In this document: positions 1 to 64,000 of the stretch, piece after piece
How the letters are laid out: every line of letters begins with the position of its first letter
Numbering within the stretch: position 1 is the first letter of the stretch
NCBI RefSeq assembly: GCF_002127325.2
Contig: NC_035448.2
Location: 114,663,660 to 114,727,659 of the forward strand
Reading direction: 5' to 3'
Length of the DNA stretch: 64,000 bases
Origin: Helianthus annuus
Taxonomy: Eukaryota; Streptophyta; Magnoliopsida; Asterales; Asteraceae
Notes under the pieces: model-generated
The model's database searches: none
The model's input: only the letters and a program-made list of their open reading frames with translations
What the model was told of the DNA's origin: nothing
Made by a program: the position numbers and the translations under genes

Positions 1-2
1 GG

Positions 3-350
3 TCCCCCCCATCCCACGAACCCGACCCCGCTATGGCATCCTGGACCCATGAAAAAGAAATTGCTCTCGTCACAAGCGTCGTTGACGCTATGAAGGGGCG
101 GCCACCCGGCCAAACAAAATATTGGGTCGAAGCATTCGGAGCCTACCGACATAACGTCGGTAACGACCGCCACAACCTCAACGCGTGCCAACATAAATGA
201 CGCGAGCTACGGCCCAAGCTCGAGCGTTTCAAGACTTACTACGAAGCCGTTCCCGGTGGCGAGTTAAGCCACGAGGACCGGGTGGCGGTGGCGGACATAG
301 AGTTTCGAGGCAAGGAAAAAAAGGCGTTCGACAAGATCGACTTTTTTTAA
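3..350 (+). pseudogene. PIF/Harbinger-type ORF1-like (SANT/trihelix-like) fragment
   Basis: An open frame enters from the window start and reads to TAA at 348-350, broken by one in-frame TGA near 199. The translation begins with a tryptophan-containing helix (WTHEKEIALV), has a central WVEAFGAY segment and then RELRPKLERFKTYYEAVP. This layout resembles the SANT/Myb-like proteins that accompany plant Harbinger transposases and that plant annotations often mislabel as glutathione S-transferase T3-like. The TGA falls where such proteins usually have a tryptophan or arginine. No transposase is visible. The 5' part lies outside the window. Family assignment is by resemblance only. Confidence 0.4.
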
Positions 351-1934
351 ATTTATTTAACGCTCTAGGTTTGTTATTTTGTAATTTTTAGAAATTATGT
401 AATTTTTAGGATTATGTAATTTTTAAGATTTTAATGAAGTTGTAGGTTTTTTTATATAAATGTTGTGTGCTTTTTTATAAATTTTTTGTATTTTTTTTTT
501 AAATATTCTGCCACGCGGTGCGCCCAACCCAAGTCCAACCCACGCCCCGCCATACCCAGCGGACACGTAACCAGACGGTGGGGGCTCCCTTTACACGTGT
601 CAGCAAATGCCCCGACCCAAACCCAACCCCCGCCCCACCATACCCACGGTCTTACCACTGCAACTACCGAACACCACCCCTGCGATTCACCACCGCTACC
701 ATCAAAACTTTCTCCTTCCCAGTGGAACCCCTCACTTGCAACCAACATCGCCGCCCATCCAAACTTTCTCTTTCACCATTTCTGTGTGCTTCTTTTGTAA
801 TTTCTAATACTCTTTTGCCCCTTTGTGTAAATCCCACTGTTTACCTCTTAAATCTAAAGATTTCTTGGTAAAACATTAAAAAATCTTGGAGGTGTGGAGG
901 TTGTAACAGAATCGTTGGTGGTGACTATCAGAGATAAAGGTGGTGGCTGACGTCAGTGGTGGCGATACAGTGGGAGGCGAAGAGACAACGGGGTGGGGTT
1001 AGGTGAGGAGGTGGTGGTAGTTGACGGCGGTCCAAGGTGGTGGTGCGGTTGTATGGTGGTGATTGGGCTCAGAACGGTTTAACCAGGTGTATTGGGCGGT
1101 TCAACCGGGTGTACCAGACGATTTAACCAGTTCTATCGGACGGAGGTTTGAACCAGTTTTTAAATTTACGAAGACTGAGTTCTTTATTCATGCCTGAAAG
1201 GGAAAACAAACAAGACTGCCAGTCTGCCATAGCGTTATCAAACTATGGTATAAATAGATTGAACACTATAATTTGTCAGTAGAAATGGTGATGCCAACTC
1301 AACAACGTGAATGCACCCTGCAAAAGTTAAAATAAAATTAGATTAGATGCTGTAAAAACACGTAGTTTCATGTCCAACGTTATTAGTCTCGTAGAATGCA
1401 AGCAACCATATATACTTAAGAATGTATACACAAAGCCTAGTACAAATTACAATAAGGCGAAAGGTATGCATGACAAGGAATTTTTCCACTTAAGAATTAA
1501 GATGACACATATATTATAACACCTTTGACAAATCTCACATTTGCTATGGTCAAGAGAGATTTACGGTTTGGAAATTATATCCCACCTCAAATACCACCAA
1601 TATGTTTTGCACGCATTGGTAGGGATGAGAGGAGAATTGCACGCTTAAGTGTGCTTGGGTGGGAGTTGTTCAGGATGGGTACCTAGTTTCACTCCGGTAA
1701 CTAAACAAATTTATGAGACAGGAAGTTTCCGCACTAGTTAAGGCACCCCCCGAGAAATGATTGAGTTTAACATTACCATCAGTCCTTCAATACAAGTCAG
1801 TTTTCACATTAACTAACACTGTTGTGTAGGTGTAGGTGTATATGCATGAGATGCATCATATTTATTGCATTAAGGTGAATATCTACTAGTGCAACACATG
1901 CATTCTTAACATTATACTTGCTACAAAATATTCA
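351..1934. other. Intergenic DNA, downstream of the SurE gene
   Basis: No coding region is supported. 351-520 is very T-rich. 520-870 is a C-rich tract open in three frames because it lacks stops, not because it encodes protein; its phrases (cccaacccacgcccc) recur in the tandem array at 31.0-31.9 kb, so it is probably part of the same Harbinger-like family. 900-1150 is G-rich (ggtggtgg) and unrecognised. About 1250-1934 is ordinary AT-rich sequence that should contain the 3' UTR of the minus-strand SurE gene. Confidence 0.5.
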
Positions 1935-4900
1935 TCACACTGCTGAAGAAGCCACTCCTGGTAACCACTGATTGAAAAATTTATGGCTGTCAGCATCCGC
2001 ATTAGTCAAGGCTTTAAGGGGAGTGACAGTTATCTGAAATAAAAGAAACAATTGGGATATCCGCATTAGTAACGTTGAAACATGGCCTTTAGAAAGTAGG
2101 GAAAAACGAACGCACATATCCTTCCAGAAGGGGACTGAAGTCGGTTCCACCATTTTCCACCTGCCCTCCCTTGAGCTGAAAGGAAGCATGATACTCTTAT
2201 AAACATGTTTTGTGCAGAAAATGAAGCAAAACATTTGAAATACTAGTTAACCACACACTCACCTCCATCTTGAACAAAAGGGGTTCTTGTGAAACGGCTT
2301 TCGCATCAGGGTTCATTGATTCTGAACTCGGATTGATTGACATTGTTTGGGAACCAGAAGAAACTTGCTTCCAACCTGTTTTCATAAGACTGTTTCCTTG
2401 TTTAGTGAGCTTAAAACCCTGATAACACAACACAAAAAACAAAGAGGATAATTAGTCCATTTTTTTATGATGAAATATTTCATTTGCATCTGAATATTTA
2501 TTTTGGCTAGGATTCTGAATTGGAACCAAGTAGTGAATTTTTTTTAACTACACCGTTGGAACCGGCCTTAATTCTTGATTGACCGGTTCTTGTAGTGTTG
2601 TAAACAGATGCAAAGCAAGTCAAAGAGTCATTTTATATCTCACCTTATGGTTCAATATATCTGTGGGTAAATTCACATTGAGAAAACATTCCTTAGGATA
2701 GGTTTTATTCTTGATCTCAACAAAAATGGCACTAATCATAGGTAAGCAAGCCTCAGCAGCCAATGTGAAGTCATTGATATTGCTTGTACCCTCAATCCTG
2801 TCATTAACCCAAGTAAACAATGAAGATCACAGCTTCTTTCATTTATAACCACCACATATTACCTTATATATGTATGCGCATCCAACTGACCATAATCATT
2901 TCTACCTCAAAATCGTTTATTTACCTAAACACTTATTATTAAATCACATACCACTCATATGATATTGCAACCGATGGTATGCCACGAATGAAGGCCTGTC
3001 GAGCACCAGCCACCGTCCCTGAGTAGACACTGCGTTTGAGCAACCTCCAGTTAGAAAAGTAAGACGTAAAGCAACAAGGAAACTAGCAAAGTGGTACTAA
3101 CATGTGAAGACCACAGTTGCTGCCCTTATTTATGCCACTTAATACCTGTAAGTAAAGAGTAGCTGAAACAAGTCAGTAAGTTTGATATGTAACTTGTTGT
3201 TTAATTAAACCAGTTATCTACCAAATCAGGCACTGAAGGAAAGAGCGCCTTGGAGGTTCCCAATGATATGCAGTCAGATGGAGTTCCTGTGTAATATAGT
3301 TACAAAACAACAACCATCAAAACGAATATAAGCAACTGAGCAGATCGTTCATCTATACTTAAGAACTGACCTTGTTGCAATCATAACTGTAATAACACAA
3401 CACTAACTAACATGTTAATGATGAAGAAGACAATATGAAACTGACCGGAAATAGCAAAGGCTGTTGTTCCACTTATTTCAGTCGGCATTGCAGAAACAGC
3501 ACGGCGCACAGTGGTAGAATGACTTGCAGCTGAATTATCCCTGAAAAATACCCAGTAAGGATAAAGGATGGGGAACAAAACTCCAAGTTATGAGGTCATT
3601 TTAGCATACAAATCTTTATTGTGTGTGTGTGTCCTGGTGACCTATTAGTGTTAGTGACTTGTCATCAAGCCATTTTTTGGTTAGATAGACGTAACTAAGT
3701 TAATACTTGTCAACCGTTAAGTGAAACGCTGTGATGGTTCGTCAACTGAAACATCGTTATTCTCAATAAATTATCCGACTGAAACTTTAGAGATCACCGT
3801 CGAAATATTTTAATCCAAAAGTAATATTTACACGATTCACAAGAGATATCCAACCCTCCACGAATTCTAAAACTTACAAACTCATCTAATATTTCACCTC
3901 TTTTCTTCACTAAACTCATCTAAAATTCCAACACACAAACTAAAACCGGCACCAGCAGTTACTACAAATATACATTCATATCATGTGATCGGATTATGTA
4001 CATGACAAAAACCCCGTATGAAGTATACCAGACATGCTAGGAGTGACAAGTGTCACTTCTAGTTCAAGGCGGGATAATTTAATCTTTTCTCAAGTGATCT
4101 AGTTTCCTCCTTGATTTTCAAACGGCTATAATTTTTTCATACGTTAATATTTAAAAAAAAATTACACCGTATTAACAAGCATTTCATTCTCTTTAATTCG
4201 AGCAACCTATTGCTATAGTTTTCTTAAAAAATAAATAGGATACGTGATTACATAATCTGTGTAAATCATTATGTCATTACCCATTCAACACAAATCATTA
4301 CATGATTACATATTCAATATGATTCGGTATAACTGGTATTATAACTATACTTATTACGTGATTACTCATTCGGTAATAAGAACTTTATTGTTTATGCTTT
4401 ATTACGTGATTAAATCTCTAATATACGACATTATATGGTTATTATAGATTGATTGGCTGATGTTTTGTATTATATTTATACTTAGGTACTCCATGAAATA
4501 TTATGTATTACATGTTTTGTTTTTAAGTAATTACGTAATAACTCAGTGGGGTTTCTGTTGGGTTATAGACTTCTCGACACGGGTAAGGGCAGTCGGCCCA
4601 AGTCACGACCCATCGGGCTTCAATACTAATTGTGTAGTCTATATATTGATCTCTTGTACTTGTAATGTTTAACACCCTCAGTAAAGATATCCTAGTTGTC
4701 ACCCGTGGACGTAGGTGTTTAGACCGAACCACATAAATCCTTGTGTTCGTTTATTGCTTTCGGTGTCGTGTTCGTGTGCGCGTTCGATCCTTACAACTGG
4801 TATCAGAGCTTGGTTCGTTACACACTGAAAGCAATCGGGAGAAGAGAGTTGCGATCAAGGGTAGCCGTTGGCAGTTCCGCCGCCGCACCAGTCGTTCGCC

Positions 4901-7900
4901 GTGCTCCGGTCGCCAAAGTCCATCAACGTCGATCAAGAATCAGAGATCGGTTAGTTTTTTTTTTTTTGGGCAGCCGGCCATATAAAAAGAAATATATCGA
5001 TCTAGATCTCGTCGTTTTTTTATTCTATATACGATTGATAGAAACAAGAAAAAAAGGAAAATTCTTTTATTCCCTTTTTTTAAGTGTGCGATAAGGAAAC
5101 AGGGTCTTGCAAAGTGAAAAAAAAAAGAGTTAATGCTTGGTTGGTCTCTGTAGTTTGCAAAAATTGCAGATTTGGTCTTAGTGGTTTACTAATTACACGC
5201 GTGGTACCAAAACTTGTAAAAAATGAACTCGGTTGGTCCCCAGCCCTAACATCAGTTAAATATCTCTGTTAAAACACCTCATATTCCTGGCACATGAGGG
5301 TATTTTAGTCAATTCAGTATGCTCATCTTCTTCACTCAAACCCACCTGCATTCACCATTTAAGAGCCACCCACCACCACCATCATCTCCCTAAACCACCA
5401 CCGTGCATCACCTTAACCAGCCACCATCTCCCCAAATCACCATCTCCGTCACAACTACCGTCTCTCCAAACAACTTCCATAATTGCCATTCGTTTCTTTC
5501 TAAATCCATAATTGACATTAAATAGAAAAGGCAGAACTAAAAATTCAAACTTTTCACGCACATTTCAAACACAAAATTTACAGAAAGCACATAGTTATTT
5601 ACATGTTAATAGCCAAAATCAAATGTTTAATTTCCACTTTAAATTAAACAACCTAACTTAGATCATGAATAACATCTGAAATATTTTTTTTTAAACGGCC
5701 AACAAAATATTATTATTCAACTAGCAAGATGCTAAGCACCAAATTTACAATATATAGGATAATCCACCAAATAACAAAAACCAACTTGTTACATTATTAC
5801 ACTAAAACTCCACCATTCGTTCCAAGACCAATGAGACTAGCCCGAGCGATTTTTAATCCAATGATACGCCATCGATTTCGATTCTTCTACAACCCTCGTA
5901 ATGCTAGGAACCGCCTGACCAAATACGACATCATTCCGCATCCTCCATAGGCACCAGATAACTACCTGAGTAATAGCGTTGTACACCATCTTCTTTTTCT
6001 TGGAGCCAATAACCGACATTCCGGCATCCAGGATATCCTTTAAACTAAATGCAATTATGGGCGGGGCTCTAGTCCACTGCGAAAAGATCGACCAAATCGA
6101 TTGAGAGAACTGGCAGGACACAAACAGGTGATCACTCGTTTCTTCATAGTCTCCACAGAACAAGCACCGGGTATCCGTGATGTCGATACCACGAGCAGCC
6201 AATGCGACCCGGGTCGGTAACCTCTCCGATAACGCCCTCCAAGACACAATCCCAACCTTCTTCGGGATGAATCTATTCCAAAAAAACAGATATTCAGGGA
6301 CCGATCTTGATGCCGAAGCTGTAATGGATTTGATACTTGCTACCGAGAAAACCTCCGACTTATCATACTTCCAGACCCAAGAATCTGACCCATTCCCGCC
6401 ATTAACATCACACAGAAGCAGCGATAATTCCATCAGCTCCTCCTGTTCGCCCACGGTTAATGTCGCCCGACTCCAACACCATGTAAAGATCACCGAGTTG
6501 TCGTCCCATGAAACCCGATCCGATACACGACAGGCCTTTTCCTTCTCGATAGCAAATAATAAATGAAAAGCCATATAAAGGGGCTGTTCACCAATCCAAA
6601 TATCGAGCCAAAATGCTACCTTTGATCCGCAACCCACCCGACAACGAATAGAAGTTGGGAGATTAATACCCACTTGGCTAAGATGCTCTTTAATACCAAC
6701 AATCTGCTTCCAAGGGCCAGCCAATGACATTTTTGCAGGAATTGGAGCCCATGACCTGTTATTATGATGAAAAGCCCATACAATCCTCCTCCATAAACCA
6801 TCCTTGTCCGATTTAAATCTCCACCACCACTTCGATAACATGGCTAAATTAGTGTCCCGGAGAGACCCGAAACCTAAACCACCATACTCCAAAGGGGCAA
6901 TCACCTTCTCCCACGCCATCCAACTCATATGAGAATTTTCCTCCGATCCACCCCAAAAGAAAACCCTTCTCAACCTCTCCAAGATCTCTATGACTTTAAC
7001 CGGAGCTTTATATAATGAGAAAAAATAAGTTGGCAACGAATTCAAAACCGACTTCACCAAAGTTATTCTCCCCCCATATGAAAGATTTTTTGCTTTCCAA
7101 ATCGATAACCGGTTTTTAAACACCTCAATAACCGGCTTCCAGTTGCGAACAAGGTTCATATTTGCGCCTACCAATAAGCCTAGGTGTTTAAAGGGAAACG
7201 AACCCTTTTTACATCCCAAGATATTAGCCATATGATGAGCCTCTTCCTCCTCCACCCCTATTCCGTATATGGAGCATTTAGAAAGGTTGACTTTCAAACC
7301 CGAGACTAAGTGAAAGCACCTCAATATTCTACGCAAATTAAGAGCATTTTCTACGGACCATTCCCCAAGGAACACCACATCATCTGCATAGATAAGATGC
7401 GAAATAGTAGGGCCATTAGATGTACACCGCAAGCCTTCGAAAATTCCGACCGACACGGCCTTTTTCATGATGATGGATAATGCCTCCATGGCTATAACGA
7501 ACAAGAACGGTGATAATGGGTCACCTTGACGCAACCCACGTGTGCACTCGAATTCCATAGTAGGAGATCCATTTACAAGCACTGATGCCCTAGATGAGAC
7601 TAGGGTTGCCATAATCCAACCTCTCCAAAGTTCCGGAAAATTCATTTGAGCCATAACCGAATCTAAATATTTCCAGTTGAGAGAATCATACGCTTTGTTG
7701 ATATCAATTTTAAATATCATACCCGATTTTTTGACCTTCTTCATCCAAGCAATGGCTTCATTAAGAATAAGGGGGTCGTCCGAGATGTTTCTCCCAGCTA
7801 GAAACGCGGACTGTTCTATGAAGACCATCATCTATGTTCATCATCGTAACATTTGTCGCTTCCAAATCTTCATTTGAGACAACATCAATGTCTTTTAGAT

Positions 7901-10900
7901 GTTGAAAATTTTATAAGATCTGTTGAAAATCTTCCAATTCCACATCGAATTCAAGCAACATGTTACCTAATATTACGAATTCAAGCAACAATTTTGCTCC
8001 GGTGAACTCAGATCGGAACAACATCAACGGTTGTCCATTCATCAGTCAATACAGCGACAGTCAGCGATGGCAACCTGGTCATTGCTAGAGCGAGCTTCAA
8101 TGGTTCGTCTGAACCGGCGGTGGTGGTGGTTTTCGACGCCATTTTCACCGTTCCTTTCTCCAGCGCGTGGGTAGTTGTTTGGAGAGACGGTAGTTGTGAC
8201 GGAGATGGTGATTTGGGGAGATGGTGGCTGGTTATGGTGATGAACGGTGGTGGTTTAGGGAGATGATGGTGGTGGTGGGTGGCTCTTAAATGGTGAATGC
8301 AGGGTGGGTTTGAGTGAAGGAGATGAGCATGCTGAATTGACTAAAATACCCTCATGTGCCAGGCACATGGGGTGTTTTAACAGAGATATTTAACTGATGT
8401 TAGGGCTGGGGACCAACCGAGTTCATTTTTAACAAGTTTTGGTACCACGCGTGTAATTAATAAACCACTAGGACCAAGTCTGCAATTTTTGCAAACCACA
8501 TGGACCAACCAAGCATTTAACTCGAAAAAAAAGGTGCTCCCTTGTTTTTTGTTTTGCTGTGGTTGATACTATCAGAGAAAAGACAAAAAAAAAAGAGTAA
8601 TTTTATTGTTTTGTTGTGGTTCTTCGTTGACCAAGAAACAACAGAAAACAATTTAATTCCTTTTTTGTTCATTGAGCCATCCTTTGCAACAAGACATATT
8701 TCTTTTGTTGCTTAATCTCGATTAAAAAGAAACGGAAGCATCAGGTTTGTTTCGGGTGTCGATTGTTTGGCGCATTTACCGGGCAGTTTAGCCGGGTGGT
8801 TTGACTAGTGTGCTGCCGCGTTGATCTAGTTTTTTGGGTTTCGTTGGTATTTAACCTTTTGTTTGAAGATCAAAGAAACGTGAATCGGGTGTTTTTTGCT
8901 TCTGTTTGTTTCAGTGTTGGTTTTCAGTTTATTTTTCGATTTCAATTTCGTTTAGTCGTGTTTGTGTTAAAATGGCTGAAGACGGGAAGGTGCATATCGA
9001 AAAGTTTGACGGGAAGAAGTTTGGTTGGTGGAAGATGCAGGTTGAAACACTACTTTGTCAGAAAGACTTAGATGTATGTTTGAGGACGAAAAACCAGATA
9101 AAACATCACAAGCAGATTGGGATAGGTTGGATAAGAAAGCCAGAGCAGTGATAACGCTTTCTCTATCGGAGAATGTTGCATTCAATATCCAGAAGGAGAC
9201 CTTAGCTAGAGGAATGATGGCAGCAATAACGAACATGTATGAGAAGCCTTCTGCAGCGAACAAGGCTTATCTTATCCGAGAGCTTGTGATTACTAGGATG
9301 AGGGAAGGTGATTTAGTTAGAGCGCACATCAATAACTTAAACTCGATCTTGTCTCGGTTGGTGTCTGTGAACATCAAGTTTGATGATGAGGTTCAAATCC
9401 TATTGTTATTGTCCTCATTACCCGATAGTTGGTCCGGAACCGAAACTGCTGTTTCGAGCTCTTCAGATACGAGTAAGTTCACGTTTGCGAAGATGCGAGA
9501 TCTTATTATGCGCGAAGACGTCAGAAGAAGAAATTCAGGTGAATCACCTGGTGAATTAATGCATGTTGGTAGAGGAAGAAAGAATAACAGAGGTAGTGGC
9601 AGTAAGAACAAAAAGAGGAGTCAATCTAGGGCTCGAAATGATGTAACCTGTTGGAACTGTAAAGAGGTTGGACATTTCAGGAATCAATGTCCAAATGAAA
9701 AGAAAGAAGTTAATGTTGCAGTAGACCATTCAGATAATGAAGCTTTGATTTGTAGTGTGGAGAGCAGTGTGGATTCCTGAGTTATGGATTCGGGTGCTTC
9801 AGTTCACGCTACCCGCAGCAGTGAAGCACTACGGAACCTTAAAATTAGGGATTTTGGTTAGGTACGACTTGCAAATGATGAAGTCTTAGATGTGACAGGC
9901 ATGGGTGATATTGACTTAGTTACTTCAGTTGGATCTACTTGGACTTTGAGAGACGTGAGAGTTATTCCAGGCTTGAAGAAAAGGCTTATTTCAGTCGGGC
10001 AGCTGGATGATCAGGGTCACGAGATTAAGTTCGGTAGTGGACAAGGGAAGGTAATTAAGGGAAATTTAGTAGTTGCACGTGGCAATAAGAGGGGCTCATT
10101 GTATATGGTCAGTGTACCGCCTGAGGGAGAGGCCATCCCAGTTCAGAAGAAGACCAAAATTCAGTTCACAGAATCTCGGGGGAAGAAGAAGGTTTGTTTT
10201 GTAGGAGATAAACCCAGAGTCACAGGTCAGATTCAGGTTGAACGTGCTAGGAAAGGTTCAGAGAAGCCAGTTAAAGGTTTTCGTGGCAGTGGTGTAGTGC
10301 TTCAGTCAGAGCTCCCAGACGACAGTGGGTTAAGAGAACTTGTATTATAGCGGTGAAAGTCTCTCCAGTGAATTACCTGCTTATGATGGAGAGTGTTAGT
10401 TCTCAGGTTTTCTCAGGGTCGGCAGTTCATTTAAGTGGGAGCTGGAAGGGACAGAGAACGAGTCACGAGTAGTGACTGATGAGTTGAAGCTCAGTGGGAG
10501 CTTCAACGAGCCTTCAGGTTAATTGATGAGAAGGCTAGTGGCAACTAGAGATGGAGCATAGAGTAACCGTTGACAGGTTACAGAAGTACAGTGGAGCGTA
10601 GTTGATCGTGTCTTTGAAGCCTCCAAGTGGGAGATTGTTGGGTTGTAGACTTCTCGACACGAGTAAGGGCAGTCGGCCCAAGTCACGGCCCATCGGGCTT
10701 CAACCCTAATTGTGTAGTCTATATATTGATCTCTTGTACTTGTAATGTTTAACACCCTCAATAAAGATATCCTAGGTGTCACCCGTGGACGTAGACCGAA
10801 CCACGTAAATCCTTGTGTTCGTTTATTGCTTTCGGTGTCGTGTCCGTGTGTGCATTCGATCCTAACAGTTTCATATCATCATCATCATACTCAGTAAATC

Positions 10901-11900
10901 CCAGCAATAGCAAAGCTAAGGTAGGGTCTAAGGAGGGTAAGACGTAGACAGCCTTACATCTACCCCGTAGGAATAGAGATGCTGCTTCGAGTGAGACCCC
11001 TGACTCGATAGTAGTTTTGCATCAAGCCTTGGACATAAGGCACGTAACACTTAGCAATCGGCACAAAGGCCGACTACTGCATGTAACCCCTTGTCTTTCG
11101 GCTATCAACGCCACCACAAGATGGATGATTAACCGTCTGCCGCTTTTAACATTATTTTCACAAAAATAGTAAAATAACGTTAAAATTAATGCAATTTCAA
11201 CCCCCCCCCCCCTCGAGGGCACACACGTATATACATTATATGCGCACACCTCAACCGAGGTCTAAATACATAGTCTAACTATTGTTACGTAATCACTTAG
11301 TAGAGTCTCAGATAAAACACAATAATGAAATCACGTAATGAGAATTCAAAATCACGTAGTCACATAATGAATATTCAAAATCACGTAATCACGTAACGGG
11401 TATTCAAAATCCTTTTTTTTTTTTGAGAAAAACTGTAGCAATTGTCTGCTCAAATAAAAAAGAATGAGATGCTTGTTAATATATTTGCTTAAAAAATTCA
11501 CTTGATAAAAAAAACCTATAATACCCTTTATATTTGTTTTTTAGTTGCTTGAACGTTATAATTACTTAAATGCCAATGTTTTAATTTTAGACGTTGATCA
11601 ATTGAAATCAACGGATCTGGTTCTTCCGTATACTTGGTGCGATTTGTTTATATCGTATGAAACCACTCTCTCCATATCATATCATATCATATCATACACT
11701 TGTTTTTGTTTTGTATAAAATTCAACTAACAAGATGAAACAATCACAATCAAGGGGAAGAAGAACGTACGAATCAGGCGCACAGACACAAACACGATACA
11801 GACGGGTAGAAACTAGGATTCGAACTAGCGCTTGCAGTCCGGGAGCATAAATTCCGTCGTCATTTGTAACCATAATCGTCGGCCGGTTAGTACCGTCCAT
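1935..11900 (-). CDS. SurE-like 5'/3'-nucleotidase, nine exons, giant first intron
   Basis: SurE-family metal-dependent phosphatases remove phosphate from nucleoside monophosphates. Exons on the minus strand: 11900-11770, 3540-3446, 3286-3222, 3145-3102, 3029-2952, 2797-2644, 2418-2263, 2175-2116 and 2033-1935. All junctions are GT-AG, phases agree throughout, and the sum is 882 nt (293 aa), normal for plant SurE homologues. Family motifs seen: TNDDGI with the acidic metal ligands (residues ~12-17), GTPSDC (~75-80), [11 protein letters not shown] (~98-108), YSGTVAGAR (~114-122) and the closing [12 protein letters not shown]. The sequence resembles the Arabidopsis At4g14930-type protein from memory. 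No signal peptide is evident. ATG at 11900 is the first in frame; codons upstream have no ATG. Intron 1 (3541-11769) is 8,229 bp and full of transposons, the rest are short. No inactivating lesion is visible. Whether the long intron splices well is unknown. Confidence 0.9.
4556..4795 (+). repeat. Copia 5' LTR
   Basis: 240 bp from TGTTGGG to TTACA. It differs from the 3' LTR by several substitutions and by an 8-bp insertion (gtgtttag near 4712), so the insertion is not recent. It contains the short promoter-like string tctatatattg. Confidence 0.9.
5837..7831 (-). pseudogene. LINE (L1-type) reverse transcriptase fragment
   Basis: A 664-codon uninterrupted frame encodes the C-terminal part of a plant non-LTR retrotransposon ORF2. 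It starts inside the reverse transcriptase domain ([12 protein letters not shown]), continues through the [22 protein letters not shown] and YADDVVF catalytic motifs, the FKHLG and YGGRITL region, and ends with a zinc-binding zf-RVT domain (CLFC...SDHLFVSC). The endonuclease and first RT blocks are missing. The true frame has no natural start, as the element is 5' truncated near 7835. A T-run near 5684 on the plus strand is the poly(A) tail. The long stop-free frame suggests it is fairly young. It is enclosed by the Mutator-like TIRs. Confidence 0.88.
8008..8142 (-). CDS. Short ORF of unknown origin inside the Mutator-like element
   Basis: A 44-codon frame starts ATG at 8142 just inside the right TIR and ends TGA at 8008. 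It begins [10 protein letters not shown] and contains [17 protein letters not shown]. The codon pattern (GCG TCG AAA ACC ACC) looks like a plant N-terminal exon, so it may be a captured host gene fragment as in Pack-MULEs, or simply subterminal element sequence. I do not recognise the protein. Function unknown. Confidence 0.25.
   Translation of the reverse strand: MASKTTTTAGSDEPLKLALAMTRLPSLTVAVLTDEWTTVDVVPI
8972..9780 (+). pseudogene. Copia gag, frameshifted
   Basis: ATG at 8972 opens a typical plant Copia gag ([18 protein letters not shown]). A one-base deletion near 9080 shifts the frame; the remainder continues at 9081-9780 with the retrotransposon gag domain and a CCHC zinc knuckle ([15 protein letters not shown]) at about 9649-9690. 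TGA at 9778-9780 stands where the family continues into protease, consistent with a TGG-to-TGA change. Gag would package the element RNA. Pseudogenic. Confidence 0.8.
9781..10350 (+). pseudogene. Copia protease remnant and fused tail
   Basis: It begins with the aspartic protease motif [10 protein letters not shown] and includes a TAG at 9859-9861 (again where tryptophan is expected), then [21 protein letters not shown] and GSLYMV, the usual segment before integrase. After about residue 150 of the open part the sequence is lysine- and glycine-rich and stops at TAA 10348-10350 with no integrase or reverse transcriptase. A large internal deletion explains it. Confidence 0.7.
10636..10867 (+). 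repeat. Copia 3' LTR
   Basis: 232 bp, collinear with 4556-4795 and lacking its 8-bp insertion. It is followed directly by the GTTTC target duplication. Confidence 0.9.
10873..11130 (-). repeat. SINE-like dispersed repeat
   Basis: It contains a phrase widespread in plant introns (agggtaagacgtagacagcc then ctaccccgtaggaatagag) and, on the minus strand, ends with a gatgatgatgat tail directly at the Copia target site. This tail and the compact size suggest a tRNA-derived SINE into which the Copia element inserted. Pol III boxes could not be assigned with confidence. Confidence 0.4.
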
Positions 11901-12163
11901 GCTTCCCAATAATTCAACACTGTAAGTGAAGTTGTGTACGCTAATACAACTAACTTATTGGAGATGAGATGGTGGTTGCATGAAGTCAAATATTGTGTTC
12001 TGATTTTGGTTAAATAAACTGACTCGTGATTGGTTGACGCTTTTTTATTCTTTTTTTTTACAAACTACAAACATGAAAAAACAATGGGAATAACTTACTG
12101 ACAAACATGACTTGTCATCTCTTTCATAATCTAAAATTCTTATCCTAAAAAGATGCTTGATGC
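11901..12163 (-). promoter_or_regulatory. Presumed SurE promoter and 5' UTR region
   Basis: This is unique sequence between the SurE ATG and the upstream hAT-type MITE. No strong TATA box was identified, only AT-rich stretches near 12040-12060. The last part includes the 8-bp target duplication cttgatgc at 12156-12163. Confidence 0.4.
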
Positions 12164-12573
12164 CGTTATTGTAAAAATTGCGACTGGACGGTGACTAGTC
12201 GATGATTAATCGCTAGTCGGTCAGTAATTGAGTAATTTTTCGTTAATTAGTCCATTAATCGCTAGTCGGGCCTAGTCGGCCAGCAAAAAATGAGCGATTC
12301 TGACCAGATTCCGGCAAAAAACCTATATATTACAGCCAAAACTTCTAAATTCCGGCCAGTTTCCAACCAAACCATGTGAATTCTAACAATTAATCTTGTA
12401 TACTTAAAAAATAATTTGAGAGAGTTAAAACTAGCTACCTATAATATTTTATTATAAAAATGTGTATATGTATACATAAAACTGAAAATTATATATAAAA
12501 AACCCGATCCGATTAATCCCGAGTAGTCGCTAGTCCTCACCTCACCGGCCGACTAGCGAGTTCTCCAACCTTG
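12164..12573. mobile_element. hAT-type MITE (410 bp)
   Basis: It is flanked by the 8-bp duplication cttgatgc (12156-12163, 12574-12581). Imperfect TIRs read C-TTATTGTAAAAATTGCGAC and CAAGGTTGGAGAACTCGC. The body is rich in ctagtcgg/actag phrases. It is a second, inverted copy of the family at 32233-32680. It lies about 260 bp upstream of the SurE start codon. Confidence 0.85.
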
Positions 12574-12737
12574 CTTGATGCTTATCAATCGCAATCCTGC
12601 CGCTTTCAAGTTTCAATCGCAATGGGCCCATTCTAATAATCTGATGGTAATTGGGCACTTGGGCCTTTAAAAATAAATGTCTTGTGGGCACTTGGGCCTT
12701 TTAAACATAAAATGCCTATAGATAGTAAGGGGTTGTT

Positions 12738-13016
12738 TGGCAACATCTGAATGGTTAAGTGTTGAACCAGTAAGTGGTAAGTGGTTTGAACCATTAAGAG
12801 CCTGTATAATGCTTAATCGTTCAGAGGCAAGTGTCTGACCAATTTAGATTAGAGGTCTTAACCATTCAGACTATGTATAATGCTTAACCATTCAGAGGCA
12901 AATGTCTGAACCATTCAGACATCTGCTCGTGAAACAAACAGTCTGAACCATTAAGTGCTGAACCAGTAAAATGTCTGAACCATTAAGAGCCTCATTAAAA
13001 GGTAAACAAACAGCCC
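12738..13016. repeat. MITE-like repeat with GGGGTTGTTTGG / CAGCCCC ends
   Basis: Copy A has an insertion bounded by aggggttgtttgg and aaacaaacagcccct, absent from copy B at the same place. Inside are repeated phrases such as ctgaaccattaagag and gaggcaaatgtctga. The ends resemble hAT MITEs, but no clear target duplication was found. Confidence 0.5.
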
Positions 13017-13187
13017 CTAAGTTACTATAGGAAAGTGAAGGTTGTGTAAGCATACACAACTTAATTAAAATAAGTTAGTATATGAGTTTAAAATTGGAAT
13101 TAAAAACGTTTGTGTGATATATATCCAAAATGAAAACAGACTTATACCCAAAATGAAAAGTTTGTGTGATTGATTAGAGGGTGTTTG

Positions 13188-13375
13188 GGGTTCATTTTTT
13201 TAGGAAAAAGAGACTTTTGAAAGTAAAAAAGGACTTTTGAGGGTGTTTGGCTTTCCTTTTGAAGGCAAAAGTCCTTTGCAAAAGCTAGAAGTCAGGTTTT
13301 TATAAGTTATTTTTTCCAAAAAGACTTTTGGAAAAGTTGAAAATAAATTAAGTCAAACATGCCCTTAATACCCAA
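13188..13375. repeat. Small inverted-repeat insertion in copy A
   Basis: It starts agggtgtttggggttc and ends caaacatgccct, with internal complementary aaaagactttt / aaaagtcctttt stretches. Absent from copy B. Probably a small foldback MITE; class not determined. Confidence 0.35.
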
Positions 13376-13559
13376 AATGGAAAAAGACACCCAAAAAGGA
13401 TGGTGGGCATGTGCCCACCCTAAACCCTTGGAATTGTAATAGTATCTCTACTTCTCTCTTTAGAGAATTTGTTCAGTTAAAAGATTTTATTAACATAATC
13501 ACTTACAAAATTAAAATAATATGTTCCGAACTCTGTGCTTTTATCATTGCATCATAGTA

Positions 13560-14251
13560 CAGTAGAAACTCGATAAATTAATACTCGATTATTTAATAAA
13601 CTCTCTAAGATAATATTTTTTGCCGGTCCCGACTCAGGGATAGGGTGCTAAATTAATAATTCGCTAAAATTATAAGATAATACATTTTTGATAATTTCTT
13701 TAGACCACATATAAAATATAAATTAATAATTCCTTATATATAGCATATTACATGAATGATTTATGAAGGTTTCTTGAAAAATGACTCCATTGTCTTTTGT
13801 TTTTTGTTGAAATCAATTTCCCCTTGAATCTCGTCTCTAATTTTCCTTAGCATGGTAAGAATTTCGTCTGTCATTGTTGTTTTTTTCACACCTTTAAGAT
13901 GGGAAGCCATGTTGTGTGTATGATTTGTTTGTGTTAACCTATTTTGATCTTGTATTTATATAGAAAATATTTTTAATGTCCATAAAGTGATACATTGAAC
14001 ACAAAAAGCATAATAAGGTAGGAGATTGAAGGTTTCTTTCAAATTGGGCCGTTCATTTGATATACATGCATTGTATATAATAATTAAGTGGAAGCTTGAA
14101 AGGTGTTTGTAAACTAAGTATTCTACTATAAATTAATAAAATATTAATTAATATATAAATTAATAATTATTAATTTATCGATTAATTAATAACTCTTTTA
14201 ATTAATAAATTTTGGTGGTCCCAAGTGTATTATTTTATAGAGTTTTTACTG
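13560..14251. mobile_element. pogo/Emigrant-type Mariner element, internally deleted
   Basis: Termini are CAGTAGAAACTCGATAAATT and, inverted, CAGTAAAAACTCTATAAAAT, flanked by TA on both sides, the classic Emigrant/Lemi1 pattern. On the minus strand near 13920-13770 there is a short frame ending KKQKTMESFFKKP, resembling the extreme C-terminus of pogo/Tigger-like transposases. The catalytic domain is missing. Absent from copy B. Confidence 0.85.
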
Positions 14252-14282
14252 TAAGTTGCTTGTTTAGAATTGACGTTACTAG

Positions 14283-14654
14283 CAGGGGCGGACCTTTAGT
14301 TATGTGGGGAGTAGCCCGGGCTACGGCTCAAGTTTTTACTAATAGTGTTAAATTTTTTATTTTTTTCGATTTTTATACATAAGACACCCCTGAACAAGTA
14401 CGAGGACATCCCTCAATTTTTATTACAAAATAATAAGATGTTGGTAAGCCCAAATAAGTAAATAATAACACATTAGGTAAGCCCAAATAACTAAATAATA
14501 CACATTTGCTAAGCCCAAATAAGTAAATAATAGTCCAAAATTGAATGATTATTGATTTGAGCTATTGGGTGGCATGTTTTTTTAATATTGTATGATTGCA
14601 CGATAAAAAAAAATTTGGGGATACCCCTGAGTTGATGCTCTAGTTCCGCCACTG
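14283..14654. mobile_element. hAT-type MITE (372 bp)
   Basis: Ends CAGGGGCGGAC and GTTCCGCCACTG, with the 8-bp target duplication GTTACTAG at 14275-14282 and 14655-14662. Copy B has a single uninterrupted gttactag at the same place (about 31989), which is the empty site. The inside repeats taagcccaaataagtaaata three times. Shares its TIR with the element at 20073. Confidence 0.92.
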
Positions 14655-14662
14655 GTTACTAG

Positions 14663-15551
14663 TTTATACATTTTTGTCTATGTAGTTTTAAAAGTTATTT
14701 TTTTTTACTTTGACTCATGACTTACATGGTGTTTTATGATAAGTTCATGGTCCAAAATGAATTGATGAACAGAAAAAGAATTGGTTCAATTCATAAAGAA
14801 AGATTGACTCACAAGAACATGGAAGCAAAAAAAACTTGAAGTTAAATTTTATAATGCTTTACCAAAAAAAGTTGACTTTTCATATGTGATAAATTTAATG
14901 AAAGATGCAAAAACTCTTTATCAACTCATAAAAAAGTTTGCTCTCAATGTCAAGAACTCCATCAAGTGAGGATGACAAATAACGATAGCCATGATGAAGA
15001 TAACAAATAACGGATAACGAAGATGACGAGAAGTATGTCATGGCAGGTAAATCATCATTTGATGAAAGAAACGAGAAGAGTAACACAATATATATATAGT
15101 TTTCGAAACCATGTTGATAACATAAACCACCTTAATGTTAAGTGTACTTGTCGATTGTTTTAAGCATACTGCAATGAGCAAACCGGAGGCCAAACATGAA
15201 AAATACAATTATTGTTTCATCGATTCTGATGTTTGTTATCGCGTAATACCTTACAAAGAAATGCTTTCAACTATACTGACACCGAATAATCTAATCACAC
15301 TATCATGGGGCAATCTGCAATTGAAATAACCCAAACGATAGAATCTCGACACAACACTAAAATCGCCATGCAGATCATAATGGATGTTGATGCTTTCCAA
15401 AAAAGTCATTTCGGATAGTCAACAAAAGTCAACACAACCTTCACTTTCCTATTGTTTTATGCGGTCATGGTCCCTTCAATATAAAAATTTTAATCAACAC
15501 CTACATCAAAACAATCACAAATAAATTTGACTTCGAGTATTAAACCGAAGC
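14663..15551. other. Copy A non-coding remainder
   Basis: No gene is supported. 14742-15080 is absent from copy B (either an insertion here or a deletion there), has no recognisable ends, and contains only short chance frames. 15080-15551 matches the DNA downstream of PIF3. Confidence 0.5.
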
Positions 15552-15668
15552 TTATAACACAAATCTAGCAGAGACCAATTTACCGCGTGTACTGCATCCA
15601 GCTTCTACAAGTTGATCGCTTTTGTCGACTGAAGTAGACTGGTTAAGGGTCTTGTTTGCAACTTGGGG
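15552..15668 (-). pseudogene. Duplicated PIF3 terminal exon fragment
   Basis: It is homologous to PIF3 exon 7. An acceptor-like AACAG precedes CCCCAAGTTGC at 15668, and the frame ([19 protein letters not shown]...) runs 38 codons to TAA, against 59 in the real gene, because the tail has diverged. Duplicated intron 6 follows up to about 15722, where homology stops. No other PIF3 exons accompany it. Confidence 0.8.
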
Positions 15669-15974
15669 CTGTTTTGATTAGTTTCACAAAAACATCTAGT
15701 GATTATGTGAAACTGTATAATTGGAATAAGAAAAATGTATCTTAGGGGGTCTTCGGATGTGGGATTTGAAAGTGATTATGTATCAAGAATAAAAAAATCG
15801 ACAGTAAATTATAAAACATACCATAGGAAATAGGAGTTAAGTTCCTGTGAAAATAAAATAAACGTACGAATTGAAAGAAAGTCAAAAAAAGTGGCGGTGG
15901 CATTTTGGTAATTATCAGCAACTTCAAAATTACTCTAGTAGAGTAATTTTGAGCTTCTGTAGAGTAATTTTGCT

Positions 15975-16727
15975 GATTATGGTATGGTTAGCTAAGGAAG
16001 GGTACTACTTGATCATGTGAGTGGTGGGTACAACACTTAAGGCCATTAATCCTCGTTGTAGGACCGAGGGACATGAGTGATAGATCTATTCGGGTGTAGC
16101 GAGCCCCACCCATGCGCACGCCGAATGAGCCATGTGGTGACTATGTCTTACTGACGAAATCTGCTAGGTTTGAGTTTTCCTGCATCACTTCACACATATC
16201 AATGGCCTTGCAAACCATTGGTGATCTGTTTTTCCTTGTTGCTATCATACCGGGATTTATAAACTTACATACATACTTACAATGATTTCAAAGGTTTACT
16301 CATACACACAAACAAACACATGAACTCGCTCAACTTTTGTTGATGTTTTCAAACTACATGTATTTCAGGGAATTAGTAAGTGGATCTGGCGGGCGTTGGA
16401 AGTTTTTATGCTGCGTTAGGAATAAAGATGTCATCCGTGGTCTTTGAGTTTGGTCAGTGTGTCTTATTCCTGGACAAGACACGTCTTCCAAACCTTGGTG
16501 TTTTTCAATATCTTTTGATGAGTCCTTAATGAACTCATAAACAATTTGTACGGTTTGTAAAACTTGAATTTGAAGTCTACATTTCAAAACAGTATTGTCA
16601 TGTTTTAAACTTATTTAATGGATGACGAATCTATGGTTTTATCATATAGTTGTTGTTATGATTGAATGCAATGGTATTAAGAAAGTCACACCATAATCAC
16701 GCTTCCGCAAAAGTCAGGGTGTGACAA
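15975..16727. mobile_element. Truncated Gypsy LTR fragment
   Basis: It ends cttccgcaaaagtcagggtgtgaca, the same GGGTGTGACA terminus as the Tekay LTRs here, and includes a segment (ctcaacttttgttgatg then catgtatttcaggga) typical of Gypsy LTRs. No second LTR, primer site or internal domains adjoin it. It sits at the junction between duplication copies A and B. Confidence 0.5.
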
Positions 16728-16861
16728 AGGTGAGGTGGCATGGGTGGCGCAATCCTGTCGCTTTCAAGTTTCAATCGCAATGGGACCATTCAAATAATCT
16801 GATGGTAATTGGGCACCTGGGCCTTTAGGCCTTTTAAAATAAAAATGCCTATAGACACTAA

Positions 16862-17745
16862 GGGGGCGTTTGGTTTGTGGAATGTTTTGGAATTGGAATT
16901 GGAATTTGCATAAGAATTAGAATTTGAAGGAATTGGATTTGGAATTTAAACATTCCAGTTGGAATTGAAAATTGTTGGAATTGGAATCACAATTCCATTT
17001 TTGTTGTGTTTGGTTGTCAAATGAATTGGAATCCATCACCCCGCCACCCACAACCACCAGTTCGCGTCGAAACGGTTCGCGTCGAAATGGTTCGCGTCGA
17101 AGCGGTTCGATTCGAAACGGTACTGGTCGAAATGATACAGTTCAAAACAGTTCGTGTCGGAATGGATCGATTCGAAACAGTAAGGGTCAAAACGGTACGG
17201 GTCGAAACGATTCGAAACGGTACAGGTCGAAACGTTACGCGTCGATACGGTTCGCGTCGAAATGGTACGCGTGGAAACGGTTCGCGTCGAAACGGTACAG
17301 GTCGAAACGGTTCGCGTCGAAAGGGTACGGGTCGAAACGGTTCGCGTCGAAACGGTACGGGTCCAAACAGTTCGCGTCTAAACGTTACGGGTCGAAACTG
17401 TTCACGTCGAAGCGGTACAGGTTGAAACGGTTCAGATCGAAACCAGTATGGGTCGAAACAGTTCGGATCGAAACGGTACGGGTTGAAACGGTGCGGGTCG
17501 AAACGGTCGAAGATTCCAATGAATTTACTTTAATTCCTTCACATATAGGAAGGATTTTGGATTCCTTTATTCAAAGGAATTTGAAGGAATTCATGTCTAA
17601 TTCCAATTCCAATTCCATTGTCAACCAAACACATGAAGATTAGAATTAGGATTCAAATTCCATCAAATTCTATGAACCAAACATCTTAAGAGATGGAATT
17701 CAAATTACAATTCTCTTAAATTCCATTGAATTCCTGTGGTGGCTA
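16862..17745. mobile_element. MITE-like element built of ttggaattgg repeats, carrying a minisatellite
   Basis: It begins gggggcgtttggtttgtgg and has aattggaattggaatt phrases at the left and inverted counterparts (attccaattccaattcc) at the right up to about 17745. This foldback design is typical of some plant MITEs. The centre is a 15-bp minisatellite. Class and target duplication not resolved. Confidence 0.5.
17060..17512. repeat. 15-bp minisatellite, about 30 units
   Basis: The consensus unit is close to gtcgaaacggttcgc, alternating with gtcgaaacggtacgg. Because 15 is a multiple of three and units rarely contain stops, all forward frames stay open and give repetitive basic peptides (RVETV, NGSRR, SKRFA). 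I read these as artefacts. Confidence 0.9.
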
Positions 17746-18339
17746 GAAACTCGTAGCTGTAGTTTTTTAGTATATTTAGTGTTTGGCAGAGTAGCTGGAG
17801 ATTTTAATAAAATGTATAAAATGTTCAAAATGAACATAATTAAAAATTCAAAAAGTTTGTGTATTAAAAAGTTCATTATCTTTAGAGGTTAAAATAGTCC
17901 TTTTTTTCCCTAAAAGCTTGTAGCTCCTTCTAAACGCTAGTAGGAGCGTTCAACCAAAAGCTTCAAACTCCTAACCTAAAAGCTTTAAGCTCCTTCAACC
18001 AAACAAAGTTTTTTATTAAGTAAGCTTTTTCTTAAAAGGTTAAAGCTAGAAGCTTCTAAAAATTTCTAAAAGTTCCATACCAAACATACAATATAAGAAA
18101 AAAAAAATTACCCGTAATATAATATTATTTTTTACTAAAATTAATTTAGTTGTATAAGCAAACACAACTTAATTAAAATAAGTTACTATATGAGTTTAAA
18201 ATTATTAATATTAATATATGATAAATAAGAAAGTGAATTAACAGTGATTCACTTTCTTTTTTTATCATATATTAATTTAGAAAGTGATTCACTTTCTTTT
18301 TTTTATCATGTATTAATTTAAAATGAAATACATCATTAA
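17746..18339. other. AT-rich foldback-like sequence
   Basis: 17755-18080 has inverted phrases (ctagaaactcgtagctgtag against gctagaagcttctaaaa) and multiple aaaagctt-type motifs, suggesting a small hAT-like MITE without clear ends. 18232-18330 contains agtgattcactttctttttt twice in tandem. No gene. Confidence 0.4.
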
Positions 18340-19300
18340 GAGATCAGTAAATGGTATCGGGTATAGTTAGCGGTCTTAAATTTACTATATCGGTGTATTT
18401 TCGGTACCGGTTCTGCACAGTTATTCACCGGGTTTTTACCCTCAAATACCGGTGTCGTACCAGTACCGACCGGTACCGAACCGTACCATACTAGGTATAT
18501 TCGGTACCGGTACCCACTTTTGGGGATTTCAGTAACGGGAACAGTGTTTTATAATTTATTTTTTTAAATTAAAATTAGAATGGAATACATCATTAAGAGA
18601 TCAGCAAGTGGTATCGGGTATAGGTACCGGTCTCAAAGTTACCAAATCGGTGTATTTTCGGTACCGGTTCTGCACAGGTATTCACCGGTTTTTACCCTCA
18701 AATACTGGTACCGTACCAGTACCGACTGGTACCGAACCGTACCATACTAGGTATATTTGGTACCGGTACCCACTTTTGAGGATTTCGGTAACGGTATTTT
18801 TGGTACCAGTTGGTACCGAGCTCATCAAATCCTGTAGCAACGCAGCAATGCAAGTAATTGCACCGTTTAAATTACTTTTCATACACACAGTAAGTAAACT
18901 GTATTTCGTTTGAATGATGTTTTATATACACAACAACTTATTTTGCTTTCTTTTTTGTCTTTTTCTGTAATGAATGAATTGTAACATGTAAAATTAACTT
19001 GCAAATTTAGAATATTGATGAGCAAATCGTATCAAATCCTGTAAACGAATCGGCATCGTATCGGTACCAAATTTACTATACCAAATCATTTTCGGTACCA
19101 ATTTGGTACCCACCTTTTGGCGTTTTCAGAATCGTTACTTTCGGTTCGACACCGGTCTAGCACCATACCTGTATTTATTGATTTTTACCTTCAAATACTA
19201 TATCATATTGTAGCGAGCATTTTCGGTGCCGGTACCTAATTTCGATGATTTTCCGGATCGGTACTTTCGCTGCCGTTACCGGTACCAAGCTCATCCATAT
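18340..19300. repeat. GGTACC-rich repeat cluster (three copies)
   Basis: Two direct units (about 18340-18560 and 18590-18910) share gagatcagtaaatggtatcg, the cggtaccggttctgcacag core and ttttaccctcaaata. A more diverged unit lies at 19040-19290. A fourth is at 30478-30728. Units are dense in ggtacc and in gtaccgg. ORFs through them are not conserved. No transposon ends identified. Confidence 0.7.
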
Positions 19301-19718
19301 TTTAACGTGTTAGCACCGTAATAATTGAACTGAAAACAACAGGACGTGTGGGTCCTATTATTATATATTAGGTTATTTAAAATTGTTTTTTATGATGGAG
19401 TGATTATCCTTACCACGTCATTTTATTTATGTTTTGATATTCGGTATCTGTTTGCCGTTACTGACACGCCTTTTGTAGTCATTGGGTCCCGCCGCAACGC
19501 GCGAACGGAAAATAACTATTTGGAATTAAAAAAAGTTTGTGTGATTGACTAATAATACCCAAAATGAAAACAGATTATGCCCAAAATGAGAAGTTTGTGT
19601 GATTGATGAATACCCAAAATGGGAACAGACTTCACCCAAAAAGGATGGTGGGCATGTGCCCACCCTAAACCCTTTTGTAATAATATTTCTCTATCTTCTT
19701 TCTTTAGAGAATTTGTTA

Positions 19719-20440
19719 GAACATGTGTAGTGATTTGGGTGAATAATGCCCTTACTTTAGGACGTTTTTCATCATGTGTCAGTACAGTCAGCAAGGGCGT
19801 TTTTCTAAAATAGGTGTAGTGGGGATGTGGGCATTATTGAGCTTTTTTCTAAAAAATTAAATAAAAATAAAAAACTAACAAAAAACACCTATTGAATTAC
19901 AAAAATGAAGAGTTAATGCTATTGGCCAAACACTTGACCTGCAGGCGTGGTTTTAAAAACGCCAAAACCAAATTTGGCAAATAAAACGCCAGAAAACGCC
20001 GGGTCGTAATGGCTTGAGGGCGTGTTTCGGCGTTTTTTTTTTAATTTTAAAAAAAAAACGCCCCACTACACACAGGGGCGGACCCACATTGAAAGGATCG
20101 GGGTCCACGGACCCCAATGTTTTTTTTAAAAAATTAGTAGATCCGGTATATTAAATTTTATTAGGACCCCATAAATATAATTAGGTGGACCCCATAGAAA
20201 GAAAAGGAAAGCTGGGGTAGTGGTAAACCTTTCTCTTTTACAACAAGAGGTCATGGGTTCAATCCTTGTATAGCTTGTTTTTTTGTTTTTTTTTTAAATC
20301 TAGTTCAAACCTCGCTCTAACCCGACCCGAACGAGGAACGACCCGAAAATTTTAACGTTTTGTTATGAAAATTTTGAACACCGAAAAAACGGACCCCATT
20401 GGAAAAAAAATCCTGGATCCACCACTGACTACACATGGTC
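19719..20440. mobile_element. Tourist/Harbinger-type MITE, interrupted
   Basis: TIRs GAACATGTGTAGTG and (inverted) GACCATGTGTAGTG with TTA target duplications at 19716-19718 and 20441-20443. Copy A shows the empty site (gaatttgttcagttaaaag near 13465). A hAT element (20073-20427) is inserted near its right end. No transposase. Confidence 0.85.
20073..20427. mobile_element. hAT-type MITE with tRNA-like core
   Basis: Ends CAGGGGCGGACCC and GGATCCACCACTG, with target duplication ACTACACA at 20065-20072 and 20428-20435. 20211-20265 resembles a tRNA internal promoter: gtagtggtaaacc as a possible A box and gggttcaatcc as a good B box. Nested in the Tourist MITE. Confidence 0.9.
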
Positions 20441-20565
20441 TTAGAGTTAAAAGATTTTATTCACATAATCACTTACAAAATTAAAATATCATGTTCCGAA
20501 CTCTGTGCTTTTATTAAGTTGCTTGTTTAGAAATTACCTTCAACTAGTTGTTTCCATGCGCGCGC

Positions 20566-22912
20566 TGTCACACCCCCTAAAATCCCATACGCAGAGTACC
20601 ACCGCTTGGAGGCGTGACTGACCAGGATCAAGCCACCAATTATATCAAACATAGCATTTAATAATAATCAAAGACATAATTGGTGTTCAAAACCAAACAC
20701 TGTTTAAGTAGCGGAAGCATTAAATGTAAAACCCATAGCATAAGTATCAATGTGTGAATGTAAAAGTGTTTAATAAGCATTCACGAGTTCTTATCCACAA
20801 CGACCCGCTTCTCCTCTGGTGCAAGCTCCAAGTATACCTAAGGTCCTGCAAGGCATGCAGCAAATAATCAACAAACTAGTTGAGCGAGTTCACAGTAAGT
20901 TCATTGTATAGTGTGCATGTTTAACTAGTGGGGGTTTCCCATGTTTATCCTGGCTAATGAGGGCTTCTCATTAACGGTACTTACTAGACTAACTTCCGAC
21001 CATGTGTTCTTCTTTACCGAGAACAGGAAAACGTACAGGGTCACGTAGGCTTTACGTGACGTGCCCTTCCCCGAGGACAGTGGTACGTGTGGGGGCTACG
21101 TAGGCTTTACGCAGCGTGGCCTTCCGACATGGAAGGCCAGTGAATGGTATTGGGTTACGTAGGCTTTACGTAACGTGTCCTTCCCGACCCGGGAGACATA
21201 TGGCAATTGTACTGGGTTACGTAGGCTTTACGTAACGTGTCCTGACTAACCTGAGGACGATGGTCTATAGTCTGGTATATGCGTAAGTACGAGTAACTCC
21301 TTTTACAATATCATATCCAACCCAATTCCCAACCCGGGAATCCCATGCCTTGGCTGTGTGAACTCACCTTGGTTTGCTCGGCAGATACACAAAGAGTATA
21401 GATAAGCTAGGAAAAGGGTCAATCACGTCCTAGCATGGTTGTAATACAAGTCAAGTTTGGTTTAATAATGCACGTATACAATCAAAGCAAGCACGTATGC
21501 ACATAAACAATCAAAGCATACACTTGTGCGATTCATTATATGTTTCCCAAACAATACCCGGCCCAAACAATAAACCCATTCAGTAAGCGGCCCAAAGATA
21601 ACAATTTAGACATGGAGGTTTCGGCCCAATTAATCAACATGAAATGTCTTGTGCGATTTGCCTAGGCCCAACTATAAACGGCCCATTGTGTTGTGTGATT
21701 CAGCTAGCATAAGCAGCCCAAACATATGGTACGTAGTGGACTTGTGCGGTCCGATTCAGGTTGTGCGATCGGACATTCCCGGCCCAATAGACATACTCGT
21801 GATCCAATATGTCCTTGTATGATTAGGGATCCTTGTGCGATCGGGTTTCTTGTGCGACCCGGTAAATTACCCAGCCCAACACTTATCCGGCCCATACAAC
21901 TTGTGCGACTGGGCTGCACTTGTGTGATTGGACCAGCATATGTGACCAGCCCAGTTGTGCGATCGGGCCTGCTTGTGCGTGTGGTCCAATTGTGCAATCA
22001 GTTTAATAATTTCCGAGAATTATGCACAATCGGTTACAATCAATATTGTTTCCAAACTTATCATTCTATCAATTAACATCCACTACCTTTTACAATATTA
22101 GATCAAACAAGGGTTTTTAGTATCAATTTCCTATGAACCCTAAACTCATATCAAGTCTAATCATCGAGCACAACTAGCAATCATAACAATTCGATGCTTA
22201 TCCTAGTTCGATACATCCCAGCCGATTATCACGGCCAATTACCAACATCATTCCACACAACTAAATCGATTCATGACTGTTAAGAAATCAACGTAACAAG
22301 AACATCAAAAACGATCACATCATCAATGCACATGTAAGGCATAGCAATATCCATTCGATTTTATTTTAAACATTAGCAATACACAACCGAATCATACATG
22401 AATCATACAATCAATGACCAAACAACATCAAAGCACTAACCGGATGAAGGTAGAGGATTGATTCGTTTCACAAGCTTCAAAGTATGTGTGTGTGTGCCGT
22501 CGGGTCCCAAACAAGCCGAGAGAGGGAGAGGGGTAGCAACTAGGGTTGTGTGTGATAATGTGTTGTAACAAAATGAGGGAACAAAACTCCTTACGGGTGT
22601 TTGTTCGTGTGAAGGTAAGGTGGGCCGAACCCTTCAATGGGTTGCCCTAATGGTCCGCGTACAAAGGTAAGGCCCAACCGGCCTTGTGCGGATGTTGTGG
22701 GCTTGTTCGGTTCAAGTGGTGTTGTGCATTTGGGTTGTGAACAATTCGCTTAACATACTCACATATGCACAAAATAACAAACATTCATTAAATCATGGTG
22801 TCACATACTAAACATCATGCATATACACAATGTTCCCGCCATTAAATCATAAATTAAGTTCACATAAGCACTTAGCGTAACACAAAGCAAGTCTAAAGTT
22901 CGAGTTGTCACA
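20566..22912 (-). repeat. Element 1 LTR (3' LTR in element orientation)
   Basis: Contains two internal repeat series: four units around 21035-21245 sharing acgtaggctttacg, and about eight ttgtgcgatcgg-like phrases at 21655-21985. ORFs at 21704-22076 are frames through these repeats and recur in the other LTR. Confidence 0.95.
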
Positions 22913-22988
22913 TTATCCCCAACTAATTGGAAATTTCGTCCCGAAATTTGGTATGCACTCACTGAGGAAGCTAGGTAAACCGTACTGT

Positions 22989-25900
22989 TCACTGGTTTTC
23001 CTGGGGTGTCACATCCTCCCCCCGTTGATCTGGAATTTCGTCCCGAAATTCCGAAGTAGTAGCTTCAGCCTCAGTAGTGGTTGCCTGGTTCCCGAACAAA
23101 TGGGGGTACTTTTCTGTCATCCTGTCTTCGCGTTCCCAGGTGTACTCTGGGCCACGTTTGGAGTTCCAACGAACTCGGACAAGAGGGATTCTCTTGTGTT
23201 TGAGGACCTTCACATCCCGGTCCGTGATTTCTACTGGTTCCTCAACGAACTGCAACCGCTCGTCGATAGTGAGTTCCTTAAAAGGAATGATGAGGTTTTC
23301 ATCTGATAGGCACTTCTTTAAGTTCGATACGTGAAAGACATTGTGAACTGCCCCGAGTTCAGCTGGTAGGTTCAACTTGTATGCAACTTTGCCAACCTTT
23401 TCTATGATTTCGAATGGTCCGACGTACCGCGGATTCAGTTTACCCCGTTTGCCAAAACGAACCACACCCTTCCAGGGTGAAACTTTCAATAAAACCCGGT
23501 CCCCGACCTCGAATTCCAATGGCTTTCTACGCTTGTCCGCGTAGGCTTTCTGACGGTCGCGTGCTGCCGCCATGCGTTGTCGTATCTGTGCAATCTTTTC
23601 TGTGGCGTCCACAACAATCTCTGGACCCGTGATCTGACTATCTCCCACCTCTGCCCAGCAGAGTGGTGACCGGCATTTACGCCCGTACAATGCCTCGAAT
23701 GGAGCGGCTTGAATGCTGGTGTGATAACTGTTATTATACGAGAACTCCACCAAAGGGAGGTGCTTTTCCCAGCCGTTGCCGAAATCGATAACGCATGCCC
23801 GAAGCATGTCTTCAAGAGTTTGGATCGTACGCTCAGACTGCCCATCCGTCTGAGGATGATAAGCTGTGCTCATGTCTAATCGTGAGCCGAAAGATTTGTG
23901 CATCGCTTGCCATAGTTCTGATGTGAATCGTGCATCGCGATCCGAAATGATAGATGTGGGCACCCCGTGCCTCGAGACAACTTCTTTAAGATAGACGTCT
24001 GCAAGTGTGGAGAACTTGTCCGTTTCCTTAATCGGTAGGAAGTGTGCAGACTTGGTGAGTCGATCAACTATGACCCATATGGTATCGTTCCCACGCTGGG
24101 ATCTAGGTAGGCCTGTAACGAAATCCATGGAAATTTCTTCCCATTTCCACTGCGGTATCTTAGGCTGCTGGAGTAGGCCAGCTGGTTTCTGATATTCGAC
24201 CTTGACTCTCGCACAGGTCAAGCATTTTCCAACGTACGTAGCAATGTGGGCCTTCATACTAGGCCACCAATAGGTAGTACTGATATCGTGGTACATTTTA
24301 TCCGACCCTGGATGTACCGAGTAGCGAGACTTGTGAGCTTCATCCATCACAAGTTCGCGTAGACCGCCATAAAGTGGGACCCAAATCCGGCCCGTTACAT
24401 AATAAGCGCCATCTGCCTTCTGTTCCATCTGTTGTCGTGAGCCGCGTAAGGCTTCAGCTTTGACGTTTTCGGGCTTCAGTGCTTCTGTCTGAGCAGCTCG
24501 TATCTGAGCAGGAAGGCTAGACTGAATCGTAAGCTGTAGCGCTCGCACGCGCCGTGGTAGAGTGTCTTTCCGACTGAGGGCATCAGCCACAACATTGGCT
24601 TTGCATGGATGATACTTAATAGCACATTCGTAGTCGTTAAGTAACTCGACCCATCGTCGTTGACGCATATTCAAATCCTTCTGCTTAAGGATATGCTCGA
24701 GACTCCTGTGATCGGTGTAAATCGTGCACCTGGTACCGTACAGGTAGTGTCGCCATATCTTAAGCGCAAAAACAACAGCTCCCAGCTCCAAATCGTGCGT
24801 CGTGTAGTTGCGTTCATGAACCTTGAGTTGACGAGAGGCGTAGGCAATCACTTTATCCCGCTGCATCAATACGCATCCCAGACCTTGTATGGATGCGTCG
24901 CAATATACTACGAAGTCATCTGTGCCCTCTGGCAATGAAAGAATAGGTGCACTGCAAAGCCTATCCTTTAGATACTGAAAAGCAGTTTCCTGCGTGTTGC
25001 CCCAACGGTAGGTGACACCCTTCTGTGTCAGTAGTGTGAGTGGCTGCGCAATCTTCGAGAAATCCTTAATAAACCGTCTGTAATAACCTGCCAGACCCAA
25101 GAATTGGCGTATTTCTGTCGGCGTACGCGGTGCAGGCCAGTTTCTGATCGAGTCTACCTTGGATGGATCAACATGGATCCCATCCTTGTTCACTACGTGG
25201 CCTAAGAAGTGGACTTCACGAAGCCAGAAGTCGCATTTAGAAAACTTAGCGTACAGCTGTTCCTTCCGAAGGAGTTCCAAAATCAGGCGAAGATGTTGCT
25301 CGTGTTCTTCCTGACTCTTGGAGTAAATCAGGATGTCGTCGATGAAAACAATGACGAACTTGTCGAGATAGGGTTTGCACACCCTGTTCATAAGATCCAT
25401 AAACACCGCAGGCGCGTTCGTTAACCCAAATGGCATGACAAGAAACTCGTAGTGACCGTAACGAGTTCTGAAGGCTGTCTTGGAGACGTCCTCATCCCGG
25501 ACTCTCAGCTGATGGTACCCCGACCTCAAGTCTATCTTCGAATAGTAACACGACCCTTGCAACTGGTCGAATAAGTCGTCGATGCGCGGAAGAGGATAAC
25601 GGTTCTTCACCGTCACCTTGTTGAGTTCACGGTAGTCGATGCACATCCTGAACGTACCGTCTTTCTTCTTCACGAAAAGTACTGGAGCTCCCCAAGGCGA
25701 AGAGCTTGGTCGTATGAAACCCTTTTCCAAGAGTTCTTGCAGCTGTTTTGACAGTTCCTCCAATTCCGATGGAGCTAGACGATATGGTGCGCGGGCTATG
25801 GGTGCTGCTCCTGGAGCGAGTTCGATCTGAAATTCGACCTGACGATGAGGCGGTAAGCCAGGTAATTCTTCAGGGAACACCTGAGGGTAATCACGTACAA

Positions 25901-27728
25901 TTGGAATATCTTCCAATTTCTTTTCCTTTGCTGAGGCGTCTGTAACAAGAGCCAGAATGGCTGTGTGACCCTTACGTAAGCATTTCTGAGCCTTCAAGAA
26001 AGAGATGATGCCAACCACAGCACCACTCTTGTTGCCTTGAACTTCTAGAGGTTCCTGACCCAAACGAGGAATGCGAATAACCTTTTCGCTGCATAAGATT
26101 TCTGCTTGGTGTTGGGATAACCAATCCATCCCAATCACGACGTCGAAGCTACCCAAAACTATGGGAATGAGGTCGATAGTGAAAGCTTGACCAGCTAGGA
26201 TAAGATTACAACCCTGAACTACGTGCGTGGCTTCTAGACTTTTACCGTTAGCTAACTCGACTACATGTTTGGTGGGTAAAAGTGTTGGTGCACGTTTTAG
26301 CAGTTGACACATTTTCACAGACATATAGCTTGTATCCGCACCCGAATCAAATAAAACAGTAACGTAAATATTGTCGAGGAGAAACTTACCCATAACCACG
26401 TTGGGATCGTTCACTGCATCGCCTCGACCTAGTACAAAAGCACGACCACGAGCTTCATTGCCGTTGTTGTTGTTGTTTCCACCGTTGTTGTTGCCGTTGC
26501 CCTGGTTGTTGTTATTGTTGCGATTCTGGTTCAACTGAGGACAATCGCGTTTGAAGTGACCTTCAGCCCCACACTGGAAACACCCCCGGTTTCCACGCTG
26601 TGGCTGCTGCTGCTGCTGCTGGTTCTGTGGAGCTGGTTGCTGAGGCTGCTGATTCTGATTCGCAGGCCGTGGACTCCTACAGTCTTTGGCCTCGTGCCCC
26701 ATCTTAAGACACCTTTGACAGCGACCCTTGTTACATGGGCCGTGGTGATGCCTGTTGCAGTTGTGGCACCTGGGTTGACTACCCTGATATCTCCTCTGCC
26801 TGTGACTACCAGAGGATTGCTGACTAGGACTCTGGTAATGGTCAGTCTTCTGTTGCTGAGCTTGAGACTGAACGGATGCTGAACCTTTGCTGGAATCCCC
26901 ATCCCATTTTCTTTTACTGTCACCCGATGTAGCAGGAGTAACTGAGGTGGTGACGTTAGCAGTAGCATTAACACGCTTGGGCAGTTTGTTCTGATCCACT
27001 GCCTGATCAGTGATACGGTGAGCGAGACGCTGGATCTCCTGGATGTTTTCGAGGTTAGCCGACGTCACGTGGCTCTGAATTTCTGGCGCCAAACCCTTGA
27101 GATACAACTCAATGCGCTTGTAGGGAGGGTCCACCATAGTAGGACACAGAACGGCCAGCTCATTGGACCGTTTGGTATACGCCTCGATTTCCGATCCAAC
27201 CATTTTCAAGTTATACAGCTCGTCTTCCAGCTTGTGTATGTCTTCCCGCGTGCAATACTCACGCTTGATGAGTTCCTTAAAGTCGTTCCATGGGGTGGCG
27301 TTAGCAGCTGCCAACCCTAAGATCTGGACTTGGGCGTTCCACCAAGTCAGTGCTATCCCTTCCAAAGTACCAGTAGCAAACTTGACCTTGCGAGCTTCAG
27401 GGCACTCGCACATTTCAAATACTGATTCTAGCTTCTCGAACCAGTGGAGGAGTCCAACTGCTCCTTCTGTGCCGCTGAAAGAGTTTGGACGACAGTCCAT
27501 GAAGTTCTTGAACGTGCAGACAGGCTGCTGCGCGTGTTGACCTATTGTGTACGAGTAGGGCAAAGTTTAAATACATAAGCTAGTTTAGGGGTGTAGGATC
27601 TAAAGATCCTAGCGTAAGTTATAACTACAGGTTATTCTACCTGCTTGAGCAGCCGCAAGTGCTGCTGTGACTTGGGCTTGAACGAGAGCCTCTAGCTGGG
27701 CTTGTGTCATGTTGATTCTTCCAGACAT
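22989..27728 (-). CDS. Gag-Pol polyprotein of element 1, with a probable 99-bp intron
   Basis: Exons 27728-27641 and 27541-22989 join in phase to 1,546 codons. The first exon encodes [15 protein letters not shown]...; the GT-AG intron 27640-27542 removes a stop and restores the frame into QHAQQPVC. Order of domains: gag, CCHC knuckles (about 295 and 340 aa), aspartic protease FDSGADTSY (~430), reverse transcriptase with FIDDIL (~765), RNase H YCDAS (~912), integrase with H2C2 finger and TDGQSER (~1264), and a C-terminal chromodomain-like [14 protein letters not shown] (~1500). The protein makes cDNA and integrates it. All catalytic motifs look intact. If the intron is not spliced, translation would need to start downstream, at an ATG inside the 4.5-kb frame. 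Splicing is inferred. Confidence 0.88.
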
Positions 27729-28026
27729 GATCTTCATTGTAAAGAGTAACATATGTAAGAATGGTTCGCGAGTAAGGCGATGACAGAAAAGTATAGGCAT
27801 ATAGGCGTTCTCATATGACAAAAGCATGTGTATCTAAGCGTAATGCGAGCAAAGTTCTAAGCAGTTCTAGCATACAGGCAATAAACATAAACCTTATTAC
27901 CTAGGATGTCGAGTCTTGCACGTGGAGCGAAGCGTCGTTGTGGATCGTTGAGAGCACTGTTCTGGTTATAGTCCGGTTTTAATAAAAACGTTTTCCCATA
28001 TTAAAACCAAGTTCTCTATAACCAAT

Positions 28027-28039
28027 GGCTCTGATACCA
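28027..28039 (-). promoter_or_regulatory. Element 1 primer binding site (tRNA-iMet)
   Basis: The minus strand reads TGGTATCAGAGCC three bases after the 5' LTR, the standard initiator-tRNA primer site of plant Gypsy and Copia elements. Confidence 0.92.
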
Positions 28040-28042
28040 ATC

Positions 28043-30389
28043 TGTCACACCCCCTAAAATCCCATACGCAGAGTACCACCGCTTGGAGGCGTGACTGACC
28101 AGGATCAAGCCACCAATTATATCAAACATAGCATTTAATAATAATCAAAGACATAATTGGTGTTCAAAACCAAACACTGTTTAAGTAGCGGAAGCATTAA
28201 ATGTAAAACCCATAGCATAAGTATCAATGTGTGAATGTAAAAGTGTTTAATAAGCATTCACGAGTTCTTATCCACAACGACCCGCTTCTCCTCTGGTGCA
28301 AGCTCCAAGTATACCTAAGGTCCTGCAAGGCATGCAGCAAATAATCAACAAACTAGTTGAGCGAGTTCACAGTAAGTTCATTGTATAGTGTGCATGTTTA
28401 ACTAGTGGGGGTTTCCCATGTTTATCCTGGCTAATGAGGGCTTCTCGTTAACGGTACTTACTAGACTAACTTCCGACCATGTGTTCTTCTTTACCGAGAA
28501 CAGGAAAACGTACAGGGTCACGTAGGCTTTACGTGACGTGCCCTTCCCCGAGGACAGTGGTACGTGTGGGGGCTACGTAGGCTTTACGCAGCGTGGCCTT
28601 CCGACATGGAAGGCCAGTGAATGGTATTGGGTTACGTAGGCTTTACGTAACGTGTCCTTCCCGACCCGGGAGACATATGGCAATTGTACTGGGTTACGTA
28701 GGCTTTACGTAACGTGTCCTGACTAACCTGAGGACGATGGTCTATAGTCTGGTATATGCGTAAGTACGAGTAACTCCTTTTACAATATCATATCCAACCC
28801 AATTCCCAACCCGGGAATCCCATGCCTTGGCTGTGTGAACTCACCTTGGTTTGCTCGGCAGATACACAAAGAGTATAGATAAGCTAGGAAAAGGGTCAAT
28901 CACGTCCTAGCATGGTTGTAATACAAGTCAGGTTTGGTTCAATAATGCACGTATACAATCAAAGCAAGCACGTATGCACATAAACAATCAAAGCATACAC
29001 TTGTGCGATTCATTATATGTTTCCCAAACAATACCCGGCCCAAACAATAAACCCATTCAGTAAGCGGCCCAAAGATAACAATTTAGACATGGAGGTTTCG
29101 GCCCAATTAATCAACATGAAATGTCTTGTGCGATTTGCCTAGGCCCAACTATAAACGGCCCATTGTGTTGTGTGATTCAGCTAGCATAAGCAGCCCAAAC
29201 ATATGGTACGTAGTGGACTTGTGCGGTCCGATTCAGGTTGTGCGATCGGACATTCCCGGCCCAATAGACATACTCGTGATCCAATATGTCCTTGTATGAT
29301 TAGGGATCCTTGTGCGATCGGGTTTCTTGTGCGACCCGGTAAATTACCCAGCCCAACACTTATCCGGCCCATACAACTTGTGCGACTGGGCTGCACTTGT
29401 GTGATTGGACCAGCATATGTGACCAGCCCAGTTGTGCGATCGGGCCTGCTTGTGCGTGTGGTCCAATTGTGCAATCAGTTTAATAATTTCCGAGAATTAT
29501 GCACAATCGGTTACAATCAATATTGTTTCCAAACTTATCATTCTATCAATTAACATCCACTACCTTTTACAATATTAGATCAAACAAGGGTTTTTAGTAT
29601 CAATTTCCTATGAACCCTAAACTCATATCAAGTCTAATCATCGAGCACAACTAGCAATCATAACAATTCGATGCTTATCCTAGTTCGATACATCCCAGTC
29701 GATTATCACGGCCAATTACCAACATCATTCCACACAACTAAATCGATTCATGACTGTTAAGAAATCAACGTAACAAGAACATCAAAAACGATCACATCAT
29801 CAATGCACATGTAAGGCATAGCAATATCCATTCGATTTTATTTTAAACATTAGCAATACACAACCGAATCATACATGAATCATACAATCAATGACCAAAC
29901 AACATCAAAGCACTAACCGGATGAAGGTAGAGGATTGATTCGTTTCACAAGCTTCAAAGTATGTGTGTGTGTGCCGTCGGGTCCCAAACAAGCCGAGAGA
30001 GGGAGAGGGGTAGCAACTAGGGTTGTGTGTGATAATGTGTTGTAACAAAATGAGGGAACAAAACTCCTTACGGGTGTTTGTTCGTGTGAAGGTAAGGTGG
30101 GCCGAACCCTTCAATGGGTTGCCCTAATGGTCCGCGTACAAAGGTAAGGCCCAACCGGCCTTGTGCGGATGTTGTGGGCTTGTTCGGTTCAAGTGGTGTT
30201 GTGCATTTGGGTTGTGAACAATTCGCTTAACATACTCACATATGCACAAAATAACAAACATTCATTAAATCATGGTGTCACATACTAAACATCATGCATA
30301 TACACAATGTTCCCGCCATTAAATCATAAATTAAGTTCACATAAGCACTTAGCGTAACACAAAGCAAGTCTAAAGTTCGAGTTGTCACA
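28043..30389 (-). repeat. Element 1 LTR (5' LTR in element orientation)
   Basis: Same length as its partner, with the same internal repeat series. Differences noticed: cttctcgttaacg for cttctcattaacg; two in the string caggtttggttcaata; cagtcgatt for cagccgatt. Confidence 0.95.
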
Positions 30390-30477
30390 CGCGCGTTGCG
30401 GCGCGCTAAACCAAATCGTTCTATAAGAATGACAAAACATGTCAAATAACAAAAAGTAGCTCGAATTAAAACGTAAC

Positions 30478-30728
30478 GTATTTTCGGTACCGGTTCGGCA
30501 CCGGTGTTCACCGATTTTTACCCTCAAATACCGGTGTTGTACCAGTACCAACCGGTACCGAACCGTACCGTACCAGGTATATTCGGTACCGATACATACT
30601 TTTGGGGATTTCGGTAACGGTATTTTCGGTACCGATTGGTACCGAGCTCATAAAATCCTGTAACAACGTAGCAATACAAGTAATTGCACAGTTTAGATTA
30701 CCTTTTATACACACAGTAAGTAAACTGA
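30478..30728. repeat. GGTACC-rich repeat, fourth copy
   Basis: Matches the units at 18340-18910, including the tail aagtaattgcac...cacacagtaagtaaactg. It abuts the Harbinger-like remnant. Confidence 0.7.
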
Positions 30729-30750
30729 CTGACATCATTCTTCAAACGAT

Positions 30751-30876
30751 TCAAGTCATATCCGGCATCGTGGAGTGCATTAAAAAGGGAGCAATTGGAC
30801 GATTGGATGCTGGGCTAGGTGTTTCTTGGAATGCCCACGGATTTTTCGGGTCAAAACCTCGATTATGAGGATTCAT
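30751..30876 (-). pseudogene. Harbinger-type ORF1-like N-terminal remnant
   Basis: A 41-codon frame starts ATG at 30876 (MNPHNRGFDPKNPWAF) and ends TGA at 30751. The opening resembles the N-terminus of the SANT-like ORF1 proteins of Harbinger elements, whose later part is seen at 1-350. The rest of the gene is missing, cut at the GGTACC repeat. Assignment by resemblance. Confidence 0.4.
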
Positions 30877-31009
30877 TTTTTCGTATTGTGGTTGGATGAG
30901 AATTTTTTTTTTAAAATAAGATAGAGATCATTATAGAAGAGGTGGAGTAGTTGTGGTAAAAAATGAATAGAAGTGTGAGTATTTATAGTGAATTGATATT
31001 TTTTTAAAC

Positions 31010-31880
31010 ACATAGCCGTTGGCCAACGGCTAGCCCAAACGGCTACTTGTCTTGGCTAATGAGATCCCACCATGTCATCTTGATAGCCCAGCCCAACGCC
31101 CGAGCTGAAACCCCCACCCAAGAGGCTACGCCGAAACCCAAACCCACCCGGGGTGGTGATTTGGGCGTTTGTACCCAACCCACGCCACAACCCACGCCCC
31201 ATAGCCTATATTCTAATATTTCCTAGATCTTTTTTTTTTAACACATAGCCGTTGGCCAACGGCTAGCCCAAACGGCTACTTGTCTTGACCAATGAGATCC
31301 CGCCCCGCCCAACGCCCGGGCTAAAACCCCCGCCCAAGAGGCCACGCCGAAACCCAAGCCCACCCGGGGTGGTGATTTGGACGTTTATACCCAACCCACG
31401 CCACAACCTCCGCCCCATACCCCATATTCTAATAATTCTTAAATCTTTTTAACACATAGCCGTTGGCCAACGGCTAGCCCAAACGGCTACTTGTCTTGGC
31501 CAATGAGATCCCGCCATGTCATCTTGATAGCCCCGCCCAACGCTCGGGCTGAAACCCCCGCCCAAGGGGCCACGCCGAAACCCAAGCCCACCCGGGGTGG
31601 TGACTTGGGCATTTGTACCCAACCCACGCCACAACCTACGCCCCATACCCCATATTATAATATTTACTAGATCTTTTTTTAACACATAGCCGTTGGCCAA
31701 CGGCTAGCCCAAACAGCTACTTGTCTTGTCTTGGCCAATGAGATCCCGCCATGTCATCTTGATAGCCCCGCCCATCGCCCTGGCTGAAACCCCTGCCCAA
31801 GGGGCTACGCCGAAACCCAAGCCCACCCGGGATGGTGACTTGGGCGTTTGTACTCAACCCACGTTACAACCCCGCCCCAT
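31010..31880. repeat. Four tandem units of ~210-230 bp
   Basis: Units start at about 31010, 31240, 31450 and 31680, each opening cacatagccgttggccaacg (a palindrome: cgttggccaacg) and containing cacccggggtggtgattt and gtacccaacccacgccac. They lie upstream of the ORF1-like remnant, in the position of a subterminal array. No coding function. Confidence 0.85.
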
Positions 31881-32232
31881 TATTGAATATATTTTTAATT
31901 AATTGAATATACTAATAAAAAATAAACTCAAAATTACTGTTCATTGAGTTTATGTTTTATTAGTATATAATATAATATAATATAATTGACGTTACTAGTT
32001 TATACATTTTTGTCAATGTAGTTTTAAAAGTTATTTTTTTTAACTTTACTCATGACTTGCATGGTGTTTTATGATAGAGTAACACAATATATATAGTTTT
32101 CGAAACCATGTTGATAACATAAACCACCACTGCAATGAGCACACCGGAGGCCAAACATGAAAAATACAATTATCGTTTCATCGATTCTGATGTTTGTTAT
32201 CGCGTAATACCTTACAAAGAAATGCTTTCAAC

Positions 32233-32680
32233 CAAGGTTGGAGAACTCGCTAGTCGCTAGTCGGCCGGTGAAGTGGGGACTAGCGACTACTCGGGATTAC
32301 TCGGGATTAATCAGGATTAATCGGATCGGGTTTTTTATATGTAATTTTCAGTTTTATGTATAAATATATACATTTTTATAGGTAAATATTTTAAGTAGCT
32401 AGGTTTTAAATCTTACTCAACTCATTTATTTAAGTATACATGATTAATTGTTGGAATTCAAATGATTTGGTTGGAAACTGACCGGAATTTAGAGGTTTTG
32501 GCCGGAATATACAGGTTTTTTGCTGGAATCGTCGACTGTTGGCTTGCCTAGTCGGACCTAGTCGTGCCTAGTCGGACCTAGTCGGGTAATGGACCGATTT
32601 AAGAAAAATTACTCAGTAACTGGACGACTAGCGATTAATCGCCGACTAATCGTCGCCTAGTCGCGATTTTTACAACACTG
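32233..32680. mobile_element. hAT-type MITE (448 bp)
   Basis: Ends CAAGGTTGGAGAAC and TTTTTACAACACTG with target duplication ctttcaac at 32225-32232 and 32681-32688. Copy A (about 15265) has the uninterrupted site ctttcaactatactgac. Same family as 12164-12573 in opposite orientation. Confidence 0.93.
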
Positions 32681-32909
32681 CTTTCAACTATACTGACACC
32701 GAATAATCTAATCACACTATCATGGGGCAATCTGCAATTGAAATAAACCCAAACGATAGAATCTCGACACAACACTAAAATCGCCATGCAGATCATAATG
32801 GATGTTGATGCTTTCCAAAAAAAGTCATTTCGGATAGTCAACAAAAGTCAACACAACCTTCACTTTCCTATTTGTTTTATGCGGTCATGGTCCCTTCAAT
32901 ACAAAAATT

Positions 32910-35584
32910 TTAATCAACACCTACATCAAAACAATCACAAATAAATTTCACTTCGAGTATTAAACTGAAACTTATAACAAAAATACTAGCAGAGACCAAG
33001 TTACCGCGTGTACTGCATCCAGCTTCTACAAGTTGATCGCTTTTGTCGACTGAAGTAGACTGGTTAAGGCTCTTGTTTGCAACTTGGGGCTGGCATCACA
33101 TATGCATTTTGATTACTTTCACAAAAACATCAAGTGATTATGTGAAATTGTATAAATAGGTGGTACCTGACTAGATATCTGTGTCATCACGTGAGGGTTC
33201 TTATTAGGGATAGGGTCCTTGGAGCTGGGGCCCGCATCTGGAACTTCGGTTTGTGTCAGCATTTGCCGAACAGCGGGAACCCCGGGCATAGGTGGTTGAG
33301 GTAACAACATTGGCATTCCTTGGCTAAGATGCCCATACATAGGTGGAGAAGGGAAAGGGTGTCGTGACCCGTGTATAGTAGGAGAAAACGGAAACATATG
33401 TTGTCCGCCATTCATCTCCATTCCCATTCCCATTCCCATTCCCATTCCATAACCCATACCCATACCAATCCCCATGGGGGAGAAATGAGGATGCATATGT
33501 TGCATTCCATTCGGGAACATCATTGGCGGCATACATAATCCAGTTCCCATTGACATAATCTGCAGTTGTTGTAGAAACATAAGTTTAGGGATTGGAGGGT
33601 AAACAAGCCGAGCCACTCGTGAGCAGCTACCTAAGATCAGCTCGCTAGAAGCCCAAACCAATTCGAGAACTCGAGCCCAAGCTTCACATGCATAGGCCCG
33701 CGAGTCTAGATGAACCTTGTTATTTATTTAATATATAATATAATAATTTTCATTTAATATATAATAATTACATAATAAATATTATTATATTTATAGTTAC
33801 CATAAAATAAGTAAATAATACAAAATTATGTTATATATATAGAGGATGGATATTATGAAAAGTTGGAAACCCACTTGAGTTATAAAAAATATATATTATA
33901 TATATATGCTACTAATCTTTACAGAAATTCAAAAAAAAAAAAAATACGTTGAAAAAAATTGCATATGTGTAACATAAATGACGTAACATATGTAACATAT
34001 TAAAACATTGTACCTGTACTTGAAGTTGAAGTGTCTTTAAATACTCAATTGCCTCATCAAGCATTGATGCTTTATCCACCTTGTAATGTAAAAACTAAGA
34101 TCTCAATTCGGAAAATCAGCATTCTAATGAATATATTTAACCAACATCGAGTGGGTCGAATAGATAAGGATGGTCCTTTAACAATAAAGACTCCACATCA
34201 GTTTAAATTCAACCAGAAGCACACAGAAAAAGTCTTAAAACTAGTCTACCTTGTTGCAATTTGGTATGAGTTCTTGTAATGCCCGCATCTTTTCGTTTAT
34301 CCTATCCCGTCGCCTCTGTTTCATCATAATAATTTTATCGTTCTTATTCAAAGATTTAGATTCCTAATATGATAATATTATTTTTGTAATCATAACTAGC
34401 AAATTAATTATTACCCTTTCAGACAAATTATGAACTTCAGCCGCACGGCTTCTCTTAGAACCCGTACCTCCTCGAGAAGCAGCTGCGGTTTTAGTGGCCA
34501 ACGATTCTTCTTCAACGTCCTAATCAAAACAATAATTACGATTAGTAAATGAAACAACTATAACATGACAAAACAAAGAAACAATACGCTATCTAACATA
34601 CTTGACTTTGGCACTCAAAATCTTCCGTTTCGCGAGATTTTCTCTTACAATTTTTGGTCAAATCGTTTGATGCTCGTTCAGCACTATTCCCTGAACAAAC
34701 AGAAGAAGAAGCACCAACTGGCTCGTTGCTCTTTACGGTTTCTGAACCTCCTTTACCTCCTCCGCATGCATCATTGGAGGACTTGTCGACACAATGTGGC
34801 TCATCATATGGCTTACTTGGTAAAGGATTTGAACAAACTTTGACTGAATCCGAACCAGGTTGACCAGTTTCTTTCTGCGGTCCATGATTCTGAACACTAG
34901 CTTTAGCCATAGCCGCAGCAGCGGGTCTTGAAAAATGCGAAAAATTCAACACGGTGGAAGTTGAACAACGCGGTACAGAATCTCTATGACTCTCATTACC
35001 GGCTTTACTTCTACAATTACTATTAGTTATGTCCGAAACTCCCGATCTAACAGTTGGATCTGAAAATCGTGAAACTTTAGATGTGTTTGATCGGGTTACA
35101 TCGATCACTGAATTTGGATCTTTATTACCTCTCTTCTCTGTTGCATTCAGACCGTTATGCATAACGGGTTCGTGAACTGTCACACCGGATAACTCGGGTA
35201 ACAGATCAGAACTATAATCGTCAAGCGGATAATTTAACCAAGGGACCATATCATCATCTTGATTCAATCCAATCTCAGGCATAGATACATCCAAAAGACC
35301 ATCTTTTGCTTGAACTTTCGGTGTTTGAAACTGAAAATTACTCGAAACTGGCGTCTTTTTCAGTTTACTAGACTGACCCTGCATCATGATCTGACCCTTT
35401 TCCCATATCAACTCTACAAACTCGTCGTTCGGTCTGCGTCACAGCCGTAAACATCAATCAAAAAGTTAAACACTACTAAAAACATCAATCAAGAAACTTA
35501 CATATATGAAACATCAGTTGATTTCTGCTGAGAGGGTTCACTCTTTCCACTGATAGATGATCTATACAACTCTGAAAGTGGCAT
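32910..35584 (-). CDS. PIF3: PIF3-like phytochrome-interacting bHLH transcription factor
   Basis: Exons (minus): 35584-35502, 35433-34602, 34519-34415, 34315-34250, 34079-34014, 33559-33167, 33089-32910; all GT-AG, in phase, 574 aa. PIFs are nuclear repressors of light responses that bind G-boxes and active phytochrome. Seen: MPLSELYR start as in PIF3; the phyB-binding APB region ([15 protein letters not shown], ~aa 32-46); [10 protein letters not shown]; the APA-like LNFSHFSRP; and the bHLH ([24 protein letters not shown] spread over exons 3-4, [17 protein letters not shown] in exons 4-5) with the E and R residues that contact E-boxes. Exon 6 has a methionine-glycine repeat (MGMG). Exon 7 is less certain: exon 6 can also read 15 codons into the intron and stop at VPPIYTIS...L. 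The gene looks intact. Confidence 0.9.
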
Positions 35585-35984
35585 CTTTGAATCAAAATTT
35601 CACAAAAAAAAAAAAAAAGAAAAGAAATCTCTCAAAATTCATTCACAGCCTTCAAGAGCTCCAACCCACTTGAAGAAACCCCTGCAGAAACCATGACACC
35701 AGATAGTGAAATCTTTATATATTTTATACCTATTTTTCTGACAAATAATTGTATATATTTAACAACATTTTTTTATATGTTTCCCTCTACTGTGATGTCT
35801 TAATCTGACAAAATATAATCTGTAGCCACAATAAATATACAAAAAAAAACTCCAATAATTATATCTTTAATGGTGCCCTAAAAGATAAACAAACCAAAGC
35901 GGAAACTCAATCTAATTAACCTTATTCTAATCACAAAAGTACAAAAATACATTCTTTAAAGAATTAACTAACAACCCACAACAG

Positions 35985-36310
35985 ATTATTAATAAAGGTA
36001 CAAACTTGATGAAAGAAAGTAGAAACCCACCTCTGTAACTGCAAAAAGAATGACAATCAAGAATACCCAAATGAAGATGAGTTGATTTGAGCAGGCATTA
36101 TTGAATTTATGAGGATATGAAGGGATAATCTTGAAGACCCAGATGATATCTTGATTGAAATGAGTGTAAATATGTTGAAAATGGTGAAAGTGTATAGAGA
36201 ATAGGAGGATTGAAGTGGAGGGTAGTAGAAGACGGCGAAAGGCTTGCGGAAAATGGAGGTAATCAAGAGAAAGAATCACTTTAAGTTGCAACACAACTGT
36301 TAACTCCCTT
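35985..36310 (-). promoter_or_regulatory. Probable PIF3 5'-UTR exon
   Basis: On the minus strand this CT-rich stretch (ccactttcaatcctcc-like) ends with acagag|gtgggt, a good donor, while ggtttctgcag|gggtttcttc near 35682 is a good acceptor 98 bp upstream of the ATG. PIF genes commonly have 5'-UTR introns. The 111-codon frame through it is not conserved protein. Inference. Confidence 0.45.
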
Positions 36311-37384
36311 CCAAAATTGTACAATTTCGAAAACTTTTTTTTATATATTTGGTGGTTGTTTATGAATAGTGTTTGTACATTCTGTCTTTGGGTGTATTTG
36401 ATTTCTCACCTTGAAGTAACAATTTTTCATTGTGATAGTCGTTTCTATTCGTTTTTTTGTTCTTATAATATTTATTATGGTATTATTGTAGTGGATATAC
36501 GTTATAAATAAAGTCATCTATTAGTCAATTTCATTGTGGTATGCATGGTTCGGTCAGTTCGGCTATCATGTTTAAGCGAAGCCAATACCTAAGTCATCGG
36601 TTAGTCTATTCTATTAACCAAGTGGTCTTCGGTTTATTTGGTTAGATTGACGGTTTTTTGTTTGGTTCTTTTATTTACGGTTAATAGCCAAAACAATACT
36701 TGAGCTAAAAATTTTTGGTTAAAAATAAATGAAATTGAGGTATAAATATGAAATTGATGCATAAATACAGAAGTGAAATAATAAATACATGAAATGGGGG
36801 TATAAAATATGAAATCCATGAACTGAAGGTATAAAAGCTAGAAATATATGAAAATATGAAAGTTCAATTCGGTTCGATTAGTTTTGGTTAAATGAGGGTG
36901 CAAAAAAATCTAATAAACAGTTTTTAATTAATTCGGTTTCGGTTAATTCGGTTTTTGGTTGATTTTGGTTCGGTTTCGTTTGTTTTAAGTTCAGTTTCAT
37001 CAGTTTTTGGTTTGGTTTCGGTTAATAATTCAGTTGTTACTCACTGCTAGACATTGTTAATCACAAAATATCAAACTTTTTAACTAAAAACGACTATAGG
37101 TATGGTATACTACACTCAAATTAAGGATAATTAAATTTTTTATGATGTATTTAAAAAAATATATATTAACGTACGAATAAGTTATGACCATTTAAAAATT
37201 GTGGAGGTAGTTAGATTTTTCTGAGGGGAATAAATCGTAACTATTAACTAATTATCTATAACTTGATTAAAGATGAGAGAATTAAATTGTAATTAAGATG
37301 AGGGAATTAAAGTGTACGTATGATTCAAGATGTTTAGTGTAATAAAAATATTACCATATAATATGATAAAAGAATTTAATTTTA
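36311..37384. other. AT-rich DNA upstream of PIF3
   Basis: Presumed promoter region. No gene. 36540-37040 contains many ttcggttt / ttggtt phrases, a degenerate simple repeat. No regulatory site can be assigned with confidence. Confidence 0.4.
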
Positions 37385-37760
37385 GAGTTAAATGTTATTT
37401 TAGTCCATGTGGTTTGGGTTATTTTGCCAGTTCAGTCCAAAGGTTTCATTTTTCGCTTGTGGGTCCAAAAAGGTTTCACCGTTGCCATTTTAGTCCACTG
37501 AGTTAACTTCATCCATTTTTCCTGTTATCGAGAAGGGCAATTTGGTCATTTTATAAGTAATTCTATTAACTAGAAGGGCAATTCGGCCATATTAAATGAC
37601 CGAATTGCCCTTCTCGTTAACAAAAATAATTTATGAAGTTAACCCAGTGGACTAAAAGGGGAACGGTGAACCCTTTTTCTACCCACAGGCGAAAAATGAA
37701 ACATTTGGACTAAACTGACAAAATGGTCCAAACCACAGAGACTACAATGACATTTAACTC
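37385..37760. mobile_element. Mutator-type MITE (376 bp)
   Basis: TIRs GAGTTAAATGTTATTTTAGTC and the inverted gactacaatgacatttaactc, extended by a long foldback (agaagggcaatt / gaattgcccttct). Perfect 9-bp target duplication TTAATTTTA at 37376-37384 and 37761-37769. Shares its terminus with the element at 5127-8523. Confidence 0.92.
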
Positions 37761-37960
37761 TTAATTTTATATCAAATTTAGCTTCTTATTATACTTTTCT
37801 GTCTTTAATTAATTTATAATTTTCTCTGACTTTTTATGATCTGTTTCATGATAGTTTCGTGATCATTTATAACTCATTGTGTTTGAAGAAACACGGAACT
37901 AATTTTAGGGTTGATTAGTTTGGTTTATGTTTCTACCATAAGGGTTAATCTTCTTATCAC

Positions 37961-38591
37961 TTTCTGAGCTTCTTAATGATCCGCTAATCCTGCAAAACAG
38001 AACACTGTTAGCTCGTTAAGAGGGGAATATGGGGGTTTCCCTCTTAACCAGACTCCGGCGTGAGAATAAGTAACTGTTTTGAGGAGATTAAAGTGTGCAA
38101 AGACTGAGAGTAGAGGGAATAGAATGTTTAACCTGTGAACTGAGGTCTCTATGTATAGCCGGAGAGGTGTAAGAGGAGATGGGCTGATGGGCCTTGGGCC
38201 GCAAGGCGACAACTTAGAGGATATGCTCTTTGTCTCACTAGCGTCGACCGTTAGTGGCTTCTAGAAGTTCTCCGGTACTGGCGCACCATGAGTGGAGCCA
38301 CGTGTCACTGTTGTCGGCCTTGTTGTCCCTCTGCCATCAGCAGGTAAGTGGAGATCGTTGGGCAGGTGTCTCTGCCCTATGATTGGTGCCACGTAGGCGT
38401 CCTTGTGTACTCTCTGTCTCCTGCACGTCAGACGATCGAGGAGCACGCTTGAGCAGAGCCTGGAGGACGCGAATTGGCCCCTTTCTTCTGCCACTTGTAC
38501 CTTTATGTCTTCTAAAGTGGCCCTGCGCCATAGTCCTGCGCGACCCTTGCTGAACACGTAACCAGCCCGCACAGGGTATGGGTGGTTCAAG
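37961..38591. repeat. Unclassified repeat, possibly an LTR fragment
   Basis: GC-richer than its surroundings, with agctcgttaagagggg and its near inverted ccctcttaac close together and no conserved ORF. It is cut on the right by Gypsy element 2. Overlapping minus-strand frames at 38261-38618 are not recognisable proteins. Confidence 0.35.
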
Positions 38592-40020
38592 TATAACAAC
38601 CCTAACGTGAACCGACACCCTTGATAAACTTTTCCGAATATTTAAAATATCCTAAAATGTCTGTAAATACACCCCGTGTGTGAAAACCGAGCCCGAAATA
38701 TAACATAACATTTAAAAATAAAATAAAAATCTGAAACTTAAGCTGAGGCGGGCCGCGTAGGATCCTACCTCAATCTTACGCGGGCGGTATCAAGGTTTGA
38801 GCCTAAACTCGTTTGTTTTCTTTAGTTTAGGCGGGCCGCGTAAAGGACCCTTAAGGTCTACGCGGACCGCGACAGCTTGATGATCAGGCGAGCCCCGGTG
38901 CGGTCACGTGTCCGACGCGTGTTGAGCCTATTCATGACCCGGACCAGCTACAACCTAGACCCCTAGGCCACGCGGGCCGCGTAAGCACTTGCGTACATTT
39001 ACGCGGGCCGCGAGAGAACCAGTTTCAGCCCTATATAAGGAGGCCTCGGGATTTCATTTCTGATCGTTCAATTTCGAAATCTTTCTCTCAATTCTGAATA
39101 GTAGAAGTTATAGCCGGGTATTATACCCCCTAAAATAGTAAGGTTCTGCTACGATGTAAGTATGATAACCCCTGGAGAGGTATTAGATACTCTGCCCGAT
39201 TGATCTAGGGTTCCGTAACGGCTGTCGTGGTTCTACCCGACGTAGTCGTTGGAATGCCGTCTCGGGGAGGGTATTACTAATGTTAAAATGGGTTATTATA
39301 CTAACACACGTGCATTTGTGTAATTTATAGATTATTCGCAGAAAATTCCTACTGAAAACCCTAAAACAGCAATGTGAGTTGATCCACTTTTTGTTAACTG
39401 TTTTACAAAACCTTAAATGTCTTTCCATGCAAATAACGGTTATTGAGTATTTATAAGAATACAATTACAGTCGGTAAATTTAGGGTTTTGTATACAAAAT
39501 TTGTTACCACCTGGTAAAGGAGTAACATGACCATAAGTCGGAACGACATTACCGTGTGGTGGTAATTGATATAACTTGGAAACAAATGTAATTGCGGATG
39601 CGCCCTCAATACTGTTCAATGCGACTTTTTATTTAAACTTGATTAAACTGGGATTCACTCACCAGTACCCACTGACAAAATATTTTTAAAACGCGTTTCA
39701 GGTAACAAAATGTGAAAGCCAAATAGAAGCCAGCTGGACAGCACTGAAGGCTTGGAAAAGTGGCACTAAAGTTACCTAAAAGAAATAGATGTTTTTCTGA
39801 AATAAAAATAGGATTTATTCCTATGAAATCGTTTGTACTGAAAACTTAGATTTTACCTATATTTTAATGTAATGAAAATGTGGTATTTTACTCTGATTAA
39901 ATATTTCCTAACTACGGTCCTGATGAAAATTTCCGCTGCCAAATTGGACAATAACGTGATACCACCGAAACTGGCTCGTGGCCACCCGCTCCCGGGAACT
40001 AGGGATCGGGGGTTGTGACA
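38592..40020 (+). repeat. Element 2 5' LTR
   Basis: 1,429 bp. A TATA box (TATATAAG) lies at 39032-39039, closely preceded by four gcgggccgcg motifs (38750-39015). Ends GGGGTTGTGACA. Confidence 0.85.
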
Positions 40021-40169
40021 GAAGGTGGTATCAGAGCTATGCCACTAATTCAGCCACAGAAGTGTTCTGCTGACATCAAAACTCGAAGGGTTAGGAAATA
40101 AATTACTGAAATACATGCATAATTGTATTTTCTTGTTATGTGTTATCTGACTATCTGTTAGTTTACAGT

Positions 40170-41031
40170 ATGAGCGACCAAGGACCATCTGACGTGTATC
40201 GTCAATTGTCTGGTTCGCCTAGGAGCGAAGGCACCTCCTCTTCTCTGTCTGCCCTCTCAGGGTACTCTGCGGATACGGAAGAAGGAATCTTTGTGTTTAA
40301 GGCTCAGTCTGAAGAGCCATTTCCTCATAAAAAGAGGGGATGGTTCAGCAGGGGAGCACATGAGCGTAGAAAGCGTATGAAAAAGTTACAGGAACAACGA
40401 GTGTTAGCCACAGCTAAAAGAGAAACCGATGCCTATGCCCAGGATATGCTTAATAGGGGTATAGCTAATATCCACATTTTAGCAACAACTGCAGCTGACC
40501 CAAACCTGGAGCAAATGCTAGCACCCCAACCACAACCACCAATTCCTGATCAACCCATGGAAATAGAAAACCCTGAAAACCAAATAGAAATGCCTGATTT
40601 CAACCCGGAGGAGATACCTAGGGTACCTGCACCAAATCCCCTAGACCCAAATTACGATCCCTGGTGGGATGATGTTAGGGACTATGTGCAACGCTACCCG
40701 ATACAGGAAAATGTGCCAATGCCCAATCTAGGAGCCTACCCAGGATTAGATCCTCAAGATCCCTATTACGATAGTGATGCCTACAAGGGAGATCTTAGAA
40801 AATCCTTACCCATACCAGGCCCCTATACCTCCGTACCAGGAACCCGCACCCCAGATTCCTAACCCAGTCCTAGAACCTGCACCCCCAATGAGTGCAGAAA
40901 ACGTACAAGAACTTAGGACTTTCGGTGAGGAAATTTTAGAAAGCAGTGAGAGAATGCTACAGGTGGGAGAGTGTCTCGTATGGAAATACGACGAGCGCAA
41001 TATGGATTTCTGGATGAATCCATATCCGTGA
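40170..41031 (+). pseudogene. Additional proline-rich ORF of element 2 (frameshifted)
   Basis: It lies between the primer site and gag. ATG at 40170 follows a TTACAG acceptor-like string. The first frame (MSDQGPSDVYRQLSG...) has a serine-rich start, a basic stretch (ERRKRMKKLQEQR, ~aa 65-77) and proline-rich, acidic repeats with DPNYDPWWDD. Around 40800-40860 the frame shifts by one base into a second frame that continues the proline-rich pattern and ends with an amphipathic helix-like tail (ELRTFGEEILESSERMLQ) at TGA 41029-41031. Total about 287 codons. No known domain is recognised. A similar but not obviously homologous ORF stands at the same place in element 3. Role unknown. Confidence 0.6.
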
Positions 41032-41318
41032 ATGTGATGGCAGGAACGGTAGTAATAATAATATAATATAATATAATAATAATATATGTGTGTATGTGTT
41101 AGAAAAAAAACTACGGATGCATATTATTAGTATTGTAGCTTTACATTTCAGTCGGTATTGTAATTTTAATTTCAGTACTGGTGTGTAATAGATACATAAT
41201 ATATGAATAGAGTAAAAGTCGCAATGCTCGACGTTTTTGATCAACTTGTGTGTTGTGTGATTGGCTATATTCAAATATTAATTATGATATTAATATTTGG
41301 TAAATGTTTAGAATTCAG

Positions 41319-44300
41319 ATGGACAACGAAGTGAATCAAGAAAACCAGAATGATAATATCCAGAACGACAACCACTCAAATAATGATAATCTGAATAACG
41401 AGAATCCGAACAACAATAACAATGGAAACCAAATGGATACTAGTGCCGTTCAACATATAGTGGCACAAGGAATCATAGATGCAATGCCATTTATTATTCA
41501 AACGGTTCAAGAAGCGAATAATAAAAGTAAGCATAGCAGTAAGCGACCAACTGAACCTGAAAACAGCATGAACAATGGACCCGTACTTCAAGCGCCCATT
41601 CCCAAAAGAAAAAGAACCATGCCATATGGTTGTTCTTACAAAGAATTCTGGTCCTGTAAACCAATAGAATTCTCGGGCAATGAAGGACCCATTGCAGCTC
41701 TACGCTGGATAGAGAAAACTGAAGCTATTCTAAAAATAAGCAAGTGTGCTGAAGAAGATAGGATAATGTTTGCTTCTAATTTATTTAAGAATGCAGCTCT
41801 AGAATGGTGGAACATTATCCTCCAGTCAAGAGGAAGTGATAGGATATATAACATGGAATGGGAGGAGTTCAAAAATATGGTTGAAAGGAAGTTCTGCCCT
41901 CCCAATGAAAAGGAACAGATAGCAAACAAGTTTTTGAACCTTAGGATGACCGGGGTAGATAGTAAGGGGTACACTACTACATTCTTTGAATATGCTAGAA
42001 TAGTACCAACCCTTGCATCACCTGAACCAGTGTTAATCTCCCGTTATATCTGGGGATTAATTGGAGAGATTAGACATGTAGTCAAGGCAGCTAGACCCCA
42101 AACCATAGAAGAAGCTGTAGAACTAGCCAATACCTTGACTGATGAACTAGTGCGAACTAGAGAAGAAGACCAGAGCAGAAACCTATCCCAAAGGCTTACT
42201 CAAGAATTCCGTTCTGGGAATTCCAACCGTAGGAATGTAGGTTCTACCTCTGCGCCATACTGCAAAGCCTGCAGAAAGAAGCATTCAGGAAGATGCTCTA
42301 CTTACTGCAATTTCTGCAAAACACCAGGACATAAGGGGGAAACCTGCAGAAGGAAACCAACAAATGGATTGTGCTTCAACTGTGGAGAAAAGGTCACATC
42401 AAGCCAAACTGTCCGGAATTGGCTTCAGCTGAAAACAACAAGAACACTAAAAATGCTAGAGCATTTGTTCTAACTGCAGATGAAGTCAAGATGATTCCAG
42501 ACGTCATAGCTGGTACGTTTTTAGTTAATGATATTTTTGCTAAAGTATTATTTGACTCTGGTGCAAACCAAAGTTTTATTAATACTTCGTTTTGCAAACT
42601 CCTAAATCAATCATTAACTAAACTACCACAAGAATGTCTAGTAGAGACAACAAATGGAGAAACCGTTAGGATTTCTGAAATCTTGCAGGGAGCAAGAATA
42701 GAAATTTTTAATCAAAAGTTTATTGCAAACCTTTATCCAATGAATCTGGCAGGATTTGATGTCGTCTTAGGAATGGATTGGCTAATAGCCAATAAAGCTA
42801 GTAATTTATGTGATCAAAAGTCAATTCAAGTAAATTCACCAAGGGGTGAAAAGATCACAATTAAAGGAGATAAACCCTCTAGATCCACTAAGTTCATTTC
42901 TGTGATGAAAACTGCAAGTTATATAAGAAAAGGATCTATAGTATATTTGATTTCTATAATCAATAACACAAAAGGGAAAGAACTAAAAGACATTCCAGTA
43001 GTGTCCCAGTTTTCAGATGTCTTTCCAGAAGAATTGCTAGGACTACCGCCAGACAGGGAAGTCGAATTCAGAATCCATCTGCTACCAGGGACAGCCCCTA
43101 TTGCCAAAGCACCTTACCGTTTGGCACCCGCTGAAATGCAGGAACTGAATAAACAATTAGACGAATTGTTGGCAAAAGGATTCATACAGCCAAGCTCATC
43201 GCCATGGGGAGCACCGATATTGTTCGTCAAAAAGAAGGACGGATCAATGCGTATGTGCATTGACTACCGTGAATTGAACAAGGTCACGATTAAGAATCGG
43301 TATCCATTACCGAGGATCGATGATCTGTTCGATCAACTTCAAGGAGCTCGATTTTTCTCTAAAATTGATTTAAGATCAGGATATCATCAATTAAAGGTAC
43401 AGGAAGAGGACATTCCTAAAACCGCATTCAGAACAAGGTATGGTCATTATGAATTTACTGTCATGCCATTTGGTTTAACCAATGCCCCAGCCGTATTTAT
43501 GGACATGATGAACCGAATATGTAAGCCATATTTGGATAAATTCATAGTTATCTTCATAGATGATATTCTAATTTACTCTAAAAGTAAAGAGGAGCATGTA
43601 AAGCACTTGCACTTACTTTTAAGTCTATTAAGAAAGGAAAAGCTTTATGCTAAGTTTTCAAAGTGCGAGTTTTGGTTAGAGCAGGTACAATTTCTTGGAC
43701 ATTTAGTTAACCATGAAGGAATCCATCTGGATCCAACAAAGATCGAGGCAATTACCAAATGGAAAACCCCTGAGTCGCCAACTAAGGTTAGAAGTTTCTT
43801 AGGATTGGCCGGTTATTATAGAAGATTTATCCGAGATTTTTCTAGAATAGCCATCCCCTTAACCAAGTTAACCTGTAAATCTGTTAAGTTTGAATGGGGA
43901 CCAAAACAAGAAGAAGCCTTTAGAATCCTTAAGCAAAGATTAACCCATGCACCCATACTAGCGTTACCAGAAGGAACTGAAGACTTTGTAGTCTTTTGTG
44001 ACGCTTCTAAGTTAGGTTATGGATATGTGTTGATGCAACGTCAAAAGGTTATAGCTTACGCCTCTAGACAGCTTAAGACTCATGAAGAAAATTATTCAAC
44101 CCATGATTTGGAATTAGGAGCCATAATTTTTGCCCTTAAGATTTGGAGACATTATCTTTATGGTAGTAAGTTTACCATATTCACCGATCATAAGAGTTTA
44201 AGATATGTTTTCGGGAAAAAAGAGTTGAATATGAGACAAAGACGCTGGATGGAATTGCTTAGTGATTATGATTGTGATATTCAGTACCATGCAGGAAAAG

Positions 44301-45808
44301 CCAATGTAGTGGCTGATGCTTTAAGTCGAAAGTATCACGAAAAGCCAAAAAGGGTATGTTCTCTTAAATTAAATCTACAAGTAGATTTAAACGATCAGAT
44401 TAGAAAAGCACAAGAATCAGTAATCAAGGAAGATACTGAAAAATTAAAAGGAATGATTAAGGAATTAGAACAAGGAACAGATGGAATTTGGAGATTCCAT
44501 AAAAAGAGAATGTGGATACCTAAATTAGGAAATTTACGTCAACGTATATTAGAAGAAGCTCATAAGTCTAAATATACGATGCACCCAGGAAGTGATAAAA
44601 TGTACCAGGATTTAAGGAAAAATTTCTGGTGGATAGGAATGAAAAAGGATATAGCAGCTGATGTTTCTAAGTGTTTAACTTGTTCTCAAATCAAAGCTGA
44701 ACACCAGAAACCCTCAGGTTTGTTACATCAATTAGAAATGCCAGTTTGGAAATGGGAATTGATAACAATGGATTTTGTTACCAAACTACCCAAAACAAAA
44801 AAAGGTAATGACACAATCTGGGTGATTGTAGATAGGTTAACCAAGTCAGCTCATTTCCTACCAATGAAAGAAACTTTTAGTATGGAACAATTAGCCAAAT
44901 TATTTGTAAATGAAATTGTTTCATTACATGGAATACATTTATCAGTTGTTTCTGATAGGGATAGCCGTTTTACCTCTCATTTTTGGACAAGTTTCCAAAA
45001 AGCAATAGGAACCAAGCTGAATCTAAGCACAGCTTATTATCCTCAAACGGGCGGACAAAGTGAAAGGACAATTCAGGCAATGGAGGACATGCTTAGAGCT
45101 TGTGTAATTGATTTTGGAGGTAATTGGGACGATCACTTACTTTTAATAGAATTTTCTTATAATAACAGTTATCACACAAGTATTAATGCTGCACCATTCG
45201 AAGCACTTTATGGACGAAAGTGCAGAACCCTAGTCTGTTGGGTAGAAATTGGGGAAAAGCAACTATCTGGACCTGAGATAGTGCAAGAAACAACCGATAA
45301 GATCATTCAAGTCAAGGAACGACTGAAAGCGGCATGTGATCGACAGAAGAGCTACGCTGATAACAGACGTAAACCGTCAGAATTCCAGGTAGGTGACAAG
45401 GTATTGTTAAAAGTCTCTCTTTGGAAAGGAGTGATAAGATTCATTAAACGAGGAAAGCTAAGTCCTAGGTATATTGGACCTTTCGAGATTATTAAAAGAA
45501 TAGGACCTGTAACCTATCAGCTACAACTGCCAGGGGAAATGGCAGGAATACATGATGTATTTCATGTATCTAATCTCAAAAAGTGCCTAGCTGATGAATC
45601 ACTCGTAATACCTCTTAAGGATATAGAGGTAAATGAACAACTAAAGTTTGTAGAGAGGCCTCTACAGATTGAAGATAGGAAAGTTAAAAATCTCAAGCAT
45701 AAAAGGTTAGTTCTAGTCAAAGTGAAGTGGGACTCCAAAAGAGGACCTGAATACACATGAGAGCTTGAATCAGAAATGCAAAGGAAATACCCACACCTAT
45801 TTCAGTAG
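41319..45808 (+). pseudogene. Gag-Pol of element 2, broken
   Basis: ATG at 41319 follows an aattcag acceptor-like string. The asparagine-rich N-terminus leads into gag (AALRWIEKTEAIL) and CCHC knuckles. In the second knuckle (CFNCGEK, near 42394) one base is missing and the frame shifts; the rest reads on from about 42390 through protease FDSGANQSF, reverse transcriptase with FIDDIL, RNase H FCDAS, and integrase to the chromodomain-like [14 protein letters not shown] at 45758-45760 replaces the tryptophan of the usual TWE motif; the natural end would be TAG at 45806. In the integrase, TGGQSER stands for the usual TDGQSER. Not functional as it stands. Confidence 0.88.
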
Positions 45809-45844
45809 ATCTCAAGGACGAGCTCTAAAACAAGGTGGGGAGGA

Positions 45845-46268
45845 TATAACAACCTAACGTGAACCGACACCCTTGATAAACTTTTCCGAATATTTAAAAT
45901 ATCCTAAAATGTCTGTAAATACACCCCGTGTGTGAAAACCAAGCCTGAAATATAACATAACATTTAAAAATAAAATAAAAATCTGAAACTTAAGCTGAGG
46001 CGGGCCGCGTAGGATCCCACCTTAATCTTACGCGGGCGGTATCAAGGTTTGAACCTAAACTCGTTTGTTTTCTTTAGTTTAGGCGGGCCGCGTAAAGGAC
46101 CCTTAAGGTCTACGTGGGCCGCGACAGCTTGATGATCAGGCGAGCCCCGGTGCGGCCACGTGTCCGACGCGTGTTGAGCCTATTCGTGACCCGGACCAGC
46201 TACAGCCTAGACCCCTAGGCCACGCGGGCTGCGTAAGCCCTTGCGTACATTTACGCGGGCCGCGAGAG
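45845..46268 (+). repeat. Element 2 3' LTR, first 424 bp
   Basis: Collinear with 38592-39014; interrupted after gcgagag by the LTR of element 4. Confidence 0.88.
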
Positions 46269-48776
46269 TGTCACACCCCTATTTTCCACGTATCACCGGT
46301 GGGCCCGGTGGGGGTTCCGTGACGTAGTTGATATCGTCATAGTCAAACATACAATATATTAATGCACAGCGGAAGCAAAAGAAAGATTTATTTCAACTTA
46401 ATATTATTGTAATATCCAAGTATCACAAAATAGTCGAAATAGATCCACAGGCGGATCCAAACAAAGAGGAAACTTTATTTCAACAGACTTCATGCATCCT
46501 AAGCTTGCGAGACTTCTATGGATGCTAAGGCGTGGCCAGCCTATTACGCGTAGTACCTTCACTTAGCCTTTTTGGAAAATACGTCAGTTTACACTGGTAA
46601 ATACAATTTAACTGACTCATTTTAAAAATGTTTAAAAATTGATTTAAATGCCCGAGGCACAAAACTTTTTATAACTTGGGATAATTATTTGCTTAATAAT
46701 CTTGTAAAAGAATTACATGTCTGTTAAGCGTTCAGTTGCTCGGGTCGTACCGTTCAGTTGTACGCCTACACCCGTGTGCGAAGGTCGTGGCCATTCTTTG
46801 AATGATGCCAAGGATATCCGGGACATGGTCATTAAACCCCCAAAGGCGTTAAACAAACAAAACAGCATTTTTAAACAGGTTCTTTTGACAACACTCAACC
46901 ACCGACCGGTTAAGGTCAATTACCGACTAAGCGGTATTTTATATACCGTACCCCAAGCCCGTATAAGGGAAAATAAGTTAAACGTATTTACCTGAGCAAA
47001 GTATAAATTAAATATAGCGAGTGCACGTAGCTTTTACTGGGCTCCTAGATCTGGAAATTAAGGTTTTAATAACCTATTAGAATCCTAACGGGTCTTAAGC
47101 TTAGACCGGTTAGTTTTATATAAAGATTACGGTTTTAAACGCACGATAAGGCGAAGACCGTTTTAGAATGTGGTTTTGACCCAACAAGCTTGCATGCTTG
47201 TGTAATATGGGTAACATAATCACATTCTGGATTTTGAGACCGAAAAGATATGATTTGACCCGTTTCGGCTAAAATGGGTAAACTAGTTACATAAGCCGAT
47301 CCGAACGCGTAAAGTGCGTAACGAGTAACCATAAGAGTCATATACATGTTTCTGAAGTTAATATGCCTAAAATATGTTGTGATATCAGAATGATACCTTC
47401 CATTATGCCCCGAATGGTTTTGAACCAAAACTATGCCTCATAAGGGCAATTTGGTCATTTTATAAGGTGTAAAAGAGTTTAAAATAATAACCTAGGTTAC
47501 AGGTCTGATTAAATTAGTAAATATGCTTAATTTACTAAGTCATAACAGTAGGGTATCAAATATATGTGAAATTTATAACTTATAACCATACTATGCTCTG
47601 TAGGGGCATTTTGGTAATTTCACATATGCTTAAAGGGTCAAAACTGATATCCTGAGTTGAAAACATTAGCCTACTGTTAAAATATAAAAATCTTACTGAG
47701 TACATCAGTAGGTTTTATCCCCATATGCTTAACAAGGTTCTAGTGCATACTTATGTGCTAAAAATGCTTAAAAAGGCGATTTGGAGCCATTTCCGGGTTT
47801 TCTGTAAAAAGCTGATATTTTTAATATTCCAGCAAGCTCAAAATAATTTATTTAACATAACAAATCAGTAGAAAAAGGTTTGGGGTCAAAAGGATTTATA
47901 AAACTCATTTTATAGCTCAAAAGGGCAAAACCGGCATAAACCAAATTAAGCTTAGAATACTAAGTTATGCTCAGCCTAAAAATAAATAAAAATCTCCAAA
48001 AATCCCAAAATATTATTTCATAACAGTAGGTATAAGGTTTTGTATAAAAATTCGGGTTTAGATAGGCTATATGTAATTTACGCCATTTGATTACTAAAGA
48101 AGCTTTAAATTACGCTATTGAGCATAACTCTTAATCTATACCTCAAACTGATCTCAAATTTTAGGTGCAAGTTTATAAATCAGTAGCTAAGGTGTTTACC
48201 CTTTTACTTTTCCAAAAATCTCATTTTAAGGTCATTTGGGCATAATGGTCAACATATAAAAGATTAACGAAAACATGCATGTGAATAGGATGTCTAATGA
48301 ACCAAGTTGTATAATCTCAGAGAGTTATACTAACATGTAAATAGGTCCAAAAGAAGCTCTAAGGCAATCCTTAACTTGGCTTAAACGGGTCAGAACTGAA
48401 AGTCAAAGCAGAAGTCAAACTATGCGACTTTCGGTTCCAAACCGAGCCTATACTGAAAATTGTCGAGTTGAACATGTTGAGACATGTTCTTACATTAATT
48501 ACCAAGTTATTTTAATGATCAAACAGGTTGCATGTATCCTACATTGCTAATTATGCATTAATTTGCAAATAACCATTCTGTTGACTTTTTATAATCATCT
48601 TTGACTCGACAATTAACATAGTTAGAGTGGGATTCTGGAAATACCCTTTTAAGGGTTTGTTACCCACATAATTACCTACTTATAGGTATTTTTAATTCGA
48701 GATATTAGTGAGTAATTATTGACTAATCTCGAAGTCAAACCTTAATTACGACGGTTTGACTTTTAGCTAATTAACT
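46269..48776 (-). repeat. Element 4 LTR, distal part
   Basis: Inverted relative of element 3's LTR: for example 46925-46990 (gtattttatataccgta, cgtataagggaaaataa) mirrors 51355-51420. Short ORFs inside are incidental. Confidence 0.88.
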
Positions 48777-51700
48777 TGTAACACCTCAAAATTTTGTGTC
48801 CAATAATGTATTGACACGTGTCTTGAGTTGACACGTGGCATTTAATATTAAATAAAGGACTAAAATTGACAAACCTTGAAAGTATGTAAATTCGAGGGTT
48901 ATAAATGTCAAACAAGGGTAAGTATACTGTATAGTAACCCTAAACGATGCTTGTACCTTCAAACGAATAAATCATGGATCGTACGGAAGCGAAACGCGGA
49001 AGAAAGTGAGAGATTTCAAGCTGCGGGGGTTAACTGTGTCAACATGTTTAACTATACCTCTGAGTGACCCTTTGACGTACCCGAGGCTTTGTAACAGTAA
49101 AATACGCTCACTAGAATGTGCTATACAAATTCCGCGAAGTTCCGTTTTAAAACGAGATAGATATGATCAAATTCGTACGAGAAGGGTTAAAAGCGTCAAC
49201 AATGAAAGTCAAGGCTTTCCGAATAATTAACAAGATAACCGGGGACTTAACAATGCGGGTAAATAACACGAGGCCCTTAGTTGTAAATAATCAAGGGCCA
49301 AATCGCAAAGTTACCCCCTCAAACCCGAAAGGTCAGGTTGTTAATTACCAAAGATTTCGTTATTAATTGCAAAGATTTCGCAATGATTATAAAAGATTTA
49401 GAAATCTTGAAAAATTTAACCTAACGCGGGCCGCGTAAGAGATATGGTTAAGTTAACGCGGGCCGCGAGCCATCTGTTTATACGCGTCCTGATATTAGAA
49501 CTCAGGCGACCCGCGACCAAGATACAAGAAACCTTAACGCGGGCCGCGTGGGACACACAGATGCAGAGTGTATGGGCAGATTCAAAGATTTGGCTTCAAA
49601 ACGAAATTGTGAACAATCAATGAAGCATGGGTGCCCCCTACTCGACCCATAGCGCCTTAGGCCACCTGCCCATCATCCATACTCACTTGTAGGCTGAGTT
49701 GTAAGGATCTTAAAGCAATTCTTGCACTATAAATAGGCATAGATGGTTCACAATTGAAACACACCTCAAAACACATCCTCTGATCATTTCTGAAGCTCCC
49801 AAGTGTTCTTCTCTATTTCTAAGTCTTACATCAAATCTCTGTAAGTATGCCAAACCTTATATGGCTTTGTTTTTGCTTAGTTTAGCCTAAAAGTCAATCC
49901 GTCGTAACTAACGATTGACTTTGCGATAAATCACGAATGGTCCAGTGAATTCTCGAATCAAAAGTAGTTATGTGTTGGTATTTATGTGGGTAATAAACCT
50001 CTAAAAGGGTTCCCCCTGATCACCACTCTAACTAGTTCAAATGTCGAGTCAAACGTATACTTAAAAAGTCAATAGAAAGTCATTTTTGCGATTCTTGCAT
50101 AATCTGTAATATAGATTATATGAAACCTGTTTGAACACTCATAAAACATGATATTAAGTATATAAACTTGTCTAAACTCGTTTGATTCGGCCATTTGCCA
50201 TATTGACCCGGTTCGGAGCCGAATGTCGCAAAGGTTTGACTTTTGCTTTGACTTCAGTTCTGACCCGTTTTAGTGCAATATAGATATGCCTTAGGACTCT
50301 CTTAGGACCAGGTCACGTGATGGTTTCACCCTCTGTGACCGGTTCGTGGTCTGTCTGAGTCTTTTACGCATTTTCGTTAATTACTTAAAAGTTGACCGTA
50401 ACGCCCTTTTTAAAATAAAACGAGTATTTCGGACATGTGAAGGGACCATAACCTTGCTTAATAAATTCTAAGCATGTCCCTAAAGTTTCACGCCAATCCG
50501 AGGTCTAGAATGGGAGTTATGCTAAATAGCGCATTTATAAGAAACTTTGGTAATAAACGGCGCAATTAGCATAACGCCTACCTAAACCAAGATTTCGTCA
50601 CCAAAACTTTTACCCACTGTAGTAAAATAATATTTTGGGATTTTTAAAGATTTTTAATTAATTTTAACCTGCTCATAACCTGCGGTTATGGCTACGGTTC
50701 GGTAAATACCGAATATGCCCTTTTCGGCCAAAACTTGAGTTCTACAAGGTCTTTTGACCCGATTCCAGTTGCTACTGATTTTAAATAATAAATAAGATAT
50801 TTTAGACTTATTAAACTGATCGGGAAACTCAGGTTTCCTGTAGAACTCAGAAGGCCCTTTAAAAGTCTTTAAAATGACCTGAAAACCCCTACGGGGCGTA
50901 TAATGAACTAAAACTCGTTACGGGCATTATGGAAGGTATCCTACTGATACCACAACCTCTTTAAAGTATATTGACTTAGGAAAACAGTGTAGGACTCCTA
51001 CGGCTACCTGTTGCGCCTATTACGCGCACGGTTCGGCTTATGTAACTAGTTTACATAAATTAGCCGATACGGGTCAAACCATATCATTTTGACCCCAAGA
51101 TTCGGAGTGTGAATATTAAACCCGTATAAAACAAGTCTCCGAACTTGTTGGGTCAGAATCACATTCCATTCTCGGTTTTCGCCCTTCACGCGATTAAACC
51201 GTATCTATCCCTCGAAGCTAACCGGTCTAGGCTACGGCTAATATAAAGACCCGTTAGGATTCTAATAGGTTATTTTAAAACCTTCGTTCCAGAATAGGAG
51301 CCCCAGTAAAAGATATATGTGATTTAACCAACTAAGGACAATACTTGCAAAGGTAAATACTTTTAACTTATTTTCCCTTATACGGGCTTGGGTTACGGTA
51401 TATAAAATACCGCTTGATTGAGCATCAAATCTTCCATCGCTTAGGTGGTTAATTGAATAATTTGATCGGCTCATTTAAACAGTCTTGTTACTTAAAAGCC
51501 TTTGGGGGTTAATGACCATGTCCCGCATATCCTTGGCATCATTCGAAGAAATGGCCACGACCTTGACAGCCGGGTGTAGGCGTACACCCGGTATTATGTC
51601 TATATTATTAAAAGACGTAGCCGATGGTTTACCCACCTCGGTTTTACGCAATGTGGTGTGTCTATTGATCTTTAACCCGGACTAGATCCGGGCTACTGAA

Positions 51701-52166
51701 CGCAAAGAAGGAACATGTAATTCGTTCACAAGATTATAAATTTAAATAATTCTCCCAAGTTATAAAAGAGTTTGTGCCTCCTGCATTCAAATCAATTTTA
51801 AATAAACATTTTTCAAAAGTGTCGGTTGAATGTATTTACCAGTGTAAACTGACGTATTTTCCCAAAAAGATTAAGTGCAGGTACTACACGTAATCGGCTG
51901 GCAATAGCTCCTTAGCATCTTAAGAAGTCTCGCAAGCTTGATGTCTTATCTGTTGAACAATATTTTTATTTATTTTGATCCCTCCTGTGGATACTACTCA
52001 ACTACTTGTGATACATTCGATATTACAGTAAATGGTTGAATTATATTTATCTTTATGCTTCCGCTGTGCATTTATATATTGTGGTTTGACTATATTGTTG
52101 CCAACTACGTCACGGTAATCCCCTACCAGGCCCACCGGTGATACACGTGGAAATCGGGGTGTGACA
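48777..52166 (+). repeat. Element 3 5' LTR
   Basis: Begins TGTAACACCTC and ends GGGTGTGACA. A TATA box (TATAAATAG) is at 49728-49736, with three gcgggccgcg motifs 200-300 bp upstream (about 49424, 49456, 49537) plus a variant gcgacccgcg near 49503. Confidence 0.93.
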
Positions 52167-52341
52167 AGTTGGTATCAGAGCCAACATTGAGTGGATTAAA
52201 CACTATCCTAATGTGTTTAACCTCAATGACACAATTGCACATACTTGAGTCTAGACAAGAACATAGGACAAACTCGAATTGTTATTCCAAGGTTGTCTTT
52301 TTCTTTTATTATTGTTATTTAAAGTTTTGAAAGCAGGAAAT

Positions 52342-53550
52342 ATGCCGCCAGTGATTTTCCGAGGAAGAGGAAGGGGAAGAAGAGGCAGAGGAGAGATCGT
52401 TACTCACCACGATCACGAAGCTGGACCTTCAAATACGCGAGCTCCTTCGACCACAAGGAGTGAAGAACCGCAAAGGCGAAGAGACCTTTATGAACCTGCG
52501 AGGCATTCCACCTCGCATAGCTCGACGCCATCATACCGGCACTCATTCGGGCCAAATTCTGAAAACGATCCCAACAACCCGCAACCCTCCTACATACCTC
52601 TACAGTGTTCGGTATCGCACCGAAATTTTGACGACCCTACTCCATAATTCAGAGGTCAGTTTAACCCAGCTGACTACATCCAGGAACCTTCAGGCTTTGT
52701 TCCGTTAGGACCACAAGATCACTTCTCCGAAGATCATATGGACGAGGATACTGATCCAACAGAACCTGCTCGTGGTACGCCCACGCATCCAATAGAAATC
52801 TCTGATGGGTCATCCTTTCATGGTACACCCTATCAGGGACCAGATAGCTTCATGGCATTGTTTAATCAACACGAGTGGTACCACACGCCACAGACATCAT
52901 AACAGCCGCAACATCCGCAAGATCCCTCCGAGGATCCACGTTTCGTGGCAGTTACGCCACCACCTCCGCCACCGGTACAGCCAGTAATGCCTGATCCGCC
53001 AAGGCGTAGGAGGACAAATGCTCGTATGTCCACCCGAGGAGGGGAATTTCACTTCAGCACCCCTCGACACTCTAGTAGTAGCCACTACCCGCCACTAAAA
53101 GAAGAAGGACCTTCAAGTCCTGTACAGGAGGCGAACTCCACACCAGCTGCACCAACTTCGCCACCATTTGGGTATTACCACCCAATACCTGCATACATGG
53201 GTCCGTCGGCTTATAACCCGTTCGAACCATCATCACAAGCACATTACAACTACAACTATGAGCGCGACCCATATGTGGTAGCGGCTAGGTGTAATGCTCG
53301 CTATCCCGACAGAGCTCTTGGAAACATGGGAGTACCGGACTACTCAGCTCATGGGTATCCAGCACCTCCCAGACCTCCAGTTCCGCAACAGGCGCCACAA
53401 CCACGTTTCTCTCCTCCCGAACAAGAAGAAATACTCCACCGTTTGAGCCGTGTGGAAAGAGAATTCGAGGAAGAACGTAAGAGCCACCGAGGATTCCTCA
53501 AGGGCTTAGCAAACCTACTGAAGGGCAAGAAGAAGAAACGTGACCATTAG
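52342..53550 (+). pseudogene. Additional proline-rich ORF of element 3 (two in-frame stops)
   Basis: A 402-codon frame starts ATG at 52342, 160 bp after the primer site, and ends TAG at 53548-53550. Two TAA codons interrupt it (52645-52647 and about 52900), both in contexts where one C-to-T change from CAA explains them; the frame is otherwise kept over 1.2 kb. Visible: an arginine-glycine start (FRGRGRGRRGRG), proline/serine-rich middle (PPPPPPVQPVMP), aromatic YNYNYERDPY, and a charged helical C-terminus (HRLSRVEREFEEERKS) ending in KGKKKKRDH. The RG-rich and lysine-rich ends suggest nucleic acid binding; that is inference. No known domain is recognised. Confidence 0.65.
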
Positions 53551-54492
53551 TCCTTATGTATGTTCTAATGTAATGTTTATTTTAAATAAGTCCCTGCGAG
53601 GACGTTTATCGTATTTCAGTCCCTACGTGGACTTATCCTTTAGTCCCTACGCGGACACCTATCTAGTATTAGTCTCTGCGTAGACTTGTCTTTTTATTAA
53701 CCTCTATGTAGGTATGTACTTGTTAAAAGACCCGTTTAGGGCAGTGTGTAATCGTATTGAAGTTTTGGAATGTTATGTTATAAATTTCATTTTGTTATTA
53801 CTATATTTATGAAATAAATCAAAATCATTCCTTTTAATTTGATCTGCCTAAATAAAGAATCTTAAGAGTGAAACCTAGCCAGGTGTCTTTTAAGATCCGG
53901 CCAAGATGGTAAGACCTAATTAAAAGATTCAGAATTCCCAGTTAACCTCTGTAACCATGTTAACATTCATGGCAGATGTGATTCGTTAAAATCGCACACG
54001 TCATTCTTACACAAGAATCCTTTAAAGGATTCCAAAGCCCAAATTAATGATATAATAAATCATGGGTTAAATCATCAATAAGGATGATCACTTGATTTAA
54101 GCGGTGTAGTGCCTAAGGGCCGAATTATCAAACATCCGTTAGTGATGTAGTGCCTACGGGCCATACTTGCTGTCATAATAAGACAAAAGACAGTGGTGGT
54201 CTATGACTCCCTGTCAGAAGAGGGTAAAAGAACTACGGTTCAAACCTTCATACCTTGATTCTCTGTAATCCCGGCTAATATTATAATAACGTCCTCGTGA
54301 CTAGGCTTTTATGCCACTAGCAATATTAATTGTGATTAGGATAAGTATGTTCAAATCCTAAATAAAAAGTGAGTAACAGATTAACCGGATATGGTCTTCG
54401 TTACCATGGTTAATGAATTGCCATAAAAGACAATTCAATAATAAACTCCTAAATAGAATTTTCATTATCTTCTGCAGCAGATACAAGCTACT
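53551..54492 (+). other. Spacer between additional ORF and gag in element 3
   Basis: 53575-53720 holds five degenerate copies of a ~32-bp unit around agtccctacgtggac. Two copies of gtagtgcctaagggcc occur at 54110-54165. The end (ttatcttctgcag then gatacaagctactatgg) is a strong splice acceptor just before the gag ATG, suggesting that gag-pol may be made from a spliced RNA. No gene. Confidence 0.5.
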
Positions 54493-57400
54493 ATGGCGAA
54501 TCCTAATGGAGGAAATAGTCATACAAATGAAGATGATTATGATAATGCCCAAATAAATCTAACGGGCGCTCAACTCAAGGCTCTTGTCGACAACGCTGTG
54601 CAAGCAGCTCTAGATCGACAATATACCGAATCTCGAAGCAGAACTGTTTCCAAACCACCCTCTAAGCCGAAGACACACTCAAAATCCCACAGCAAACCAC
54701 TATCCAAGCCCAAGAAGGATGACGATAACCACTCGTCCAAGCCCAAGAAGGACGACGACAATCACTCGTCAAATGAAAATAGTGTTCGTCGCGAAAGGGA
54801 GTATACTGATGCTTCCCATGCCAGGGGCTGCACATACAAGTACTTTGTGTCTTGTAAACCCCGAGACTTTACGGGGGAGAAAGGTGCCGTCGAATGTATG
54901 ACATGGCTGGATGAGATGGACACTGTGGTGGACATCAGTGGCTGTGCGGAAAGGGATGTAGTGAAGTTTGTGTCGCAGTCGTTTAAGGGCGAGGCCCTAG
55001 CTTGGTGGAGGGCGCTGGTTCAGGCCTCGGGAAAAGCTATGCTTTATAGCAATACGTTGGAGGAATTCGTTTCTCTCATCAAAGAAAATTACTGCCCTCA
55101 GCATGAGGTGGAGAAGATAGAGTCCGATTTTGTGTCATTGGTGATGACAAATCTGGACTGCCAGGCCTACTTAACGAGCTTCAACACGATGTCTCGATTG
55201 GTTCCATATCTAGTTACCCCGGAACCAAGGAGGATTGCTCGTTTTATCGGGGGGTTAGAACCCGCGATAAAGGCTAGTGTGTAGGCCTCTCGGCCAACGA
55301 CCTTCAGGTCTGTGACTGACCTCTCTTTGTCCCTCACGATGGACGCGGTCCGACTGAGATCGCAGAGGAACAAAGAGGCCGAAAAGAGGAAGCGTGAGGA
55401 TGATACCTCGCGAAGGTCGGGAAAGAAGCACCGTGGGAACGGTGATGGCAATAGAGGAACAGAGTCGAGAAAAGATGGACAACAAACCGGAGAAAAGCCC
55501 AAGTGCAAAAACTGCCAAAAATTCCACTTTGGGAAATGCAGGTTTGGGCCGAACTCACAGTCCCAGTCAAAGACGCATACTTGTGGACTGTGCAAGTCCA
55601 AAAACCACAAGACTGTGGACTGTAAGAAGATTAAAGACGCGACCTGCTACAACTGTAGTGAGAAGGGGCACATCAGGAGCAACTGCCCCAAGCTCGCCAA
55701 GAAGACCGAGGAAACCAAAAAGAATAACGCTAGAGTCTTCAAAATGGATGTGAAGGAAGCATTGCAGGACGACAACGTAATCACAGGTACTTTTCTCGTG
55801 AATAATATATTTGCAAGAGTACTTTTCGATTCAGGCGCTGATAAATCCTTTGTAGACCAAAAATTTTGCAAACTGTTGAATATGCCTGTCAAAACCCTAA
55901 ATGTGAAATATGAAGTAGAGCTAGCAGACGGCACAGTAGAAACCGTCTCCACTATATTAGATGGATGTATGATATCCATTAAGAACCATTCTTTTCCTCT
56001 ATCTCTACTTCCCTTTAATCTGGCTGGTTTTGACATCGTTCTGGGTATGGACTGGTTGTCCCACAACCAGGCCCAGATCGTTTGCAATAGGAAACAAATT
56101 GTGCTAAAAACCCCGACTGGTGAAACGCTCATCGTTCGAGGGGATACGCAGTATGGGTTGCCCGAAAACGTAACTATGCTCAAAGCTTCAAGATGCTTAA
56201 AAAGAGGCTGTGTCATCTACATGGCACAAGTGATTATTGAAGAACCCAAACCGAAGATAGAGGACATTCCTGTCATTTCGGAGTATTCAGAAGTTTTCCC
56301 CGAAGACCTACCTGGGTTGCCACCAGATAGGCAGGTGGAATTCAGAATAGATATCATCCCTGGAGCAGCTCCTATTGCTAGAGCACCCTACAGGCTAGCA
56401 CCGACTGAAATGAAGGAATTGAGGACCCAGCTGGATGAACTGTTAGCAAAAGGTTTCATCAAGCCTAGTTCGTCTCCCTGGGGAGCACCTGTCCTGTTTG
56501 TGAAGAAAAAGAACGGATCGATGCGTTTGTGCATCGATTATCGTGAACTTAATAAGGTCACGATAAAGAATAGATACCCATTGCCAAGGATCGACGATTT
56601 GTTTGATCAATTTCAAGGGGCTAGCTATTTCTCAAAGATCGACTTGAGGTCGGGCTACCATCAGCTGAAGGTCAGAGATGAAGACGTGCATAAAACAGCA
56701 TTTAGGACTCGCTACGGTCACTACGAGTTCCTAGTGATGCCTTTTGGGCTCACAAATGCACCGGCTGCGTTCATGGATCTCATGAATCGCGTCTGCAAGC
56801 CGTACTTAGACAAGTTTGTCATCGTTTTCATCGACGACATTCTTATCTATTCAAAGAATAAAGTTGACCATGAGAAACACCTACGATGTATTCTCAAATT
56901 GTTGCATCGCGAGAAACTGTATGCCAAATTCTCTAAATGCGAATTCTGGCTACGAGAAGTCCAATTTCTTGGACATGTCGTAAGCGAGCGTGGCATCCAG
57001 GTGGATCCCGCTAAGGTAGAGGCGGTCATGAATTGGCAAGAGCCAAAGACGCCCACAGAGATCCGTAGTTTCCTGGGATTGGCAGGATACTACAGGAGAT
57101 TCATTGAGAATTTCTCAAGGATTGCTGCGCCCTTAACTTCTCTAACCAAGAAGAAGGAAAAGTTTATTTGGGGCCCTAAGCAGCAAGAATCCTTTGATAT
57201 TTTGAAACAAAGGCTGAGCAACGCTCCTGTGTTGACGCTACCAGAAGGTACCGAAGAGTTCGCAGTTTACTGCGACGCGTCACACACTGGCATGGGGTGT
57301 GTGCTCATGCAGAAAGGCAAAGTGATTGCCTATGCTTCAAGACAGTTGAAGGTGCACGAAAAGAATTACACCACCCACGACTTGGAGTTGGGTGCCGTTG

Positions 57401-59088
57401 TATTCGCACTAAAACTGTGGAGGCATTATCTATACGGAATCAAGTTTGTGATCTATTCAGATCACAAAAGCCTTCAACATCTGTTCAATCAGAAGGAGCT
57501 AAACATGAGGCAACGCCGTTGGATGGAGACCTTAAATGATTATGATTGTGAGATCAGGTACCATCCCGGCAAGGCGAATGTAGTCGCTGATGCCCTGAGC
57601 CGGAAAGAAAGGATGAAACCCATCCGCATCAATGCCAAGAGCATTGAAGTCAAGAATAACTTGATTGAAAGGATATTGGCTGCACAGCGAGAGGCTGTGT
57701 TAGAAGCTAATTATCCTAAGGAAAGGTTAGGAGTAACTGAGGAGCAGTTAACTCTTCACAAGGATGGAGTTTTGAGATTGAATGGGCGGATATGGGTTCC
57801 TATTTATGGAGGACTACGAGATGTTATCCTCCAGGAAGCCCATAGTTCCAAATATTCTATCCATCCTGGAGCAGATAAAATGTATCAGGATTTAAAGGCA
57901 AACTATTGGTGGATAGGCTTGAAAAAGTCTGTAGCTGCTTATGTAGCCAAATGCTTGACTTGTGCGCAAGTCAAGGCTGAGCATCAAAAGCCATCTGGCC
58001 TGCTACAACAGCCTGAACTTCCTGAATGGAAATGGGAGTGTGTAACTATGGATTTTATCACCAAGTTACCACAAATAAGCAAAGGAAACGACACAATATG
58101 GGTTATAGTCGATCGACTGACTAAGTCAGCTCATTTCTTACCCATCAAGGAGACTTATAGCTCCGATACATTGGCCCAGTTATATGTTGATAAGATTGTC
58201 GCCTTACATGGCATACCTGTGTCTATTATCTCTGATCGAGATACTAGATACACGTCTCATTTCTGGAAGAGTTTCCAACAATATTTGGGCACACGTTTGA
58301 ACTTTAGTACGGCTTACCATCCTCAGACAGACGGCCAGAGTGAGCGTACTATTCAAACGTTAAAAGACATGCTGCGAGCATGTGCTATCAATTTGGGTGG
58401 TAGTTGGGATAAGAACCTACCCCTAATCGAATTCTCCTACAACAATAGCTACCATACCAGCATAAAGGCTGCGCCTTTCGAGGCATTATACGGTAGGAAG
58501 TGTAGATCGCATGTTTGTTGGGCGGAAGTGGGAGAGGTCCAATTGTCAGGACCAGAGATAGTTTTCGAGACAACGGACAAGATTGTCCAGATTCGGGAAC
58601 GTCTCAAGGCTGCCCGTGATAGGCAGAAAAGCTACGCTGGCCCAAAGCGTAAGGATTTTCACTTCGATGTAGGTGAAAAAGTATTGCTAAAGGTATCACC
58701 CTGGAAGGGAGTGATGCGCTTCGGTAAGAAGGGTAAACTGAGCCCGCGATACATAGGACCTTTTGAGGTTATCGAATGTGTCGGGTCGGTTGCCTATAAA
58801 TTGAACTTGCCAGAAGAGCTCAATGGAATTCACAATGTGTTCCACATCTGCAATCTAAAGAAGTGCTTCGCTGATGAATCATTGGTGATCCCACACACAG
58901 ATGTGCATATAGATGAGAGCTTGAAGTTTGTGGAGAAGCCTTTGTCGATTGAAGACCGACAGGTGAAAAAGCTCCGAAGAAAACATGTGCCGATAGTTAA
59001 GGTTAAATGGGATGCCCGGAGAGGTCCCGAATTCACGTGGGAAGTTGAATCCACGATGAAGGAGAAATATCCCTATTTGTTTGAGTAA
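54493..59088 (+). pseudogene. Gag-Pol of element 3, one in-frame TAG
   Basis: A single 1,532-codon frame starts ATG at 54493 (MANPNGGNSHTNEDD) and ends TAA at 59086-59088. The sole interruption is TAG at 55282-55284 between gag and its zinc knuckles. Domains: a lysine/serine repeat (SKPKKDDDNHS twice), gag, CCHC knuckles ([15 protein letters not shown]), protease FDSGADKSF, reverse transcriptase with FIDDILIYS, RNase H YCDAS, integrase with H2C2 finger and TDGQSER, and chromodomain-like [13 protein letters not shown]. All catalytic motifs are intact. The TAG lies inside gag rather than at a gag/pol boundary, so a point mutation is more likely than programmed readthrough. Confidence 0.9.
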
Positions 59089-59123
59089 ATCTCAGGTCGA
59101 GATTTATTTTAAGGGGGTGAGGA

Positions 59124-62100
59124 TGTAACACCTCGAAATTTTGTGTCCAATAATGTATTGACATGTGTCTTGAGTTGACACGTGGCATTTAATATTAAAT
59201 AAAGGACTAAAATTGACAAACATTGAAAGTATGTAAATTCGAGGGTTATAAATGTCAAACAAGGGTAAGTATACTGTATAGTAACCCTAAACGATGCTTG
59301 TACCTTCAAACGAATAAATCATGGATCGTACGGAAGCGAAACGCGGAAGAAAGTGAGAGATTTCAAGCTGCGGGGGTTAACTGTGTCAACATGTTTAATT
59401 ATACCTCTGAGTGACCCTTTGACGTACCCGAGGCTTTGTAACAGTAAAATACGCTCACTAGAATGTGCTATATAAATTCCGCGAAGTTCCGTTTTAAAAC
59501 GAGATAGATATGATCAAATTCGTACGAGAAGGGTTAAAAGCGTCAACAATGAAAGTCAAGGCTTTCCAATAATTAACAAGATAACCGGGGACTTAACAAT
59601 GCAGGTAAATAACACGAGGCCCTTAGTTGTAAATAATCAAGGGCCAAATCGCAAAGTTGCCCCTTCAAACCCGAAAGGTCAGGTTATTAATTACCAAAGA
59701 TTTCGTTATTAATTGCAAAGATTTCGCAATGATTATAAAAGATTTAGAAATCTTGAAAAATTTAATCTAACGCGGGCCGCGTAAGAGATATGGTTAAGTT
59801 AACGCGGGCCGCGAGCCATCTGTTTATACGCGTCCTGATATTAGAACTCAGGCGACCCGCGACCAAGATACATGAAACCTTAACGCGGGCCGCGTGGGAC
59901 ACACAGATGCAGAGTGTATGGGCAGATTCAATGATTTGGCTTCAAAACGAAATTGTGAACAATCAATGAAGCATGGGTGCCCCCTACTCGACCCATAGCG
60001 CCTTAGGCCACCTGCCCATCATCCATACTCACTTGTAGGCTGAGTTGTAAGGATCTTAAAGCAATTCTTGCACTATAAATAGGCATACATGGTTCACAAT
60101 TGAAACACACCTCAAAACACATCCTCTGATCATTTCTGAAGCTCCCAAGTGTTCTTCTCTAGTTCTAAGTCTTACATCAAGTCTCTGTAAGTATGCCAAA
60201 CCTTATATGGCTTTGTTTTTGCTTAGTTTAGCCTAAAAGTCAATCCGTCGTAACTAACGATTGACTTTGCGATAAATCACGAATGGTCCAGTGAATTCTC
60301 GAATCAAAAGTAGTTATGTGTTGGTATTTATGTGGGTAATAAACCTCTAAAAGGGTTTCCCCTGATCACCACTCTAACTAGTTCAAATGTCGAGTCAAAC
60401 GTATACTTAAAAAGTCAACAGAAAGTCACTTTTGCGATTCTTGCATAATCTGTAATATAGATGATATGAAACCTGTTTGAACACTCATAAAACATGATAT
60501 TAAGTATATAAACTTGTCTAAACTCGTTTGATTCGGCCATTTGCCATATTGACCCGGTTCGGAGCCGAATGTCGCAAAGGTTTGACTTTTGCTTTGACTT
60601 CAGTTCTGACCCGTTTTAGTGTAATATAGATATGCCTTAGGACTCTCTTAGGACTAGGTCACGTGATGGTTTCACCCTCTGTGACCGGTTCGTGGTCTGT
60701 CTGAGTCTTTTACGCATTTCCGTTAATTACTTAAAAGTTGACCGTAACGCCCTTTTTAAAATAAAACGAGTATTTCGGACACGTGAAGGGACCATAACCT
60801 TGCTTAATAAATTCTAAGCATGTCCCTAAAGTTTCACGCCAATCCGAGGTCTAGAATGGGAGTTATGCTAAATAGCGCATTTATAAGAAACTTTGGTAAT
60901 AAACGGCGCAATTAGTATAACGCCTACCTAAACCAAGATTTCGTCACCAAAACTTTTACCCACTGTAGTAAAATAATATTTTGGGATTTTTAAAGATTTT
61001 TAATTAATTTTAACCTGCTCATAACCTGCGGTTATGGCTACGGTTCGGTAAATACCGAATATGCCCTTTTCGGCCAAAACTTGAGTTCTACAAGGTCTTT
61101 TGACCCGATTCCAGTTGCTACTAATTTTAAATAATAAATAAGATATTTTAGACTTATTAAACTGATCGGAAAACTCAGGTTTCCTGTAGAACTCAGAAGG
61201 CCCTTTAAAAGTCTTTAAAATGACCGGAAAACCCCTACGGGGCGTATAATGAACTAAAACTCGTTACGGGCATTATGGAAGGTATCCTACTGATACCACA
61301 ACCTCTTTAAAGTATATTGACTTAGGAAAATAGTGTAGGACTCCTACGGCTACCCGTTGCGCCTATTACGCGCACGGTTCGGCTTATGTAACTAGTTTAC
61401 ATAAATTAGCCGATACGGGTCAAACCATATCATTTTGACCCCAAGATTCAGAGTGTGAATATTAAACCCGTATAAAACAAGTCTCCGAACTTGTTGGGTC
61501 AGAATCACATTCCATTCTCGGTTTTCGCCCTTTCACGCGATTAAACCGTATCTATCCCTCGAAGCTAACCGGTCTAGGCTACGGCTAATATAAAGACCCG
61601 TTAGGATTCTAATAGGTTATTTTAAAACCTTCGTTCCAGAATAGGAGCCCCAGTAAAAGATATATGTGATTTAACCAACTAAGGACAATACTTGCAAAGG
61701 TAAATACTTTTAACTTATTTTCCCTTATACGGGCTTGGGTTACGGTATATAAAATACCGCTTGATTGAGCATCAAATCTTCCATCGCTTAGGTGGTTAAT
61801 TGAATAATTTGATCGGCTCATTTAAACAGTCTTGTTACTTAAAAGCCTTTGGGGGGTTAATGACCATGTCCCGGATATCCTTGGCATCATTCGAAGAAAT
61901 GGCCACGACCTTGACAGTCGGGTGTAGGCGTACACCCGGTATTATGTCTATATTATTAAAAGACGTAGCCGATGGTTTACCCACCTCGGTTTTATGCAAT
62001 GTGGTGTGTCTATTGATCTTTAACCCGGACTAGATCCGGGCTACTGAACGCAAAGAAGGAACATGTAATTCGTTCATAAGATTATAATTTTAAATAATTC

Positions 62101-62514
62101 TCCCAAGTTATAAAAGAGTTTGTGCCTCGTGCATTCAAATCAATTTTAAATAAACATTTTTCAAAAGTGTCGGTTGAATGTATTTACCAGTGTAAACTGA
62201 CGTATTTTCCCAAAAAGATTAAGTGTAGGTACTACACGTAATCGGCTGGCAATAGCTCCTTAGCATCTTAAGAAGTCTCGCAAGCTTGATGTCTTATCTG
62301 TTGAACAACATTTTTATTTATTTTGATCCCTCCTGTGGATACTACTCAACTACTTGTGATACATTTGATATTACAGTAAATGGTTGAATTATATTTATCT
62401 TTATGCTTCCGCTGTGCATTTATATATTGTGGTTTGACTATATTGTTGCCAACTACGTCACGGTAATCCCCCACCGGGCCCACCGGTGATACACGTGGAA
62501 ATCGGGGTGTGACA
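59124..62514 (+). repeat. Element 3 3' LTR
   Basis: Collinear with the 5' LTR, same motifs and TATA box. The 63-codon frame at 59223 and others here are mirrored in the 5' LTR and are not genes. Confidence 0.93.
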
Positions 62515-62519
62515 TAACT

Positions 62520-63516
62520 AAGCTAAAACGAATTTAGAAAGGTTAAGGACACTTACAAGAGTCCTAATTATGCTTAGGGAGCCTAATGAAAGTTGCTTGC
62601 TGATCAGAGAGCTCCAGAAGATGTGTTGTGAACTTATGCAAGTGAATGTTCAAATGGTTACAACTTCCTTCCTCTTATAGAGTAATCTTAGATGATTTAG
62701 ATGATGCCACAAAGGTCTATGCATGTCCCCTGATCATTACAACTGTCCCTAATGCATGAAAACCAATTTGCACAGCCCCTGGTATCCTCTTACAGGCCCT
62801 TAAGTCGGTTAACAGACCTTCAACTGGCATCTGCAGGTTTTCTGTCGCTGGCACTCTGACGCGGGCCGCGTAAGGTCATAGGGGACCTTCACGCGGGCCG
62901 CCTGGACCTGCAGAACCTGCCAAACAAGTTTCATAATTTGCATTTCAGCCCCTGGTCCTTTGTAACGTGGTTTTAAGTCCCCTATTTGCTATTTCAGCCT
63001 TCTAACTTGATTTTTAAGGGCTCTTGGACCTTTACTATCTTAGTTAAGTCCTTGACCAACTTTGAGATCATCCATAAGGCCCTAGAATTCCATGTTGACG
63101 CTTTTAACCCCTCGTACACGAATTTGATCATAGCTTTCTCATACAATAACGAAACTTTATGAAATTTTAACCACATATTCTAGTGAGTATATTTCATCGT
63201 TACAAAGCTTCGGGTCCGCCAAAAGGTCACTCAGGGGTAAACTTTGCACATGTTGACACTTTTAGCCCCTGTAGTTTGTAATTTCTAACTTTCTTTCATA
63301 TTTAGCTTCGTATGATCCATGATTTATTCGCTTGAAGGTAAAACATTATGTAGGGCTATTTTTGAATATATTTATCCATTGTTGACACTTTGGACCCTTA
63401 TATTCGCATAGTTTCCCTGTTTGTCAAATTTAGTCCCTCTAAAGTATTCTTTCTCACGTTCAGAGCTTATGACACGTGTTTATACATTATTGGACATGAA
63501 TTTTCAAGGTGTTACA
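62520..63516 (-). repeat. Element 4 LTR, proximal part
   Basis: Continues the LTR interrupted at 48776 and ends (plus strand) aaggtgttaca. Carries gcgggccgcg motifs near 62860 and 62892. Confidence 0.88.
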
Positions 63517-63552
63517 TCCTCACCCCCTTAAAAGAAATCTCGACCTCGAGAT

Positions 63553-63999
63553 TTATGGAAATAATTGAGGGTACTTCTCTTTCATTGTGGACTCTAACTC
63601 CCACGTATATTCAGGACCTCTGCGGGCATCCCATTTCACCTTGACAATAGGCACAAGCTTCCTTCGAAGCCTTTTTACCTGTCGATCCTCAATCGACACA
63701 GGTTTCTCCACGAATTTTAAGCTCTCGTCTATGTGCACATCTGCGTGTGGTATGACTAGCGACTCATCAGCTAGACATTTCTTCAGATTGCAGACGTGGA
63801 ATACGTTATGAATACCACTGAGCTCTTCAGGTAAGTTTAACTTATAAGCCACTGATCCAACGCATTCAATGATCTCAAATGGTACTATATACCTCGGGCT
63901 TAACTTACCTTTCTTACCAAATTGCACCACCCCTTTCCAGGGTGACACTTTGAGTAAAACTTTATCGCCAACCTCAAACTTAAGAGGTTTTCGCCTTTT
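63553..63999 (-). CDS. Gag-Pol C-terminus of element 4, partial
   Basis: The frame is open from the window end to the stop at 63553-63555, about 148 codons. It covers the region after integrase ([16 protein letters not shown]), [16 protein letters not shown], and the chromodomain-like [13 protein letters not shown] end. It closely resembles the element 3 protein. The start and catalytic domains lie outside the window. No defect in the visible part. Confidence 0.88.
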   Translation of the reverse strand, partial: KRRKPLKFEVGDKVLLKVSPWKGVVQFGKKGKLSPRYIVPFEIIECVGSVAYKLNLPEELSGIHNVFHVCNLKKCLADESLVIPHADVHIDESLKFVEKPVSIEDRQVKRLRRKLVPIVKVKWDARRGPEYTWELESTMKEKYPQLFP

Positions 64000-64000
64000 A

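What the first reader, a model, noticed from the sequence alone, without database searches (positions are those of the whole stretch)
52342..53550. Additional, uncharacterised ORF between primer site and gag in element 3
A 402-codon frame with RG-rich start, proline-rich middle and charged helical C-terminus sits where Tekay elements are usually drawn with no gene. Its frame is kept across 1.2 kb apart from two stops, both explained by C-to-T changes, which suggests it was under selection until recently. It matches none of gag, protease, RT, RNase H, integrase or chromodomain. It might be an RNA-binding, chaperone-like or anti-silencing factor; those are guesses.
Basis: partly seen in the sequence, partly recalled or inferred. 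Interest (0 to 1): 0.78.

Follow-up and report, generated by a model that had tools for sequence, protein, structure and literature searches.

The report
Known extra gene of sunflower retrotransposon
The reading frame is a real accessory gene, already described in sunflower, that one group of jumping genes carries in front of its usual genes; this copy is broken, and what the protein does is still unknown.

Summary
The frame is real: 402 codons at 52342-53550 with two in-frame stops; 1 of 2000 shuffles has so few. It lies between primer site and gag in a structurally complete element with 3.4-kb LTRs and a TAACT duplication. It is not uncharacterised: Kazancev et al. 2024 (PMC11728184) describe the sunflower Tekay 13-2 5'aORF, 402 aa, proline-rich, nuclear signal RKSHRGFLKGLANLLKGKK, in 500 of 523 group-2-like elements; that string is in this ORF. 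Grass elements have an ORF0 in the same place (PMC3485330). Open Helianthus relatives abound (153 hits, best 89% identity). Their replacements are milder and more unevenly spread than neutral expectation, so the protein was under purifying selection; dN/dS on DNA could not be run. The model of a relative is mostly disordered with one confident C-terminal helix. My addition is a hypothesis: 23 ATGs precede gag and a strong acceptor-like site lies 15 nt before its ATG, so gag may come from spliced RNA and this protein from unspliced RNA. Known accessory gene, function open.

The parts
48772..48776 (.). target-site duplication TAACT, left
   Evidence: same 5 bases at 62515-62519
48777..52166 (+). 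5' LTR, TGTAACACCT...GGGTGTGACA
   Evidence: 31 transitions and 10 transversions in 3389 aligned sites against the 3' LTR, K2P 0.0122
52170..52182 (+). primer binding site TGGTATCAGAGCC, 3 nt after the LTR
   Evidence: sequence; that it pairs with initiator tRNA-Met is recalled
52342..53550 (+). 5' additional ORF (5'aORF, ORF0), 402 codons, two premature stops in this copy
52760..52860 (+). approximate place of the most conserved block of the protein (about residues 140-173, around HPIEISDGSS)
   Evidence: 148 of 165 proteins held carry the HPI.[IVL]S core
53416..53547 (+). C-terminal helix (placed from the model of relative P0002) and basic tail; holds the published nuclear signal
53551..54492 (+). 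spacer between the ORF and gag with 23 ATGs; no Pfam match at E<=1
54458..54478 (+). splice-acceptor-like site, last intron base 54477, 15 nt before the gag ATG
54493..55284 (+). gag (PF03732), ends at an in-frame stop at 55282; the same frame goes on into pol
55312..59088 (+). rest of gag-pol: zinc knuckle, protease, RT, RNase H, integrase
59111..59123 (+). polypurine tract AAGGGGGTGAGGA
   Evidence: sequence
59124..62514 (+). 3' LTR
62515..62519 (.). target-site duplication TAACT, right

Best explanation
It is the 5' additional ORF of a Tekay group-2 retrotransposon of the sunflower genus, an accessory gene under purifying selection, broken in this copy. Most likely working: the ORF is the first long frame on the full-length RNA; the protein, mostly disordered with an RG-rich start and a basic helical end, enters the nucleus and acts on the element's own RNA there (escort out of the nucleus or shelter from silencing), while gag-pol is made from a spliced RNA. 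Shown here or in print: identity, position, conservation, constraint, predicted nuclear signal. Inferred: translation from unspliced RNA, RNA binding, nuclear step, splicing before gag. My odds: identity 0.95, constrained protein 0.9, nuclear RNA-level role 0.4.
For: Published 402-aa protein with the identical nuclear signal string, 15.9% proline, in 500 of 523 group-2-like elements; the string is in P0001 and P0017, 2 of 165 proteins held. 153 relatives, six of them full length at 84-89% identity. Site-rate shape 1.88 against 8.7-579 in 20 neutral simulations, replacements milder (mean BLOSUM62 -0.28 against -0.82 to -0.62), proline kept (16.7% against 12.2-14.1%). In 7 close rows, 92 one-base replacements average +0.17 against a null of -0.55, 0 of 20000 draws as high. 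23 ATGs before gag, acceptor-like site at 54477, and 2 of 165 proteins (P0135, P0136) that are gene models running from this ORF straight into the gag start.
Against: No known RNA-binding domain; solved structures give nothing for the ORF and only 3 chance-level matches, E 0.43 to 0.97, for the profile; low-confidence model (mean pLDDT 51). The C-terminal helix is only weakly amphipathic: 1, 75, 83, 142, 257 and 279 of 2000 shuffles reach it in six relatives. A second AG in the spacer, 53711, scores almost as high as the one before gag. The two gene models use different donors and may be prediction errors; other models are plainly fused to unrelated genes. Two stops in this copy against 0.22 expected since insertion (Poisson 0.02) hint that this gene can be lost while the element still moves, so it may be helped in trans or be dispensable.
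Confidence: 0.5

Rival explanations
1. The protein steers integration: it is imported with the integration complex and tethers it to chromatin of the chromosome arms.
For: PMC11728184: group-2 elements, with the ORF, insert in chromosome arms and often in or near genes; groups 1 and 3, without it, towards the centromeres. Predicted nuclear signal.
Against: A correlation over three groups that also differ in chromodomain. Nothing in the sequence links it to integrase; no domain match.
Confidence: 0.2
2. It is a gag-related accessory, a nucleic-acid chaperone or particle component derived from or fused to gag.
For: Lies next before gag, RG-rich start, two gene models join it to gag.
Against: Profile of 56 relatives against the window's gag: probability 0.1%. 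Gag-pol has its own zinc knuckle.
Confidence: 0.12
3. The reading frame is incidental; the DNA or RNA is conserved for packaging or regulation, not the protein.
For: Lies in the leader, where packaging signals are usual (recalled); two stops in this copy.
Against: Amino-acid replacements are milder than neutral draws, also when the varying columns are held fixed (0 of 20000 and 0 of 5000). 47 of 164 relatives are 380-430 aa long; the others are shorter or longer models.
Confidence: 0.05
4. A captured host gene (the database names say extensin-like and the like).
For: Many relatives bear such names.
Against: The names seem to follow proline content (inference); no Pfam family in P0001, 1 weak hit among 56 relatives; P0135 and P0136 run on into gag.
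Confidence: 0.05

Closest known systems
Tekay 13-2 5'aORF, Helianthus annuus (Kazancev et al. 2024, PMC11728184)
   Same: Length 402 aa, place, nuclear signal string, proline content, disorder with C-terminal helix
   Different: This copy has two stops.
ORF0 of Retrosat2, RIRE3, RIRE8 and maize/sorghum homologues (PMC3485330)
   Same: Extra ORF before the retrotransposase ORF, LTRs of about 3 kb, similar LTR ends (TGTCACACCC-GGGCGTGACA there); Ka 0.2574 and Ks 1.6471 reported for ORF0 of Retrosat2 and three Oryza homologues
   Different: PMC11728184 reports no amino-acid similarity to the grass proteins, though its abstract speaks of structural homology with them; not tested here by alignment. 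Descent from one gene is open.
CERV of Cer1, C. elegans (PMC10309623)
   Same: As an analogy only: an element-coded nuclear protein needed for export of unspliced RNA
   Different: CERV comes from a spliced RNA, shares peptides with GAG and has a cysteine-rich loop; this ORF is a frame of its own with 0.5% cysteine.

Membership tests
Tekay group-2 5'aORF | ORF of about 400 aa between 5' LTR and gag, sense strand | tested here: met
Tekay group-2 5'aORF | nuclear signal RKSHRGFLKGLANLLKGKK | tested here: met
Tekay group-2 5'aORF | similarity over full length to sunflower proteins of this kind | tested here: met
   84-89% identity over the whole length in six relatives from H. annuus and H. anomalus
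Tekay group-2 5'aORF | RT phylogeny places the element in Tekay group 2 | not tested
   no reference set of RT lineages at hand
Chromovirus | chromodomain at the end of integrase | tested here: inconclusive
   no chromodomain family listed at E<=1; the tail of pol looks like one from memory
Grass ORF0 (Retrosat2, RIRE3, RIRE8) | sequence similarity to grass ORF0 proteins | not tested
   reported absent in PMC11728184; the 120 rows listed in each name Helianthus, read by eye, the unlisted hits were not seen
Known RNA-binding or silencing-suppressor domain | match to a described domain | tested here: not met
   Pfam: none in P0001, 1 weak unrelated hit among 56 relatives

The most novel reading that the evidence does not exclude
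Group-2 Tekay elements run a two-RNA programme like complex retroviruses: unspliced RNA makes a nuclear regulator (this ORF), and a spliced RNA, joined at the acceptor 15 nt before the gag ATG, makes gag-pol; the regulator sets the balance or carries unspliced RNA out of the nucleus.
Probability: 0.12. Interest if true: 0.75.

Novelty: already known. Interest (0 to 1): 0.3.

Why it matters
The gene itself is in print, so the finding is mainly a confirmation. What remains open, and testable, is why one very successful group of sunflower elements keeps a selected, probably nuclear protein that its sister groups lack, and how gag is translated behind it.

Tried and rejected
Gag duplicate: rejected. 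Host gene capture and database names such as extensin, cyclin-K, PERK: taken as misnaming of a proline-rich retrotransposon protein. Fold search: not run, because the model (mean pLDDT 51, pTM 0.18) would give meaningless matches. Reaching other genera: three protein searches found 153, 181 and 215 hits and listed 120 of each; the listed rows name Helianthus species, read by eye; the unlisted rest was not seen, so restriction to Helianthus is not shown. A helix-moment test gave weak, mixed support. Two paper searches aimed at ORF0 or splicing before gag listed no paper on splicing in Tekay; that is not exhaustive.

Limits of the selection tests: they rest on predicted proteins, which are open by construction. 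The null uses shuffled codons of the window ORF, a simple mutation model and a tree from the same data; 33 of the 36 rows of alignment A1 were used (P0046, P0056, P0059 left out for large gaps or shifted stretches) and 378 of 560 columns. A1 is the ORF plus 35 hand-picked, mostly full-length hits out of 120 listed. One search used 7 rows and 357 columns and left out 19 replacements that need more than one base change. The structure alignment A2 holds 56 relatives without the window ORF.

Full report
What is there. Element 3 spans 48777-62514 with LTRs of 3390 and 3391 bases (98.7% identical), a TAACT duplication on both sides, a primer site 3 nt after the 5' LTR and a polypurine tract ending at the 3' LTR. 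Between primer site and gag lies the ORF at 52342-53550: 402 codons, two in-frame stops. It is not a chance frame (1 of 2000 shuffles has two stops or fewer in its best frame). Gag (54493-55284, PF03732) and the rest of gag-pol (55312-59088; zinc knuckle, protease, RT, RNase H, integrase) follow in one frame, itself broken once at 55282.

It is known. In PMC11728184 (abstract, Introduction, sections 2.5, 3 and 4.14, figure legends and passages seen) the sunflower Tekay 13-2 element has a 402-aa 5'aORF with nuclear signal RKSHRGFLKGLANLLKGKK, 15.9% proline and 92.5% predicted disorder; 500 of 523 group-2-like elements carry it, groups 1 and 3 do not. The same string is in this ORF and its proline content is 16.4%. 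Grass elements Retrosat2, RIRE3 and RIRE8 have an ORF0 (PMC3485330; abstract and three sections seen). PMC11728184 found no amino-acid similarity between the sunflower and grass proteins; its abstract speaks of structural homology, which section 2.5 describes as shared disorder and, in some, a long C-terminal helix. A review, PMC7264820 (first of three parts and passages seen), says such ORFs occur upstream or downstream of gag-pol. So the statement that these elements are drawn with no gene here does not hold. Steinbauerova et al. 2011, cited in two of these papers, I have not seen.

Relatives. The ORF, read with X at its stops, found 153 proteins; the six best full-length ones are 84-89% identical, in H. 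annuus and H. anomalus, and the top cluster stands for 231 sequences. Two further profile searches found 181 and 215 (one listed each). Of 164 relatives held, 47 are 380-430 aa long; of 165 proteins 148 carry the HPI.[IVL]S core and 84 the KGK tail, many models being partial or fused. No Pfam family fits the ORF (1 weak hit among 56 relatives); solved structures give nothing for the ORF and 3 matches at E 0.43-0.97 for the profile. The AlphaFold2 model of the open relative P0002 with 55 others has mean pLDDT 51, one confident helix at 360-395 and two short weak ones, in line with the published description.

Selection. DNA copies could not be fetched, so I tested the protein set against neutral change. 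On 33 rows and 378 columns, the among-site rate shape is 1.88 against 8.7-579 in 20 of 20 simulations; columns with 90% or more agreement are 31% against 17-24%; replacements are milder and proline is kept. On 7 close rows, 92 one-base replacements have mean BLOSUM62 +0.17 against -0.55, 0 of 20000 draws as high, and 0 of 5000 when the varying columns are held fixed. The most conserved 20-residue block starts at residue 141. This supports purifying selection; it is not dN/dS, and the limits are given in Tried and rejected.

Decay of this copy. From the LTR difference, 0.22 stops are expected in the ORF since insertion and 0.96 in gag-pol; 2 and 1 are seen. Gag-pol fits simple decay. The ORF has a mild excess (Poisson 0.02), which could mean that it was already broken in the parent and supplied by other copies. 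Open relatives exist.

How gag may be reached. After the LTR, two ATGs stand before the ORF and 23 between its end and the gag ATG, so plain scanning or reinitiation along the full RNA looks unlikely (inference). A site reading ctgcag|CAG ends 15 nt before the gag ATG and is at the 99.9th percentile of 3662 AGs in the window; candidate donors lie in the LTR (51880) and in the ORF (52654) (matrices from memory). Against it, another AG in the spacer, 53711, scores almost as high (5.70 against 5.78). Two of 165 proteins, P0135 and P0136, are gene models that pass from the ORF into the gag start, with different donors. Together this suggests, but does not show, a spliced gag RNA. Cer1 of C. elegans, where a nuclear protein CERV is needed to export unspliced RNA (PMC10309623, abstract and passages; PMC12786077, passages), is the analogy for my preferred role; no sequence link was tested or is claimed.

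Verdict. Observation confirmed, interpretation partly supported, gene already known, function open. Interest 0.3.

Noticed in passing
55282-55284: Gag-pol is one frame in element 3 but has a premature in-frame stop at the end of the capsid region; the frame continues open to 59085.
   Followed up: partly
46269-48770 and 63081-63999: Minus-strand LTR-like DNA (pieces 72-81% identical to element 3's LTR) on one side, and an LTR start plus pol end on the other: element 3 seems to sit inside the 3' LTR of an older, inverted relative.
   Followed up: partly
53585-53690: Short imperfect repeats of the form gtccctacg-ggac in the spacer after the ORF (seen by eye).
   Followed up: no
relatives such as P0018, P0091, P0143, P0162: Sunflower database proteins named extensin-like, cyclin-K-like, PERK or formin-like contain this retrotransposon ORF, some fused to a kinase or other gene models: annotation noise.
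   Followed up: partly
53711: A second acceptor-like site in the spacer scores almost as high as the one before gag.
   Followed up: no
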